A stretch of 64,000 nt of DNA from NCBI RefSeq assembly GCF_005845365.1, contig NZ_CP040509.1, forward strand, positions 186,001 through 250,000, given 5' to 3'. Numbering within the stretch: position 1 is the stretch's first letter; each line of letters begins with the position of its first letter. The stretch is from Rhodoluna limnophila (GTDB lineage: Bacteria; Actinomycetota; Actinomycetes; Actinomycetales; Microbacteriaceae). The position numbers and the translations under genes are program-made. The notes beneath the pieces were generated by a model. It was given only the letters and a program-made list of their open reading frames with translations. It did not search any database and was not told the DNA's origin. Shown piece after piece: positions 1 to 64,000 of this stretch.

Positions 1-239
1 AGAACCCATTCCGTGTTGAATACCAGGTAGTAAACGTTGAGACTCTTGCTGAGCTATTCCCAGCAGGCGGCACCGTTACTGTTGCTGATCTAGTAGCCAA
101 GGGCGCCGTTCGCAAGAACGAGCCGGTCAAGGTCCTAGGAAACGGCGACATCTCGGTTAAACTCAATGTCACAGTCGACAAGGTATCTGAGTCTGCAAAG
201 GCAAAGATCGTCGCTGCTGGTGGCTCAGTCAACGACTAG
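1..239 (+). CDS. rplO: 50S ribosomal protein L15, C-terminal part
   Basis: The window opens inside this gene; the last 78 codons are present and end in TAG at 237-239. L15 binds 23S rRNA late in assembly of the large subunit. The visible part carries the usual L15 C-terminal features: an NPFR start of the segment, a [10 protein letters not shown] stretch, and a KVLGNGD turn followed by a Lys/Ala-rich tail. It lies directly before secY, the standard end of the spc operon, which supports the assignment. The start codon and N-terminal half lie outside the window. Confidence 0.93.
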
Positions 240-276
240 TCGCTGACTAGTAAAGATTTAGCCAGGAGGCTTTAAG

Positions 277-1590
277 TTGCTTAGCGCTATTGTTCGTGCA
301 TTCCGTACACCGGATCTCCGTAACAAGCTTGCATTCACTCTTGCAATCGTTGCCATTTTCCGTTTGGGCTCGTTTATTCCAGCTCCATTCGTTGACTATG
401 GCAACGTGCAAAAGTGTCTTGCACAGACCCAGAACACCAGCGGGCTCTACGAGCTCGTCAACCTGTTCTCGGGTGGCGCTTTGCTTCAGCTTTCTATCTT
501 TGCGCTGGGAATCATGCCGTACATCACGGCTTCGATCATCACCCAGTTGCTTCGAGTTGTAATTCCTCGCTTTGAGGCGCTTTCAAAAGAAGGCGCTTCA
601 GGCCAGGCAACTCTTACTCAGTACACTCGCTACCTAACCATCGCTCTCGGTGTATTGCAGTCAACCACTTTGATTGCAGTTGCTCGCCAGGGTGCATTGT
701 TCGGCGCAGACTGTGTGCTTCCGATCCTCACGGACTCATCACCTATCGCAGTTGGTCTTATGGTTCTAACCATGACCGCCGGTACCGGTCTGATCATGTG
801 GATGGGTGAGCTAATCACTGAGCGCGGCGTCGGCAACGGTATGTCGCTTCTAATCTTCACCTCAATTGCTTCTACCTTCCCAGCTTCACTTGCTGGTATT
901 GCGCAGACCAAGAGCATTGAGACCTTGCTTGTAGTTCTTGCCATTGGTGTGGTTGTGGTTGGCCTGGTTATCCTGGTCGAGCAGTCACAGCGCCGCATTC
1001 CGGTGCAGTACGCAAAGCGTATGGTTGGCCGTCGCACCTATGGTGGCCAGAGCACCTACATTCCAATCAAGGTGAACATGGCTGGTGTTGTTCCAGTTAT
1101 CTTCGCGTCATCACTTCTTTACCTGCCTGCTCTGATTGCTCAGTTCAACCAGCCAGATGCAAACGGCAAGGTAGCTGACTGGGTTACTTGGGTATCTAAC
1201 TACCTAACCCAGGGCGACCACCCGCTATACATGGCGCTTTACTTCTTCCTAATCATCGGTTTCACTTACTTCTACGTAGCCATCACCTTCGATCCAATCG
1301 AGGTTGCTGACAACATGAAGAAGTACGGTGGCTTTATCCCTGGTATCCGTGCCGGCCGTCCAACTACCGAATTCCTTGAGTTCGTGTTGAGCCGCATCAC
1401 CTTCCCAGGCGCCATCTACCTTGGTCTAATCGCCTTGATTCCATTGATTGCGTTCTCACTCATCGGTGCCAACCAGAACTTCCCGTTCGGTGGAACCTCG
1501 ATCCTCATCATCGTTGGTGTTGGTCTTGAAACCGTGAAGCAGATCAACGCACAGATGCAGCAGCGCAACTACGAAGGTCTTCTGAAGTGA
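277..1590 (+). CDS. secY: preprotein translocase subunit SecY
   Basis: Central channel of the Sec translocon, which moves unfolded proteins across or into the cytoplasmic membrane together with SecE and SecG. The 437-residue length and about ten hydrophobic segments fit the family. The conserved cytoplasmic loops are visible, including the [11 protein letters not shown] motif near residue 185 and [11 protein letters not shown] near residue 240. The start is TTG, chosen because AGGAGG at 264-269 sits seven bases upstream and the N-terminus ([14 protein letters not shown]) matches SecY. The 3' end overlaps the adk start by four bases, so the two are translationally coupled. Confidence 0.97.
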
Positions 1591-2168
1591 TCCGCCTACT
1601 CTTGATTGGTGCCCCAGGCGCTGGCAAGGGAACCCAGGCTGAAAAGCTTTCATCTGCGTTCAACATCCCTGCCATTTCTACCGGCGACATCTTCCGTCAC
1701 AACGTGAAGAATGAGACTGAGCTTGGCAAGCAAGCTAAGGCCTTCATGGACCGCGGCGAGTATGTTCCAGACAGCCTCACCAACGCTTTGGTTCGCGACC
1801 GTTTGTCTCAGGCAGACGCCATTGAGGGTTTCCTGCTAGACGGTTACCCACGCACTGCTGACCAGGTTGAAGAACTTGACGACATACTTGCATCTCAGGG
1901 CAAGCAACTTGACGTGGTTGTTCAGCTAACCGCTGACACCGATGAAGTTGTGCGCCGTCTGCTAAACCGTGCCATTGAGCAGGGTCGCGCCGATGACACC
2001 GAAGACGTTATCCGCCGACGCCTTGAGGTATACGCAGAGCAAACCGCTCCGCTAACTGATGTTTACGCAGGTCGCGGATTGCTAGTAACCGTTGATGGTT
2101 TGGGCGAGGTTGCTGAAGTAACCGGTCGCATTCTCGAGGCTCTCGAAGCCCGCAACTCTGCTAACTAA
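1587..2168 (+). CDS. adk: adenylate kinase, short-LID type
   Basis: Interconverts AMP, ADP and ATP in the cytosol. The P-loop GAPGAGKGT is at residues 8-16 and the AMP/ATP-binding DGYPR motif at 85-89. At 193 residues it is shorter than the 215-residue E. coli type. The LID region around residues 127-139 is only a short loop and lacks the four-cysteine zinc site, as in other actinobacterial enzymes. The start is GTG, overlapping the TGA of secY; the next gene, map, starts on the last base of the adk stop codon. The secY-adk-map order is the classical one. Confidence 0.97.
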
Positions 2169-3001
2169 TGGCTCGTCACGGCTTTGAACTAAAAACCCCG
2201 CAGCAGATCATCATGATGCGCGAGGCCGGATTGGCTACCGCCGCAGCCCTGGCCGCAGTTCGCGCGGCAGTTCGCCCGGGGGTAACAACACTCGAGCTAG
2301 ATAAAATTGCCGATGACAAGATTCAAGAACTTGGCGGCCACTCTAACTTTCAACTAGTACCTGGTTACAGCCACACCATCTGTGCCTCAATCAACGATGA
2401 GGTCGTTCACGGAATTCCAGCAGCGAACCGTGTGCTGCAAGCCGGAGACATTTTGTCAGTCGACTGCGGTGCCGAGATTGGCGAGTGGAATGGCGATTCA
2501 GCCATGACCGTCATCGTTCCAGGTGCCGAAGAATCAGAGCTTATTGCCAGCCGCCAAAAGCTTAGCGATGTCACTGAGCAGTCGCTTTGGGTTGGTATTG
2601 CTGCTTTGGCTAAGGCCAAGGAGCTAAACGAAGTCGGTGCGGCCATCGAGGACTACATCGTGAGCCAGGGTGACTACGGAATTCTTGAAGATTACGTTGG
2701 CCACGGAATTGGTCGATCGATGCACGAGGACCCACCGGTATACAACTATCGCGTTCGCGGCAAGAGTCCAAAGGTTGTTCCTGGCCTAGTCGTTGCCATT
2801 GAACCGATGGTGGTTTCTGGCAGCGCTGCCACCAAGATTCTGAGTGACGGCTGGACCGTATCGACCAAGGATGCCTCAGATGCATCGCACTGGGAGCACA
2901 CCGTTGCGGTTCACGAGGGTGGAATTTGGGTGCTGACTGCCGAGGATGGCGGAAAATCCAAGCTTGCACCTTTGGGTGTTGTTCCGGTTCCACTGGTCTA
3001 A
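2168..3001 (+). CDS. map: type I methionine aminopeptidase
   Basis: Removes the initiator methionine from nascent proteins. The five metal ligands of the pita-bread fold are present: Asp99 and Asp110 (in DCGAEIGEWNGD), His179 (GHGIG), Glu212 (IEPMV) and Glu243 (WEHTV). The 277-residue length is normal for an actinobacterial type I enzyme, and there is no N-terminal zinc-finger extension. ATG overlaps the adk stop as TAATG. After map there is a 169-base gap before infA that probably holds a promoter, but I see no convincing -10/-35 pair in it. Confidence 0.97.
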   Translation: MARHGFELKTPQQIIMMREAGLATAAALAAVRAAVRPGVTTLELDKIADDKIQELGGHSNFQLVPGYSHTICASINDEVVHGIPAANRVLQAGDILSVDCGAEIGEWNGDSAMTVIVPGAEESELIASRQKLSDVTEQSLWVGIAALAKAKELNEVGAAIEDYIVSQGDYGILEDYVGHGIGRSMHEDPPVYNYRVRGKSPKVVPGLVVAIEPMVVSGSAATKILSDGWTVSTKDASDASHWEHTVAVHEGGIWVLTAEDGGKSKLAPLGVVPVPLV

Positions 3002-3170
3002 AGACCAAAATCGGTCGCTGTTGGTGGGCTACTTAGAAAACTTAATTACCAAATTCAGCGCATTTCCAATAGGATTGAATTTCGGTGTTTCTACACGCAA
3101 TCCCTAATCGAAAGATTTGGTTCTTTTGCGTGCGCCCGAACACTAAAAACTTGAAGTAGATAAGTGAGTT

Positions 3171-3392
3171 ATGGCCAGTAAAGACGGTGTCATCGAGATC
3201 GAAGGTTCGGTCGTCGAAGCTCTTCCGAACGCAATGTTCCGCGTTGAGTTGACCAACGGTCACAAGGTCCTTGCCCACATTTCAGGAAAGATGCGTCAGC
3301 ACTACATCCGTATCCTCCCAGAGGACCGCGTGATTGTTGAGTTGAGTACCTACGACCTAACTCGTGGCCGCATCATTTATCGCTACAAATAA
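3171..3392 (+). CDS. infA: translation initiation factor IF-1
   Basis: Small OB-fold (S1-type) protein that blocks the ribosomal A site during initiation. The 73-residue sequence has the family landmarks: an acidic [20 protein letters not shown] first strand pair, [19 protein letters not shown] in the middle, and a basic C-terminus ending RGRIIYRYK. It heads the infA-rpmJ-rpsM-rpsK group. Only a weak purine-rich stretch (AAGTGAG) precedes the ATG. Confidence 0.97.
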
Positions 3393-3429
3393 AAACGGTT
3401 AGCAATAACCCTTAATAGAAGTAAGAGAC

Positions 3430-3543
3430 ATGAAGGTAAACCCAAGCGTCAAGAAGATTTGCGACAAGTGCAAGGTCATTCGTCGTCACGGTCGCGTCAT
3501 GGTTATCTGCGACAACCCACGTCACAAGCAGCGCCAGGGCTAA
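3430..3543 (+). CDS. rpmJ: 50S ribosomal protein L36
   Basis: A 37-codon gene. It encodes the zinc-ribbon protein L36 of the large subunit. Cysteines 11, 14 and 27 plus His32 (pattern CDKC ... CDNPRH) form the usual C-C-C-H zinc site, so this is the C+ form and not a zinc-free paralogue. The sequence begins [11 protein letters not shown] and ends RHKQRQG, as in most bacteria. It lies 37 bases after infA in the conserved infA-rpmJ-rpsM order. Confidence 0.97.
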
Positions 3544-3561
3544 ATAACTAAAAACAAAAAA

Positions 3562-3637
3562 GGCAGCACAACATCCCTCGGGGTGTTACCTCCGGAGAAG
3601 GCCGGAGCCCAATCGTGAGATTCGGATGTGTTGCTCC
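3562..3637 (+). ncRNA. structured leader RNA before rpsM (candidate r-protein leader)
   Basis: The gap between rpmJ and rpsM can fold into a branched structure. Outer helix: 3565-3576 with 3624-3635, interrupted by a two-base internal loop, plus GG 3562-3563 with CC 3636-3637. Inside it are a perfect hairpin CTCCGG 3590-3595 with CCGGAG 3602-3607, and AATC 3611-3614 with GATT 3619-3622 closed by a GTGA (GNRA-type) tetraloop. The rpsM ribosome-binding site follows at 3655-3660. Such structures often bind a ribosomal protein for feedback control. The pairing is seen; the function is inferred. Confidence 0.5.
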
Positions 3638-3667
3638 AGACCTTCTAAACAAACAAGGAGAAATCCC

Positions 3668-4045
3668 ATGGCACGTGTTGCCGGAGCCGATATTCCAGAC
3701 GCGAAGCGCGTCGAAATCGCACTTACCTACATCTACGGCATTGGCCGTACTCGCTCAGTCCAGATCTTGGCTGAGACCAAAGTTGACAAGAACATCCGCG
3801 TAAAGGACCTTACCGACGACCAGCTAGTCGCTATCCGTGACTACATCGAAGGTAACTACAAGGTTGAGGGTGACCTCCGCCGTGATGTTGCAGCAGACAT
3901 TCGCCGCAAGGTTGAAATCGGCTCATACGAGGGTATCCGTCACCGCAAGGGCCTACCGGTCCGCGGTCAGCGTACCAAGACCAACGCACGTACTCGCAAG
4001 GGTCCAAAGCGTACCGTAGCCGGCAAGAAGAAGGCGGCACGCTAG
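3668..4045 (+). CDS. rpsM: 30S ribosomal protein S13
   Basis: Head protein of the small subunit that contacts P-site tRNA and the B1 intersubunit bridges. The start ATG at 3668 is chosen over an in-frame upstream ATG at 3626 because AAGGAG at 3655-3660 is correctly spaced and the protein then begins [20 protein letters not shown], as in the family. The 125 residues include the GIGRTRS turn and the basic tail [16 protein letters not shown]. The upstream ATG would lie inside the structured leader. Confidence 0.96.
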
Positions 4046-4103
4046 TAGCCCTTAGGCACTAAGCAGCCCCTCATCACAAACCTTAAGAATTTAGGAGAAA
4101 CTC

Positions 4104-4502
4104 ATGGCAGCACCTAAGGCAAGCGTTCGCAAGCCACGCCGCAAAGAGAAGAAGAACATTGTTGTAGGCCAGGCCCACATCAAGAGCACCTTCAACAACA
4201 CCATCGTTTCAATCACTGACGCCACCGGCGCTGTGATCTCATGGTCATCATCTGGTGATGTTGGCTTCAAGGGTTCACGTAAGTCAACCCCATTCGCAGC
4301 TCAGCTTGCAGCTGAAGCAGCAGCACGTAAGGCACAGGAGCACGGCCTAAAGAAGGTTGACGTTTTCGTGAAGGGCCCAGGCTCAGGTCGCGAAACCGCA
4401 ATCCGTTCACTTCAGGCTGCAGGTCTAGAGGTTGGTTCAATCTCAGACGTAACTCCTCAGGCTCACAACGGCTGCCGCCCACCAAAGCGTCGCCGCGTCT
4501 AA
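4104..4502 (+). CDS. rpsK: 30S ribosomal protein S11
   Basis: Platform protein of the 30S subunit near the mRNA exit site. The 132 residues carry family motifs such as [33 protein letters not shown] and a C-terminal end in [17 protein letters not shown] lies eight bases before the ATG. In most bacteria rpsD follows; here a 184-base non-coding, hairpin-rich stretch precedes rpoA instead. Confidence 0.97.
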
Positions 4503-4524
4503 CCTTTGGTTTCGCATCCGACTG

Positions 4525-4668
4525 GGTGTGCAATTGCCTGAACTTCGGCAACTGCACGCCGAGTTAGAAACCCCACCGCGGGTTTCAGCCCAGTTTTAAT
4601 CTCGCAACAAACCTGAACAGTGGCCACTGATCAGGCCCCAACAAATAGACATCAAATAGCGGATGTCT
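4525..4668 (+). ncRNA. four consecutive hairpins before rpoA
   Basis: The rpsK-rpoA gap contains four separate inverted repeats. (1) 4525-4560: GTGCA/TGCAC and TTGCC/GGCAA with one mismatch, extended by three outer pairs. (2) GAAACCC 4567-4573 with GGGTTTC 4580-4586. (3) CCTGA 4612-4616 with TCAGG 4631-4635 around the palindrome AGTGGCCACT. (4) AGACATC 4647-4653 with GATGTCT 4662-4668. GAAAGGA follows as the rpoA ribosome-binding site. No long T-run follows any hairpin directly, so a simple terminator is less likely than a leader or processing region. Function is inferred. Confidence 0.5.
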
Positions 4669-4686
4669 AGCTGAAAGGAACCAAAC

Positions 4687-5679
4687 GTGCTGATTGCACA
4701 GCGTCCAACTCTTCACGAAGAAGTACTAGCACCTAACCGTTCACGCTTTGCTCTAGAGCCTCTAGAGCCTGGCTTCGGTTACACCCTAGGAAACTCACTC
4801 CGCCGTACCCTACTTTCATCTATCCCAGGTGCAGCTGTTACCAACATCCGCATTGAGGGTGTTCGTCACGAGTTCAGCACCATCGAAGGCGTTAAAGAAG
4901 ACGTCACCGAGATCATCTTGAACATCAAGGACCTCGTAGTCTCTTCAGAGCACGACGCACCTGTTGTTGCTCACCTACGCAAGCAGACCGCTGGCGTTGT
5001 GACCGCTGCTGACATCCAGGTTCCTGCTGGTGTTGAGGTTCACAACCCTGAGTTGGTAATTGCAACAATCAACGCAAAGGCAAAGTTCGAAGTTGAGCTA
5101 ACCATCGAGCGTGGCCGTGGCTACGTTCAGGCTTCTCAGAACCGCAACCCAGATGCAGATGCCGGTGTAATTCCAATCGACTCAATCTATTCACCAGTTC
5201 TAAAGGTTTCTTACCGCGTTGAGGCAACTCGTGCCGGTGAGTTCACTAACTTCGACAAGCTGATTGTTGATGTTGAGACCAAGCCATCAATCACTCCTCG
5301 CGATGCTGTTGCATCTGCCGGAAGCACTTTGGTTGAGTTGTTCGGTCTTGCGCGCGAGCTAAACGTTGCAGCAGAAGGTATCGAGATCGGCCCAGCACCA
5401 GTTGAGGCCGGCCTTTCGCCAGAGCTTGCAATGCCTATCGAAGACCTGGACCTAACCGTCCGTTCATACAACTGCCTAAAGCGTGAGGGCATCAACACCG
5501 TTAGCGAGCTAATCGGTCTTTCAGAAGACCAGTTGATGAACATCCGCAACTTCGGTAGCAAGTCGGTAGATGAGGTTCGCGACAAGCTAACCTCAATGGG
5601 ACTAAAGTTCAAGGACGCCGTCCCAGGCTTCGACGCAGCTTACTTCAGCTCGGCTTACGACGAGGACGACCAGGCGTAA
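4687..5679 (+). CDS. rpoA: RNA polymerase alpha subunit
   Basis: Alpha subunit that dimerises to nucleate RNA polymerase assembly. Residues 1-230 form the N-terminal dimerisation domain ([20 protein letters not shown] near residue 30). After a flexible acidic linker, residues 250-315 form the C-terminal DNA-binding domain ([20 protein letters not shown] and [11 protein letters not shown]). The 330-residue length is usual for Actinobacteria. Start GTG at 4687 is preceded by GAAAGGA. Leucine codons here are strikingly often CTA. It lies between rpsK and rplQ, without rpsD. Confidence 0.97.
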
Positions 5680-5718
5680 GCCGGTCTCCAGATCACAGAA
5701 ATCTAAGAGGAGAAATCA

Positions 5719-6213
5719 ATGCCTACCCCAACTAAGGGACCACGTCTAGGTGGCGGACCAGCTCACGAGCGTCTAATGCTTCGTAACATGGCTACTTCGC
5801 TATTCAAGCACGGCAAGATCACCACGACTGAGACCAAGGCAAAGCGCCTTCGTCCAGTTGCTGAGCGTCTTGTCACCTTCGCAAAGCGCGGAGACCTGCA
5901 CGCACGTCGTCGCGTTATGCAGCAGATCACTGACAAGTCAGTTGTTCACGAGCTGTTCGCAAACGTCGCACCGTTGGTTGCAGACCGCCAGGGTGGCTAC
6001 ACCCGCATCACCAAGCTTGGCTACCGTAAGGGCGACAACGCTCCTTTGGCGCTAATCGAGCTTGTTCTTGAGCCAGTAGCCCCAAAGAACGCAACCAAGA
6101 AGCCTAAGCTTGCTAACTCTGTCAAGGCAGTTGCAGCTCCTGTTGAGGCTCCAGCCGAGGTCGTTGAGACCCCAGCTGAGGACGCAGCAGTAGAGGCTCC
6201 AGCAGCAGAGTAG
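5719..6213 (+). CDS. rplQ: 50S ribosomal protein L17 with Ala/Glu-rich tail
   Basis: Large-subunit protein near the peptide exit tunnel. Residues 1-118 are the conserved core, starting [19 protein letters not shown] and including [15 protein letters not shown] and [18 protein letters not shown]. Residues 120-164 form a low-complexity tail rich in Ala, Pro, Val and Glu, a type of extension common in actinobacterial L17. AGAGGAG lies before the ATG. The acidic tail is probably disordered and surface exposed. Confidence 0.96.
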
Positions 6214-6225
6214 TTTTAGTTTCAA

Positions 6226-7092
6226 ATGAATCAACCCGTTGACCGCTCGGTTAACGGGTTGATTCGTTACCGTTTGAATTTTGCCTACGATGGCACCAAC
6301 TATTGGGGCTTCGCCAAGCAAAAAGGATTCGCCACCGTTCAGGGTGAACTCGTTACTGCGCTAACCACTGCATTCGGTGAATCGAAGACGGATTTCGATA
6401 TGCGCGTTGCCGGCCGCACCGATGCCGGAGTGCATGCCTACGACCAGGTAATCCACATTGACCTCAGCCAAGAGCAGCTCAAGCGCCTTGGTCGAACCAA
6501 AGGGTTTCTGGGTAAACTCAACGATCTTTTGCCTGAGGACATCCGGGTTCATTCAGTTGAGCTGGCCCCACCGGGATTCGACGCCCGATTCTCAGCCTCG
6601 TATCGGCGTTACCGCTACCGAATCGCTGACGGCGAAGCAAATAAGAACCCACTCAAGCAGCGATACACCCACTGGATTAAGCATCCGCTAGACGTGACCG
6701 CGATGCAGCTGGCAGCTTTTGAACTTATTGGCCTGCACGATTACGCATCATTCTGTCGCGCAAAAGTTGGGGCAACCACAATCCGCCACGTCCGCGAGAT
6801 AACCGTAAAGCGCAATCCAGCTGACGACAACGTCATCGAAGTTGAATTGCAAGCAGATGCCTTTTGCCACAACATGGTGCGCTCTATCGTGGGCGGGCTG
6901 ATTGCTGCTGGCGAGGGTAAGGCTGGGCCAACCGAGATTGCAGCCACTTTGGCCAGGCTAACCCGAGTTGGTTCATACAAGGTTTCACCTGCTCGAGGGC
7001 TGACATTGATCGAGATTGGCTACCCGGCCGATGACCAATTGGCCGAGCAGGCCGAGCGTGCCAGAAACATGCGAACCCTGGATGAAAATTAG
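6226..7092 (+). CDS. truA: tRNA pseudouridine(38-40) synthase TruA
   Basis: Converts U38-40 in the anticodon stem-loop of tRNAs to pseudouridine. The catalytic Asp lies in VAGRTDAGVHA (around residue 60), and family motifs SYRRYRYRI, FCHNMVRSIVGGL and RGLTLIEIGY are present. The start is uncertain: ATG 6226 gives 288 residues, but the first eleven codons lie in a near-perfect inverted repeat (6229-6264). An in-frame TTG at 6259 would give MIRYRLNFAYDG, closer to other TruA N-termini. Neither start has a good Shine-Dalgarno sequence. It follows rplQ as usual in Actinobacteria. Confidence 0.93.
   Translation: MNQPVDRSVNGLIRYRLNFAYDGTNYWGFAKQKGFATVQGELVTALTTAFGESKTDFDMRVAGRTDAGVHAYDQVIHIDLSQEQLKRLGRTKGFLGKLNDLLPEDIRVHSVELAPPGFDARFSASYRRYRYRIADGEANKNPLKQRYTHWIKHPLDVTAMQLAAFELIGLHDYASFCRAKVGATTIRHVREITVKRNPADDNVIEVELQADAFCHNMVRSIVGGLIAAGEGKAGPTEIAATLARLTRVGSYKVSPARGLTLIEIGYPADDQLAEQAERARNMRTLDEN
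6229..6264 (+). repeat. 36-base near-perfect inverted repeat at the truA start
   Basis: AATCAACCCGTT (6229-6240) is the exact reverse complement of AACGGGTTGATT (6253-6264). The bases between them add a G-T pair and ACCG/CGGT, leaving a two-base centre. The RNA hairpin would be about 17 pairs long. It is not followed by a T-run, so it is not a standard terminator, and it covers the first codons of truA as annotated. It may terminate rplQ transcripts, control truA translation, or both; this is inference. Confidence 0.7.
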
Positions 7093-7095
7093 GGT

Positions 7096-7125
7096 TTGAC
7101 CACAGGCACATGTTCGGGCTAGACT
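7096..7125 (+). promoter_or_regulatory. promoter for rplM-rpsI
   Basis: TTGACC at 7096-7101 and TAGACT at 7120-7125 are separated by 18 bases, a good match to a housekeeping sigma promoter and the best -35/-10 pair seen in the window. Transcription would start near 7132, giving a leader of about 100 bases before rplM. Confidence 0.65.
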
Positions 7126-7136
7126 TGACCTTTGGT

Positions 7137-7196
7137 ATTGGCAGTTAGCCAATGTGAAAACGTGAATCCCGAGAAGATCTCTTCTAGCGCGGATTC
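7137..7196 (+). ncRNA. structured leader RNA before rplM
   Basis: Two hairpins lie in the rplM 5' untranslated region. First, ATTGGC 7137-7142 with GCCAAT 7148-7153 (five-base loop). Second, GAATCC 7164-7169 with GGATTC 7191-7196, enclosing AGAAG 7172-7176 with CTTCT 7181-7185. The first begins almost at the predicted transcription start. L13 leaders are known in Firmicutes; whether this one is related is not shown here. Pairing is seen; autoregulation is inferred. Confidence 0.45.
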
Positions 7197-7232
7197 ATTT
7201 CAATCCGACACAGAAGTAGAAGGCAATTTAAC

Positions 7233-7676
7233 GTGCGTACTTATTCTCCAAAGGCTCACGAGCTGAGCAACGAGTGGCTAGTCATCGACGCCGCTGATGT
7301 AGTTCTCGGCCGTCTAGCAACCCACGCAGCAGCACTGTTGCGCGGAAAGCACAAGCCGACTTTTGCACCACACATGGACAACGGTGACTTCGTCATCATC
7401 ATCAACGCTGAGAAGGTTGCTCTAACTGGCGCCAAGCTCAAGCAGAAGAAGGCATACCGCCACTCTGGTTACCCAGGTGGTCTTACTGCAACCACTTACT
7501 CTGAGCTTCTAGAGAAGAACCCAGAGAAGGCTGTAGAGAAGGCAATCAAGGGCATGCTTCCTCACAACAAGCTAGGTGCAACCCAGCTTGCAAAGCTAAA
7601 GGTTTACCGCGGTGCTGAGCACCCACACGCTGCACAGCAGCCAAAGCCTTTCATCATCGACCAGGTAGCTCAGTAA
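7233..7676 (+). CDS. rplM: 50S ribosomal protein L13
   Basis: Early-assembling large-subunit protein. The 147 residues show [17 protein letters not shown] near the N-terminus, [25 protein letters not shown] and GMLPHNKLG, all typical of L13. Start GTG at 7233 is chosen because the protein then begins [10 protein letters not shown], as in other Actinobacteria; AGAAGG lies about ten bases upstream. It is cotranscribed with rpsI, which follows after ten bases. Confidence 0.97.
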
Positions 7677-7686
7677 GGAATCCCTC

Positions 7687-8175
7687 GTGGCTAAAGACAT
7701 CGCAGAAGACGTAGTTTCAACAGAGAGCTACACCACCGAGACCCCTGCAGCTAAGGCTGCACCGGCTAAGTCACGTGGCGCACTGACCACTCCTGGTGCC
7801 GGCCTTGGCCGTCGCAAAGAGGCAGTTGCTCGTGTTCGCATCATGCCAGGTACCGGTGTTATCAAGGTAAACGGCCGTGACTTCGCTGAGTACTTCCCAA
7901 ACAAGCTTCACCAGCAGCTAATCACTGACCCATTCACCATCCTTGACCTAAAGGGTGCTTACGACGTAATCGCTCGTATCTCAGGTGGTGGCTCAGCTGG
8001 TCAGGCTGGTGCACTTCGTCTAGGTATTGCTCGTGCACTAAACGAGATCGACCGCGACAACAACCGTCCTTCACTAAAGAAGGCTGGCTTCCTAAAGCGC
8101 GACCCACGTGTTATCGAGCGCAAGAAGGCTGGTCTGAAGAAGGCACGTAAGGCTTCTCAGTTCTCGAAGCGTTAA
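7687..8175 (+). CDS. rpsI: 30S ribosomal protein S9
   Basis: Small-subunit protein whose C-terminal tail reaches the P-site tRNA. Residues 1-40 are a variable actinobacterial extension rich in Ala, Thr and Lys. The conserved part starts at [14 protein letters not shown] and ends [12 protein letters not shown], with the invariant terminal Lys-Arg. Start GTG at 7687, preceded by AAGGAA. Of its twelve leucine codons six are CTA and four CTT, a marked bias also seen in neighbouring highly expressed genes. Confidence 0.97.
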
Positions 8176-8201
8176 TCCAACACTTCACGCTTTCAAAAGC
8201 A

Positions 8202-8207
8202 TAGACT
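8202..8207 (+). promoter_or_regulatory. -10 element of leaderless glmM promoter
   Basis: TAGACT ends six bases before the glmM ATG, placing the transcription start at or next to the A of the start codon. No Shine-Dalgarno sequence lies upstream. The -35 region is not recognisable. Confidence 0.6.
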
Positions 8208-8213
8208 CACGAT

Positions 8214-9560
8214 ATGGCGAGACTCTTTGGCACCGATGGTGTTCGAGGTCTCGCCAATCGTGATTTAACGGCACAACTTGCATTTGATCTGGCCCAGGCC
8301 GCCGCAATTGTGCTTGGCGAAGATGCCCGATCAAGAGGCATAAAGCCAAAAGCGGTTATCGGCCGTGACCCACGTATCTCAGGTGAGTTTCTAGCCGCCG
8401 CAATCTCAGCCGGATTAGCTAGTTCAGGCGTAGACGTTTTTGACGCTGGCGTGCTGCCAACACCGGCAACCGCATTTTTGACCGCCGACCTTGACGCCGA
8501 CTTTGGCGTCATGATCTCGGCCTCTCATAATCCTGCCCCAGATAATGGCATCAAGTTCTTCTCTCGCGGCGGGCACAAATTGCCTGATGAGGTTGAAGAC
8601 AAAATTGAAGCCGCTATCGGTGCTGAAAAACTTGCCCCGCTAGGTGGCGCAGTTGGTCACGTACAGCGGTTCGCTGATGCCGAAGACCGCTACATCGTTC
8701 ACCTCTTGCGTTCACTACCAAACCGCCTTGACGGTCTAACCGTGGTTGTTGACTGTGCTCACGGTGCAGCAGCGGGTGTATCGCCGCAGGTTTTCACCGA
8801 TGCTGGCGCAAAGGTATTTGTTATCGGGGCAGAGCCAGACGGCAACAACATCAACCTCGGATACGGTTCAACCCACATGTCAGCCTTGCAGTCGGCTGTG
8901 CTTGAGCACGGTGCCGATTTTGGTGTGGCTCACGATGGAGATGCCGACCGCTGCTTGGCCGTTGATGCCAACGGTGCCATTATCGATGGCGACCAAATCA
9001 TGGCGATTTTGGCTCTATCTCTGAAGGAGCGCGGCCAATTGGCTCGCAACACTTTGGTGGCAACCGTGATGAGTAACCTCGGTTTGCGAATTGCAATGCA
9101 AGAAAACAACATCGAGATGATTGAAACCGGTGTTGGTGACCGCTACGTTCTTGAAGCGATGCGCGACGGTGGCTACACCCTCGGGGGTGAGCAATCAGGG
9201 CACGTGATTTTTGCCCAGTATGCAACCACTGGCGATGGAATTTTGACCGGCCTAAAAATTGGCGCCGAGATGGCCCGCACTGAGAAATCTTTGGCGGAAC
9301 TGGCTTCGGTCATGAACATCTATCCGCAGGTTTTGATCAATGTGCCTGGCGTAGATAAAACGCGAGTCGAGACCGATGCTGAACTGCAGAAGGTAGTGGC
9401 AGAGGCTGAGGCCGATCTGCACGGTACCGGACGAGTTCTCTTGCGGGCATCGGGAACCGAGCCGTTGGTTCGAGTTATGGTCGAGGCCGCTGAGGCCGGA
9501 ACCGCTCAGTCTTGGGCTGAGCGTATTGCTCGAGTAGTTGAAAAGCAGCTGGCTCTCTAG
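8214..9560 (+). CDS. glmM: phosphoglucosamine mutase
   Basis: Converts glucosamine-6-phosphate to glucosamine-1-phosphate on the way to UDP-GlcNAc and peptidoglycan. The phosphoserine loop [12 protein letters not shown] places the active Ser at residue 104. The magnesium loop DGDADRC lies near residue 240 and the phosphate-binding [12 protein letters not shown] near the C-terminus. The 448-residue length is normal. The gene lies after rplM-rpsI, as in most Actinobacteria, but has its own leaderless promoter. GlmS, the preceding enzyme of the pathway, is encoded 2 kb downstream. Confidence 0.97.
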
Positions 9561-9581
9561 AAACTGCCGGTTTTGGCCTAA

Positions 9582-10583
9582 CTATTGGCCTGCACCAAGA
9601 AGTTTTTGAATATCACCAAAGACCTCCAGGCCGGCACAGGTTCCGCGCCCCTCATACAAAACTGAGCCATCATTGCCTATGTGCTTGAGCTCAATCACCG
9701 CATCTAGAGTTTCTTCAACCCGCTGGTACATCGCCGACCTAAGCGGTGCGTGAAGCAGCCCGCCCCTGACCCGCGCTGCCCGAATTTCAAGGGTTCCATC
9801 TGGTCCGGTGAGTGACCAGGTCACGTGTGAGTCATCGATGTTCAAAAGGGCTTCTTTGGAGCCGTTGTAGGTGGCCCAACGATTCAGTTTGCCCGAATGT
9901 TTGAATCCGATGATGAACCCGCGGAACGAGCTTGCCAACCAAGGGATTATGGCCACTGACGCAACCAGTGATGCATCAGGCGCACCTTCAAAGTGATTTG
10001 AAGCCATCCATACGTATCCGGCTGGGAAGGATTTTCCCCAATCCTTCTCGATGTAACCCCGGCCACCGGACAGATCTACTTGGTTGCCCTCGATCTCAAG
10101 CACGCCACCAAGGCTGTGGCCAAAACTCACAACACCGTGAAAACACTCCATGAGTGGAACCATGCCGTACCAACCCATGATTCCTGGTTCGCGCAGAGTC
10201 ACCGGCCACGGATCTAGGGGACTCGTGTACCTAACCTGCCCGCGCAATTGAGGTAGGTCAAGATCTGCACCGAAGGCATTGAAGGTGTTGTTGCCAATCT
10301 TGACTTCAAATTTATCCCTGGCTGCGTGAAAGGCATCGGTGTTGAATTTATGAAACCAAGACCGGCCGGTAAGCCCATCGAGTACCTGAATAAACGCCTG
10401 GTTCTGATCAGGGCTAGAGCTGCGCTGGCCGCGAAAGATGCCGGGGATTACCGCCCACCGTTGGGTCTGGTCGGCGCTGACAATTTTGATGTACCAGCCC
10501 TCAAAAAACAGGTTGTTTTTGCCGGTTCCGTGAAAAGCCTCAGGGTGCATTACCCCCTGTACGAAAGCACCGATACTCTGCAT
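9582..10583 (-). CDS. tocopherol cyclase-like protein
   Basis: Belongs to the tocopherol cyclase family (PF14249) by its motifs: FFEGWYIKI near residue 25, WAVIPGIFRG near 42, and GYIEKDWGKSFPAGYVWMAS near 175, which matches the signature region of plant and cyanobacterial VTE1. No signal peptide or membrane segment is evident. Bacteria of this type have no known tocopherol pathway, so the substrate is unknown; a role on another prenylated or lipid ring compound is possible. It is convergent with glmM and divergent from nothing close by. The start is ATG at 10583 with a leaderless -10 element. Family assignment is fairly sure; function is not. Confidence 0.75.
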   Translation of the reverse strand: MQSIGAFVQGVMHPEAFHGTGKNNLFFEGWYIKIVSADQTQRWAVIPGIFRGQRSSSPDQNQAFIQVLDGLTGRSWFHKFNTDAFHAARDKFEVKIGNNTFNAFGADLDLPQLRGQVRYTSPLDPWPVTLREPGIMGWYGMVPLMECFHGVVSFGHSLGGVLEIEGNQVDLSGGRGYIEKDWGKSFPAGYVWMASNHFEGAPDASLVASVAIIPWLASSFRGFIIGFKHSGKLNRWATYNGSKEALLNIDDSHVTWSLTGPDGTLEIRAARVRGGLLHAPLRSAMYQRVEETLDAVIELKHIGNDGSVLYEGRGTCAGLEVFGDIQKLLGAGQ

Positions 10584-10589
10584 GCCTTC

Positions 10590-10595
10590 ACACTA
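10590..10595 (-). promoter_or_regulatory. -10 element of leaderless promoter, tocopherol cyclase-like gene
   Basis: On the minus strand TAGTGT ends six bases before the ATG. The intervening GAAGGC is too close to act as a normal Shine-Dalgarno sequence. Confidence 0.45.
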
Positions 10596-10612
10596 CGCCC
10601 AAAACCGGGGCT

Positions 10613-11542
10613 TTAGAGCTTGCGCAGCAGAACGCGCTCAACCTGGTGGTTGGCGCCCTTCTGAAGCACTAGTGTGGCGCGAGATCGGGTAGGCAAAATG
10701 TTCTCAACCAGGTTTGGCAGGTTGATGGTTGCCCAGATCTCATTTGCTCGAGCCAACGCCTTCTCAACCGGCATTTCTGCATAGCGGTGAAAGTAGGAAG
10801 CAGGGTTGGTAAAGGCCGATTCACGCAATTTGTAGAACCGGTTCAAGAACCATTCGGTGATGTTTTCGGTGGCAGCATCCACGTAAATTTTGAAGTCAAA
10901 AAAGTCACTCAAAGCCACATCTTGGCCAGAGCCCGGTGACTGCAGAACGTTCAAGCCCTCGATGATCAGAACATCTGGCCGTGTAACGGTGGCGGTCTCA
11001 CCCGGCACGATGTTGTAACTCAAGTGTGAGTAAACCGGTGCTGTGGTTTCGGCCGCGCCGCTCTTGATGTCAGCTACAAACTTCAGAAGGGCAAGCCTGT
11101 CATAGGACTCCGGAAACCCTTTGCGGTGCATGATCCCGCGCTTCTCGAGCTCTTCGTTCGGGTATAGAAATCCGTCGGTGGTGATGAGCTCAACCTGCGG
11201 GGTGCCATCCCATCTGCTCAGCAATTCTTTGAGCAAACGTGAAACGGTTGACTTACCAACTGCCACAGAACCGGCAACACCGATGATGAAAGGCACGCGA
11301 CCTGACTGGCTGCCCAAAAAGTTTGATGTGGCCTGGTGCAGCTTTTGGTGCTCGGCCACGTAGAGGTTTAGTAATCGACTGAGCGGAAGGTAGACGTCCT
11401 TAACTTCTTTGATATCCAAGAAGTCACCAAGGCCCCGGATTTGCTGAATCTCGGCCTCAGTTAGGGGGAGGTCGGTGGTATTTCCGAGTTCTGCCCAGTC
11501 GGCTCGAGAAATCTCATTGAAAGGGCTCAGCGCATCGCTCAC
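10613..11542 (-). CDS. coaA: type I pantothenate kinase
   Basis: Phosphorylates pantothenate in the first step of coenzyme A synthesis. The P-loop GSVAVGKST is at residues 91-99, followed by ITTDGFLYPN and EGLNVLQ, as in E. coli-type CoaA. The length of 309 residues is standard. Start GTG at 11542. A CAGAAT hexamer eight bases upstream is a weak leaderless -10 candidate, in a 30-base divergent gap shared with glmS. Confidence 0.96.
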   Translation of the reverse strand: MSDALSPFNEISRADWAELGNTTDLPLTEAEIQQIRGLGDFLDIKEVKDVYLPLSRLLNLYVAEHQKLHQATSNFLGSQSGRVPFIIGVAGSVAVGKSTVSRLLKELLSRWDGTPQVELITTDGFLYPNEELEKRGIMHRKGFPESYDRLALLKFVADIKSGAAETTAPVYSHLSYNIVPGETATVTRPDVLIIEGLNVLQSPGSGQDVALSDFFDFKIYVDAATENITEWFLNRFYKLRESAFTNPASYFHRYAEMPVEKALARANEIWATINLPNLVENILPTRSRATLVLQKGANHQVERVLLRKL

Positions 11543-11559
11543 AAAGAGCCATTCTGCCG

Positions 11560-11565
11560 TAAATT
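11560..11565 (+). promoter_or_regulatory. -10 element of leaderless glmS promoter
   Basis: TAAATT ends seven bases before the glmS ATG in the 30-base divergent gap with coaA. There is no Shine-Dalgarno sequence. The -35 position falls inside coaA and is not recognisable. Confidence 0.4.
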
Positions 11566-11572
11566 AGAACGC

Positions 11573-13429
11573 ATGTGTGGAATCGTCGGTTACGTAGGCC
11601 CAAAATCAACTCTGGATGTACTTCTAGGTGGCCTTCGTCGACTTGAATACCGCGGTTACGACTCAGCTGGAGTATCGGTGGTCACCAACGGTGGCAGCCT
11701 TGAAACCCGCAAAAAAGCTGGCAAGTTAGACAACCTGGTTTCAGAAATCACCAATCACCCGGTTGCTGACTCTCACATTGGCATTGGCCACACCCGCTGG
11801 GCAACCCACGGTGCCCCAACTGACGGCAACGCACACCCGCACCTTGGTGGGCCAACCAGCAAACTTGCCCTGATTCACAATGGCATTATCGAAAACTTCT
11901 CGGCGCTCAAGGCCGAGCTTTTGGCTGAGGGAACCCGCTTTTCGAGCGAGACCGACTCTGAGGTGGCTGCACACCTGATTGCCCGCGAGTTTGAAAAGAC
12001 CAACGACCTACCGAGCGCTTTTGCCAACGTTGTGGTGCGACTGCACGGGGCCTTCACCATTTTGGTGATTCACGAGGACCAGCCAGATGTGGTTTTGGCG
12101 GCTCGCCGAAACGCACCGTTGGTGATTGGTCTTGGTGACGGCGAGAACTTCCTAGGTTCAGACGTTGCAGCCTTTGTGGAGCACACTAAGCGCGCAATTT
12201 CGGTCGGTCAGGATGAGATTGTCATCTTGCGCTCCGATTCGGTAGAAGTACGCACCTTTGACGGCGCCCCAGTTGTGCCAACTGAATTCACCGTTGACTG
12301 GGATGCCTCGGCAGCCAGCAAGGGTGGATGGTCAAGCTTTATGGCCAAGGAGATTGCGGACCAGCCTCAGGCGGTTGCTGACACCCTCATGGGTCGTCTG
12401 GCATCTGATGGTTCAGTGACCCTCTCCGAAATCGATGGACTTTCTGAACAGGACATCCTGGCAATTGATCGCATCATCATGGTGGCCTGTGGCACTGCAG
12501 CGTATGCCTGCGATGTTGCCAAGTACGCGATTGAGAAATTCTCAAGAATTCCGGTCCAGGTTGAGCTGTCTCACGAGTTCCGCTACCGCGACCCAATCGT
12601 GACCCCGAACACTTTGATTGTTGCCGTGAGCCAGTCGGGCGAGACCATGGATACCTTGATGGCTACCCGATACGCAAAAGAAGCCGGCGCCAAAGTGCTG
12701 GCCATTTGCAACACTCAGGGTGCAACCCTGGCTCGTGAATCTGACGCCGTGATTTACACCCACGCAGGCCCAGAGGTGGCGGTTGCCTCGACCAAGGCAC
12801 TCGTTGCGCAAATCACCGCCGGGTACCTCTTGGCGCTATTTTTGGCTGCCGGCCGCGCAGCAACTCCAAAGGCAGAGCTGGCGCGACTTGGCCAGGAACT
12901 TTTGAAGATGCCGGCTAACTTAACCCAGGTACTTGAGCGCCTCGACCCAATCCGTGGACTTGCCAAGCAAATGGCAGATGCTAAATCTGTGCTGTTCTTG
13001 GGCCGAAATGTTGGGTTCCCGATTGCCATGGAAGGCGCGTTGAAGCTCAAGGAATTGGCTTACATCCATGCCGAAGGATTTGCCGCTGGCGAATTGAAGC
13101 ACGGCCCTATTGCCTTGATTGAAGAGGGGCAACCGGTATTTGTAATCGTGCCAAGCCCGAACGATGTCGACAGTCTGCACCCGAAAGTCATCTCTAACAT
13201 CCAAGAGATTCGTGCCCGCGGTGCACAGGTAATTGCCATTGCTGAAGAGGGTGACACTGAGGTTGGCAACTTTGCCGAGCACGTGACTTTTGTGCCGTCC
13301 TGCGAAAACATTTTCTCGGCAATTCTCAACGTAGTTCCACTGCAGACTTTTGCACTCGAGTTGTCACAGGCCAAGGGGCTTGATGTTGATCAGCCTCGAA
13401 ACCTGGCCAAGTCAGTAACCGTCGAATAA
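11573..13429 (+). CDS. glmS: glutamine--fructose-6-phosphate aminotransferase (isomerizing)
   Basis: Makes glucosamine-6-phosphate from fructose-6-phosphate and glutamine, the entry step of amino-sugar synthesis. Cys2 (MCGIVGYVG) is the glutaminase nucleophile after Met removal; residues 1-220 form the class II amidotransferase domain with GYDSAGV and HTRWATHG. Two SIS sugar-isomerase domains follow (VSQSGETMDTL near residue 355 and the second from about 460). The C-terminus DQPRNLAKSVTVE is the conserved end. The 618 residues are normal. acpS begins directly after the stop codon, so both share a transcript. Confidence 0.97.
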   Translation: MCGIVGYVGPKSTLDVLLGGLRRLEYRGYDSAGVSVVTNGGSLETRKKAGKLDNLVSEITNHPVADSHIGIGHTRWATHGAPTDGNAHPHLGGPTSKLALIHNGIIENFSALKAELLAEGTRFSSETDSEVAAHLIAREFEKTNDLPSAFANVVVRLHGAFTILVIHEDQPDVVLAARRNAPLVIGLGDGENFLGSDVAAFVEHTKRAISVGQDEIVILRSDSVEVRTFDGAPVVPTEFTVDWDASAASKGGWSSFMAKEIADQPQAVADTLMGRLASDGSVTLSEIDGLSEQDILAIDRIIMVACGTAAYACDVAKYAIEKFSRIPVQVELSHEFRYRDPIVTPNTLIVAVSQSGETMDTLMATRYAKEAGAKVLAICNTQGATLARESDAVIYTHAGPEVAVASTKALVAQITAGYLLALFLAAGRAATPKAELARLGQELLKMPANLTQVLERLDPIRGLAKQMADAKSVLFLGRNVGFPIAMEGALKLKELAYIHAEGFAAGELKHGPIALIEEGQPVFVIVPSPNDVDSLHPKVISNIQEIRARGAQVIAIAEEGDTEVGNFAEHVTFVPSCENIFSAILNVVPLQTFALELSQAKGLDVDQPRNLAKSVTVE

Positions 13430-13789
13430 ATGATTATCGGTGTTGGTGTAGATACGGTTCAGTTGAGCCGATTTGAAGCAAAACTAACCGAGACCCCGCG
13501 ACTCAAAGATCGACTGTTTTTAGACATTGAAACCATCGATGCCAGCATCAAAACTCTTGCCGGGCGCTTTGCTGCCAAAGAGGCGGTTATCAAAGCCCTG
13601 AGCGGAGCACCTGGAATTGAATGGCACGGCATTGAGGTGGGCAAAGAATCAACCGGTAAGCCGGTGATTTGGCTGCACGGCGAAACAGCTAGTGTGGCAC
13701 TTAGGGCAGGCGTGAGAAAATTGCACCTGTCGATTAGCCACGACGGAGATGTTGCCGTGGCCTTTGTAGTTGCCGAAGGAGGTCTTTGA
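13430..13789 (+). CDS. acpS: holo-[acyl-carrier-protein] synthase
   Basis: Transfers 4'-phosphopantetheine from CoA to acyl carrier protein. The N-terminus MIIGVGVDTV carries the magnesium-binding Asp8, and FAAKEAVIKAL the second ligand Glu51; the third motif region is LSISHDGD. The 119-residue length is typical of trimeric AcpS. ATG follows the glmS stop with no gap, and its TGA overlaps the alr ATG. The glmS-acpS-alr order is also found in other Actinobacteria. Confidence 0.95.
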   Translation: MIIGVGVDTVQLSRFEAKLTETPRLKDRLFLDIETIDASIKTLAGRFAAKEAVIKALSGAPGIEWHGIEVGKESTGKPVIWLHGETASVALRAGVRKLHLSISHDGDVAVAFVVAEGGL

Positions 13790-14901
13790 TGCGCGAGTTG
13801 TTGATTGACCTCGATGCAGTGGCTACCAACCTAAAGACTATGAAGGCACGCGTTGGCCAGGCCATGGTTATGGGAGTTGTGAAGGCCGACGCATACGGCC
13901 ACGGCATGATTCCGGTGGCTCGCAAACTCGAGGCAGCCGGGGTTGATTACCTTGGCGTTGCCGATGTCAGTGAAGCCCTTGAGCTTCGTGATGCAGGAAT
14001 CGATTTGCCGATTTTGGCCTGGCTTCACGACCCACGCGAGACGTTTGTACGTGCTGTAGCTGCCGGGATTGAGTTGGGTGTTGCAAACGTTGAGCAACTG
14101 GAGCGGGTTGCCAAAGCGGCCGAACACCTCGGTCGCGTTGCCCGAGTTCACCTCAAGGTTGATACCGGCCTGGGTCGCAACGGCGCGAGTGCCGCTGAGT
14201 GGCCATCGGTGTTGAAAACCGCACACGGATTAGTGGCCGAGGGTTTTATTCAGGTCGTAGCGATTTTTAGTCACCTCTCATGCACCAGCGAGGCTGACGA
14301 TCTGCTACAAATCGAGAAGTTTGAATCTGCCTGCCAGGCTGCACGAGATGCCCAACTTGATTTTGAGCTGCGGCACCTCACTGCTTCGGACGGCTCGCTG
14401 CGCTACCCGCAGGCCCACTACGAAATGGTTCGTCTCGGCATTGCGCTGTACGGACTATCTCCTTTCACCGAAAACCACTCTTCAGACTTTGGGTTGGTGC
14501 CGGCGATGACCGCAACCGCTTTGGTCACCCAGGTCAAGCGCGTTGAGGCAGGGCACGGTGTGAGTTACGGGTATTTGCACCGAACTCAGGCTGAAAGCAC
14601 ATTGGCTCTAGTGCCGGTTGGTTATGCCGAGGGTCTGCCGCGAAATTCCAGTGGGCGTGCACAGGTTTCAATCAACGGCAAGAATTACCCAATCAGCAGT
14701 CGAATTGCTATGGATCAATTTGTCTTGGATGTTGGCGACGATAAGGTTGCCGAGGGCGACACCGTGACCATTTTTGGTGACCCGGCTGCTGGAGTGCCTT
14801 CTGCCGATGACTTGGCCATTGCCGGTGACACCATCAACTACGAAATCGTTACCCGCATCGGTGGACGATTCAAGCGCCACTACCTAGGTGAAGAAGTCTA
14901 G
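13789..14901 (+). CDS. alr: alanine racemase
   Basis: PLP enzyme that makes D-alanine for peptidoglycan. Lys32 in VVKADAYGHG is the PLP-binding residue, and the catalytic Tyr lies in GVSYGYLHRT around residue 262. SRIAMDQFVLDVG near residue 300 is the usual C-terminal signature. ATG 13789 is chosen over an in-frame TTG three bases earlier because GGAGG at 13778-13782 is well placed and the ATG overlaps the acpS stop as TGATG. This gives 370 residues, normal for the family. Confidence 0.96.
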   Translation: MRELLIDLDAVATNLKTMKARVGQAMVMGVVKADAYGHGMIPVARKLEAAGVDYLGVADVSEALELRDAGIDLPILAWLHDPRETFVRAVAAGIELGVANVEQLERVAKAAEHLGRVARVHLKVDTGLGRNGASAAEWPSVLKTAHGLVAEGFIQVVAIFSHLSCTSEADDLLQIEKFESACQAARDAQLDFELRHLTASDGSLRYPQAHYEMVRLGIALYGLSPFTENHSSDFGLVPAMTATALVTQVKRVEAGHGVSYGYLHRTQAESTLALVPVGYAEGLPRNSSGRAQVSINGKNYPISSRIAMDQFVLDVGDDKVAEGDTVTIFGDPAAGVPSADDLAIAGDTINYEIVTRIGGRFKRHYLGEEV

Positions 14902-15366
14902 ATGGCCAAGGTTCTGGCCAAACTAACTATCGAAACCTCAGAAGAAATGCACGAACTGGGGCTGCGTTTGGCTACCGTTTTTCAAGCTGGCGACCTCATT
15001 CTGCTAACTGGTCCGCTCGGTGCCGGCAAAACCACACTCACTCGCGGAATCGGTGAGGCGCTTGGCGCAATCGGTAACGTATCGAGCCCAACTTTTGTTT
15101 TGGCCCGAACCCACTCCTGTGGCGAGGGTCGGCCAGCCTTGGTTCACGTTGACGCCTACCGACTTTCGAGCGCTGCCGAACTTGATGACTTAGACATCGA
15201 TTTTCCTAATTCGATAACCATCGTGGAGTGGGGCAAAGGGCTTACCGACGGCATCACCGATAACTGGCTTGAAATTGAAATTGAGCGCGATCACACCGGA
15301 GAGTCAGAAGTACGTGAGTTGGTTTTGACCGGTTACGGAGAGCGTTGGGCGGGTGTGAGCATCTGA
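14902..15366 (+). CDS. tsaE: tRNA t6A37 modification ATPase TsaE
   Basis: ATPase that resets the TsaB-TsaD complex during synthesis of N6-threonylcarbamoyladenosine in ANN-decoding tRNAs. The P-loop GPLGAGKTT is at residues 37-45, followed by SSPTFVLAR and HVDAYRL, which are family hallmarks. The 154 residues are normal. The ATG directly follows the alr stop, and its TGA overlaps the tsaB ATG. Confidence 0.95.
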   Translation: MAKVLAKLTIETSEEMHELGLRLATVFQAGDLILLTGPLGAGKTTLTRGIGEALGAIGNVSSPTFVLARTHSCGEGRPALVHVDAYRLSSAAELDDLDIDFPNSITIVEWGKGLTDGITDNWLEIEIERDHTGESEVRELVLTGYGERWAGVSI

Positions 15367-16022
15367 TGGGGTACACGCTAGCCATTGACACCTCTGCCGG
15401 AACCTCGGTTGCTCTAACTCGCGCCGGAGCGCCAATTGCTGAGTACAACGACTCCAGCAACATGAAGCACGCAGAGGGTATCGGCGCTGCTATTGCTGCT
15501 GTGCTAGCCCAGGGTGGCGTGAAAGCCAAGGATGTGGCCACGGTTGTGGTTGGTCGAGGACCGGCGCCATTCACCGGCTTGCGGGTTGGAATTGCTGCGG
15601 CCATGATGTTTGCAGAGGGTGCCGGGGCAAAATTGTTTGGCGTAGTTAGCCTTGACGCAATTGCTTTGGAAGCCCTTAGTGACGAGGCAATTGCCGCGCA
15701 GGTTGCTGCGGGTGTTCCGCTATTAATTACAGCCGATGCCCGCCGCCAAGAGGTTTACTGGGGTCTCTACTCTGGGCTCTCAAAATCAGGCGCACCAATT
15801 TGCATAGAAGGTCCGGGGGTAATCAAGCCTGCCGCGCTCGCCGAATTAATGCAGCAGCGGGGCGTTCAACCCATCGAGGTTAGCGCCACGGTTTTTGCAA
15901 CCCGCCTAAGCCAAGTGTTCGACGCACAGGTTATTGATGGCGCAGCCAGCCAGGATGTTTCGGCACTTTATCTTCGTGAGCCGGATGCGGTGCCTTCACC
16001 GGGCAAGAGGGTTAGCGGATGA
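15366..16022 (+). CDS. tsaB: tRNA t6A37 modification protein TsaB
   Basis: Inactive ASKHA-fold partner that holds TsaD and TsaE together in t6A synthesis. The N-terminus [16 protein letters not shown] and the [14 protein letters not shown] stretch (around residue 65) are typical. ATG 15366 is chosen because it overlaps the tsaE stop as TGATG and starts directly before the conserved strand; an upstream in-frame start at 15345 would lie inside tsaE. The protein is 218 residues, and its stop overlaps the next start by four bases. Confidence 0.94.
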
Positions 16023-17530
16023 ACAGTTGGGTAATACGCAGCGCAATTGAGTCAGACCTTGACTCAATCATGGCGCTAGAGCACGAGTGTTTTCCGGTTG
16101 ATGCCTGGTCGCGCGAGAACATGCATTTTGAGATTTTGGCCCATCACACCCACTATCTGGTTGCGCACATCGGTGCAGATTTAGTGGCATTTGCGGGGCT
16201 CAGCAAGGTGCCCGGCAGTGATCAAAGTGACATTCAAACCATTGCCGTTGCTGACTCGCTCAGGGGGCGCGGCTTAGGCAAGCAGCTTATGAGCCAGCTT
16301 TTATCTGAAGCACGCCGGCTGCATGCCGCCGAGGTGTTTCTTGAGGTCCGCGCCGATAATTTGCCGGCCCAAAAACTCTACGAATCGCTGGGTTTTGAAC
16401 ACATCGATACTCGCAAGCGCTACTACCAGCCTGACAACGTTGATGCCTGGGTAATGCGCCTGCAGTTTGCCAAGGGGTCAATTGGCCGCGAGCCAATCGT
16501 TTTGGGTATCGAGTCATCATGTGATGAAACCGGCGTGGGTATTGTTCGCGGGTCGACTCTGCTGGCCAACGTTATTTCTTCTTCGATGGATGAGCACTCG
16601 CGCTTTGGCGGTGTGGTGCCCGAGATTGCTGCGCGAGCCCACCTTGAGGCATTGCAGCCAACCCTGCACCAAGCGCTAGCGGCGGCAAAGTTGAGCCTCA
16701 AAGACATCGATGCAATTGCTGTGACCAACGGGCCGGGCTTAGGTGGCGCCCTGATGGTCGGCGTCGGCGCAGCCAAGGCGCTATCGGTTGCTCTAGACAA
16801 ACCGATTTACGCGGTGAATCACCTGGTGGGTCACGTAGGCGTTGACATTCTGGAACGCGGCAAACTTGAAACCCCAACCATTGCGCTTCTGGTCAGTGGC
16901 GGGCACACCTCATTGCTTTTGGTTCGCGATCTACTCGACGACGTTGAGTTGTTGGGCGAGACCATCGATGATGCCGCGGGGGAGGCCTTCGACAAGGTTG
17001 CCCGCGTGCTCGGGCTCAAGTATCCAGGCGGCCCTGAGATTGATCGGGCAGCCGTCGGCGGCGACCCAAAGGCAATTCGTTTTCCACGCGGATTGAGTTT
17101 GCCGAAAGACATGGAGAAGCACCGATACAACTTCTCGTTCTCTGGTTTGAAAACAGCGGTGGCTCGGTGGGTTGAGTCTGCCGAGACCCGCGGTGAGTCG
17201 ATCAATAAAGCTGATGTGGCGGCAAGTTTTAGAGAAGCAGTTGCCGACGTACTGGTGACCAAAGCCGTTAACGCGTGCCTAGATTACGGAGTTCCGCGCT
17301 TGCTCCTGGGTGGCGGTGTGGTGGCAAACTCGCGGCTTCGCGAACTGGCTGCCGAAAAGTGTGCCGAGCACGGTATTGAGCTGCGCATTCCGGCCCTTAG
17401 TTTGTGCACGGATAACGGCGCGATGATTGCTGCGCTCGGTGCGCAACTCATGATGGCTGGCCGCCAGCCTTCATCGCTTAATTTCGGAGCGGACTCGACG
17501 CTGCCAGTAACCTCGGTACAAACTCACTAG
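16019..17530 (+). CDS. tsaD: fused RimI N-acetyltransferase and TsaD threonylcarbamoyltransferase
   Basis: One 503-residue frame encodes two enzymes. Residues 1-150 are a GNAT acetyltransferase like RimI (acetyl-CoA loop [11 protein letters not shown] at 81-91, ending [16 protein letters not shown]), which acetylates protein N-termini such as ribosomal S18. After a linker of about eight residues, 159-503 is TsaD, which transfers threonylcarbamoyl to A37 of t[17 protein letters not shown], the HLVGH metal motif, [28 protein letters not shown] and TDNGAMIA are all intact. In most bacteria these are separate neighbours. Fusion, not sequencing error, is likely because both halves are complete and the linker is in frame. 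Confidence 0.95.
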
Positions 17531-17572
17531 TTAACCCCAGCGTTCTCACAGGCTGTTCTCAGCCTTGATTGT

Positions 17573-17602
17573 TTGACTGAACGCGAGTTGAAAAACTTAT
17601 CT
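17573..17602 (+). promoter_or_regulatory. probable promoter of the DUF4190 gene
   Basis: TTGACT at 17573-17578 and TTATCT at 17597-17602 are 18 bases apart. AAGGAG at 17607-17612 and the ATG at 17621 follow, so the mRNA leader would be short but not absent. A small hairpin (AGGCTG 17550-17555 with CAGCCT 17560-17565) lies just upstream. Confidence 0.4.
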
Positions 17603-17620
17603 ACCTAAGGAGTAAGCCAA

Positions 17621-18040
17621 ATGGCTGACAAGACTGAAAAGACTGAAGCTACCGAAAAGGCAGCTAAAAAGACCGAGGCCGCTGCAACCCAGGCTGTTGA
17701 GAGCCCTGTTGCTGCAAAGAAGTTTGACTTCACCTCACTCAACTCGCTGGCTGTAGTTTCACTGGCAACCGCGCTTACCAGCGTTGGTGCTGTAGCTGCG
17801 GTTATCACCGGTCACATTGCCTTGGCTCAGATCAAGAAGTCAGGTGCTTCTGGTCGCGCACTGGCAATCGCCGGTTTGGTGGTTGGTTATGCAACCATCG
17901 CGTTCTGGGCTTTCTCAAGCCTGGTCTGGGTTGGCCTTGCCCTCAAGGGCTTTGGTGCCGGCTACGGCATGATGGGCTGGGATCACTTCGGTAGCTACGG
18001 CACTGAAAACTACGGCCCGGGAATGATGGGCAACCGCTAA
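17621..18040 (+). CDS. DUF4190 domain membrane protein
   Basis: Residues 1-35 are charged and Lys/Glu/Ala-rich, as in disordered N-termini of this family. Two hydrophobic segments follow, about 45-68 and 85-110, joined by GHIALAQIKKSGASGRALAIAG, the DUF4190 signature; the C-terminal 30 residues are rich in Gly, Tyr and Met. The function of the family is unknown. A good AAGGAG ribosome-binding site precedes the ATG. The gene is convergent with the methyltransferase gene at 18070. Confidence 0.8.
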   Translation: MADKTEKTEATEKAAKKTEAAATQAVESPVAAKKFDFTSLNSLAVVSLATALTSVGAVAAVITGHIALAQIKKSGASGRALAIAGLVVGYATIAFWAFSSLVWVGLALKGFGAGYGMMGWDHFGSYGTENYGPGMMGNR

Positions 18041-18069
18041 AGGTTTCAAATAGAGTTCGCGAGACTGAC

Positions 18070-19272
18070 CTATTTCAGTGCTTCGCAAACAAGAACTCGA
18101 TGGGCGTCGCCCACTCTGGTAACAATCAGGGTGGCGGCGCCTTTGCCTTTGGGCGCCAATTCTTTTCTAAGCTCCTCGGGCACAACATCCGAGCCGCGCT
18201 TTTTGATTTCAAGAATTCCGATGCCCCGCTCGCGCAAGTAGGCCTTGAGTTTCTTGCGGTCAAACGCCAGGTTTTCAAGCACGCGATACCCCTTTAGCCA
18301 CGGTGACTTTATTTCGTTGGCCGCGGTTAGGTAGGCAATTTCTGGGCTAAAAATATGAGCACCGATGCTCTGGGCCAATTGCCCCAGCAGGTGAGAGCGG
18401 ATTACCGCGTTGTCGGGTTCGTAAACAAATTCCTCAAGCTCACCAAGTTCTGCGTCTAGGCGTTCGGTCGAGTCACTGGTGATTTCGTGCTTTGCATCGG
18501 CGGTGATTAGCAATGCCGAACGTTTGATGTTTGGTCTGGCTAGTGAGCCAAACCAGAGGGTTAGCTCGACTAAGTTTCCGCCAACCGAAACCCACTGTGC
18601 TTCGGCATTATCGGGGATGCCCTCGTGCGGATGCCCCGGCCCAAATTTGACGCCGGTTGGCTTTTGGGCAGCGGCCGCCAAAACAAAATCAAAGGATGGA
18701 GAGAACGCCGCAGGGTCAAATTTTCGGGTGGCTCGCTCACGATTTGGGCCACCAAGTTCGCGGCGTGCCGGGTCAAGAAACAGTGCGCCAAACTTGCTGA
18801 GATCAATCTCGGTCACGTCTGCCTGCTGAACCTCGGCATTATCAAAGGGCGCCAGGTTATAGGTGGCAATCGCGGCAGTCACCTCGTCAAGTTCAAAGGA
18901 GTGAACCTTGATGTCAAGGCTTGCCAGCGCCAAAGATTCAGCACCGATACCGCAACCCAGATCAGCAACATCATCGATGCCGGCTTTGCGAAAGCGGTCG
19001 GCGTGGAGTGCGGCTACGTTGAGCCGCGAAGCCTGCTCGAGCCCGGCCTCAGTGAACAGCATTCGGTCGGCAAATGGCCCAAATTTGGCCTTGGCTTGGC
19101 GCCGAAGTTTGGCTTGGGTTAGCACAGCGGCTACTAAGCTCGGGTCGCTTCCGCCTGCCCTAAGTTTTGAAACCAGCTGCACGACATCGGTTTTGGCTTC
19201 GAGCGGACCGACTTTTTCTAACAGGGCTTGCCCCTCGGGTGAGAGCAGGGCAATAAAGTCTTGGCGATCCAT
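18070..19272 (-). CDS. THUMP-like domain SAM-dependent methyltransferase
   Basis: Class I methyltransferase of a family frequent in Actinobacteria. The SAM-binding motif DLGCGIGAE lies at residues 104-112 and an FLDPARRE stretch (a DPPR-like motif IV) near 168, which suggests a nucleic-acid substrate. The C-terminal 80 residues fit the THUMP-like domain (PF18096) by their LKAYLRERGIGILEIKKRG pattern. The substrate is unknown; a tRNA or rRNA target is likely by family. It has 400 residues, starts at ATG 19272 with a leaderless -10 element, and diverges from groES. Confidence 0.8.
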   Translation of the reverse strand: MDRQDFIALLSPEGQALLEKVGPLEAKTDVVQLVSKLRAGGSDPSLVAAVLTQAKLRRQAKAKFGPFADRMLFTEAGLEQASRLNVAALHADRFRKAGIDDVADLGCGIGAESLALASLDIKVHSFELDEVTAAIATYNLAPFDNAEVQQADVTEIDLSKFGALFLDPARRELGGPNRERATRKFDPAAFSPSFDFVLAAAAQKPTGVKFGPGHPHEGIPDNAEAQWVSVGGNLVELTLWFGSLARPNIKRSALLITADAKHEITSDSTERLDAELGELEEFVYEPDNAVIRSHLLGQLAQSIGAHIFSPEIAYLTAANEIKSPWLKGYRVLENLAFDRKKLKAYLRERGIGILEIKKRGSDVVPEELRKELAPKGKGAATLIVTRVGDAHRVLVCEALK

Positions 19273-19278
19273 ATTCCA

Positions 19279-19284
19279 AGGCTA
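19279..19284 (-). promoter_or_regulatory. -10 element of leaderless methyltransferase promoter
   Basis: On the minus strand TAGCCT ends six bases before the ATG at 19272, and no Shine-Dalgarno sequence is present. Confidence 0.45.
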
Positions 19285-19309
19285 CCAATCAGCCACCAGC
19301 GAACAGTTT

Positions 19310-19336
19310 TTAGCACTCAACGGGAGAGAGTGCTAA
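19310..19336 (+). promoter_or_regulatory. CIRCE operator for HrcA
   Basis: TTAGCACTC, nine spacer bases, GAGTGCTAA: an exact match to the CIRCE inverted repeat bound by the heat-shock repressor HrcA. TTAGCA (19310-19315) and TAACAT (19334-19339), 18 bases apart, could be the groES promoter covered by the operator. Transcription would then start about 28 bases before the groES ATG. Confidence 0.95.
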
Positions 19337-19373
19337 CATGGAAGCACAACCCGTCTTAGAAGAAAAGGTCAAA

Positions 19374-19670
19374 ATGTCGGTTCAGATTAAGCCACTTGAA
19401 GATCGCATTGTTGTTCGCCCAGTAGAGGCCGAGCAGGTCACCGCTTCGGGTCTGGTTATTCCAGACACCGCAAAAGAGAAGCCACAGGAGGCCGAGGTTA
19501 TCGCCGTAGGTCCAGGCCGCATCGACGAGCGTGGCAACCGTATCCCGGTTGACGTTGCAGTCGGCGACAAGGTTATTTTCTCGAAGTACGGCGGCACCGA
19601 GCTTAAGTTCGCTGGCGAAGAGTTCCTAGTGCTATCAGCTCGCGATGTACTTGCAGTTGTAGTTCGCTAA
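19374..19670 (+). CDS. groES: co-chaperonin GroES
   Basis: Lid of the GroEL folding chamber. ATG 19374 is chosen over ATG 19338, which abuts the CIRCE element, because the protein then starts [14 protein letters not shown] and has 98 residues, the family length. The [15 protein letters not shown] mobile loop and the C-terminal [12 protein letters not shown] are typical. No groEL follows; the next gene is guaB after a terminator, so groEL must be encoded elsewhere. HrcA control is predicted from the CIRCE element. Confidence 0.96.
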
Positions 19671-19687
19671 GAATCAAAAACTTGGAG

Positions 19688-19720
19688 AGACCCTGGCCTA
19701 GTGCTGGGGTCTTTCTTTTT
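19688..19720 (+). terminator. rho-independent terminator after groES
   Basis: AGACCC 19688-19693 pairs with GGGTCT 19707-19712 and is followed by TTTCTTTTT. It lies 17 bases after the groES stop codon. Confidence 0.75.
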
Positions 19721-19757
19721 ACCCAAATCAACTTTTAGGCAGGCCCGTGTTGGCGGG

Positions 19758-21275
<1,518 letters not shown>

Positions 21276-21303
21276 ACAGCGGCCGGTTTAGGAAACAAAA
21301 CTT

Positions 21304-22422
21304 ATGAGTGAAATGGAAATCGGTCGCGGCAAGCGTGGCCAGCGTGCCTGGGCGTTTGACGACATCGCAATTGTGCCGTCACGCCGCACCCGCGACCCAC
21401 GCGATGTTTCAACTACCTGGAAGATCGACGCTTACGATTTTCAGCTGCCCGTTATCGGTGCACCAATGGACTCTGTGGTCTCACCTGAAACCGCAATTGC
21501 CATTGGCAAGCTGGGTGGTCTGGGTGTGCTTGACCTCGAGGGTCTTTGGACTCGCTACGAGGACCCAACCCCGTACCTGAGCGAAATTGCCAAGTTGCCT
21601 GCCGAGGCTGCAACCCAGCGCATGCAGCAGATTTACTCTGAGCCAATCAAGGCTGAATTAATTCGCGACCGCATTGCCCAGATCCGTGCAGCCGGCGTAA
21701 CTGTTGCCGGTGCACTCTCACCAAAGCGCGCAGCGGAGTTCAGCGACACAGTCATCAAGGCTGGCCTTGACATGTTTGTGATTCGCGGAACAACTGTCTC
21801 AGCCGAGCACGTTTCAAAGACCCAAGAGGCCCTAAACCTCAAGGAGTTCATCTACAAGCTTGATGTTCCGGTAATCGTTGGTGGTGCCGCTACTTACACC
21901 TCAGCGCTGCACCTAATGCGTACCGGTGCCGCTGGCGTTCTTGTTGGCTTCGGCGGTGGCGCAGCATCAACCACTCGCCGCGTGCTTGGCATTCATGCCC
22001 CGATGGCTACAGCTGTGGCCGACGTTGCCGGCGCTCGCCGCGACTACATGGATGAGTCTGGCGGCCGCTACGTGCACGTAATTGCTGACGGCGGTTTGGG
22101 TACTGCCGGTGACATTGTGAAGGCAATCGCTGTTGGCGCTGATGCCGTAATGCTTGGTTCAGTTTTGGCCCGAGCAGAAGAAGCACCGGGTCAGGGTTGG
22201 CACTGGGGGCAAGAGGCCTTCAACCAAGAGCTTCCTCGCGGTCACAAGGTTGAGGTCGGCACCGCCGGCACCCTTGAGCAGATCCTGGTTGGACCATCTT
22301 CAAAGGCCGATGGCTCAACAAACCTAATGGGTGCGCTTCGCCGCTCAATGGCAACCACCGGATACTCCGACGTCAAGGAGTTCCAGCGCGTTGACGTTGT
22401 AGTGGCTCCGTACCACGCCTAA
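21304..22422 (+). CDS. guaB3: GuaB3 family IMP dehydrogenase-related protein
   Basis: A TIM-barrel paralogue of IMP dehydrogenase found mainly in Actinobacteria. It is 372 residues long and lacks the CBS pair. The N-terminal GRGKRGQRAWAFDDIAIVPS and the phosphate-binding VIADGGLGTAGDIVKAIAVG are typical. The position of the IMPDH catalytic loop lacks the usual GSICTTR form, reading GGGAASTTRRVLG instead, so ordinary IMPDH activity is doubtful. It is probably cotranscribed with guaB. The biochemical role remains unclear. Confidence 0.9.
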   Translation: MSEMEIGRGKRGQRAWAFDDIAIVPSRRTRDPRDVSTTWKIDAYDFQLPVIGAPMDSVVSPETAIAIGKLGGLGVLDLEGLWTRYEDPTPYLSEIAKLPAEAATQRMQQIYSEPIKAELIRDRIAQIRAAGVTVAGALSPKRAAEFSDTVIKAGLDMFVIRGTTVSAEHVSKTQEALNLKEFIYKLDVPVIVGGAATYTSALHLMRTGAAGVLVGFGGGAASTTRRVLGIHAPMATAVADVAGARRDYMDESGGRYVHVIADGGLGTAGDIVKAIAVGADAVMLGSVLARAEEAPGQGWHWGQEAFNQELPRGHKVEVGTAGTLEQILVGPSSKADGSTNLMGALRRSMATTGYSDVKEFQRVDVVVAPYHA

Positions 22423-22427
22423 ACGCC

Positions 22428-23147
22428 ATGCCAAAAAGGGCGCCAAACTTCTTTACTGTCGCTAGGCAGCCAAAGTGGATTGGCGCTCTTTTGCTTTCTC
22501 TTGGCGTAGCCGCGATTTTTGCGCTGCTTGGTCAGTGGCAACTTGATCGAACCTTCACCAAAGACCTTCCGGCCGTTACTGCACAGAACCTTGATTCGGT
22601 GTCGGTCACTATCGATACCCAAAACGTCTACATCGTGGCTAACCGGCTACACAAGGGTGAGCTGGGTTACTGGTTGGTGGCAAATTCCACCGATGAAGCT
22701 GGGCGTAGCCAAACTTTGGCTTTGGGTTGGTCTGCCAACCTGGATGAACTGAAGGCCGAGCGTCAGGCAATCCGGACCTCGATGGTTGCCCAGCAGTTGG
22801 TCACATTCGAAGGCGTTTTGATTCCGACCGAAGCACCGCAGCGTCAAACCCGAGAAGAAAACTACATCTTCGATTCGCTATCACTGGCGCAATTGGTGAA
22901 CTTCTACTCACCCGATGAGCCAATTGAATCGAACCCACAAATTTTAGCCTTCACCGGTCACAGCCAGGCTTCGGCATGGCCGCCACTTCAGTCCATCGAG
23001 GTTACCTACGAGCAAGGTCAGCAAATTAACTGGCTGAGCGCTTTTTACTTTTTAGAGTGGATTGTCTTTGCCGGTTTTGCCATGTTCCTTTGGTGGCGTT
23101 TGGTTCGAGACGAACAAATCCGCCTTGGCAGTGAACCGGTAAACTAG
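22428..23147 (+). CDS. SURF1 family cytochrome oxidase assembly protein
   Basis: SURF1 helps insert haem a into cytochrome c oxidase. The 239-residue protein has the family topology: a transmembrane segment at about 18-38 (ending LGQWQLDRT, the conserved motif), an external domain, and a second membrane segment at about 205-228 followed by WWRLVRDE. It starts five bases after guaB3. The last codons and stop (GTAAACTAG) also form the -10 element of the next gene. Confidence 0.85.
   Translation: MPKRAPNFFTVARQPKWIGALLLSLGVAAIFALLGQWQLDRTFTKDLPAVTAQNLDSVSVTIDTQNVYIVANRLHKGELGYWLVANSTDEAGRSQTLALGWSANLDELKAERQAIRTSMVAQQLVTFEGVLIPTEAPQRQTREENYIFDSLSLAQLVNFYSPDEPIESNPQILAFTGHSQASAWPPLQSIEVTYEQGQQINWLSAFYFLEWIVFAGFAMFLWWRLVRDEQIRLGSEPVN
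23140..23145 (+). promoter_or_regulatory. -10 element of leaderless DUF3817 promoter, overlapping the SURF1 stop
   Basis: TAAACT ends six bases before the ATG at 23152. Its last T is the first base of the SURF1 stop codon TAG. No Shine-Dalgarno sequence is present. Confidence 0.5.
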
Positions 23148-23151
23148 ACCA

Positions 23152-23595
23152 ATGACCTCCCCAAACGCTGCCCAGGTGCCAACTATTAAGTCGGCCCTAA
23201 AGTTCTTCAAGGTCACCTCCTACATCACCGGCATCTTCTTGATTTTGATCATGGTCCTGTGGGCGATTCGTCTGATCTGGAGCGCAGATGTTTGGATTGG
23301 CGGACCAGACGGCCTAATTGCGCTGGCGCAGTTTTCAGTAGACCCATCAACCGGCGAAAAAGTTGGTTTGCCAGGTCCACAAATTCCAAATGACTTCACA
23401 ACTGTTTCGCTGATTATTCACGGATGGCTCTACGTTGCCTACCTGTTCGGTGACTTCAGGCTCTGGACTCTGCTCCGTTGGAGCTTCTTGCGTTTCTTGG
23501 TAATTGCTCTTGGTGGAGTAATTCCTTTCCTCTCATTCTTCACCGAGCGCTACTACTCCAAGGTGGCCGAAGCTGATCTAAAGAAGGTGGCCTAA
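23152..23595 (+). CDS. DUF3817 integral membrane protein
   Basis: 147 residues with about three hydrophobic segments: near 22-42, 86-105 and 112-132. The [14 protein letters not shown] and [14 protein letters not shown] stretches fit DUF3817, a family of unknown function that is frequently encoded close to guaA in Actinobacteria. The last base of its stop codon is the A of the guaA ATG, so it may affect guaA expression by coupling. It has a leaderless-type promoter of its own. Confidence 0.8.
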
Positions 23596-25157
23596 TGACC
23601 GCTAACCGCCCAGTTCTAGTCGTTGACTTCGGCGCGCAGTACGCACAGCTAATTGCTCGTCGCGTGCGCGAAGCATCGGTGTATTCAGAAATTGTGCACC
23701 ACAACGTAACCGCTGCTGAGGTAGCGGCAAAAAATCCGCTTGCCATCATTCTTTCGGGCGGCCCATCATCGGTCTACGAAGACGGCTCACCAAAGCTTGA
23801 CCCTGCAATTCTTGAGCTGGGCGTGCCTGTGCTTGGCATTTGCTACGGTTTTCAGACTCTGGCCAACACCCTCGGCGGCACCGTTGAACCAACCGGTATT
23901 CGCGAATACGGCGCTACCGAGCTGACTGTAAAGGCGGGTGGTCAGATTCTTGATGGCCAGCCAGAGTCACAGATTTGCTGGATGAGCCACGGCGACCAGG
24001 TAACCAAGGCGCCAGAGGGCTTTGAAGTTTTGGCTTCGACCGACATTACCCCGGTTGCCGCCTTTGCCAACCACGAGAAGAAGATCTACGGTGTGCAGTG
24101 GCACCCTGAAGTAAAGCACTCTCAGTTTGGCCAGGACGTCCTGGTTAACTTCTTGCACAACGCTGCCGGAATTCCGGCCGACTGGAACTCGGGCAACGTA
24201 ATTGCCGAGCAGGTTGAGAAGATTCGTGCTCAGGTCGGTGACGCCCGAGTAATTTGTGGTCTATCAGGTGGCGTTGACTCAGCCGTTGCGGCTGCATTGG
24301 TGCACAAGGCTGTTGGTGACCAACTGGTTTGTGTATTCGTGAACCACGGTCTTTTGCGTCAGGATGAAGCTGAGCAGGTAGAGCGCGACTACGTAGCCGC
24401 CACAGGTATCCGTTTGGTCACCGTGAATGTCGAAGACAAGTTCCTAAACGCTCTTGCCGGTGTCAGCGACCCTGAAACTAAGCGCAAGATCATTGGTCGC
24501 GAATTCATCCGTACCTTTGAAGAAGCTCAGGCTGCGCTTTACGAAGAGTCAAAGGCCGATAACCGCCCGATCAAGTTCTTGGTTCAGGGCACCCTTTACC
24601 CAGATGTTGTTGAATCTGGTGGCGGTGCAACCGCGGGCATCAAGAGCCACCACAACGTTGGTGGATTGCCTGACGACATTGAGTTTGAGTTGGTTGAGCC
24701 ACTTCGCACCCTATTTAAGGATGAAGTGCGTGCCATCGGTGCCGAACTTGGCCTTCCGGCTGAGATTGTTCAGCGTCAACCATTCCCAGGCCCAGGCCTC
24801 GGAATCCGCATTGTTGGCGAGATCACCAAAGAACGTCTAGACCTACTCCGCAAGGCTGACGCGATTGTTCGTGCCGAGCTGACCGCTGCTGGACTTGACG
24901 CTGAAATCTGGCAGTGCCCAGTTGTGCTGCTTGCTGATGTTCGCTCAGTTGGCGTGCAGGGAGATGGCCGCACCTATGGTCACCCAATTGTTCTGCGCCC
25001 AGTTTCTTCTGAAGATGCCATGACCGCCGACTGGACTCGCGTGCCTTACGACGTGCTGGCCAAGATCTCGAACCGTATTACCAACGAGGTAGATGGCGTG
25101 AACCGAGTGGTCCTTGACGTAACCTCAAAGCCACCAGGCACCATCGAATGGGAATAG
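23595..25157 (+). CDS. guaA: GMP synthase (glutamine-hydrolysing)
   Basis: Aminates XMP to GMP. Residues 1-195 are the class I glutamine amidotransferase with Cys83 (GICYGFQ), His170 and Glu172 (QWHPE). The PPi-binding loop SGGVDS at 224-229 starts the ATP pyrophosphatase domain. The C-terminal dimerisation domain ends with the invariant [11 protein letters not shown]. The 520-residue length is normal. It completes the guanine branch begun by guaB upstream. Confidence 0.97.
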
Positions 25158-25164
25158 TCCTTAA

Positions 25165-26037
25165 ATGAAGGTCTTTGGTCACCGCGGTGCCTGCGGTTAT
25201 CGTCCAGAAAACACCCTCGAATCTTTTGAGTTGGCGTTTCAACAGGGCGCAACCGCCATTGAGTGTGACCTGGTGCCAACCAAAGACCATCGTTTGATTA
25301 TTCGTCACGAGAACGAACTTTCGCACACCACTGACATTCAGAGTCACCCACAGTTTGCCGATCGGTTCAAGGAAGTTCTGATGTACGGCCACTGGCCAGT
25401 CTCTGGCTGGTTCAGCGAAGATTTCACTTTGGCTGAGATAAAAGAACTTCGGGCCATCGAGCGGATTCCTGACGAAAGGCCGGGCAGCGCCAAATTTGAT
25501 GGCCAGTTTGGAATTCCGACTATCGAAGAGCTGTTAGCCGCTGATTTCATAGCTGGCAAGACCTTGATTATCGAGGTCAAACATGGCTCGCACTTTGCGC
25601 AACTGGGTTTCGACATGGTTGGCGACCTAAAGTCAGCGATCGACTCCAGTGACTATAAATCTCGCGGCGTTGAGTTGGTCTTTGAAAGCTTCAACCTTGA
25701 GGTCACCGTGGACCTCAAGCAAAGAATCGCCGGCGATCACAAATACATTTTCTTGGTAGACACCTGGGGTATGCCCACCGAGATTTCCATCGATGATTTT
25801 TTGGACGATGTAGCAAGCAAAGTTGACGGTATCAGTTTCAACTTTGACCTGTTGACGCCTGATTTGGTCAAGGCCGCACGCGACCGAAACTTGGTAATTT
25901 ACACCTGGACTGCACAGGTTGAAAAAGCAGAAAATAGCGTTGAGGAGTACCTCATGCAATTTGTGAATATGGGCGTTGACGGTGTCTTTACAGACCAGCC
26001 TGATTTGTTGGCCGAACTTGTCGCTGGCCTAGCCTAA
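25165..26037 (+). CDS. glycerophosphodiester phosphodiesterase
   Basis: Hydrolyses glycerophosphodiesters to glycerol-3-phosphate and an alcohol. The catalytic signature is at the N-terminus: GHRG (His6, Arg7), PENT (Glu15, Asn16), then ECDLV and the second catalytic His in IIRHE. TIM-barrel motif LIIEVKH lies near residue 133, and GVFTDQPDLL ends the barrel. There is no signal peptide, so it is cytoplasmic (UgpQ-like). It follows guaA by seven bases and probably depends on its transcript. Confidence 0.9.
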   Translation: MKVFGHRGACGYRPENTLESFELAFQQGATAIECDLVPTKDHRLIIRHENELSHTTDIQSHPQFADRFKEVLMYGHWPVSGWFSEDFTLAEIKELRAIERIPDERPGSAKFDGQFGIPTIEELLAADFIAGKTLIIEVKHGSHFAQLGFDMVGDLKSAIDSSDYKSRGVELVFESFNLEVTVDLKQRIAGDHKYIFLVDTWGMPTEISIDDFLDDVASKVDGISFNFDLLTPDLVKAARDRNLVIYTWTAQVEKAENSVEEYLMQFVNMGVDGVFTDQPDLLAELVAGLA

Positions 26038-26049
26038 ACTTGCGTAGTT

Positions 26050-28356
26050 ATGTCTGAGCTTGATCTTTTTTCTAATGCCTTTGGGGCAAGTGAGCGCCTG
26101 GTTGAAGGCCTAAACCCGCAGCAGCGCGCTGCCGTCGAATACCGTGGCCCTGCCCTGCTGATTGTTGCCGGCGCTGGTTCGGGCAAGACCCGAGTACTGA
26201 CTCACCGCATCGCGCACCTGCTTGCCAACCGTGAGGCATGGCCGTCACAAATTTTGGCAATCACCTTTACCAATAAAGCAGCGGCTGAGATGCGCGAGCG
26301 CGTTAAAGACCTGCTCGGTGAAGCAGCCGACGGCATGTGGCTCAAGACTTTTCACTCTGCCTGCGTGCTGATTTTGCGCCGCGAGGCCGAACGCCTAGGT
26401 CACGATTCAAACTTCACCATTTATGACTCAGGTGACAGCCGAGCAATCCTGAAGCGCTTGATCAAAGACACCGCAGCTGACATTCACAAGCTGACCCCGG
26501 CCGGTGTGGCATCCGTGATTTCAAACGCCAAAAATGAGCTTGCCGACGCAGAGTCATTTGCGCGCAACGCAGACATGAATGACCCAGTAGCCCGGGTAAT
26601 TTCTGAAGTCTTCACCCGTTACCAGGCTGAGCTTCGGCGCAATAATGCCTTTGACTTCGATGACCTGATCGGCGAGACAGTTCACCTTTTCCGTGCGTTC
26701 CCAGATGTTCTGGCTCGCTACCAAGAGAAGTTCAAGCACATCTTGGTTGATGAGTATCAGGACACAAACCACGCTCAATACGCACTGATTCGTGAGTTGG
26801 CGGCCAAGGCTTCACTAACCGTGGTGGGTGACTCTGACCAGTCGATTTATGCTTTCCGTGGCGCCGATATTCGCAACATCACCGAATTCGAAAAAGACTT
26901 CCCGGGTGCCAAAACCATCCTGCTTGAGCAAAACTATCGCTCAACCCAAAACATTCTTTCGGCAGCTAACGCGGTAATTTCAAACAACTTTGACCGCCCG
27001 GCCAAAAACCTGTGGACCGCCTCAGGTGATGGCGAAAAGATCGTTGGTTACACCGGTTATTCAGCGCACGACGAGGCCCAGTTCATAGCTGATGAAATCA
27101 ATAAGCTGCACCGTGAGGGCATGAATTACCGAGACATCGCGGTCATGTACCGCACCAACTCGCAGACTCGAGCCCTTGAAGATATTTTTGTGCGTTCTGC
27201 ACTTCCGTATCGAGTAGTCGGCGGCACCAAGTTCTACGAGCGTCAAGAAATTAAAGACGCAATGGCCTACCTTGTGGCCATCAGCAATAACCGCGACGAC
27301 CTAGCTACCCGCCGAATTTTGAACGTGCCAAAGCGCGGTATCGGTGACGCCAGCGAAACCCAGATTGCCAACTTTGCGGCTCGCAACGAGCTATCGGTGC
27401 GCCAGGTTTTGGGTCATGTAAACGAACTGGGTTTTGGCCCAAAAATCACCACTGCCATCACCCAATTGTCTGACCTACTCAACGAGCTTGAAGCTGGCAT
27501 TGAGTCAACGCCGGTTGACGTCATTTTGCGTTCGGTTCTTGAGCGCACCGGTTACATCGATGCCCTGCGTGCCAGCCGAGACCCCCAGGATGAAGCCCGA
27601 GTTGAGAACCTCGAGGAACTTGTCTCGGTGACCCGAGAGTTCCAGCGCAATAACCCAGAGGGCCGACTTCCTGATTTCTTGAACGAAGTTGCGCTGGTCG
27701 CTGCCGCTGACGAGATCGATGACGAGTCCGGAACCGTCTCGCTAATGACTCTGCACACTGCCAAGGGTCTTGAGTATGACGCCGTGTTCTTGACTGGAAT
27801 CGAAGAGGGCCTCTTGCCTCACCGAATGTCATTCTTGACTCCGGGTGGAATGGCTGAAGAACGCCGCCTCTTCTACGTGGGTATCACCCGAGCTCGCAAG
27901 AAACTTCACATTAGCTTGGCCATGATGCGCACCACATTTGGTGATTCTGAAGCGTCTACCCCAAGCCGCTATTTGCAAGAAATACCAGATTCTCTAATTG
28001 ACTGGCGTGAGTCAGGTGCCGGTTCGGGCCGTGGTCTACCTAGCGGCCGCTACCGCAACTCGATTGCCGATGACCAGGGTTACGGCTCTTCATCGGGCGG
28101 CTCGTCTGGTGGGTATGGCGGCACGCCGTCGACCAAACCTAAGACTGAGTGGAAGGGCGCCATCAGCTCGGTCCGCAACAACGAGGGGCTGCAACTTACA
28201 GCGGGCGAGTTTGTCATGCACGCCGACTTTGGCAAGGGCAAGGTTATTGCCACCGCCGGAGAGGGTGCTCGTCAAACAGCTGAGATCCACTTCGGCAGCA
28301 TCGGTGTAAAGCGCCTATTGGTGAAGGTTGCGCCAATCGAAAAACTAGAGGCTTAG
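26050..28356 (+). CDS. pcrA: ATP-dependent DNA helicase PcrA/UvrD
   Basis: SF1A 3'-5' helicase used in repair and in removal of recombination filaments. Walker A GAGSGKT is at residues 41-47 and Walker B VDEYQDT near 233-239; further motifs QSIYAFRGA, NYRSTQNI, TLHTAKGLEYD and VGITRARK are intact. Residues about 655-700 are a Gly/Ser-rich linker, and the C-terminal 60 residues form the Tudor-like domain (ADFGKGKVIAT) that contacts RNA polymerase in PcrA. The 768-residue length is typical. TAAACT lies nine bases before the ATG and no Shine-Dalgarno sequence is seen, so it may also be leaderless. Confidence 0.96.
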   Translation: MSELDLFSNAFGASERLVEGLNPQQRAAVEYRGPALLIVAGAGSGKTRVLTHRIAHLLANREAWPSQILAITFTNKAAAEMRERVKDLLGEAADGMWLKTFHSACVLILRREAERLGHDSNFTIYDSGDSRAILKRLIKDTAADIHKLTPAGVASVISNAKNELADAESFARNADMNDPVARVISEVFTRYQAELRRNNAFDFDDLIGETVHLFRAFPDVLARYQEKFKHILVDEYQDTNHAQYALIRELAAKASLTVVGDSDQSIYAFRGADIRNITEFEKDFPGAKTILLEQNYRSTQNILSAANAVISNNFDRPAKNLWTASGDGEKIVGYTGYSAHDEAQFIADEINKLHREGMNYRDIAVMYRTNSQTRALEDIFVRSALPYRVVGGTKFYERQEIKDAMAYLVAISNNRDDLATRRILNVPKRGIGDASETQIANFAARNELSVRQVLGHVNELGFGPKITTAITQLSDLLNELEAGIESTPVDVILRSVLERTGYIDALRASRDPQDEARVENLEELVSVTREFQRNNPEGRLPDFLNEVALVAAADEIDDESGTVSLMTLHTAKGLEYDAVFLTGIEEGLLPHRMSFLTPGGMAEERRLFYVGITRARKKLHISLAMMRTTFGDSEASTPSRYLQEIPDSLIDWRESGAGSGRGLPSGRYRNSIADDQGYGSSSGGSSGGYGGTPSTKPKTEWKGAISSVRNNEGLQLTAGEFVMHADFGKGKVIATAGEGARQTAEIHFGSIGVKRLLVKVAPIEKLEA

Positions 28357-28381
28357 CCGGCGGTTTCGGGCAGAACTGGCG

Positions 28382-28414
28382 TGGGCAACAGCGCTAAACT
28401 TAGAGGGTTGCCCA
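28382..28414 (+). promoter_or_regulatory. inverted repeat around the sucC -10 element
   Basis: TGGGCAAC (28382-28389) and GTTGCCCA (28407-28414) are exact reverse complements separated by 17 bases. Centred between them is TAAACT (28395-28400), a likely -10 element for sucCD that would give a leader of about 30 bases. This is the layout of a repressor site placed over a promoter. The regulator is unknown. Confidence 0.5.
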
Positions 28415-28437
28415 ACAAATTCTGAACGGAAATCACA

Positions 28438-29595
28438 GTGGATTTATTCGAGTACCAGGCTCGCGACATGTTCGAGGCCTATGGCGTTCCAGTTCTGCAG
28501 GGAATCACTGCAGACACCCCTGAAGAAGTAGAGGCAGCTGCTGCCAAGATCGGCGGCGTTGTAGTCGTCAAGGCCCAGGTTAAAGCAGGTGGCCGCGGTA
28601 AGGCTGGCGGCGTCAAGGTGGCTAAGTCACCTGAAGAGGCAAAAGAGCTTTCTAAGAACATCTTTGGTCTGAACATCAAAGACCACATCGTCAAGCGCGT
28701 GATGGTTGCTCAGGGTGCAGCTATCGCCCAGGAGTTCTACTTCTCGGTTCTGCTTGACCGCTCAAACCGCACCTTCCTTTCGCTTTGCAGCGTTGAGGGT
28801 GGCATGGAGATCGAGCAGCTTGCTGAAGAGCGCCCAGAGGCTCTGGCAAAGGTTCCAGTTGACGCAACCAAGGGCATTGACCTTGAGACCGCACTGAGCA
28901 TTGCCAAGCAGGGTGGCTTTGATGACGAGCTTGCCGCCAAGGTTGCTCCGGTGTTCGTAAAGCTTTACGAAGTGTTCGTAAAAGAAGACACCACTTTGGT
29001 TGAGGTTAACCCACTAGTTCTTACCGAAGACGGCCAGATAATTGCCCTCGATGGCAAGGTATCTCTCGACGACAACGCCGAGTTCCGTCACGAGCGTGAG
29101 TCAATGGAACGCGATGAACTTGACCCGCTTGAGGCCAAGGCAAAGGCCATGGACCTTAACTACGTGAAGCTTGACGGCGAGGTCGGAATCATCGGAAACG
29201 GTGCCGGTCTAGTTATGTCAACCCTTGACGTGGTTGCCTACGCAGGTGAGCGTCACGGCGGAGTGAAGCCAGCAAACTTCTTGGACATTGGTGGAGGCGC
29301 CTCTGCTGAGGTTATGGCTGCCGGTCTAGACGTTATCTTGAACGACCCACAGGTCAAGAGCGTGTTCGTCAACGTATTTGGTGGAATCACCGCTTGTGAC
29401 GCAGTTGCCAACGGAATTGTTGGTGCGCTGAAGACCCTTGGTGACAAGGCAACTAAGCCACTGGTTGTTCGCCTAGATGGCAACAACGTTCTTGAGGGCC
29501 GCTACATTCTTGAGCAGGCTGCCCACCCACTCGTAACCGTCGTAGACACCATGGATGAGGCTGCCGACAAGGCCGCTGAGTTCGCGAACCGCTAA
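28438..29595 (+). CDS. sucC: succinyl-CoA synthetase beta subunit
   Basis: ATP-grasp subunit of the TCA-cycle enzyme that converts succinyl-CoA to succinate with nucleotide triphosphate formation. [19 protein letters not shown] at the start and [16 protein letters not shown] near residue 45 are signature regions; the C-terminal flavodoxin-like half has [16 protein letters not shown]. The 385-residue length is normal. Start GTG at 28438 with AACGGAA upstream. sucD follows after 19 bases. Confidence 0.97.
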
Positions 29596-29614
29596 GCCGC
29601 AGAAGGAATACAAA

Positions 29615-30502
29615 ATGGCTATTTTTCTAGATGAGAACTCGCGAATCATTGTTCAGGGTATGACCGGCTCAGAGGGCATGAAGCACACCCGCCGCATGCT
29701 GCTTGGCGGATCAAACATCGTTGGTGGCGTAAACCCACGCAAGGCTGGCGAGGTTGTTGACGTTGAGGGCAAGCAGTTGCCAGTTTTCGGCACTGTTGCT
29801 GATGCAATGGCAGCTACCGGTGCAAACGTCACCGTTATTTTTGTTCCACCTGCCTTTGCCAAGGCTGCGATGATCGAGGCTATCGACGCCGAGATCCCTC
29901 TTGCAGTTGCCATCACCGAAGGTATTCCAGTTCACGACTCAGCTGAAGCTTGGGCCTACAACGTGAACAAGGGCAAGAAGACCCGCCTAATCGGCCCAAA
30001 CTGCCCTGGCATCATCTCTCCAGGAAAATCTAACGCGGGAATCACCCCGTCAGACATCACTGGCGCAGGCCCAATCGGTTTGGTTTCAAAGTCAGGAACC
30101 CTGACCTACCAGATGATGTTTGAGCTTCGTGACATCGGTATGTCAACTGCAATCGGTATCGGTGGAGACCCAGTTATTGGCACCACCCACATCGATGCGC
30201 TTGAGGCATTCCAGGCTGACCCAGAGACCAAGGCCATTGTGCTTATCGGTGAAATTGGTGGTGACTCTGAAGAGAAGGCTGCTGCCTACATCAAGGAGCA
30301 CGTAACCAAGCCGGTAGTGGCTTACGTTGCTGGCTTCACTGCTCCAGAGGGCAAGACCATGGGTCACGCTGGTGCGATTGTTTCTGGTTCTGCAGGTACT
30401 GCGCAGGCTAAGAAAGAGGCATTCGAGGCTGCAGGTGTAAAGGTTGGCAAGACCCCAAGCGAGACCGCAGCGCTTATGCGTGAGGTTTACGCAAGCCTCT
30501 AA
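29615..30502 (+). CDS. sucD: succinyl-CoA synthetase alpha subunit
   Basis: CoA-binding subunit that carries the phosphohistidine. His251 in GHAGAIVSG is the phosphorylated residue, and GPNCPG near residue 121 binds CoA. ATG 29615 is chosen over an in-frame upstream start inside sucC because AGAAGGA lies properly upstream and the protein then starts [21 protein letters not shown]. It has 295 residues. It is cotranscribed with sucC. Confidence 0.97.
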
Positions 30503-30529
30503 ACGAGAGACTCTGGGGGATCCCTCGTA

Positions 30530-31798
30530 GTGAATCGCAAGCTCACATTTTTAATTGCTGCACTTGAGGCAGCAATCGTCGCGGCTATCGGAGTCGGCAT
30601 TACGCTGGCTCCGCTAACCGTGGTGTGGCTTTTCGAGAACGACCCGAGCATCGACTGGTTGGTTCCGTACCGTACCTCCGCCGACATCTGGTTGATGGCT
30701 CACGGAACCCGCTTGATGGTTTCTGAAGGTGCGCTTGGCTCGGTCGCAGTGCCCGAGTTTGTAATTTCGATGTTGCCGCTGGGCATGACCTTTGTGGTCG
30801 GTTACATGGCATTTAAGTTGGGGCGTCGCCTTACCTCGGCCTCAGAGCTCTGGCCCGGATGGATTGCAGCCACAGCCTCATACGGCGGAATCTCATTTCT
30901 GCTCAGCACCACCGCACACAATGACGCCATCTACCCGGTTACTTGGCAGGGCACATTTTTTCCGCCTGCGTTCTTGTTTTTCTTCGTTCTAATCGGTTCG
31001 CTGTTCGGTAAGCGCGAGGCAATCGGTGACGCAATGGGCATTCCAGAGCCGACCGAACGCATTTGGGTGCGGGCCTACCTGTTGCGCCAGTTCAACTCCA
31101 TGCACTGGGCAATTCGCGCCATGCTCAGCCCAGCATTTCGAGCGGGTACCGGCGTAGTAGCCATCACCCTTGGGGTTTCATCGGTGCTGATTGCAGTTTT
31201 GATCGCACTTAACTGGATCCAATTCACCCGCCTCTACGAAGGTCTTCACGTCAGTATTTTGGGTGGAATCATTTTGACTCTCGGGCAAATCGCGATTTTG
31301 CCGAATGTGATTGTTTACGGTGCTAGCTGGCTAACCGGCGTTGGTTTTGCCATTGGCGAGGGCTCGATGATTAGCCCACTCGGTACTGTGGTTGGTCCAC
31401 TACCTGCCTTGCCGATAACCGCAGCACTTCCGATCGGGCAGGCAGAATTTGGCCTTATCGCGGTTTTGGTTCCAATGTTGGCTGCGTTCATCACAACGCT
31501 GCTCATCCGTCGCCACGCTGCCGACATTCGTTTTGAGTTTGCGTCTGCTTGGTCAGCTGCTATTTCACTGGGGTTGGCTATCGGTGTTATTGCCGCCGTC
31601 GAACTAGGAATTTTGGCTGCCCTTGCCTCGGGCAGTGTTGGGCCGGGACGGCTGGAAACCGTTGGGATCAATCCATGGATGCTGATGGTAGTCGTGTTTA
31701 TCGAAGTGGCTTCAGTGGCCATCTTGGCTGCATTTTTCAGTGCCCGCCCAGATAAGCCTGATCACCCGCTACTGAGCCGTAAGCACAAGGTAAACTAG
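30530..31798 (+). CDS. PerM/DUF6350 family membrane protein
   Basis: 422 residues with about nine or ten hydrophobic segments and little extramembrane sequence. Its position between sucD and purN-purH matches Rv0955 (PerM) of mycobacteria, where the protein is linked to cell division and persistence; the N-terminal SIDWLVPYRTSADIWLMAHG region fits DUF6350. Start GTG at 30530 with GGGGGAT upstream. The last codons plus stop (GTAAACTAG) double as the promoter element for purN. The role in division is known for mycobacteria and only inferred here. Confidence 0.75.
   Translation: MNRKLTFLIAALEAAIVAAIGVGITLAPLTVVWLFENDPSIDWLVPYRTSADIWLMAHGTRLMVSEGALGSVAVPEFVISMLPLGMTFVVGYMAFKLGRRLTSASELWPGWIAATASYGGISFLLSTTAHNDAIYPVTWQGTFFPPAFLFFFVLIGSLFGKREAIGDAMGIPEPTERIWVRAYLLRQFNSMHWAIRAMLSPAFRAGTGVVAITLGVSSVLIAVLIALNWIQFTRLYEGLHVSILGGIILTLGQIAILPNVIVYGASWLTGVGFAIGEGSMISPLGTVVGPLPALPITAALPIGQAEFGLIAVLVPMLAAFITTLLIRRHAADIRFEFASAWSAAISLGLAIGVIAAVELGILAALASGSVGPGRLETVGINPWMLMVVVFIEVASVAILAAFFSARPDKPDHPLLSRKHKVN
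31791..31796 (+). promoter_or_regulatory. -10 element of leaderless purN promoter, overlapping the upstream stop
   Basis: TAAACT ends six bases before the purN ATG at 31803, and its last T is the first base of the preceding stop codon TAG. No Shine-Dalgarno sequence is present. Confidence 0.5.
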
Positions 31799-31802
31799 CC
31801 TA

Positions 31803-32393
31803 ATGCTGTCTGTCGTGGTGCTTATTTCAGGGTCTGGTTCTAACCTATTGGCTCTGCTCCAAGCAGCCGACAACCCGCTTTACGGTGCCAAGATTATGGC
31901 CGTTGGCTCTGATAACCCGGCCGATGGTTTGGCTCACGCCGAGCAGTTTGGTGTTCCAACTTTTGTAGTTTCACCGCAGGCTTTTGAAAGCCGCGAAGCC
32001 TGGGCAGACATGCTCCTGGCCAACATCAATCACTTCAAGCCAGACCTAGTTGTTTTGGCTGGCTTTATGCGAATTCTGCCGTCAAACTTTGTGGCAGCGC
32101 TCTCACCAAACTTGATCAATACCCACCCTTCACTGTTGCCATTGTTCCCGGGCGGTCATGCCGTTCGCGATGCGCTCGAGGCGGGGGTAACCACTACTGG
32201 TGTAACCATCCACATCGTTGACGAAGGCGTCGACACCGGCCCTCACATCGCACAGCGCGAGGTTGAGGTTGTCACCGACGATACCGAGTACGACCTACAC
32301 GAGCGCATCAAAAAAGTTGAGCGTGAGCTGTTGGTAGCTACCGTCAAGGACATTGCCGAACAAAAGATTCAGCTTTCGTCAATCACCAAATAA
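31803..32393 (+). CDS. purN: phosphoribosylglycinamide formyltransferase
   Basis: Third step of purine synthesis, using 10-formyltetrahydrofolate. The catalytic triad falls at the same numbers as in E. coli: Asn106 and His108 (NTHPSLLP) and Asp144 (VDEGVDTGPHI). The phosphate-binding ISGSGSNL is at residues 8-15. The 196-residue length is normal. purH follows after 15 bases. Confidence 0.97.
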   Translation: MLSVVVLISGSGSNLLALLQAADNPLYGAKIMAVGSDNPADGLAHAEQFGVPTFVVSPQAFESREAWADMLLANINHFKPDLVVLAGFMRILPSNFVAALSPNLINTHPSLLPLFPGGHAVRDALEAGVTTTGVTIHIVDEGVDTGPHIAQREVEVVTDDTEYDLHERIKKVERELLVATVKDIAEQKIQLSSITK

Positions 32394-32408
32394 CTGGAAG
32401 GCACCACA

Positions 32409-34061
32409 TTGGCCGCACACAACGACCACAAGCCAGCCGATTACCGTCACCGCGACCGCGTTGCTATTAGACGCGCACTGCTTTCGGTATCAGACAAAAC
32501 TGGCATCATCGACCTCGCAACCAAACTTGCCGAAGCCGGCGTAGACATTATTTCTACCGGTGGAACCTACGCAGCAATTTCAGCTGCGGGCATTCCGGTC
32601 ACTGAGGTTTCAGAGATCACCGGATTCCCGGAAACTCTTGATGGTCGAGTAAAGACTCTGCACCCAACCATTCACGCCGGCTTGCTTGCCGACATGCGTT
32701 TGATCGCTCACGAGGGTCAGTTAGACGCACTGAATGTTTTGCCTTTCGAGTTGGTGGTGGTCAACCTTTACCCATTCGTTCAGACCGTTCAGTCTGGTGC
32801 CAAGGGTGACGCAGTGGTTGAGCAGATCGACATCGGTGGCCCGGCTATGGTTCGTGCTTCGGCTAAAAACCACGCCAACGTGGCCATCGTGGTTGACCCA
32901 GCAAAGTATGGTGACATCATCGAAGCCGTTGAGCAGGGTGGCACTACCTTGGCGCAGCGTCGCGAACTTGCATTTGCCGCGTTCTCTCACACCGCTCGTT
33001 ATGACGCTGCTGTGTCAGCGTGGTTTGCCGCCGAGCTTGAGGGTGACTGGAAGAAGGCTGCCGGTCAGGACGAAGTTACCGAAAACGCCAACCCGGGGTT
33101 TGAGAAGACCATTCAGATCGCGGCTCAGTTGGGCAACGTTCTGCGCTACGGCGAAAACTCACACCAGGCTGCTGCGATTTATCGCACCACCGGTGAGGGT
33201 GCCGTTGCTGGCATTGCCCAGGCCCGCCAATTTGGTGGCAAAGAGATGTCTTACAACAATTACGTCGATGCAGACGCAGCTCTTCGCGCCGCATACGACT
33301 TCAACGAGCCAGCAGTGGCAATCATCAAGCACGCCAACCCTTGCGGTATTGCCATCGGTGATGCCAACTCGGCAGACCCAATTGCCGATGCCCACGCCAA
33401 GGCGCACATGTGTGACTCAGTTTCAGCTTTTGGTGGCGTCATTGCTTCTAACCGCGTGGTCACTGTGACCATGGCCAAGCAGGTGGCCAGCATCTTCACC
33501 GAGGTGATTATTGCACCTGGATACGAGCTTGAGGCACTGCAGATTCTGCTTGAAAAGAAGAACCTTCGTGTTCTTGAGTTGCCAGCCAACTACTCTCGCG
33601 AGGCTCTAGAGTTCCGTCAGATCTCTGGTGGAGTTTTGGTTCAGCAGCCTGACGAGTTCAGCCACTTCAACTCGCAGGGCTGGAAGTTGGTTACCGGCAA
33701 GAAGGCTGATGCTGAGACCATGGCCGAGCTTGAGTTTGCCTGGCGTGCTTGCCGTTCGGTCAAGTCAAACGGCATCTTGCTTTCACGCGAGGGCGCATCG
33801 GTCGGTGTTGGTATGGGGCAGGTCAACCGTGTTGACTCTTGCAAGCTTGCAGTAGAGCGTGCGGCATCTCGTGCCAAGGGCTCGGTGGCTGCTTCAGACG
33901 CGTTTTTCCCATTTGCCGACGGCCTTCAGATTCTCTTGGATGCTGGTGTGCGCGCGGTAGTGCAGCCGGGTGGTTCGGTTCGCGATGCTGAGGTAATTGC
34001 CGCGGCTGAGGCTGCCGGTGTCACCATGTACTTCACTGGCGAGCGACACTTCTTCCACTAG
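32409..34061 (+). CDS. purH: bifunctional AICAR transformylase/IMP cyclohydrolase
   Basis: Carries out the last two steps to IMP. The N-terminal 210 residues are the cyclohydrolase (MGS-like fold: [33 protein letters not shown]). The rest is the transformylase with Lys and His of the KHANPCG motif near residue 309 and NGILLSREG. The C-terminus [16 protein letters not shown] ... FTGERHFFH is standard. It has 550 residues. Start TTG at 32409 with GGAAGG upstream. A terminator follows 43 bases after the stop. Confidence 0.97.
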
Positions 34062-34104
34062 AAGTAAGACTCCAGCAGCTGGTTAGCCAGCAGAAGAATT
34101 GACT

Positions 34105-34143
34105 AAAAAAGCGCCCGCGGATCTGATTCCGCGGGCGCTTTTT
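34105..34143. terminator. bidirectional rho-independent terminator between purH and carbonic anhydrase
   Basis: A perfect 11-pair GC-rich stem (34111-34121 with 34128-34138, six-base loop) is flanked by six A before and five T after, so it can end transcription from both convergent genes. Confidence 0.92.
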
Positions 34144-34152
34144 CTAACTTGG

Positions 34153-34644
34153 TTAGAGAGTTACCTCGTTCAACAAACCAGTTGCAACGTCAAAGATGAA
34201 GCCGCGAACCTGATCGGTGTGCGGAATGAACGGGCTTGCCTTGATGCGGCGAATCGACCGCTGCACGTCAACCTCTAGGTTGTCGAATGCCTCGGCTGCC
34301 CACTCTGGCTTGATGCCGGTTTCCTTTGCGATGCCCTCTTTGAAGCCATCGTCGGTGAAGGTAAGCATTCCGCAGTCGGTGTGGTGAATCAGGATAATTT
34401 CCTTGGTTCCCAGAAGGCGCTGGCTGATTGCAAGTGAGCGAATCTCGTCATCGGTAACCACTCCGCCCGCGTTGCGAATGACGTGTGATTCACCATCCTG
34501 AATACCAAGAATGCTGTAGACATCGAGGCGTGCATCCATGCACGCAAGCACTGCAATCTGCTTTGATGGTGGCAACGGAAGCGGACCATTGAAGGTCTTG
34601 GCATATTCACGGTTGTTGGCAAGATACTGATCTGTAACTGACAT
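34153..34644 (-). CDS. beta-class carbonic anhydrase
   Basis: Zinc enzyme that interconverts CO2 and bicarbonate. Zinc ligands Cys35 (CMDARLD, with the Asp37-Arg39 dyad), His88 and Cys91 (HHTDCGM) are present. It starts at ATG 34644, where the reverse-strand AGGAGA lies six bases upstream; a longer frame starting at 34686 would leave no binding site. The 163-residue length matches the short actinobacterial beta-CA type. It probably supplies bicarbonate for carboxylations, including those in purine and fatty acid synthesis. Confidence 0.92.
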   Translation of the reverse strand: MSVTDQYLANNREYAKTFNGPLPLPPSKQIAVLACMDARLDVYSILGIQDGESHVIRNAGGVVTDDEIRSLAISQRLLGTKEIILIHHTDCGMLTFTDDGFKEGIAKETGIKPEWAAEAFDNLEVDVQRSIRRIKASPFIPHTDQVRGFIFDVATGLLNEVTL

Positions 34645-34820
34645 AAAAGATCTCCTGTTTGGGGTTTTTGTGGGGTTACGCAACAAAAGAAAAACACTGA
34701 TTTCTAGAGCGTCAAAATTGGGTTACAAATTGCGACTTTTCATTACGAAAAATTTCCAGCCGGGAATAACCTGCACAGCTTGGACCCATCGAAACAACTA
34801 GCTCACAAATCTGTGGATAA

Positions 34821-34847
34821 CTCCGGCGGCAAACCTGCCGGAGTTTT
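34821..34847 (+). terminator. terminator-like hairpin upstream of the surface protein gene
   Basis: CTCCGGC 34821-34827 pairs with GCCGGAG 34837-34843, with two more GC pairs inside, and TTTT follows. It lies between two divergent genes, where no upstream plus-strand gene needs ending, just before the start of the surface protein gene. It may block read-through from purH or act as an attenuator. Confidence 0.5.
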
Positions 34848-34852
34848 ACATT
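34847..34852 (+). promoter_or_regulatory. -10 element of leaderless promoter, surface protein gene
   Basis: TACATT ends seven bases before the ATG at 34860, directly behind the hairpin; no Shine-Dalgarno sequence is visible. Confidence 0.35.
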
Positions 34853-34859
34853 TCTGGGC

Positions 34860-37139
34860 ATGCACAGAAAACACATCAGAAGATGGCCCAAGTTCATTTC
34901 AATGGCCAGCGTTCTTGCTGTGCTGTTTGGGGGATTAGTTGTTCAATCGGTCCAGGCAGTATCCAGCAATCCAACACCGGTGTGTGTTGGATCCACCTGC
35001 ACGGTTACGTTCGAGTACTCCGGCGACTATTACCTCTGGAGTCCACCGACCGGAGCCAAAAACATTACCTTCGATTTAGCCGGTGGCCAGGGCGGTCGGT
35101 CGGGTGGTCAGGGCGGTCGCATAACTGGTTCGCTGGTTAATCCGCCAACCGCGCTATACATCTATGTTGGCGGTGCCGGAGCTCAGGGTTCGGCTGCGGC
35201 AGGTGGTTTCAACGGCGGTGGCGCAGCAGGTTCTGGTCGCGGAGATGAAGGTTCTGGTGGCGGTGCCACCGACATCCGTACTTCAACTTCTTTGACTGAC
35301 CGCGTTGCTATTGCTGCCGGCGGTGGAGGCTCGGGTGGGTTCTCGGGCGGCATCGGTGGAGCAGGTGGTGGCTTGACCGGTTCAGCCGGTACCAGTGGTC
35401 AAGGTCAAGGAGGAGCGGGCGGTACCCAATCTTCGGGCGGCGCTGGGGGATACCCAAACGGCGGCACCTGGGGGCTTAGCGGAACATCGGGCATCGGTGG
35501 TTCTGGAGGGGCCAGCGCAGTCTCTGGCGGCGGTGGGGGCGGCGGTGGTTACTTTGGTGGCGGTGGTGGCGGTGCCGACGTCGATACCTGCTGCTCAAAC
35601 GCTGGAGGTGGCGGAGGAGGTTCCTCATTTGCCAACAGCACTCTAACAGCTTCGGTAGTCCACACAGCTGGCTATCGCGCCGGTGCTGGCATTGCCACCA
35701 TTAGCTATTCAATGCCACCACAAGTTCTTGCATTCACGGCTGCAACAACGCTCACCAATGCTGCCAATTTAGAGTTTGGAATCACCTTCTCTGAATCGGT
35801 TACTGGCCTAACTGCAAGTGACTTTGTGGGCTCCGGCACAGCTGTTTGCCAGTCACTAACTGCTGTCGGCAGTGGCGCAAGCTACACCGTCACCGCCAGC
35901 AACTGCTCGGTTGGAACCTATCGACTCACCCTCGCAGCACTTAGCGTGACGGGAGCCCAAATCGGCCCGGTATCGGAATCAATCAGCCCCGAAGTGATCA
36001 TTGAGCGAACTCCAGCAGTCGCCGAATTCACATCTCCGAACACACCAACCAACTCTGCAGATTTGCTCTATAATCTTGCATTCTCTGAGACGGTGACCGA
36101 CGTCACGGCTGCAGATTTCACAGTCACCGGTGATGGTTGCCAGGTTGAATCGGTGGTCGGTTCGGCAGCTTCCTATTCGCTAAGAATTTCCGGTTGCATC
36201 GACGGCCAAACGGCCACGCTTCGGTTGATCGAGTCGAGTGCTGTAGATGCTGCCGGCAACCTAAGCCCAGCATCAGCGGTGACTGCTCCGGACGTGGTTA
36301 TCGACCGAACGGCTCCAGTCGCTCAGTTGACTAGCCTCGGCACACAGACCTATGAGAATCCGGTATTTTTTCTCGACACCGATTCACCGGTCATCGGCCT
36401 AGGGCTTGAAGATTTTGGATTCTTAGCTGGCGAAGGTTGCACCCTCACTCTTGTAGAAATTGCTGCCGGTCAGAGTTTCGAGATAGCTACCAGCGGTTGT
36501 CAATTAGGCCAGGTGCAGGTTCAGCTTTTGCCAGGTTCATACACCGATGCACTCGGTAACCTCGGCCCAGCCCAAGCGGTGGAATCTCCGGTCGTTGACT
36601 TTGCCGCGGTGCCGATTGTTATTCCAAGGCCAACTCCTACGCCTGTGCCGATCGAAACCCCAGCTCCAAATCCGACTGCAACCCAAAGCCCAACCCCGAC
36701 CGAAACTCCTGAAGCTCAAGCTTCTCCGTCAACTCCAGCACCAAACACAGATGCTCCCGAGGTTGACTCTGGTGTGTTGATTACCGGTGGTGGAGGAGGC
36801 TCTGATTCAGACCCAGGTGCTGGCGGCCCGACAGAAGAGGTATCCAGCGAGTCCGAACCCATGCCAAGTCAATGGCTGCAAGAGCTAGAAGTGCCGGAAT
36901 CTAATAACCAGATCTACGCTGGTGAGCCAGTGCAAACGAGCAATTCTGGAGCCACTGAAAATCAGGTCGCAGCCCAGTTGGCAAGTGATCCGGCTGAAGA
37001 GATTCCGATGGTACTCGAGAACGCACAGGGTGTGCTCTGGATAATTATCGGTGGGCTAACAGCTGGCGCAACCTCAGTCTTGGTGGTCAGAGCAGCACGC
37101 CAATTGCACCGGCGCAGAATGCTGAGGTTGTTTAGCTGA
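34860..37139 (+). CDS. secreted, membrane-anchored glycine-rich surface protein with Ig-like repeats
   Basis: 759 residues. Residues 1-33 form a signal peptide (basic start, hydrophobic core, VQA cleavage site). Residues 75-270 are extremely glycine-rich (GGGGG runs, GGGATDIRTS), resembling the glycine-rich domain of ALK/LTK receptors (PF12810-like) and its bacterial relatives. Three Ig-like repeats start near 285, 384 and 484, each about 100 residues with a Cys pair (330/349, 427/446, 527/547). A Pro/Thr-rich stalk (about 590-640) and a C-terminal membrane helix (about 724-743) with a basic tail follow; there is no LPXTG. It is probably an adhesin or envelope protein; its partner is unknown. 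Confidence 0.8.
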   Translation: MHRKHIRRWPKFISMASVLAVLFGGLVVQSVQAVSSNPTPVCVGSTCTVTFEYSGDYYLWSPPTGAKNITFDLAGGQGGRSGGQGGRITGSLVNPPTALYIYVGGAGAQGSAAAGGFNGGGAAGSGRGDEGSGGGATDIRTSTSLTDRVAIAAGGGGSGGFSGGIGGAGGGLTGSAGTSGQGQGGAGGTQSSGGAGGYPNGGTWGLSGTSGIGGSGGASAVSGGGGGGGGYFGGGGGGADVDTCCSNAGGGGGGSSFANSTLTASVVHTAGYRAGAGIATISYSMPPQVLAFTAATTLTNAANLEFGITFSESVTGLTASDFVGSGTAVCQSLTAVGSGASYTVTASNCSVGTYRLTLAALSVTGAQIGPVSESISPEVIIERTPAVAEFTSPNTPTNSADLLYNLAFSETVTDVTAADFTVTGDGCQVESVVGSAASYSLRISGCIDGQTATLRLIESSAVDAAGNLSPASAVTAPDVVIDRTAPVAQLTSLGTQTYENPVFFLDTDSPVIGLGLEDFGFLAGEGCTLTLVEIAAGQSFEIATSGCQLGQVQVQLLPGSYTDALGNLGPAQAVESPVVDFAAVPIVIPRPTPTPVPIETPAPNPTATQSPTPTETPEAQASPSTPAPNTDAPEVDSGVLITGGGGGSDSDPGAGGPTEEVSSESEPMPSQWLQELEVPESNNQIYAGEPVQTSNSGATENQVAAQLASDPAEEIPMVLENAQGVLWIIIGGLTAGATSVLVVRAARQLHRRRMLRLFS

Positions 37140-37992
37140 AGATGATGGTGCGGTCGCCGTCTTGCAACACGCGGCGCTCGGCAAACCATCTCACTGCTTG
37201 GGTGAGGGTCTTTGACTCGACATCTTGGCCAATTGAAACCAAACGTTTCTTTGAGTCTGAGTGCTCTACTCGAACCACGTTTTGTTCGATAATCGGGCCC
37301 TCATCCAAGTCAGCAGTTACAAAGTGAGCGGTAGCACCAATCAGCTTTACACCGCGAGCATGAGCCTGCGCGTATGGGTTTGCACCCTTGAATCCGGGTA
37401 GGAATGAGTGGTGAATGTTGATTATGCGGCCTTCAAATTCGGCACAGAATTCTGGAGACAGCACCTGCATGTAGCGGGCCAGAACAATCAGCTCGACACC
37501 GTTGGTCTTGATGAATTCGCGCAGCATTGCTTCGAATGACTTCTTGTCGGCGTCAGAAGAAATTGGGTGGTGCTCAAACGGGATTCCGTAAAAGTCAGCC
37601 ATTTCTTTTAGCTCAGGGTGGTTACCAAAAACGGCTGGAATTTCAACCGGGAGCTGACCGCCGCGCTGACGGAAAAGTAGGTCATTTAGGCAGTGGGCGC
37701 TCTTAGAAACCAAAATCAGGGTCTTCATCTTGCGACCAACTTCTTCAAGTTCCCAAGTCATGCCATAGCGCTCGGCTACCGGGGCAATCTGGTTTTCAAA
37801 GTGCTCGCGAGGGACAGCAGACTCAATCTGCAGGCGCATAAAAAAGCGGCCGGTGTCGTCAGAGGCAAACTGAGATGACTCGGTGATGTTGCCATTCGCA
37901 GCAACAATAGCCCCACTGATGGCGTGCACAATTCCAGGCTTGTCTTCGCAGACGAGAGTGAGTACCCAGTGGGTGGTGTTGGCTGCAGTCAT
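37132..37992 (-). CDS. purU: formyltetrahydrofolate deformylase
   Basis: Hydrolyses 10-formyltetrahydrofolate to formate and tetrahydrofolate, balancing one-carbon pools. Residues 1-85 are an ACT domain (LVCEDKPGIVHAISGAIVAANGNI); the formyltransferase domain has NIHHSFLPGFKGANPY and DLDEGPIIEQ. The 286-residue length is normal. Its 3' end overlaps the convergent surface protein gene by eight bases, leaving no room for a terminator. It lies near glyA and folD, which act on the same folate pool. Confidence 0.95.
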   Translation of the reverse strand: MTAANTTHWVLTLVCEDKPGIVHAISGAIVAANGNITESSQFASDDTGRFFMRLQIESAVPREHFENQIAPVAERYGMTWELEEVGRKMKTLILVSKSAHCLNDLLFRQRGGQLPVEIPAVFGNHPELKEMADFYGIPFEHHPISSDADKKSFEAMLREFIKTNGVELIVLARYMQVLSPEFCAEFEGRIINIHHSFLPGFKGANPYAQAHARGVKLIGATAHFVTADLDEGPIIEQNVVRVEHSDSKKRLVSIGQDVESKTLTQAVRWFAERRVLQDGDRTIIFS

Positions 37993-37999
37993 AGGCTCA

Positions 38000-38005
38000 A
38001 GTTTA
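38000..38005 (-). promoter_or_regulatory. -10 element of leaderless purU promoter
   Basis: On the minus strand TAAACT ends seven bases before the ATG at 37992. The segment is almost identical to that of trpS (TAAACTTG, then CCTATG). Confidence 0.5.
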
Positions 38006-38030
38006 ACCGGCGGGGCTGGCTAAACCCTCT

Positions 38031-38156
38031 TTAGTCAAGTGGGGTTTTATCGCGGCGATAACTGCGCGCGACTGAGATGCCAATCCAGATTGCTAGCCCC
38101 AAACCAGCAATCATCATGGATGCACCGATGATGACCGGAACTGGTACGTCTGACAT
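38031..38156 (-). CDS. 41-residue single-pass membrane protein (new small gene)
   Basis: Too short for most gene finders. The frame begins MSDVPVPVIIGASMM, has a single hydrophobic helix at about residues 7-30, and ends in a basic-acidic tail ARSYRRDKTPLD, so the tail should face the cytoplasm. Support for expression: AAGGGGG lies five bases before the ATG, and TAGACT (38182-38187, minus strand) is a good -10 about 25 bases upstream. It lies between divergent glyA and purU. Function unknown; a regulatory subunit of a membrane complex is one possibility. Confidence 0.65.
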   Translation of the reverse strand: MSDVPVPVIIGASMMIAGLGLAIWIGISVARSYRRDKTPLD

Positions 38157-38181
38157 GGATCCCCCTTAGAGCTATGAGGTC

Positions 38182-38187
38182 AGTCTA
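38182..38187 (-). promoter_or_regulatory. -10 element for the 41-residue membrane protein gene
   Basis: TAGACT on the minus strand, with a predicted leader of about 19 bases carrying AAGGGGG. The -35 region is weak. Confidence 0.4.
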
Positions 38188-38271
38188 ATCAGGGGGTAAG
38201 GCAATCTTCGGGAGGGTGAGCGGTTAACCGTACTAAGTCCTGCTCGGCCAGTCAGAGACTGGTAAAACTGG

Positions 38272-38277
38272 TAGAAT
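38272..38277 (+). promoter_or_regulatory. -10 element of the glyA promoter
   Basis: TAGAAT on the plus strand; transcription from near 38284 would give a 30-base leader that contains AGGAG before the GTG start. No riboswitch-like fold is evident in the 157-base gap. Confidence 0.45.
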
Positions 38278-38313
38278 TTTGGCATCGCAACCAAACTTTT
38301 TAGGAGCCAATCC

Positions 38314-39594
38314 GTGTCTGCTCTTCCTTCAACTTTCACCTCTCCACTAAGCGAAACCGATCCAGAAATCGCAGCTGTTCTTGCTGCTGAATTGGACCGT
38401 CAGCGTCACACCCTAGAGATGATCGCGTCTGAAAACTTTGTTTCACGCGGTGTTCTTGAGGCTCAGGGCTCTGTTCTTACCAACAAGTACGCTGAGGGTT
38501 ACCCTGGCAAGCGTTACTACGGTGGTTGCGAAGCCGTTGACGTTGCTGAAAACCTAGCTCGCGACCGTGCGAAGGCCCTATTTGGTGCTGAGCATGCAAA
38601 CGTTCAGCCGCACTCGGGTGCATCGGCAAACGCAGCGGTATTGATGGCTTTGGCAAACCCTGGTGACCGCATCTTGGGTCTTGAGTTGGCACACGGTGGC
38701 CACCTAACCCACGGTATGCGTTTGAACTTCTCAGGCAAGATGTACGAGGCTCACGCCTACGAACTGAACGCTGAGACTCACCTAATCGACATGGACATCG
38801 TTCGCGCCCGCGCACACGAGGTTAAGCCTGCGGTAATCATCGCCGGTTGGTCTGCTTACTCGCGTCACCTTGACTTTGCCGAGTTCCGCAAGATTGCCGA
38901 CGAGGTTGGCGCCAAGCTTTGGGTCGACATGGCTCACTTTGCCGGTCTAGTGGCTGCTGGTCTGCACCCAAGCCCAGTGCCTTACGCAGATGTTGTTTCA
39001 ACCACCGTCCACAAGACCTTGGCTGGTCCTCGCTCAGGCTTGATCCTGTGCAAGGCAGAGTACGCAAAGAAGATCGACTCAGCTGTGTTCCCAGGTCAGC
39101 AGGGTGGTCCATTGATGCACGTTGTTGCTGCCAAGGCTGTTGCGTTCAAGGCTGCCATGACTGATGAGTTCAAGGACCGCCAGAAGCGCACTATTGAGGG
39201 TGCGGCAATTATTGCTAACCGCTTGATGCAGAGTGATGTAACTTCAAACGGCGTTCAGGTTCTTACCGGCGGCACCCAGGTTCACCTAGTTTTGGTTGAC
39301 CTTCGTAACGCACCAATCAACGGCCAAGAGACCGAAGACCTACTGCACGAAGTTGGCATCACCGTGAACCGCAACTCAGTTCCAAACGACCCACGTCCAC
39401 CAATGGTCACCTCGGGTGTTCGCATCGGTACTCCGGCGCTGGCTACCCGCGGCTTTGGTGCCGAGCAGTTCACCGAGGTTGCCGAGATCATCGCTGGCGT
39501 TTTGGTTCCAAACCCAGACATCGCAGCACTTCGTGCCCGCACCCGCAAGCTCACCGAGGCATTCCCGCTATACAGCGGCCTTGAGAACTGGTAA
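38314..39594 (+). CDS. glyA: serine hydroxymethyltransferase
   Basis: PLP enzyme that converts serine and tetrahydrofolate to glycine and methylene-tetrahydrofolate, the main one-carbon source. Lys234 in [13 protein letters not shown] binds [17 protein letters not shown] near residue 62 and [13 protein letters not shown] near 97 are signature regions. The 426 residues are normal. Start GTG at 38314 with AGGAG upstream. folD follows 18 bases later, so the two act and are made together. Confidence 0.97.
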
Positions 39595-39612
39595 TCGGGG
39601 CTGGATTCGGGC

Positions 39613-40491
39613 ATGACTGCAATCAAACTTGACGGTCTAGCAACAGCAAAGGCCATCAAGGCTGAACTTGCAGAGCGAGTAATTGAGCTAAAGAAAAAGG
39701 GCGTTACCCCTGGTTTAGGTACGCTTTTGGTTGGCGACGACCCAGGCTCACACTCTTACGTTGCTGGCAAGCACCGTGACTGCGCTGAAGTCGGCATCCA
39801 CTCCATCAGAGTTGACCTGCCAGCCACAGCCAGTGCGGCCGATGTCCGCGCGGCGATCCGTGATCTCAATGACGCGAATGATGTCACCGGATACATTGTT
39901 CAGTTGCCTTTGCCGCTTGGCCTAGACACCAACGAAATGTTGGAGTTGATTGACCCGTCTAAAGACGCTGATGGTTTGCACCCAACCAACCTGGGCCGCC
40001 TAGTTCTTGGAGTCTCGGGTGAACTAACCTCACCGCTTCCATGCACGCCGGCCGGAATCGTTGAACTGCTATCTCGCTACGACGTACCAACTCGAGGTGC
40101 CGAAGTTGCCGTTATTGGCCGCGGTGTCACAGTTGGTCGACCACTTGGCCTCTTGATGACTCGCAAGGGCATTGACTCGACCGTCACGCTGCTGCACTCT
40201 GCAAGCCGCGACCTAGAGCAGGCCGTCAAGCGCGCTGACATTGTGGTTGCAGCATTGGGTGTTGCTCACTTTGTTCAGCCAGAGTGGATCAAGCCGGGTG
40301 CAGCTGTGATGGATGTTGGCATTACTCGCGTTGAAGCAACCGGCCCAGATGACAAAGCGCGTTTGGTTGGCGATGTTGACCCTCGCGTTGCCGAAGTTGC
40401 CGGATTTATGTCGCCAAACCCTGGTGGCGTTGGTCCGATGACTCGTGCGATGCTGGTCAAAAACGTGGTTGACGCAGCCAGCCGCTTCTAA
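39613..40491 (+). CDS. folD: bifunctional methylenetetrahydrofolate dehydrogenase/cyclohydrolase
   Basis: Converts methylene- to formyl-tetrahydrofolate, which feeds PurN and PurH. The substrate-site Lys lies in [14 protein letters not shown] (residue 52), and [27 protein letters not shown] and the NADP-binding [11 protein letters not shown] are intact. The C-terminal [17 protein letters not shown] is typical. The 292-residue length is normal. Its stop overlaps the convergent ABC exporter gene by four bases. Confidence 0.97.
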
Positions 40492-42335
40492 ACCAGCAAC
40501 TGTTGCTTAGCTAGCTTTTTGTAGAGCGGTGTCGAGGCAACCAGCTCACTGTGGGTTCCAATTCCGACAACCTTGCCGTGGTCCAAAACAATAATCTGAT
40601 CGCTGTCGACCACTGTTGATAGACGGTGAGCAATCACAATTAGCGTACGGTTTTTAGCCACAGCGTCGATAGCATCGCGCATGCGCTGTTCGTTCAATCC
40701 ATCCAGCGCTGAAGTTGATTCATCAAGCAACAGGATTGGTGGGGCTGACAATAGGGCACGGGCAATTGCCAACCGCTGGCGCTCACCACCTGAAAGCATC
40801 ACACCGCTTTCGCCGACCTCAGCATCAAGACCCTTGGCGTCACGCTCGAGAACCTCGGTTAGGTTTACTTCTTCAAGAACCTGCGTCAACTGCTCATCGG
40901 TTGCATCTGGCGCACCGATGGTGAGGTTGGCGCGAATCGAACCAGCTAGCACCGGAGCATCCTGCTCGACATAACCAATCTGTGCCCGGAGAGCTGCACG
41001 GCTGATGGTGGTCACCGCTTGGCCATCCATCAAAATCATGCCGCCGGTTGGTTCGTAAAAACGCTCGATCAACGAGAAGATTGTTGATTTGCCTGAACCC
41101 GATGGGCCAACCAGAGCAATTCTTGAACCGCGCTGAATCTTGAAGCTAACATCGTGCAGCACCTGACGATTTTCAGGAATCTCGGTGTCTTGGGTGGCGT
41201 GAACACTCTCGCCATTTGCGGCCTGACCAACATAACCAAATGACACGTTTTCAAATTCGATGGCGGTGTCGTTTACGGCCACAACCTTGGCTGCGTTTTT
41301 GGTTTCAAGGTCAGACTCTTCGACCGGAACCTGCAAAATTTCTTCGATGCGGGCCAGTGCGCCCAAGCCAGATTGCACCGATGTGTAGGCCGCAAAAGCC
41401 TGGCCGAGTGGGCGAATCATTTGGAACATCAACAGGATAAAAGTAATCAAGCTGGCCACCGATGTGCTGCCGGTGGCAACTCTGAAACCACCCACGCCGA
41501 GAACAACGATGAAGGCACCGTTCATAGCCAGGCCGGCTATCGGGGTAATCATGGCGTTGATTTTGGCAATCTTAACGCCCTGAACAAATGCTTCTTTGGC
41601 GTCAGAGGCAATCAGGTTGCTCTCGCGAACCTCGGCTCGTGCCGCGCGAATTGTTCTAACCGCGCTCAGTGCACGCTCAACCGCTGCAGCCATGTCACCA
41701 ACCCGCTGCTGGGCTTTGGTGGTTGCCGATCGCACCTGGCGCGCAGTGACCGAGATTGCTGCGATTGCAAAAACCACCATGATGAGGGTTAGGCCAAGCA
41801 GGACCGGGTCGATGATCGCCATCGCAATCAGGGAGCCGACAAAAATCAAAATGCCACCGACGGCGTCGATGAGACCCTGAGTCAGAACCGCGCGCAGCAG
41901 GGTGGTGTCAGAACCGACTCTAGAAACCAAGTCTCCGGTTCGGCGCAGGTCATACTCAAAAATCGGAAGACGCAGCAAGCGGTGGGCCAGCTTTTGCCGT
42001 GCCGAAAGCACAACGCCCTCGCCAGCTTTAGCCAGCACGTAGTACATCAGGCCACCGAGCACCGCGCTGCCCAAAATCACTGCCACCAAGATGGCCACCA
42101 GCGGACCGAGGTCATCTCCGTTTTGAACCGCGGTGATTACCTGGCCGACCACCAAAGGCTGAGCCAGGCTGATGGCCGCACCAACCACAGATAGGGCAGT
42201 AGCCAACCAAAGTGCTGGCTTGTGCTCAAGCAGGTATGGCACCAATTGTGAAAACTTGGCTTTTGGTCCGTTCTTGTCGTGCTCGTTGTAGCCGGCGGAT
42301 CCGCGGTTGCCTGGTCGGCCTCTAAACATGCTCAT
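40488..42335 (-). CDS. ABC exporter, fused permease-ATPase
   Basis: A half-transporter of the MsbA/BmrA type, 615 residues. Residues about 38-330 hold six transmembrane helices; the C-terminal ATPase has Walker [10 protein letters not shown] (near 412), the signature LSGGERQRL, Walker [13 protein letters not shown] and the switch AHRLS. It probably works as a homodimer, since no partner half-transporter lies beside it. The substrate (drug, lipid or peptide) cannot be told from sequence. It starts seven bases after the DNA methyltransferase stop codon and probably shares its transcript. Confidence 0.9.
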
Positions 42336-42341
42336 TCTGAA

Positions 42342-43205
42342 TCAAACCGTTTCTATTAACTGTGGATTCCCCGTGATTGCCTCATTCAACAGGTAGTTGA
42401 TTTCTGGCAGTGACAAAGCCGGGGTGTATGCGGTGTGCTGGTGAAATTTGGCAAAGTTTGCGCTCTGCAGGGCGGCTAGAGCCTCGGCGTGATTCAACTT
42501 TAAAAACATGCGGGTGCTGTTCGGTGCCCGCTCAAAATCGGTGTGCACTTTGCCGCAACCAAACCCAAATATGGTCAGTGCGATGTCTGCTTCTTCGGCC
42601 CTAACCTTGCTGATAAATCCGTTATCAACCACCGAGTACTTTGGCCGCAGTTCTGGCCGGCGCTGCCATATCTGAAAGCAGGTTGCCAGGCTGTTGCGCT
42701 GCGAGATCTTGGCGCCGGTCTCATCCTCGTAATCAACGTGAATGTCATGGTCGGCAACCAGATGGAATCTGCGGTCCAGGCGGTTGATCACCGACCATTT
42801 TCTCCATGATCGCGGGACTATGAAGCAGATGTAATCACTGTGATCTGCGGCCCTGTTGAAGAACGGTATTGACAGCGAATTGTTTCGGCCAAACGGTGGG
42901 TTTGAAATTGTCACGGCGTTTGAACTCAAAATGGTTGCGCTAAGAAAATCAGCTTTCGTGACGCCGGGGTGCTTGGGCTCAATGTCAAAAGATTCAAACT
43001 TCTCAGCACCGATGGCTTTTGCCGCTCTAATAAACGAACCGGTACCACCGGCAGGTTCGAGAATTGTTCGCGAGCTAAGGCCGGGAACTGTTTTTTCTAC
43101 TTCACGGATTAGATCCAGAGCAAGGTCGGTTGGGGTGTAGTACTGCTCTTTGCCAGTGACGCGGGTGTTTCCCGGTTTTGCTGGCTTTTCAAGAGTTGCA
43201 GACAC
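42342..43205 (-). CDS. DNA adenine/cytosine N-methyltransferase, orphan
   Basis: 287-residue class I methyltransferase. The order of motifs is SAM-binding EPAGGTGSF (residues 50-58), then the catalytic NPPFG (102-106), as in N6-adenine and N4-cytosine DNA methylases of the alpha/gamma order. No target-recognition domain of obvious type and no restriction endonuclease gene is next to it. It could be a solitary chromosomal methylase, a phage-defence remnant, or an RNA or protein methylase sharing the NPPF motif. Start GTG at 43205 with a leaderless -10 element. Confidence 0.75.
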   Translation of the reverse strand: MSATLEKPAKPGNTRVTGKEQYYTPTDLALDLIREVEKTVPGLSSRTILEPAGGTGSFIRAAKAIGAEKFESFDIEPKHPGVTKADFLSATILSSNAVTISNPPFGRNNSLSIPFFNRAADHSDYICFIVPRSWRKWSVINRLDRRFHLVADHDIHVDYEDETGAKISQRNSLATCFQIWQRRPELRPKYSVVDNGFISKVRAEEADIALTIFGFGCGKVHTDFERAPNSTRMFLKLNHAEALAALQSANFAKFHQHTAYTPALSLPEINYLLNEAITGNPQLIETV

Positions 43206-43211
43206 GGTTCA

Positions 43212-43217
43212 AGGGTA
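43212..43217 (-). promoter_or_regulatory. -10 element of leaderless DNA methyltransferase promoter
   Basis: On the minus strand TACCCT ends six bases before the GTG start at 43205. There is no Shine-Dalgarno sequence. Confidence 0.35.
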
Positions 43218-43286
43218 CCAGTGCTAGTCTGGAGGGCTGCCCAGAATCTGGGCCCCAGCGATGCTGGAACAAACTGAGGAAGTATT

Positions 43287-44216
43287 TTGGCAGACGAAAT
43301 TTTGATTAAAGCGGTTGGCCTGACCAAGAGCTATGGCGACTTCATCGCAGTTGATGGCATTGACATTGAAGTTAGGCGCGGCGAGGCGTTTGGCTTGCTT
43401 GGGCCAAACGGTGCCGGTAAATCTACAACCATGAGGATGATCTCGACCACATCGCAGCGCACCTCAGGTGAGCTAACAATTTTGGGCAAGGACCCAGCCA
43501 AAAAGGGTCCAGAAATTCGCGCTCACCTTGGAGTTGTCCCGCAGCAAGACAACCTTGATCGCGAACTCAGCGTTTATGAAAACCTCATGACCTATGGCCG
43601 ATTCTTTGGTCTGCCGCGCAAGTACCTGAAAAGCAAAGTGCTCGAGCTCCTAGATTTTGCGCAGCTAGCCGACAAGGCCAAGAACAAGACCGATGAGCTC
43701 TCGGGCGGCATGAAGCGCCGACTGACCATTGCCCGCGGATTGGTGAACAGTCCAGAGATTTTCTTGCTGGATGAGCCAACCACCGGCCTCGACCCGCAGG
43801 CTCGTCACATTCTCTGGGACCGCCTGTTCCGTCTAAAGGAGCAGGGTGTAACCCTGGTAATTACCACTCACTACATGGATGAAGCCGAGCAGCTCTGCGA
43901 TCGGCTAATTGTGATGGACAAGGGCAAAATCATGGCCGAAGGAAGCCCGGCTGACCTGATCAAGCGGTACGCAACCAAAGAGGTACTTGAGGTGCGCTTT
44001 GGCTCTGACAAAAACGCGATTGCTGCCGAGACCATAAGTCAGCTGGGACGCCGCATGGAGGTGCTGCCTGATCGAGTCTTGGTCTACTCAGAAAACGGTG
44101 AGCACGACCTTCAGCAAATTATTGAGCTGGGTCTCGAACCGCTAACTTCTTTGGTGCGCCGAAGCTCACTCGAGGACGTCTTCTTGCGTCTAACCGGCCG
44201 AACCCTGATTGACTAA
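43287..44216 (+). CDS. ABC transporter ATPase, DrrA-like
   Basis: ATPase of an ABC-2 type exporter. Walker A GPNGAGKST (near residue 38), the Q-loop, signature LSGGMKRRL and Walker B IFLLDEPTTGLD are present; the C-terminal 80 residues match the DrrA-type extension. Start TTG at 43287 is preceded by GAGGAAG. The 309 residues are normal. The next gene's ATG overlaps its stop, so ATPase and permeases are coupled. Substrates of this class include drugs and polysaccharides; it cannot be assigned here. Confidence 0.9.
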   Translation: MADEILIKAVGLTKSYGDFIAVDGIDIEVRRGEAFGLLGPNGAGKSTTMRMISTTSQRTSGELTILGKDPAKKGPEIRAHLGVVPQQDNLDRELSVYENLMTYGRFFGLPRKYLKSKVLELLDFAQLADKAKNKTDELSGGMKRRLTIARGLVNSPEIFLLDEPTTGLDPQARHILWDRLFRLKEQGVTLVITTHYMDEAEQLCDRLIVMDKGKIMAEGSPADLIKRYATKEVLEVRFGSDKNAIAAETISQLGRRMEVLPDRVLVYSENGEHDLQQIIELGLEPLTSLVRRSSLEDVFLRLTGRTLID

Positions 44217-45028
44217 TGATGACTGTCGTTGATGTAAAAAAGACCAGGCGATGGGCCTGGTGGCAGGTTACCGAGTATCGCTTGGTTCAAATCAGTAAGT
44301 GGTGGACCTCAGTCTTGCTCTTCGGAGTGGGCAACCCGGTTCTGTACCTATTCTCAATTGGACTTGGTGTTGGAGCACTGGTTCAGGCCAACTCGGGTGG
44401 TGCCGGTGTAGACGGGGTACCGTACCTAACTTTCTTGGCTCCCGCGCTGCTGGCTACCGCAGCCATCCAGGGCGCACAGGATGAAGCAACATTTCCGGTC
44501 GTGCACGGGTTTGTCTGGGGCAAGAATTTTTACTCGATAAATTCAACGCCAACCACCGGCACTGACATTGCAAATGGAGTTATGGCCGTTGCGGTTATCC
44601 GCACGTTTGTCACCACTGGCCTCTACGCCATCGTTCTGGTCTTATTCAACGCAACCACCCTCGAGCGGGTTATTCCGATGTACTTTGTGGCCTGCATCGC
44701 GGCGCTTTGCTACGCATCGGTCATGCTCGCAGCCAGTGCATTCGTAAAAATCGACGGCAACTTTTTCGAGATTATCCAGAGACTAATCATCATGCCGATG
44801 TTCATGTTCTCGGGTACCTTCTTCCCGCTAGAGAACATGCCGATTTACCTTCAGGTGTTTGGCTGGATATCTCCGCTGTGGCACGCAACCAATTTGGGTC
44901 GAGCCATTAGCTACGGTCATGAGATTCCGAGCTGGCTACTCATCGTTCACATCTTTTATCTGGGTGCCATGGCCGTTGTTGGCCTAAAAATTGCCTACCG
45001 TCAATTCAGTAAGAGGTTGGAACAATGA
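44216..45028 (+). CDS. ABC-2 type permease, first of two
   Basis: 270 residues with six hydrophobic segments and the ABC-2 signature region MPMFMFSGTFFPLENMPIY followed by SPLWHATNLGR. It resembles the next gene's product in this region, so the pair arose by duplication and probably forms a heterodimeric channel driven by the upstream ATPase. ATG overlaps the ATPase stop codon, and its TGA overlaps the next ATG as ATGA. Confidence 0.87.
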   Translation: MMTVVDVKKTRRWAWWQVTEYRLVQISKWWTSVLLFGVGNPVLYLFSIGLGVGALVQANSGGAGVDGVPYLTFLAPALLATAAIQGAQDEATFPVVHGFVWGKNFYSINSTPTTGTDIANGVMAVAVIRTFVTTGLYAIVLVLFNATTLERVIPMYFVACIAALCYASVMLAASAFVKIDGNFFEIIQRLIIMPMFMFSGTFFPLENMPIYLQVFGWISPLWHATNLGRAISYGHEIPSWLLIVHIFYLGAMAVVGLKIAYRQFSKRLEQ

Positions 45029-45870
45029 GCCTGGTAAACACCATCGCAACCAGTGCCGTGAGCATCGCCGAGCGCAGATCAAGCCGGTTTGGTTCTAACG
45101 CCTACGCCGGTCGCAGTCACGTAATTTTGGAGCGCGGATTCACCGCTCTTCGCCGCTCAAACTGGTTCAGTTTTGCTTCCGGATTCTTAGAGCCGGTTTT
45201 CTTTTTGCTGTCCTTCGGTTTTGGTGTTGGGCAGTTGGTGGGTGGTATCACCGATGGTTCCGGCAACTCGATTCCATACGCTGCCTACATTGCACCGGCT
45301 CTGCTGGCCACCTCAGCTATGAACGGCGCCATATTTGACTCAACCTGGAATGTGTTTTTCAAAATGCATTTTGCGCACCTTTACGAGACAATTTTGGCCA
45401 CTTCGTTAGGGGCCTTGGATGTTGCGCTTGGTGAGATCAGTTGGGCACTTTGGCGCGGTGCCATGTATGCCTCTGCCTTCTTGCTGATTATGTGGCCGGC
45501 CGGCCTCCTCACCACCCCGTGGGCCATCCTTGCTGTTTTCGGCGCGGTGTTCATCGCCTTCGGTTTTGCTTCTTTCGGTATGGCAATTACCTCGTACCTC
45601 AAGTCATTTCAGCAGATGCAGTGGATCAACTTTTTCCTCATGCCAATGTTCTTGTTTTCTGGCACCTTCTTTCCGCTAACCACCTACCCAGATTGGTTGC
45701 AGCTGGCCATCAAGGCTCTGCCGCTCTGGCACGGCATTGAGCTGGAGAGAGCACTGATGCTTGGCAATTTCAGCGTCGACCTTCTGGGGCACATTGCCTA
45801 CTTTGTGGTGATGATCATCATCGGGTTGGTGTTTACCACCAATCGCCTAAACAAGGTTTTCCTAAGCTAG
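45025..45870 (+). CDS. ABC-2 type permease, second of two
   Basis: 281 residues with six hydrophobic segments; MPMFLFSGTFFPLTTYPDW and LPLWHGIELERA mirror the first permease. The N-terminal 40 residues are soluble and contain a basic segment. It starts within the stop of the preceding gene. A strong terminator follows 16 bases after its stop, ending the three-gene operon. Confidence 0.87.
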   Translation: MSLVNTIATSAVSIAERRSSRFGSNAYAGRSHVILERGFTALRRSNWFSFASGFLEPVFFLLSFGFGVGQLVGGITDGSGNSIPYAAYIAPALLATSAMNGAIFDSTWNVFFKMHFAHLYETILATSLGALDVALGEISWALWRGAMYASAFLLIMWPAGLLTTPWAILAVFGAVFIAFGFASFGMAITSYLKSFQQMQWINFFLMPMFLFSGTFFPLTTYPDWLQLAIKALPLWHGIELERALMLGNFSVDLLGHIAYFVVMIIIGLVFTTNRLNKVFLS

Positions 45871-45880
45871 CCAGAGTAAT

Positions 45881-45916
45881 AAAAAAGGACCTCGGCCAGA
45901 GCCGGGGTCCTTTTTT
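45881..45916. terminator. bidirectional terminator between the ABC operon and the rib locus
   Basis: A ten-pair stem with one G-T pair (45887-45896 with 45901-45910), a four-base loop, and flanking A6 and T6. It serves both convergent transcripts. Confidence 0.93.
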
Positions 45917-45927
45917 ATTTGAAGTTA

Positions 45928-46296
45928 TTACGCGGTAACGCCCACCACAACAGCAACCGCTAGGTTGATCACAGTTAGAAGACCAATGGTCGGTACAACC
46001 CACTTTGGAGCTGAATCCTTCTTGGCAAAGGTGTAGGCAATGAAGAAGATTCCGGTGATGCCCAGTCCCTTGATTGAGAGCACTAGGTTGTTTACTTCTT
46101 CTCCGTTGGCATAAACCAAACCGGTCATGATCAGGCCGGTAAGTAGCGCCAACCATGAACCGTGCAGGATGCCCGCGTTGACTGGCGCACCAGTCTTGAA
46201 ACGCTTGGTCTCGTTCAGTACGCCAGCCATGATTGCAGCGAAGCCAAGTAGGTGAAGCACCAAGCTGATGCGAATGATTAGTTCTAAAGTTTCCAT
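45928..46296 (-). CDS. small four-helix membrane protein of unknown function
   Basis: 122 residues with four hydrophobic segments, about 5-25, 44-62, 70-90 and 98-120. A short loop of mixed charge (LNETKRFKTGAPVNAG) between helices 1 and 2 is the only polar stretch of note. I do not recognise the family. It is the last gene after the riboflavin operon, separated from ribH by three bases, but it also has its own leaderless-type promoter inside the ribH end. A link to flavins is only suggested by position. Confidence 0.7.
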   Translation of the reverse strand: METLELIIRISLVLHLLGFAAIMAGVLNETKRFKTGAPVNAGILHGSWLALLTGLIMTGLVYANGEEVNNLVLSIKGLGITGIFFIAYTFAKKDSAPKWVVPTIGLLTVINLAVAVVVGVTA

Positions 46297-46299
46297 ATT

Positions 46300-46755
46300 T
46301 TAGAGTCTAGCCATCAGCACAGCGGCTTCAACCGCTTCGGCACCCTTGTCTTCTTTCGAGTTTGGTAGACCGGCACGGTCAAGAGCTTGCTGCTCGTTGT
46401 CAACGGTTAGCAAACCAAAGCCAACCGGAACACCGCTGTCTAACTGAACGCGGTTTAGGCCATCAGTAGCAGCTCTGCAAACGTAATCAAAGTGAGGGGT
46501 CTCACCCTGAATTACAACGCCCAGTGCAATTACTGCATCTGCACCGGCATCGATGGCTTTTTGAGCACCGAGAGGCAACTCAAAAGCGCCAGGTACACGC
46601 CAAATTTCGTAGGTGTCGTTGCCGGCAGCCTTAAGTGCACGCTCAGCACCGGCCAGAAGACCGCCTGTGATTTCGGTGTGCCAGCTGGTTACGACAATCG
46701 CAATCTGCAACCCTGATGCATCGATGCTTAGTTTTGGGGCTCCCGCTCCACTCAT
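46300..46755 (-). CDS. ribH: 6,7-dimethyl-8-ribityllumazine synthase
   Basis: Condenses the pyrimidine and the four-carbon unit into lumazine, the direct precursor of riboflavin. Motifs VTSWHTEITGGLLAGAERAL, PGAFELPLGAQKA and ALGVVIQGETPHFDYV are typical, and the active-site His is in TPHFDYV. The 151-residue length is normal. Its ATG overlaps the ribBA stop (ATGA). It is the last biosynthetic gene of the rib operon. Confidence 0.96.
   Translation of the reverse strand: MSGAGAPKLSIDASGLQIAIVVTSWHTEITGGLLAGAERALKAAGNDTYEIWRVPGAFELPLGAQKAIDAGADAVIALGVVIQGETPHFDYVCRAATDGLNRVQLDSGVPVGFGLLTVDNEQQALDRAGLPNSKEDKGAEAVEAAVLMARL
46304..46309 (-). promoter_or_regulatory. -10 element of leaderless promoter inside the ribH 3' end
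   Basis: On the minus strand TAGACT ends seven bases before the ATG of the 122-residue membrane protein (46296). It lies within the last codons of ribH. No Shine-Dalgarno sequence is present. Confidence 0.45.
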
Positions 46756-47987
46756 GCTTTTACCTCCGGAATTAGGTGACCCATGCGGGCACGTTTGGTT
46801 TCTAAATACTGTTCGTTCTGAGTTGCTTGGCCAACGATAACCGGCACAAAAGAGTTCACCGGAATCCCGGCCTCTTCAAGGTAACCGCTCTTGGCCGGGT
46901 TGTTGGTCATCAATCGCACGCTGGTCACACCCAGGTCGCGCAAAATTGCCACGGCAGCGCCGTACTCGCGGTTCTCGCTAGGTAGGCCCAGGGCAAGGTT
47001 TGCGTCAACGGTGTCAAGGCCGGTGTCCTGAAGCGCGTACGCCTTTAGCTTGTTCAACAGGCCAATACCGCGACCCTCTTGGCCGCGCAGGTAGATGACA
47101 ATGCCACCGGCAGGGTCGTGAGCAATTTCATCAAGTGCAAAATCAAGCTGCGGTCCGCATTCACACTTGAGAGATCCGAAAGCCTCACCGGTAATGCACT
47201 CACTGTGCATACGAACCAAAACATCGTCACCGGTTGGGTTGCCGGCGATGATGGCAACGTGGTCGGCAGTGGTCTTGATGTCGTAGTAACCGCGAACCTT
47301 GAATTCACCGTGGGTGGTCGGAAGCTTGGCTTCGGCCTCTAGGCGAATACGGTTGTTTGGGCGTTCGGCGTTAAATTCCAGCAGGTCCTTACGGTACTCA
47401 ACCAGCTGATTAACTGTGATTACCTCAAGGCCCTCGCGCTCGCCAATCTCAAGTAGTTTGTCGAAGCGGGTCATGCTGCCGTCAGTCTCGACCATTTCAG
47501 CAATCAAGCCAACCGGGTTCAGGCCAGCAAGCTTCAATAGGTCAACGGTGGCCTCAGTGTGACCCGGGCGAGCCAAAACGCCTTCGTGGTGTGCGCGAAG
47601 TGGAATCACGTGACCTGGGCGAATCAAATCACTCGGTGCAGCATTGATTGCACCCAACACCTGTAGGGTCTTCGCGCGGTCAGCGGCACTGATGCCAGTG
47701 GTCACGCCTTCGGCAGCATCAACCGAGATGGTGTACTGGGTGCGGTGGCGGTCCTGGTTGGTCGTGGTCATTAGCGGCAATTCCAAGCGGTTGGCAATCT
47801 GCTCGGTCATCGGTGCGCATAGGTAGCCAGATGTGTGGTTCACGAACCAAGCAACCCACTCGGCTGTGGCAAACTCAGCAGCCATTACGGCATCGCCTTC
47901 GTTTTCGCGGTTCTCATCGTCGGCTACCAAGATTGGCTTGCCGGCGCGAAGAGCGTCTAGTGCTGCTTCGATAGTTGAAATAGGCAT
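46752..47987 (-). CDS. ribBA: bifunctional DHBP synthase/GTP cyclohydrolase II
   Basis: Two entry enzymes of riboflavin synthesis in one chain. Residues 1-200 are 3,4-dihydroxybutanone-4-phosphate synthase (DDENRENEGD near residue 21, the acidic metal site, and RPGHVIPLRAH). Residues 205-411 are GTP cyclohydrolase II, with the zinc Cys residues in CITGEAFGSLKCECG and the catalytic RGQEGRGIGL. The 411-residue length is normal for the fused actinobacterial form. ATG overlaps the ribE stop. Confidence 0.96.
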   Translation of the reverse strand: MPISTIEAALDALRAGKPILVADDENRENEGDAVMAAEFATAEWVAWFVNHTSGYLCAPMTEQIANRLELPLMTTTNQDRHRTQYTISVDAAEGVTTGISAADRAKTLQVLGAINAAPSDLIRPGHVIPLRAHHEGVLARPGHTEATVDLLKLAGLNPVGLIAEMVETDGSMTRFDKLLEIGEREGLEVITVNQLVEYRKDLLEFNAERPNNRIRLEAEAKLPTTHGEFKVRGYYDIKTTADHVAIIAGNPTGDDVLVRMHSECITGEAFGSLKCECGPQLDFALDEIAHDPAGGIVIYLRGQEGRGIGLLNKLKAYALQDTGLDTVDANLALGLPSENREYGAAVAILRDLGVTSVRLMTNNPAKSGYLEEAGIPVNSFVPVIVGQATQNEQYLETKRARMGHLIPEVKA

Positions 47988-48583
47988 TAGATGTTCCTCG
48001 CTTCAAGAAGGCGTTCGATGTGTTTTGCCATCACATCGGCCTCGACGTTTACTTTGTCACCCGGTTTTTTGCTGCCCAGGGTGGTTAGGGCCAAGGTCTC
48101 AGGAATCAGGCTCAGCCCAATCCAGTTATTGCCAACCTCGTTTACGGTTAGCGAAACTCCATCGATGGTGATCGAGCCCTTGAGCACTACGTACTTCATC
48201 AACTGCTCTGGAATCGAAACGCGAACCCACTCCCAGTTTTCTGATGCCTGACGAGAAATAATTTCGCCGACGCCATCTACGTGACCCTGAACCACGTGGC
48301 CCCCAAATCGGGTGGCTGCAGTCATTGCGCGCTCAAGGTTTACTGGGTCGCCCACTTTGATGCCGTTCAGGCTGGTTAGGCGCAGGGTCTCTTGCATGAC
48401 ATCGGCGGTGAAGGTTTCAGAATCAAACTCAACTGCGGTCAGGCAGGTGCCGCTGACTGCGATGGAGTCTCCGCGCTTGACGTCTGAGACTACAGTCGGA
48501 CCCTCGATGGTAAGTCGCAGTGCATCCTCAAGAACCTCGATGGAGCGAACTTTTCCAAGCTCTTCAACAATTCCGGTAAACAT
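47987..48583 (-). CDS. ribE: riboflavin synthase alpha subunit
   Basis: Dismutates two lumazines into riboflavin. It consists of two lumazine-binding barrels: the first starts MFTGIVEELGKV and has GTCLTAV; the second starts near residue 95 with GGHVVQGHVDGVG and has GSITIDGVSLTV. NLERAM at the end of barrel 1 is conserved. The 198-residue length is normal. ATG overlaps the ribD stop as TAATG. Confidence 0.96.
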   Translation of the reverse strand: MFTGIVEELGKVRSIEVLEDALRLTIEGPTVVSDVKRGDSIAVSGTCLTAVEFDSETFTADVMQETLRLTSLNGIKVGDPVNLERAMTAATRFGGHVVQGHVDGVGEIISRQASENWEWVRVSIPEQLMKYVVLKGSITIDGVSLTVNEVGNNWIGLSLIPETLALTTLGSKKPGDKVNVEADVMAKHIERLLEARNI

Positions 48584-49608
48584 TAGTTTCCCTTCGGTAC
48601 AGATCGGATAAAGAGGTCTTGACCAAGTGGTTTTACCTCAACAAATGAAAGTTCTTTAGCTTCAGCCATGGTGCCAACGGCAATTTCAGAAACCGACGTT
48701 CTTGGTCCGCCAATAAGCATTGGGGCCAGGTAGGTGATGAATTCATCGACCAGGTTCAGCTTGATAAAGGCGCTGGCCACCTTTGGTCCGCCCTCAACCA
48801 TCAGGTGCTTTACGCCTCGGGCTTTTAGCTCGGCCAAAATTCCGTGAATCGAGTGGGTTCGGTACTGCACAGTCGGGGCATCATCGTTGAAAATTCGGTA
48901 GTCGGTGCCCAAGTCGGTCTCGCCAAGCACCACACGAAGAGGCTGGTGCTCGTAAAGTGAGCCATCTGGCTTGCGGGCGGTTAGCTCTGGGTTGTCTTTG
49001 ATGACTGTTGAGGTGCCCACCAAAATTGCATCTAGTTCAGAACGGCGGCGGTGAGCATCGATTCGTGATTCCGAACCACTAATCCATTTACTGGTGCCGT
49101 CGGCGGCTGCACTGCGGCCATCAAGGCTGCTGGCCCACTTTAGAGTCACGTATGGGCGGCCAAGTTTTGCTGAGGTTAGCCAAACCCGGTTTTGGTCGTC
49201 AGCCTGGTTTTTCAGCACCCCGGCGATAACCTCAACACCGGCATTTCTCAAAGTCTCGGCACCTCCGCCAGAGGCATCGCCCGGGTCGCTAGACGCGTAA
49301 ATTACGCGGGCAATACCTGCTTCGATAAGAGCCTGGGCGCATGGGCCAGTTACACCGGTGTGGTTGCATGGCTCAAGGGTTACCACTGCGGTTAGCCCTG
49401 CGGCAGATTGCCCGTTTTGAATCAAATTTTTGAGAGCGGCAACTTCAGCGTGGTCTGTGCCAGAGCCCTGATGCCAACCCTCGGCCACAATTTCACCGGC
49501 GGCGTTCAAGATCACGGCACCCACCTGCGGGTTTACGCCAAAGGCTGGTCCGAGTAGCGCAAGTTCAAGCGCGCGAGTCATCGCTGCTTCGTAATTTGCG
49601 TTGGTCAT
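48583..49608 (-). CDS. ribD: bifunctional pyrimidine deaminase/reductase
   Basis: Second and third steps of the riboflavin pathway. The N-terminal deaminase has the zinc site DHAEVAAL and PCNHTGVTGPC; the C-terminal reductase begins at YVTLKWASSLDGR (about residue 156) and has VEGGPKVASAF. The 341-residue length is normal. It is the first gene of the operon; the 86 bases between the FMN riboswitch and its ATG carry ACGGAAA as a likely binding site. Confidence 0.95.
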   Translation of the reverse strand: MTNANYEAAMTRALELALLGPAFGVNPQVGAVILNAAGEIVAEGWHQGSGTDHAEVAALKNLIQNGQSAAGLTAVVTLEPCNHTGVTGPCAQALIEAGIARVIYASSDPGDASGGGAETLRNAGVEVIAGVLKNQADDQNRVWLTSAKLGRPYVTLKWASSLDGRSAAADGTSKWISGSESRIDAHRRRSELDAILVGTSTVIKDNPELTARKPDGSLYEHQPLRVVLGETDLGTDYRIFNDDAPTVQYRTHSIHGILAELKARGVKHLMVEGGPKVASAFIKLNLVDEFITYLAPMLIGGPRTSVSEIAVGTMAEAKELSFVEVKPLGQDLFIRSVPKGN

Positions 49609-49694
49609 CCGCTGTTTCCGTTCTGAGTGAACGTACTGCGGGGTAGGAAAAGTAGGCCGAGGCCTGTGCCAAAAAACGGCGCGACCTAAGCCTG

Positions 49695-49812
49695 TTCTTC
49701 TCCCATCCGGACTTTAACCGTCGGCATCTGAATTTCACAGATTCAACCGACCACCGAAGTGGGCGGGTCGCGGGCTGTAACCGCCGGCTCAGATTTTCAC
49801 TGACCCCGAAGA
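49695..49812 (-). promoter_or_regulatory. FMN riboswitch (RFN element)
   Basis: On the minus strand the conserved blocks occur in order: TTCGGGGTCAGTGAAAATC, AGCCGGCGGTTACAGCC, CGCGACC, a variable hairpin with CCACTTCGGTGG, GAATCTGTGAAATTC, GCCGACGGTTAAAGTC and GGATGGGAGAAGAA. These match the RFN consensus that binds FMN and lowers rib operon expression. No clear terminator follows, so control is probably at translation of ribD; that part is inference. Confidence 0.97.
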
Positions 49813-49832
49813 ACGTGTGTTGCTAAATAAGG

Positions 49833-50837
49833 CTAACGCCCTGCAGGAATAAACCCAATTCGGTCATAAACAATTCCCAAGGTCTTCTCAGCAAGTTCAT
49901 TTGCTTTGGCTGCACCCTGTACCAAAAGGCGGTCCAGCTCGGCAGGATCGGTCAAAAGCTCATTTGCGCGAGTGCGAATAGGTTCTACCGCACCCAGGAC
50001 AACCTCGGCGACCTCTCCCTTTAGGTCTCCGTAACCCTTGCCATCAAAGTGGGCAACGAGAGAGTCGATGCTCTGGCCTGAAATTGCCGAGTGAATGCCC
50101 AATAGGTTCGAGACACCTGGTTTGGTCACACGATCAAAGCGCACGACTCCATCGTTGTCAGTAACTGCGCTCTTGATTTTCTTCAGAATCACGTTCGACT
50201 CATCCATGATGTTGACTAGGCCCTTTGGGTCACCAGACTTCGACATCTTGGCCTCAGGGTTTTGCAAGTCGTAAATTTTTGCAGTGTCTTTGAGAATTAC
50301 CGCTTCTGGAATCACAAAGGTTTCGCCGAATCTTGAATTGAATCGGTTTGCTAGATCACGCGTCAACTCAAGGTGCTGACGCTGGTCCTCGCCAACCGGC
50401 ACTGCCTTTGGCTGATACAGCAGGATGTCGGCTGCCTGCAGGACCGGATAGGTAAACAGGCCTACCGATGCTGAATCGGCACCGTTCTTTTGTGACTTGT
50501 CTTTGAACTGAGTCATGCGGCCGGCCTCACCAAAACCGGTAAGAGTCATGAGCACCCAGGCCAACTGAGCGTGGGCCGGAACATGTGACTGAACAAACAG
50601 CGCCGACTTATTTTCATCGATGCCTGCGGCTAGGTACTGTGCCGCTGTGACACGAGTGTTCTGGCGCAACTGGGCAGGGTCCTGCGGAACCGTGATGGCG
50701 TGCAGGTCAACCACGCAGTAAAAAGCGTTGTAGTCATCCTGCATCTTGGTCCAGTTGACCAAAGCACCCAGATAATTTCCGAGGTGAAGAGATCCAGCCG
50801 AAGGCTGCATTCCAGAAAGCAGGTTTGGTTTAGTCAT
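49833..50837 (-). CDS. trpS: tryptophanyl-tRNA synthetase
   Basis: Charges tRNA-Trp. The class I signature appears as [10 protein letters not shown] (residues 12-21, the HIGH motif variant) and [10 protein letters not shown] (the KMSKS loop, near residue 195). QAADILLYQ and [15 protein letters not shown] are TrpRS-specific. The 334 residues are normal for the short bacterial form. It starts at ATG 50837 with a leaderless -10 element; no T-box or trp leader precedes it. The FMN riboswitch of ribD begins just after its stop. Confidence 0.96.
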
Positions 50838-50844
50838 AGGGACA

Positions 50845-50850
50845 AGTTTA
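50845..50850 (-). promoter_or_regulatory. -10 element of leaderless trpS promoter
   Basis: On the minus strand TAAACT ends seven bases before the trpS ATG, in a 42-base gap after xthA. No Shine-Dalgarno sequence is present. Confidence 0.55.
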
Positions 50851-50879
50851 GACGAGCGCCCACAGCGCTTAGGGAGGGC

Positions 50880-51695
50880 CTAAATGGCGTAGTCAACAAC
50901 CACAGGGGAGTGGTCGGTCCAGCGAGTGTCATAAGAGGCGGCTCGGTGCACCAGGTAGTTGCTGGCCCCCGCCGCTAGGGCCGGGGTTGCCAGGTGGTAG
51001 TCAATTCTCCAGCCGGCATCGGTGTCGAACGCCTGTCCGCGGTATGACCACCAGGTGTATGGGCCAGCCACATCTGGGTGAGCGGCACGGCCAACATCAA
51101 CCCAGCCCTGCTCGCCCATCATGGTGTCAAAGTAGGCACGCTCCGCCGGCAAAAAGCCTGCGTTTTTGAGGTTGCCTTTCCAGTTCTTGATGTCCAGCTC
51201 GGTGTGGCCAACGTTCAGGTCGCCAACCACAACTGCCTTGGCGCCCGAGGTGATTAAGTCGTTCATTCGGCTGGTCATGGCCTCAAGAAACTTGTACTTT
51301 TCAACCTGCTTTGGGGTGTCAACCTCGCCCGAGTGCACATAGGTGCTGATTACGGTAACCGGGGTGCCATCGATGTCAAAGTCTGCTTCAAGCCAGCGGC
51401 CGGCTGAATCAAAGTCATCTGGGCCCAACTCGGTGCGGTGGGCAATCGGTGCAATTTTGCTCACAATGGCAACGCCGGCGCGGCCCTTTGCGCTCGCCGC
51501 ATCGTGCAAAAAGTGCCAGCTGCCGTTTGCCGGCGGGTTAGCTTCAAATAGCTCGACCAGGTCTTTAGTCTCGGCGCGCACCTCTTGAAGTGCAATTACA
51601 TCGATGTCTTGGTTGGCAACCAACCAGTCTGCCATGCCCTTCTTGAAGGCAGCACGAACACCGTTGACGTTTACCGTCGCAACTTTTAGTGACAC
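50880..51695 (-). CDS. xthA: exodeoxyribonuclease III
   Basis: AP endonuclease and 3'-phosphatase/exonuclease of base excision repair. The EEP-fold motifs are in order: TVNVNGVRAAF at the start, ALQEVRAE with the metal-binding Glu near 38, VVGDLNVGHTE near 157, and the C-terminal TDHSPVVVDYAI with the catalytic Asp-His pair. The 271 residues are normal. Start GTG at 51695, three bases after the sdhB stop, so it is probably cotranscribed with the sdh operon. Confidence 0.94.
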   Translation of the reverse strand: MSLKVATVNVNGVRAAFKKGMADWLVANQDIDVIALQEVRAETKDLVELFEANPPANGSWHFLHDAASAKGRAGVAIVSKIAPIAHRTELGPDDFDSAGRWLEADFDIDGTPVTVISTYVHSGEVDTPKQVEKYKFLEAMTSRMNDLITSGAKAVVVGDLNVGHTELDIKNWKGNLKNAGFLPAERAYFDTMMGEQGWVDVGRAAHPDVAGPYTWWSYRGQAFDTDAGWRIDYHLATPALAAGASNYLVHRAASYDTRWTDHSPVVVDYAI

Positions 51696-51698
51696 AGA

Positions 51699-52457
51699 TT
51701 ACGGCTTGCCGCGAAGAATAGCCTGCTTGACCTCAGCGATAGCCTTGGTCACCTCGATGCCGCGAGGGCAAGCCTCGGTGCAGTTGAAGGTGGTGCGGCA
51801 GCGCCAAACGCCCTCTTTGTCGTTCAAGATGTCGATGCGGACATCGGCAGCCTCGTCACGCGAGTCAAAGATAAAGCGGTGTGCGTTCACAATCGCAGCT
51901 GGGCCAAAGTACTGGCCATCGGTCCAGAAGACTGGGCAAGAGGTGGTGCAGGCAGCACAAAGAATGCACTTGGTGGTGTCTTCAAACTTTGAGTGCTCAG
52001 CAGCGCTCTGTAGACGTTCCTTTTCAGGGTTGTCGCTGGCAATCAAGAAAGGCTTGATGTCGCGGTATGCCTGGTAGAACGGGTTCATGTCTACAACAAG
52101 GTCTTTTTCGACCTCAAGGCCCTTGATTGGCTCAACGTAAATAGGCTGAGTGATGTCAAGGTCCTTAATCAGGGTCTTGCAGGCAAGGCGGTTACGGCCG
52201 TTGATGCGCATTGCATCAGAACCACAAACACCGTGGGCACATGAGCGGCGGAAGGTTAGCGAACCATCCATTTCCCACTTGATCTTGTGCAGAGCGTCAA
52301 GCACGCGGTCGGTGCCGTGAACCTGAACGTCAAAGTCCTGCCAGCGCGCTTCTTGACCGTCTTCAGGGTTGTAGCGGCGAACAAATAGGGTTACCTGAAA
52401 AGACGGAACAGCGCCCATCTCTTCGAAAGCGGTTGGGGTGTTAGCTGCCTCAGTCAT
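51699..52457 (-). CDS. sdhB: succinate dehydrogenase iron-sulfur subunit
   Basis: Electron-transfer subunit of complex II. Cys73, Cys78 and Cys93 with an acidic residue at 81 form the [2Fe-2S] site; Cys164, 167, 170, 220, 226, 230 and 174 supply the [4Fe-4S] and [3Fe-4S] clusters (CILCAACTTSCP and CTEACPRGIEV). The 252 residues are normal. ATG overlaps the sdhA stop by one base. Operon order is sdhC-sdhD-sdhA-sdhB. Confidence 0.97.
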   Translation of the reverse strand: MTEAANTPTAFEEMGAVPSFQVTLFVRRYNPEDGQEARWQDFDVQVHGTDRVLDALHKIKWEMDGSLTFRRSCAHGVCGSDAMRINGRNRLACKTLIKDLDITQPIYVEPIKGLEVEKDLVVDMNPFYQAYRDIKPFLIASDNPEKERLQSAAEHSKFEDTTKCILCAACTTSCPVFWTDGQYFGPAAIVNAHRFIFDSRDEAADVRIDILNDKEGVWRCRTTFNCTEACPRGIEVTKAIAEVKQAILRGKP

Positions 52458-54238
52458 TAGTACTTACGCTCCATTGGCTGGTAGTTAGTAATCGTGACTG
52501 GTTTCCAGTCGATCTTGATGTTGTCGCCCGGCTTCTTAGCTGGCTTGTCGGTCAAGTAGGCCATTGAGTGAACCATGAACTTCTTGTCGTCGCGAGTCTC
52601 GTAGTCTTCACGGAAGTGACCGCCACGGCTTTCACGACGTTCACGTGAGGTGAATGCCAAAACCTCGGCAAGGTCAAGCAAGAATCCAAGCTCAATAGCT
52701 TCAAGCAGGTCAGTGTTAAAGCGCTGACCCTTGTCTTGAACTGCGATGTTCTCGTAGCGCACGCGAAGCTCGGCGATCTTGTCGAGTGCCTCGTTTAGAG
52801 ACTCCTCGGTGCGATACACCTGAGCGTTCTTGTCCATGGTGTCCTGCAGCTCCTTGCGGAGCACAGCAACCTTTTCGGTGCCCTTTGAGTTGCGAACCTT
52901 CTCGATCATCGCGATGACCTCGTCGGCAGCATTGGCAGGAACATCGACGTGCTTTGCAGTCTTGGCGTATTCAACCGCTGCGATACCGGCGCGCTTACCG
53001 AAGACGTTGATGTCTAGGAGCGAGTTGGTGCCCAGGCGGTTTGCGCCGTGAACTGAAACACAGGCACATTCACCGGCGGCGTAAAGACCAGGTACAACGG
53101 TCTTGTTGTCGCGAAGAACCTCTGCCTGAACGTTGGTTGGGATTCCACCCATTGCGTAGTGAGCAGTTGGGAATACTGGAACCGGCTCGGTGTAAGGCTC
53201 AACACCCAAGTAGGTGCGGGCAAACTCGGTGATGTCCGGCAGCTTCTCATCGATAACAGCTGGCGGCAAGTGGGTTAGGTCTAGAAGTACGTAGTCCTTG
53301 TTTGGTCCGGCACCACGACCCTCGCGAACCTCGTTGGCCATTGCGCGAGCAACCATGTCTCGTGGAGCTAGGTCCTTGATGGTTGGTGCGTAACGCTCCA
53401 TGAAGCGCTCGCCAGATGAGTTGCGAAGGATGCCACCCTCACCTCGGGCTGCTTCAGAAAGCAAGATGCCCAGTCCGGCAAGACCGGTCGGGTGGAACTG
53501 GTAGAACTCCATGTCCTCAAGCGGCAGACCCTTGCGGTAGATGATGCCCACTCCATCACCGGTCAGGGTGTGAGCGTTTGAAGTGGTCTTGAAGATCTTG
53601 CCAAAGCCACCGGTTGCAAAAATGATGCTCTTGCCCTGGAATACGTGAATCTCGCCGGTGGCAAGTTCGTAAGCCACAACAGCTGATGGGCGCTCTTCGC
53701 CGTCAACCTTATTCATCACTAGGTCCAGAACATAGAACTCGTTATAGAACTCAATGCCCAGCTTGACGCAGTTCTGGTACAGGGTCTGAAGAATCATGTG
53801 ACCGGTGCGGTCGGCTGCGTAGCATGAGCGGCGGACCGGAGCCTTACCGTGGTCGCGTGTGTGGCCACCGAAGCGGCGCTGGTCAATCTTGCCGTCTGGG
53901 GTGCGGTTGAAAGGTAGACCCATGTTCTCTAGGTCGATAACTGCCTGAACTGACTCTTTGGCCAAAATCTCAGCAGCGTCTTGGTCAACCAGGTAGTCGC
54001 CACCCTTGACGGTGTCAAAGGTGTGCCATTCCCAGCTGTCCTCTTCAACGTTGGCTAGAGCTGCTGCCATGCCACCCTGAGCTGCACCGGTGTGCGAGCG
54101 GGTCGGGAACAGCTTTGAGATAACCGCAGTCTTGGCGTGTGGTCCAGCCTCGATGGCTGCGCGCATGCCAGCGCCACCGGCGCCAACAATCACAACGTCG
54201 TACTGGTAGTGGTGAACCTTTGGAGTTGCGCTAGACAA
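52457..54238 (-). CDS. sdhA: succinate dehydrogenase flavoprotein subunit
   Basis: Oxidises succinate to fumarate with covalent FAD. GAGGAG at residues 19-24 binds the FAD phosphate, and His49 in [10 protein letters not shown] is the covalent FAD site; the active-site HPTGL and RGEGGILRN regions follow. The start is set at TTG 54238 ([14 protein letters not shown]): AAAGGAA lies nine bases upstream and the gene then clears sdhD by 19 bases. A longer frame starting at 54301 would overlap sdhD and add 21 non-conserved residues. The protein has 593 residues. Confidence 0.95.
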
Positions 54239-54257
54239 TTTATAGATTCCTTTTGGG

Positions 54258-54698
54258 CTACTTTGCCGAACAGAAAGATGGAAGAAGCTCTGCAGCGGCA
54301 CCTGCAGGGCATGGGTCGAAGGTGAAGACCACCAGAGTGCCCAGAACTACAAGAACTGCACAAACTGCCCATAGAGAGGTAACCAAAACCTTGCGAGTTG
54401 ATTCCTTCGAGGTGTAGTCATTCACGATCGTGCGCATACCGTTGGTGCCGTGAATCATCGCCAGCCACAGCATGGCTAGGTCCCAAACCTTCCAGAATGG
54501 GTCAGACCACTTACCGCCGACAAATGCAAAGTCAATGGCCTTGATGCCTTCACCCAAAAACAGGTTGGTGAATAGGTGGCCGAAAATCAGGATGACCAGA
54601 AGCACGCCTGATGCACGCATGTAAAGCCATCCGTACTTCTCAAGGTTGGCCTGGTTGCGGTTACGAGGTGCGCGTGGTTGTTCGATTACTACAGACAT
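54258..54698 (-). CDS. sdhD: succinate dehydrogenase membrane anchor subunit
   Basis: Three-helix membrane anchor of complex II that helps bind haem and quinone. Hydrophobic segments lie at about 30-52, 70-88 and 107-130; GHLFTNLF contains a likely haem-ligand His, and [15 protein letters not shown] is the conserved C-terminal region of the second helix. The 146-residue length matches actinobacterial SdhD. It is separated from sdhC by 11 bases. Confidence 0.92.
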
Positions 54699-54709
54699 TT
54701 CGCTACTCC

Positions 54710-55084
54710 TTAACCGAATACGTGAGATAGGTGACGAGGGGCAAAACCGATGAAGGTCAGAGCAGCTAGGGCAACAACCACCCAGAACATCACGTTCTGG
54801 TACTTGACACCCTTGCGCCAGAAGTCAATCAAGATGACTCGCACACCGTTGAGGGCGTGGAACAGAATTGCGGCCACTAGCCCTAGCTCGGCAACACCGA
54901 TTAGTGGGGTCTTGTAGGTGGCGATAACCGCGTTGTAAGCCTCTGGGCTCAATCGCACGAGTGCGGTGTCAAGAATGTGAACGAGCAAGAAAAAGAAGAT
55001 TGCAACTCCGGTGATGCGGTGCAGCACCCAAGACCACATTCCAACTTTTCCCCGATACAAAGTACCTGCTGGCATTGACGGCAC
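54710..55084 (-). CDS. sdhC: succinate dehydrogenase cytochrome b556 subunit
   Basis: First gene of the sdh operon. GTG 55084 is chosen because AGGAGG lies six bases upstream, giving 124 residues that begin MPSMPAGTLYRGKVGMWSW; a longer frame to 55306 would run through the manC promoter region and is not conserved. The RITGVAIFFFLLVHILD helix carries the quinone-site Arg and haem-ligand-type His, and HALNGVRVILIDFW the second conserved region. Three membrane segments are visible. Confidence 0.93.
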   Translation of the reverse strand: MPSMPAGTLYRGKVGMWSWVLHRITGVAIFFFLLVHILDTALVRLSPEAYNAVIATYKTPLIGVAELGLVAAILFHALNGVRVILIDFWRKGVKYQNVMFWVVVALAALTFIGFAPRHLSHVFG

Positions 55085-55195
55085 GAAAATCCTCCTGGAT
55101 TGGCGTTTTTCTGAAAAGAAAATTCGACTTAAGTCTACGCCCATTGACAGCCCGCCCTCGCCGATTAACGCCCAGTCGACTAGGGTTTCATAGTT

Positions 55196-56314
55196 ATGGG
55201 CACTCAGAAAGATCCAATCGACAGATTCTTTAGCATTATTCCCGCCGGCGGAATCGGAAGCCGACTCTGGCCCCTCTCTCGGGCATCTGCACCAAAGTTT
55301 TTGCATGACCTAACCGGGTCAGGTCAAACGCTGCTGCAGGACACCTGGGATCGACTCACGCCAATTGCTGGACGCGACCGCATCCTGGTAGTTACCGGCA
55401 AGGTTCACAAATCTGCTGTGCTTGAGCAAATCGAAGATTTGTCTACCGAGAACCTGGTCCTCGAGCTTTCACCTAAAGACTCAACAGCAGCGATTGCGCT
55501 CGCGGCAGCTATTTTGATGAAGCGTGAGCCAGACGTAATTATTGGATCGTTTGCTGCCGACCACGTCATCAACGAAGACGAGCTTTTTCGAGCCACCGTT
55601 CGCGAGGCGGTTGAAGTTGCCGCTACCGGCAAGATTGTGACTATCGGTATCGAGCCAACCGAGCCATCGGTGGGTTTTGGATACATCAAGTCCGGTGAGT
55701 CATTGAACCTGACTTCGGCACCGAATGCTCGAAACGTTGTCAAGTTTGTTGAGAAGCCAAACATTGCCAAGGCTCGCAAATACGTAGAGTCTGGCGAGTA
55801 CCTGTGGAATGCCGGCATGTTTATTGCCCCTGCATCGGTACTGCTCGAACAGTTGCAACAGACCGAGCCCGAACTCCATGCTTCGATCATGGGGCTTGCT
55901 GAAGTCTGGGACACCGATGACCGCAAGGCCTCACTCGAAAAGATCTGGCCAAAGCTTAAGAAGGTTGCAATCGATTATTCGGTTGCGGAGCCTGCAGCTG
56001 CAGCCGGTCTGGTTGCCGTTGTTCCGGCCACCTTTACCTGGCACGATGTTGGTGACTTTGCCGCCATTGCCGAACTGCAGTCTCAGGGTCGCCGCGGCAA
56101 CCTCGCGGTGTTGGGCAATGCCAAGGTCCTAGCTGATTCATCCAGCGGCATCTTGGTTAGTGACACCGATCGTCTGATTGCGCTCATCGGTGTTGAAGAC
56201 ATCATTGTGGTTGACACACCGGATGCCCTTTTGGTTACCACCAAGGAGCACGCTCAGCGAGTCAAGAGTTTGGTTGATGCGCTGAAGGCAACCGGGCACT
56301 CAGACGTTCTTTAG
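55196..56314 (+). CDS. manC: mannose-1-phosphate guanylyltransferase
   Basis: Makes GDP-mannose for glycans and lipoglycans. The nucleotide-binding signature PAGGIGSRLWPLSR is at residues 16-29, with FVEKP near 183 and YLWNAGMF near 202. The isomerase domain of longer ManC/AlgA proteins is absent; 372 residues is the single-function form common in Actinobacteria. It is divergent from sdhC. No clear Shine-Dalgarno sequence precedes the ATG; TAGGGT lies nine bases upstream. Confidence 0.92.
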   Translation: MGTQKDPIDRFFSIIPAGGIGSRLWPLSRASAPKFLHDLTGSGQTLLQDTWDRLTPIAGRDRILVVTGKVHKSAVLEQIEDLSTENLVLELSPKDSTAAIALAAAILMKREPDVIIGSFAADHVINEDELFRATVREAVEVAATGKIVTIGIEPTEPSVGFGYIKSGESLNLTSAPNARNVVKFVEKPNIAKARKYVESGEYLWNAGMFIAPASVLLEQLQQTEPELHASIMGLAEVWDTDDRKASLEKIWPKLKKVAIDYSVAEPAAAAGLVAVVPATFTWHDVGDFAAIAELQSQGRRGNLAVLGNAKVLADSSSGILVSDTDRLIALIGVEDIIVVDTPDALLVTTKEHAQRVKSLVDALKATGHSDVL

Positions 56315-56351
56315 TCCCGCTCGGGCTGCTGAAATATTCGGCTAACCGAAG

Positions 56352-56393
56352 AGTGATTGTTTCAAAATAGTTAAGTTTTCTAAACGAATCACT
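56352..56393 (+). promoter_or_regulatory. inverted repeat upstream of the nucleoside-binding lipoprotein gene
   Basis: AGTGATTGTTT (56352-56362) pairs with AAAC, one bulged G, and AATCACT (56382-56393). The AT-rich centre could hold a promoter. Downstream, GCCCT 56407-56411 with AGGGC 56416-56420 (four-base loop) and a GGCT/AGCC hairpin add structure before the GGGAGGA binding site at 56469-56475. An operator or leader is possible; the regulator is unknown. Confidence 0.4.
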
Positions 56394-56480
56394 TTGGCGT
56401 ATCAATGCCCTCTGAAGGGCAATTAGGCTAGCAACGACGGCTCATGAAAGCCATGTGCCGATATTCCGGGAGGAATTCAA

Positions 56481-57560
56481 ATGAACAACAACATTCTTAA
56501 GGGTCTGGCGCTGGCTTCTGTTTCAGCACTAACCCTTGCTGGTTGCGCCGCTGCCCCTGCAGAGCCATCAGCAGAACCAGTTGACTTCAAGGCTTGCATG
56601 GTCTCAGACCAGGGTGGTTTTGACGACGGTTCATTCAACGAAGAGGCATACAACGGCCTAAAGAAGGCAATTGCTGTTCTTGGCGTTCAGTCAGCTGAGG
56701 CTCAGTCACAGTCAGACGCAGACTTCCAGCCAAACGTTGACGCAATGGTCTCAGAGGGTTGCAACATCATCGTTCCTGTTGGTTTTGCTCTAGGCGCTGC
56801 AACTGACGTTGCTTCAGCTGCAAACCCAGACGTAATGTTCGCTCCAGTTGACACCGCACTTAGCAACGCTGACTTCAGCCCTAAGTACGTTGACAACGTA
56901 AAGCCACTTTTGTTTGACACTGCAGAAGCTGCATTCCTTGCAGGTTACGTTGCAGCTGCAACCACTCAGACCGGCAAGGTAGCTACCTTCGGTGGTATGG
57001 CGTTCCCATCTGTAACCATCTTCATGGATGGCTTCAAGCAGGGTGTTGCCTACTACAACGAGGCAAAGGGCACCTCAGTTGAGGTTCTTGGAGCCGAGGG
57101 TGACGACCAGTCAAAGTGGGCCATGACCGGTGACTTCGCTGACGTTTCAAAGGGTAAGACCACTTCTGAGAACTTCATCAAGCAGGGTGCAGACATCATC
57201 CTTCCTGTTGCAGGTCCAGTAGGTCTTGGTGCAGGTCAGGCAGCTCTTGAGGCTGAAGGCGTTTACGTTATCGGTGTTGACACCGACTGGTACCTAGCTC
57301 CTAAGTTCGACGAGTTCAAGTCACTGATCTTGACCTCTATCCAGAAGAACATGAGCGTTGCTGTATTCGAGACCATCGAAGCTGCTCTAAACGACACCTT
57401 CACCGGTGGCGAGGACATCTACGTTGGTACCTTGGCAAACAAGGGTGTTGGCATCGCTGCTGCACACGATGTTGCTTGGGCTGCTGGTCTAGCTGATGAA
57501 GTTGCCGCTCTTGAGGCTGCAATCATCGCTGGCGATGTAGATGTTGTTTCTTCTTACTAA
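56481..57560 (+). CDS. BMP family nucleoside-binding lipoprotein
   Basis: Substrate-binding lipoprotein of an ABC importer. Signal sequence with lipobox LAGC, lipid-modified Cys22. The PnrA/BmpA fold shows KACMVSDQGGFDDGSFNEEAYNG, VGFALGAATDVA and GVDTDWYLAPKFDE. The 359 residues are normal. By family and by the downstream cdd, deoA and add genes it binds nucleosides. A strong terminator follows it, so it can be made in excess over the membrane components. Confidence 0.93.
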   Translation: MNNNILKGLALASVSALTLAGCAAAPAEPSAEPVDFKACMVSDQGGFDDGSFNEEAYNGLKKAIAVLGVQSAEAQSQSDADFQPNVDAMVSEGCNIIVPVGFALGAATDVASAANPDVMFAPVDTALSNADFSPKYVDNVKPLLFDTAEAAFLAGYVAAATTQTGKVATFGGMAFPSVTIFMDGFKQGVAYYNEAKGTSVEVLGAEGDDQSKWAMTGDFADVSKGKTTSENFIKQGADIILPVAGPVGLGAGQAALEAEGVYVIGVDTDWYLAPKFDEFKSLILTSIQKNMSVAVFETIEAALNDTFTGGEDIYVGTLANKGVGIAAAHDVAWAAGLADEVAALEAAIIAGDVDVVSSY

Positions 57561-57583
57561 TAAGTAAGTAGCAAAATCTAACG

Positions 57584-57620
57584 AAAGTTGGGGGTCGAGT
57601 ATTCGGCCCCCAACTTTTTT
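57584..57620 (+). terminator. rho-independent terminator after the binding-protein gene
   Basis: A 12-pair stem (57587-57598 with 57603-57614, one G-T pair, GTAT loop) flanked by AAA and TTTTTT. It separates the lipoprotein gene from the ATPase gene. Confidence 0.95.
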
Positions 57621-57628
57621 AGCCGGTT

Positions 57629-57655
57629 ATTGGGCGAGAAATGCCCAATTAGACT
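57629..57655 (+). promoter_or_regulatory. inverted repeat and -10 element before the nucleoside ATPase gene
   Basis: ATTGGGC 57629-57635 is the exact reverse complement of GCCCAAT 57643-57649, and TAGACT (57650-57655) abuts the repeat. Transcription from about 57662 would restart the operon after the terminator. The repeat would lie over the -35 region, a likely operator position. Confidence 0.5.
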
Positions 57656-57695
57656 GAAAATCTGACGTGGATAACACGAAGAACTGAAACGGGAA

Positions 57696-59201
57696 ATGGC
57701 AATGAAGCTGGAACTCCGAGGCATTACCAAACGCTTTGGCACCATGACTGCTAATGACAATGTGAACCTGGTTGCTGAACCAGGGCAAATTCACTGTCTA
57801 CTTGGCGAAAACGGTGCCGGTAAATCAACCCTGATGAACGTCCTTTACGGTTTGTACCAAGCCGATGGCGGAGACATCTTGATCGACGACAAGGTCGTCA
57901 AATTTTCTGGTCCGGGTGACGCGATGGCAGCCGGAATTGGAATGGTGCACCAGCACTTCATGCTGATCCCAGTCTTCACCGTCGCCGAAAATGTGATTCT
58001 CGGTCACGAGCCAACCAAGTTTGGTGGCTTGCTAGACCTCGAGGCAGCGCGCAAGCAGGTGCGCGAAATTTCAGAACGCTTTGGCTTTGAAGTAGACCCA
58101 GATGCCATCGTCGGAGACCTTCCGGTCGGTGTTCAGCAGCGTGTAGAAATCATCAAGGCCCTAATGGGTGACGCTCAGGTTTTGGTTTTTGATGAGCCAA
58201 CAGCGGTGCTCACGCCTCAAGAGACCGATGAGTTGATGGCCATCATGAAGCAGCTGCGCGCCGAAGGCAAGGCAATCGTTTTCATCACTCACAAACTTCG
58301 TGAAGTAAAAGAAGTTGCCGACAAAATCACTGTAATTCGTCTAGGCAAGGTCGTTGGTGAGGCAGACCCAAAGGCCTCGGCCAACGAGTTAGCCTCGATG
58401 ATGGTGGGTCGTGCGGTTGACCTAGATGTCGATAAGGGTGAACCAAAGCTAGGCAAGACCACATTCAAAATCACTGGCCTTTCTACTTGGAATCATGCCG
58501 GAACCAAGGTTCTTGACGACGTGAACCTAGAAATCCGCGAGGGTGAAATCTTGGTAATTGCCGGCGTTCAAGGCAATGGTCAGACCGAGCTAACCGAGGC
58601 AATCATCGGTATGCACGGCCGCACCACCGGCTCGATTGAGCTAGATGGCAACCAGCTGATTGGCAAAAACGTCAAGCAGGTTCTCGACCTAGGCGTTGGA
58701 TTTGTTCCTGAGGACCGCACTGAAGACGGTCTCGTCGCCGACTTCACGATTGCCGAAAACCTGATGCTTGATCGCAGCGATCGCAAGCCATTTGCCAAGG
58801 GCATTAGCCTTCAGCTCAACTTCCTGAAGCAGTTCGCCGAAGAAAAGCTGAAGCAGTTCGACATTCGCGCGCAGAGCATCAACTCAAAGGCCTCAGAACT
58901 TTCGGGTGGAAACCAGCAGAAGGTGGTTTTGGCCCGCGAACTCGCACGTGAGCTCCGTTTGCTCGTGGCATCGCAGCCGACTCGTGGTCTGGACGTTGGT
59001 TCGATTGAGTTTGTCCACGAGCAAATCGTGGCAACTCGCGACAGCGGAATTCCGGTGCTAATTGTGGCAACCGAGCTCGATGAGGCAACCCAGCTGGGTG
59101 ACCGCATCGCAGTTATGTACCGCGGCAAGGTGGTGGGCGTTGTGCCAGCCACCACGCCGCGTTCAGTTTTGGGTCAGATGATGGCAGGTATCAGCGCATG
59201 A
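57696..59201 (+). CDS. nucleoside ABC transporter ATPase (two ATPase domains)
   Basis: 501 residues with two ABC cassettes in tandem, as in NupO/RbsA-type proteins. The first has Walker A GENGAGKST (residues 37-45) and DEPTAVLTP. The second has the degenerate loop GVQGNGQTEL and signature LSGGNQQKVVLARE. A second in-frame ATG six bases on is an alternative start; the binding site (ACGGGA) is weak for both. The next gene starts within its stop codon. It energises the two permeases below. Confidence 0.92.
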   Translation: MAMKLELRGITKRFGTMTANDNVNLVAEPGQIHCLLGENGAGKSTLMNVLYGLYQADGGDILIDDKVVKFSGPGDAMAAGIGMVHQHFMLIPVFTVAENVILGHEPTKFGGLLDLEAARKQVREISERFGFEVDPDAIVGDLPVGVQQRVEIIKALMGDAQVLVFDEPTAVLTPQETDELMAIMKQLRAEGKAIVFITHKLREVKEVADKITVIRLGKVVGEADPKASANELASMMVGRAVDLDVDKGEPKLGKTTFKITGLSTWNHAGTKVLDDVNLEIREGEILVIAGVQGNGQTELTEAIIGMHGRTTGSIELDGNQLIGKNVKQVLDLGVGFVPEDRTEDGLVADFTIAENLMLDRSDRKPFAKGISLQLNFLKQFAEEKLKQFDIRAQSINSKASELSGGNQQKVVLARELARELRLLVASQPTRGLDVGSIEFVHEQIVATRDSGIPVLIVATELDEATQLGDRIAVMYRGKVVGVVPATTPRSVLGQMMAGISA

Positions 59202-60373
59202 ACAAAGTTGTGAAGCAAATCTTCAACCCAAGTGCACTGGTAACTGTGCTGGCGGTCTTGGCATCGTTCCTTATCGGTGGCCTTTTGATTGCCTTTGCCA
59301 ACGAGGACGTCCAGGCGACTTCTGGCTACCTGTTTGCCCGACCAACCGACTTCTTGTCGGCAGTTTGGAACGCAGTATTCGGTGCCTATGATGCGCTGTT
59401 CCGCGGATCTATTTTTAACTACAAGGCCATGGACAGCGTGGGCATGATTAAGCCACTGACCGAGACCCTTACCTATGCAACACCGATTACCCTTGCCGGC
59501 CTGGGAATGGCCGTGGCATTTAGATCAGGTCTATTCAACATCGGTGGAACCGGCCAGATTATCTTTGGTGCGATGGGTGCTGCTTGGGTTGGTTTTAGCC
59601 TCGAGTTGCCAGCCATCATTCACCTTCCAGTTGCTGTTATCGCCGGTATTTTGGCCTCAGCTCTGTTCGGTGGATTTGTTGGTTTCTTGAAGGCTGCCAC
59701 CGGTGCCAACGAGGTCATCGTGACCATCATGATGAACTACATCGCCAGCCTTTTGCTGTTCTGGATTCTCACCACTCCGCTGTTCCAGGCCCCAAACGCA
59801 ACCAACCCAATCTCTCCTGAAATCGCGGCCTCGGCTAAGTACTGGAGATTCATGGGAGACGATTACCGCATCAACGCGGCGTTCTTTGTCATGTTGGCCA
59901 TGGTTGCAACCGTGTGGTGGTTGCTAAACCGCTCTTCAATTGGTTTCCAGTTCCGTGCCTTGGGTCACAACCCGAATGCGGCCAAAACTGCCGGCATCAA
60001 CATCGGTGTTACCTACGTATTGGTCATGGCAGTCTCGGGTGCGCTGGCCGGACTGGCCGGAACTGCCCAGGTATTGGGTGCTGAGAAGTACCTAACCCCA
60101 AGCGTGGCAGCCAGCTTTGGTTTTGACGCCATTACCGTCGCGCTGCTTGGTCGATCAAAACCGCTAGGTGTTTTGGCTGCTGGTGTTCTTTTCGGAGCGC
60201 TTCGTGCCGGTGCGGTAATCATGCAGGCAAACCAAAAGGTGCCAATTGACATCGTGCTTATCGTGCAGTCACTGGTGGTCCTCTTTATTGCAGCGCCGCC
60301 ATTGGTGCGATTTATGTTCCGAGTACCTGACCTAGCCAAAAAGCAGGCAGAAAAGAAGCAGGTGGCTGCATAA
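59198..60373 (+). CDS. nucleoside ABC transporter permease 1
   Basis: 391 residues with eight to ten membrane segments. The branched-chain/ribose permease fold is recognisable from GLFNIGGTGQIIFGAMGAAW (near residue 110) and GANEVIVTIMMNYIA. FRALGHNPNAAKTAGI is the coupling loop that contacts the ATPase. It overlaps the ATPase gene by four bases, and its stop overlaps the next ATG as TAATG. Confidence 0.9.
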   Translation: MNKVVKQIFNPSALVTVLAVLASFLIGGLLIAFANEDVQATSGYLFARPTDFLSAVWNAVFGAYDALFRGSIFNYKAMDSVGMIKPLTETLTYATPITLAGLGMAVAFRSGLFNIGGTGQIIFGAMGAAWVGFSLELPAIIHLPVAVIAGILASALFGGFVGFLKAATGANEVIVTIMMNYIASLLLFWILTTPLFQAPNATNPISPEIAASAKYWRFMGDDYRINAAFFVMLAMVATVWWLLNRSSIGFQFRALGHNPNAAKTAGINIGVTYVLVMAVSGALAGLAGTAQVLGAEKYLTPSVAASFGFDAITVALLGRSKPLGVLAAGVLFGALRAGAVIMQANQKVPIDIVLIVQSLVVLFIAAPPLVRFMFRVPDLAKKQAEKKQVAA

Positions 60374-61599
60374 TGAAGCGCTCAATTAAGACACCGATTG
60401 CTTTCTCCATCTTTGTTGTTCTGAGCTTGTGGCTAGCGGCAACAGCTCCGGCCGGAACCACTCTTTTCAGTTTCAACGCCGGCAATGAACTCTTCGAGGT
60501 TCCAGACTTCGAAATTCCTGTGGCCGGTGCCGGGTGGCTAATTTTCAGCCTGCTCGGTTTGGCTACTGCTGCTTCGTGGTACTTGGCACTAAAGCGCAAA
60601 AAGACCCCGCTGTGGGTCACCGGCCTATTTGCTTTCGCGTTTGTTCAGCAGTTGCTAGTGCTGATTTTCGTGGGTGAAATGTTCCCGGTTACCACCACTC
60701 TGCAGGGTTCGTTGGCGCTAGCTGTTCCGCTTATTTTCGGTTCACTTGCCGGTGTGCTCTCTGAGCGCGTTGGTGTCATCAACATCGCGATTGAAGGCCA
60801 GCTATTGGCGGGTGCTTTTGCCTCGGCAATGGTCACCTCGATCACCCACAGCCTCACCGCGGGCCTCATCGCAGCTGCGATTGCTGGTTCGCTGATTGCC
60901 GGAATCCTTGCCGTCTTTGCAATCAAGTACGTGGTTGACCAAATCATCGTTGGTGTGGTTGTCAACGTCTTGGTAATTGGTTTGACCAGCTTCTTGTACT
61001 CAACGGTCATGACTCGCGACCTAGTGGCCCTAAACCAGCCTGAGCGTTTCGACCAGATCGACATCCCGCTACTGTCCCAGATTCCAATTCTTGGACCGCT
61101 GCTGTTCTCACAGACCCTAATCGTGTACCTCATGTACATTGCCGTTGCCGTGGTTTACGTGGCGCTGTTCAAGACCCGCTGGGGTCTGCGCGTTCGTGCG
61201 GTTGGCGAGTACCCGAAGGCTGCCGACACCGTTGGTATCAAGGTTTACCGCACTCGCTACATGAGCGTAATGCTCGGTGGTGCACTGGCAGGTATCGGTG
61301 GCGCGTTCTTTACCCTCGGTGCCGTTGGCTCGTTCAGTAAAGAAATGACTGCGGGTGCCGGTTACATTGCCTTGGCTGCGCTGATTTTTGGCCGCTGGAA
61401 CCCGATCTATGCAACCCTGGCCGCACTGATGTTTGGTTTTGCACAAAACCTCCAGTCGGTGCTCAGCATCATTGGTTCAGACGTACCTAGCCAGTTCTTG
61501 CTGATGCTGCCTTACGCATTGACGGTAGTTGCAGTGGCAGGTTTGGTTGGTAAGGTTACCGGCCCGGCTGCAACCGGCAAAGCCTACATAAAGAGTTAG
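60373..61599 (+). CDS. nucleoside ABC transporter permease 2
   Basis: 408 residues with about ten membrane segments. GVINIAIEGQLLAGAFASAM and RVRAVGEYPKAADTVGI mark the family and the ATPase contact loop; it pairs with the preceding permease. The N-terminal 100 residues hold an extra pair of hydrophobic segments compared with permease 1. cdd starts eight bases after the stop, tying uptake to breakdown. Confidence 0.9.
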   Translation: MKRSIKTPIAFSIFVVLSLWLAATAPAGTTLFSFNAGNELFEVPDFEIPVAGAGWLIFSLLGLATAASWYLALKRKKTPLWVTGLFAFAFVQQLLVLIFVGEMFPVTTTLQGSLALAVPLIFGSLAGVLSERVGVINIAIEGQLLAGAFASAMVTSITHSLTAGLIAAAIAGSLIAGILAVFAIKYVVDQIIVGVVVNVLVIGLTSFLYSTVMTRDLVALNQPERFDQIDIPLLSQIPILGPLLFSQTLIVYLMYIAVAVVYVALFKTRWGLRVRAVGEYPKAADTVGIKVYRTRYMSVMLGGALAGIGGAFFTLGAVGSFSKEMTAGAGYIALAALIFGRWNPIYATLAALMFGFAQNLQSVLSIIGSDVPSQFLLMLPYALTVVAVAGLVGKVTGPAATGKAYIKS

Positions 61600-61607
61600 G
61601 GCCCACT

Positions 61608-62021
61608 GTGTCTGAAATTAACTGGGATGCCCTCCGGGCTGCCGCCAACTCGGCAATGCAAAAGGCCTATGTTCCCTACTCAAAGTTTCCGGTTGGTGCT
61701 GCGGCGCTAACTGAAGACGGGCGAGTGGTTTCTGGGTGCAACGTTGAGAACGCTTCATACGGATTAACCCTTTGCGCCGAGTGTTCTTTAGTGAGCGCCT
61801 TGGCAATGGGCGCTGCCGAAGGCGAGGGGCCGGCCAAGCTGGTGGCCTTCACCTGTGTCGACGGGCACGGAAACATCCTGATGCCTTGCGGGCGTTGCCG
61901 CCAACTGCTTTTTGAACACTCAGCCAAGGGCATGATTCTTGAAACCGTATCTGGTTTTAAAACCATCGACGAGGTAATCCCAGATGCATTTGGGCCTCGC
62001 GATCTTGAAGAAAGAAAATAA
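61608..62021 (+). CDS. cdd: cytidine deaminase
   Basis: Deaminates cytidine and deoxycytidine to uridines. The zinc site is Cys56 and Glu58 (LCAEC, with Glu as proton shuttle), Cys94 and Cys97 (PCGRC). The substrate motif GCNVENASYG is at 43-52. The 137-residue homotetrameric form is typical of Gram-positive bacteria. Start GTG at 61608; its TAA overlaps the deoA ATG. Confidence 0.96.
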   Translation: MSEINWDALRAAANSAMQKAYVPYSKFPVGAAALTEDGRVVSGCNVENASYGLTLCAECSLVSALAMGAAEGEGPAKLVAFTCVDGHGNILMPCGRCRQLLFEHSAKGMILETVSGFKTIDEVIPDAFGPRDLEERK

Positions 62022-63301
62022 TGTCTGAATTTTCAGCGCCAGAACTAATCGTTGCAAAGCGCGATAAGGGTGAACTCTCGACCGAGCAAATCAACTGGTT
62101 GATCGCAAATTACACCACCGGAGTTGTGGCTGACGAGCAGATGTCGGCCATGGCGATGGCCATTTTGCTCAACGGCATGAATCGCCGCGAAATCAAAGAC
62201 CTTACCCTGGCCATGATTGCCTCGGGGGAGCGTTTGAACTACGCAGACCTCAAAGTGCCAACCTCAGACAAACACTCGACGGGCGGTGTCGGCGACAAAA
62301 TTACCTTGCCGCTAGCCCCTTTGGTTGCGGTTTTTGGCGTGGCTGTTCCACAGCTATCGGGTCGAGGTCTGGGCCACACGGGTGGAACCCTAGACAAACT
62401 GGAGTCCATTCCTGGTTGGCGTGCGCAAATCTCTAATGAAGAATTTCACCGTCAGCTGGCTGAGGTCGGAGCCGTCATCTGTGCAGCGGGTTCTGGCCTG
62501 GCCCCTGCTGACCGCAAGCTCTACTCGCTTCGCGATGTGACCGGAACGGTCGAGGCAATCCCACTGATTGCATCGTCAATCATGTCTAAGAAGATTGCCG
62601 AGGGCACCGGCTCGCTAGTACTGGATGTCAAAGTTGGTTCGGGTGCCTTCATGAAAGACATCGACCGCGCTCGCGAGCTGGCCACAGTGATGGTTCAGCT
62701 TGGTCAGGATGCTGGAGTCAACACCTCGGCTCTGCTCACCGACATGTCGACTCCTTTGGGGCTCGAAATCGGTAATGCCCTCGAAGTTAAGGAATCACTA
62801 GAAGTTCTTGCCGGTGGTGGCCCGGCTGATGTGGTTGAAATCACCGTTGAGCTTGCTCGTGAGATGTTGCGTCTGGCCGGCAAGCCAGACATCGATGTTG
62901 AAGCAGCGCTAAAAGATGGCCGTGCCATGGACAAGTGGCGCCAGATGATTTCTGCCCAGGGCGGCGACCCAGATGCTGCGCTGCCAGAGGCGAAAGAACA
63001 CCATGTGATTACCGCACCAGAATCTGGTTACCTAAGCCAGCTAGATGCACTGCAGGTTGGCACTGCCTCTTGGCGCCTCGGCGCCGGGCGCGCCCGCAAA
63101 GAAGACGCAGTGCAGTTTGGCGCCGGCATCACGCTTCACGCCCAGCAGGGCCAGCGCGTTGAGGCCGGTGCTCCGCTGATGACTCTTCACACCGATGAAC
63201 CTGAACGTTTTGAACGTGCGCTCGAAGCGCTAGACGGTTCGTTTAAGATTGAGGCTTCTGCTGCACCACGCAAAATCGTGCTTGAAAAAATCAACGGCTA
63301 A
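62021..63301 (+). CDS. deoA: thymidine phosphorylase
   Basis: Cleaves thymidine and deoxyuridine with phosphate. The signature SGRGLGHTGGTLDKLESIPG lies near residue 108, and the phosphate site KHSTGGVGDK near 83. The 426 residues and a C-terminal glycine-rich domain fit the pyrimidine phosphorylase family (DeoA/Pdp). It lies between cdd and add, as in mycobacteria. Confidence 0.95.
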   Translation: MSEFSAPELIVAKRDKGELSTEQINWLIANYTTGVVADEQMSAMAMAILLNGMNRREIKDLTLAMIASGERLNYADLKVPTSDKHSTGGVGDKITLPLAPLVAVFGVAVPQLSGRGLGHTGGTLDKLESIPGWRAQISNEEFHRQLAEVGAVICAAGSGLAPADRKLYSLRDVTGTVEAIPLIASSIMSKKIAEGTGSLVLDVKVGSGAFMKDIDRARELATVMVQLGQDAGVNTSALLTDMSTPLGLEIGNALEVKESLEVLAGGGPADVVEITVELAREMLRLAGKPDIDVEAALKDGRAMDKWRQMISAQGGDPDAALPEAKEHHVITAPESGYLSQLDALQVGTASWRLGAGRARKEDAVQFGAGITLHAQQGQRVEAGAPLMTLHTDEPERFERALEALDGSFKIEASAAPRKIVLEKING

Positions 63302-63321
63302 CGCCAAGAAAGAGAATAAAA

Positions 63322-64000
63322 ATGGCGAAATTCGATATTCAGTCACTGCCGAAGATTTCACTTCACGATCACCTAGATGGCGGTCTGTGCCCACAGAGCA
63401 TCATTGAAATGGCTGCAGAGATCGGTCTGGAACTTCCGGCAAACACCGCCGAAGAACTGCGTGCGTGGTTCGAGAAGTCAGCTGACTCGGGCTCACTGGT
63501 TGAGTACCTAAAGACTTTTGACATCACCACCGCGGTAATGCAGACCCGCGAGCACCTAACCCGTGTGGCCCGTGAGTTTGTGGTTGACCTGGCTAACGAT
63601 GGTGTGATTTACGGTGAGGTTCGTTGGGCACCTGAGCAGCACCTGACCCGAGGTCTGACCCTGGATGAAGCCGTTGAGGCGGTACAGGATGGCCTCGAAG
63701 AAGGCGCTGCAATCATCGAAAAGCAGGGCGGCTACATTCGAACCGGCCAGCTAATCACCGCAATGCGTCACGCAGATCGCGCGCTTGAAATCGCCGAGCT
63801 AGCAGTTCGTCACCGTGATGGTGGTGTGGTCGGCTTCGACATCGCCGGAGCTGAAAAGGGATTCTTGCCAAGCAAGCACAAGGCCGCCTTTGACTACCTG
63901 GCTGGCGAGCTCTTCCCAGTTACCGTTCACGCGGGTGAGGCAGACGGTGTTGAAAGCATCCGCGACGCAATCGTCAGCGGCCGTGCTTTGCGCCTAGGCC
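63322..64000 (+). CDS. add: adenosine deaminase, 5' part
   Basis: Deaminates adenosine to inosine. The zinc-binding His15 and His17 (LHDHLDGG) and the catalytic pair in HAGE (His203, Glu206) are present; GFDIAGAEKG near residue 172 is also typical. ATG 63322 lies 20 bases after deoA. The frame is open to the end of the window, giving 226 codons, so about one third of the protein lies outside. It ends the uptake-and-salvage operon seen here. Confidence 0.94.
   Translation, partial: MAKFDIQSLPKISLHDHLDGGLCPQSIIEMAAEIGLELPANTAEELRAWFEKSADSGSLVEYLKTFDITTAVMQTREHLTRVAREFVVDLANDGVIYGEVRWAPEQHLTRGLTLDEAVEAVQDGLEEGAAIIEKQGGYIRTGQLITAMRHADRALEIAELAVRHRDGGVVGFDIAGAEKGFLPSKHKAAFDYLAGELFPVTVHAGEADGVESIRDAIVSGRALRLG

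Follow-up and report, generated by a model that had tools for sequence, protein, structure and literature searches.

A Conserved Hairpin Upstream of RNA Polymerase Subunit Genes in Actinomycetia Is a Candidate Translational Operator

Immediately upstream of the rpoA Shine-Dalgarno sequence of Rhodoluna limnophila lies a short hairpin, here called hairpin 4, which on comparative grounds is a cis-acting RNA whose position before RNA polymerase subunit genes predates the divergence of the Actinomycetia. We lean slightly toward the view that hairpin 4 is the functional part of the rpsK-rpoA gap and would serve as an operator through which a trans-acting protein sets the translation of RNA polymerase subunits.

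Results

The rpsK-rpoA gap folds stably and is variable in layout

In the window, by which we mean the whole 64,000-nt stretch of DNA analyzed, 184 nt separate the end of rpsK (4502) from the start of rpoA (4687), and rpsD is absent between these genes; the sole S4 gene of the genome is found at G000:C1:665969-666589 on the minus strand. The gap folded to -70.8 kcal/mol compared with -45.2 +/- 4.4 kcal/mol for 200 dinucleotide shuffles, none of which was equally low (z -5.83). The minimum-energy fold comprised hairpins 1 to 3 (Table 1), a fourth hairpin at 4642-4673, and an additional marginal hairpin at 4588-4605. The ORFs, the location of the S4 gene, and the fold z-score confirm what the initial annotation had described, a 184-nt gap with rpsD missing and four hairpins.

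Table 1. Positions of genes and RNA features around the rpsK-rpoA gap
Feature	Position	Strand	Description
rpsK (S11)	4104-4502	+	ORF; also the query for finding relatives
Hairpin 1	4520-4565	+	Lineage-specific; shared by the nearest relative, L002, with several pairs changed
Hairpin 2	4567-4586	+	Lineage-specific
Hairpin 3	4612-4635	+	Genus-level; invariant self-complementary core UGGCCA, covarying outer stem
Hairpin 4	4646-4669	+	Conserved element; 8-bp stem, octaloop AAAUAGCG at 4654-4661
Shine-Dalgarno of rpoA	4673-4679	+	GAAAGGA, from sequence; 3 nt 3' of the hairpin 4 stem
rpoA	4687-5679	+	ORF with GTG start; relatives found by tblastn
rplQ (L17)	5719-6213	+	ORF; named by sequence and gene order, not by family search

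The four-hairpin layout was not conserved among relatives. Gap length ranged from 91 to 208 nt across 25 loci of the same genus, and among the gap hairpins recurrence was limited to the third, in the genus, and the fourth, in the class. A long stem formed by UUUGGUUUC and GGAACCAAA closes the whole gap in the best fold; apart from the window, it was present in the nearest relative alone. The GGA of the rpoA Shine-Dalgarno sequence is predicted to pair with the 5' end of the gap in the window, a pairing that is not conserved, and we rejected sequestration by the gap 5' end as a mechanism; it involves 9 bp and is limited to the window and L002. A promoter was sought in the gap and none was found, and the plus strand from 4400 to 4800 contained no terminator-like site, that is, no GC-rich stem followed by a U-run as in an intrinsic terminator.

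Relatives do not generally share hairpins 1 and 2, and hairpin 1 is absent from short gaps such as that of L009 (105 nt). Hairpin 3 is found at one place in the genome of the window, and its UGGCCA core occurs in 25 of 25 loci of the genus. Across 19 distinct rows, 93.0% of its stem cells were paired compared with 72.7% in shuffles, with double changes at eight of nine pairs. Since the arms covary over nine pairs, an RNA hairpin is likelier than a DNA palindrome, which we considered and set aside. With its self-complementary core, hairpin 3 (4612-4635) could dimerize or bind a protein.

Hairpin 4 has a covarying stem and a near-invariant octaloop

Hairpin 4 is 24 nt long, and in the context of the window its stem pairs are predicted with probabilities of 0.95-1.0 and its loop is predicted to be single-stranded. 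We aligned 45 of the 49 distinct hairpins drawn from the genus, the order, and the class (alignment A1), leaving out L063 and L067, which have a bulged stem, and L011 and L017. Paired cells amounted to 90.4%, as against 74.0% in shuffles and at most 47.4% in slid versions of the alignment. Compensatory changes on both sides were observed at six of the eight pairs, and the covariation score was 0.622 compared with 0.298 in shuffles. The covariance check among relatives that the initial annotation had proposed thus found compensatory changes in both recurrent hairpins.

The octaloop has the near-invariant consensus A-W-A-U-R-G-Y-G, and the closing end of the stem consists of C-G and U-R (U-A or U-G). 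In a set of 97 distinct contexts, the search pattern in part dictated columns 8-17, and the invariance seen there is therefore not independent evidence. The distance from the stem end to the rpoA start codon in the 97 contexts was 14-25 nt with a mode of 17. Hairpin 4 accordingly shows two features of protein-binding cis-regulatory leaders, namely, a stem with compensatory changes and a consistent place before linked genes (rpoA, and rpoB in family f4).

Hairpin 4 precedes rpoA in nearly all genomes of the class

A covariance model of hairpin 4 (R1) detected one strong copy in the genome of the window (E 5.9e-8), the next best match having an E of 0.10. When 398 genomes of the phylum were searched at a cut-off of E 0.05, 82 gave matches, comprising 70 of the 74 genomes of the class Actinomycetia and 12 genomes outside it. 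All 55 class matches (of the 70) fetched with their surroundings sit before rpoA, and in the class genomes without an R1 match (G221, G258, G365, and G437), the hairpin before rpoA was found by reading. At the 12 places fetched from the 12 out-of-class genomes, one of which (L367) covers 255 nt only, neither rpoA nor rpoB was found by tblastn or translation. Second R1 matches within the class were fetched in six cases, and none was near rpoA or rpoB. In the related class f34, three of three genomes have this loop before rpoA, carried on a stem with a bulge, and most other classes of the phylum are without hairpin 4 at this site.

A pattern scan of named genomes returned at least 120 stretches. 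Among the 80 matches listed, 74 lie before rpoA, a nearness that is partly built in since the scan pattern includes the first rpoA codons; these come from Streptomyces, Mycobacterium, Nocardia, Micromonospora, Actinomadura, Propionibacteriaceae, and others. The rest of the 80 are one match cut at a locus end and five non-actinobacterial matches not near rpoA, which are due to chance and serve as a measure of the chance level for the pattern.

Other conserved-looking hairpins stand just before rpoA in clades without hairpin 4, both in family f29 (L061, L062, L066, L069, and L070) and in the two rpoA gaps of f4 that were sampled first (L034 and L038), where a different hairpin takes the place of hairpin 4. 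The sequences of these f29 and f4 hairpins are GCGGGG...CCCCGC and CCGGUG-AGUGCAC-CACUGG. Many other families have GC-rich hairpins further upstream that differ in sequence and shape.

Hairpin 4 is independent of rpsD

The rpoA gene was reached in 75 loci, and hairpin 4 was present in 57 of them, 16 with rpsD between rpsK and rpoA and 41 without. The 18 loci that lack it are two of family f4, which belongs to the window's own order, and 16 outside the class. Because hairpin 4 precedes rpoA irrespective of whether the gap contains rpsD, it is not a remnant of a lost rpsD. The absence of rpsD from the gap is common to the genus and many families, and judging from these comparisons it is not the cause of hairpin 4, an element independent of rpsD. 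The relocated S4 belongs to a distinct lineage, with 66-79% identity to the copy of the window's genome compared with 42-44% for most operonic copies, and hairpin 4 occurs with both S4 lineages. Genomes without an rpsD in the alpha operon carry the distinct S4 elsewhere, and G039 has both lineages.

These results bear on one proposal of the initial annotation, a leftover S4-binding target. We now regard it as very improbable that the site is such a leftover, or a shifted S4 target, from a former rpsD between rpsK and rpoA. S4 is the known regulator of the alpha operon of E. coli according to a review (PMC10931766), and a hairpin loop in the leader of the relocated rpsD of the genus shares UAGC with hairpin 4, both of which speak for the proposal. 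Against it, the same hairpin occurs in the 16 loci with rpsD in the gap and the 41 without, the relocated S4 is of a different lineage (about 42-44% versus 66-79% identity), and the motif stands before rpoB in f4. The shared UAGC amounts to 4-5 nt and sits in another structure in other families, and according to the same review, the alpha cistron of E. coli lies outside S4 control and is 'regulated independently' (PMC10931766).

We compared the loop AAUAGCC of the genus rpsD leader with AAAUAGCG of hairpin 4 as a possible shared S4 site and rejected the likeness as chance, since in other families (16 regions upstream of rpsD), it fades to a UAGCC stretch in another structure or to nothing. The relocated rpsD has a large leader of its own that is conserved in the genus (L275, about 190 nt upstream), with the sequence GGUUGCCGACU...CGGCUG...AAUAGCC...GGUCCGUGGC, and this leader in L275 has no Rfam match.

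The motif stands before rpoB in family f4

We searched 41 genomes of f4, which we take to be Bifidobacteriaceae, with R1 and obtained 23 matches in 22 genomes and none in the other 19. Nineteen of the 23 lie 100-199 nt before rpoB, one before rpoA (G452, L331), and three near neither; rpoB was identified in L320 by NCBIfam TIGR02013 and elsewhere by tblastn with the L320 rpoB. In the 19 leaders, the hairpins lie 64-199 nt upstream of the rpoB start. The loop occurs 36 times in them, with one to three copies in each leader, whereas shuffles predict 0.059 copies per leader. Visual inspection places the first copy shortly 3' of a TATAAT-like box.

In 13 of the 19 f4 leaders (L320, L322, L323, L343-L357, and L376), the GCGGGC strand of the first hairpin has a possible pairing partner further 3', a GCCCGC stretch, which hints at two mutually exclusive folds, that is, a possible switch.

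Outside f4, ten genomes were fetched, and the rpoB start was found in eight of them and not in two. The eight comprise genomes of the window's own genus, Streptomyces-like genomes, and others. Seven of their rpoB leaders had no loop, and the eighth (G046) had one loop match upstream of an apparent promoter. With the non-f4 rpoB leaders lacking the loop, no genome was seen to have the element before both rpoA and rpoB. The location before rpoA in most clades and before rpoB in f4 indicates that the shared target is the RNA polymerase subunit genes and not the ribosomal protein genes. A different rpoB leader is conserved in the window's own genus (L378 and L383); it contains GCAUAUNNNGGC twice, once within a hairpin with the loop AUAUUGAG or AUAUUUUG, possibly a distant variant of the octaloop.

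Hairpin 4 differs from the known RNA elements of the alpha operon

Rfam 15 gave no match at the hairpin 4 site. We found no description of hairpin 4 in PMC text, and a 2017 list of 224 candidate RNAs, which lay outside the search, may hold the motif. It is not mentioned in the available parts of PMC2864571, PMC11109978, PMC5395140, and PMC7536230, and the available text of Eckert and Weinberg 2020 (PMC7247131) contains no rpoA leader for Actinobacteria.

Alpha_RBS (RF00140), the gammaproteobacterial S4 operator, resembles hairpin 4 in being a cis RNA of the alpha operon that acts on translation. It is, however, a pseudoknot located before rpsM and involving the rpsM ribosome-binding site, whereas hairpin 4 is a plain, single stem-loop before rpoA, and RF00140 had no match in 4503-4686 up to E 5, hence none at its gathering cut-off. 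The distribution of hairpin 4, with or without rpsD, with both S4 lineages, and before rpoB in f4, likewise argues against S4 binding as far as sequence comparison can tell. The L17-Actino-Proteobacteria leader (RF03132) is, like hairpin 4, a covarying element of the same operon in Actinobacteria according to the available text of PMC7247131, but it sits between rpoA and rplQ and has a different structure and sequence. Among 18 loci scanned up to E 1, RF03132 matched only L055 and L056 and in no case the rpoA hairpin; both of these loci have RF03132 between rpoA and rplQ and hairpin 4 at its own, different place. L17DE is also a structured element of the alpha operon region, but it lies 3' of rplQ and is confined to Firmicutes in the available text of PMC7247131, and it was not detected here.

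A likeness of the loop to rRNA was tried as well, both as mimicry and as pairing of the loop with rRNA, and rejected: the best matches were 10 of 12, the same as for shuffles, and there was no convincing model match; the two loci included flanks and so overlap. Since the loop is unlike any rRNA stretch beyond chance, no ribosomal ligand is suggested, and as judged from sequence there is no support for S4, L17, or rRNA mimicry as the basis of ligand binding.

A separate leader precedes rpsM

A branched leader with a pseudoknot lies before rpsM at 3562-3646 of the window and is conserved in the class. The AGAAGG loop of the hairpin at 3590-3607 pairs with CCUUCU at 3641-3646. In alignment A4, which holds 36 of 46 leaders with ten dropped and eight further loci excluded earlier, the hairpin and pseudoknot had 98.4% paired cells with double changes at nine of 12 pairs; the fold z-score of the leader in the window was -3.28. 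RF00140 has one weak match in the window, at 3596-3700 before rpsM (17.5 bits versus a cut-off of 38), and the leader has no match in Rfam 15 at threshold. We consider this pseudoknot, a candidate (S4?) leader, the likelier site of ribosomal-protein feedback in the operon. The window also contains an FMN riboswitch at 49691-49817 on the minus strand (102.3 bits).

Discussion

We propose that a trans-acting protein recognizes the octaloop of hairpin 4. By binding at the 5' border of the ribosome-binding site, it would lower or gate the initiation of rpoA translation, or else affect the fate of the mRNA, and rplQ might be affected too by translational coupling with rpoA; lying 3' of rpoA, rplQ may be coregulated with it. 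The synthesis of alpha would thereby be set apart from that of the ribosomal proteins encoded on the same mRNA. The simplest ligand would be RNA polymerase or an assembly intermediate (alpha, alpha2, or alpha2-beta), giving autogenous control, since such a ligand explains the location before rpoA in most clades and before rpoB in one. This choice of ligand is a guess that, even granting a protein-bound operator, we hold to be somewhat less probable than its negation. The full scheme, in which RNA polymerase, or alpha or alpha2-beta, would bind the AWAURGYG octaloop in the mRNA of its own subunits and repress translation, is correspondingly tentative. The wider picture is equally doubtful for now: across nearly all Actinomycetia, among them mycobacteria and streptomycetes, such an autogenous operator would precede rpoA, and in f4 up to three copies of it would precede rpoB.

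RNA polymerase of E. coli exerts autogenous translational control over rpoBC, and we use this feedback of the enzyme on the mRNA of its own subunits as a working analogy for hairpin 4. The gene, the organism, and the element all differ, so that the comparison is one of analogy and not of membership; to our knowledge, no conserved hairpin family has been defined for the rpoBC control. The initial annotation had suggested a new autoregulatory leader for alpha synthesis, of which a conserved, covarying cis element tied to RNA polymerase subunit genes has been upheld and the autoregulation is what we infer. Its interpretation as a whole is partly supported.

The same sequence and distribution data would also fit a loop read by a protein other than RNA polymerase, such as a ribosomal protein or a dedicated RNA-binding regulator, that coordinates the synthesis of RNA polymerase subunits; the data do not single out RNA polymerase, and we regard this alternative as possible, if on the unlikely side. 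What weighs against it is that the loop has no rRNA-like sequence and that the genes common to the sites are those of RNA polymerase subunits, rpoA or rpoB, rather than any one ribosomal protein gene.

Less probable still, and on balance unlikely, is the reading, raised as RNase processing in the initial annotation, that hairpin 4 is a processing or stability site, at which a nuclease would cut at or near the loop or which would shield the 5' end of the rpoA-rplQ mRNA, setting the level of rpoA-rplQ apart from that of the upstream ribosomal protein genes. The hairpin does stand at the junction between the ribosomal protein genes and rpoA in the mRNA, with and without rpsD, and in f4, where it follows a TATAAT-like box, it seems to be close to the start of the mRNA, as would suit a 5' shield. 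However, an invariant octaloop on a freely changing stem exceeds the needs of most nuclease sites, and one to three copies before rpoB fit binding sites better. The invariance of the loop counts also against a ligand-free translation element, a standby site or spacer that would help ribosomes initiate at rpoA whether or not rpsK or rpsD is being translated, since a spacer alone has no need of such a loop. Although the fixed 14-25 nt to the start codon (mode 17) and the strong Shine-Dalgarno sequence directly 3' of the stem are in keeping with such a role, the f4 hairpins, at 64-199 nt before the rpoB start, are too far away for one, and we think this reading quite improbable. A protein-bound operator is the reading that we prefer over these alternatives.

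How the synthesis of RNA polymerase subunits is set separately from that of ribosomal proteins within a shared operon is poorly understood. Hairpin 4 is a concrete RNA with an invariant loop that can be used as bait, and with it, the control of RNA polymerase synthesis in Actinomycetia becomes testable.
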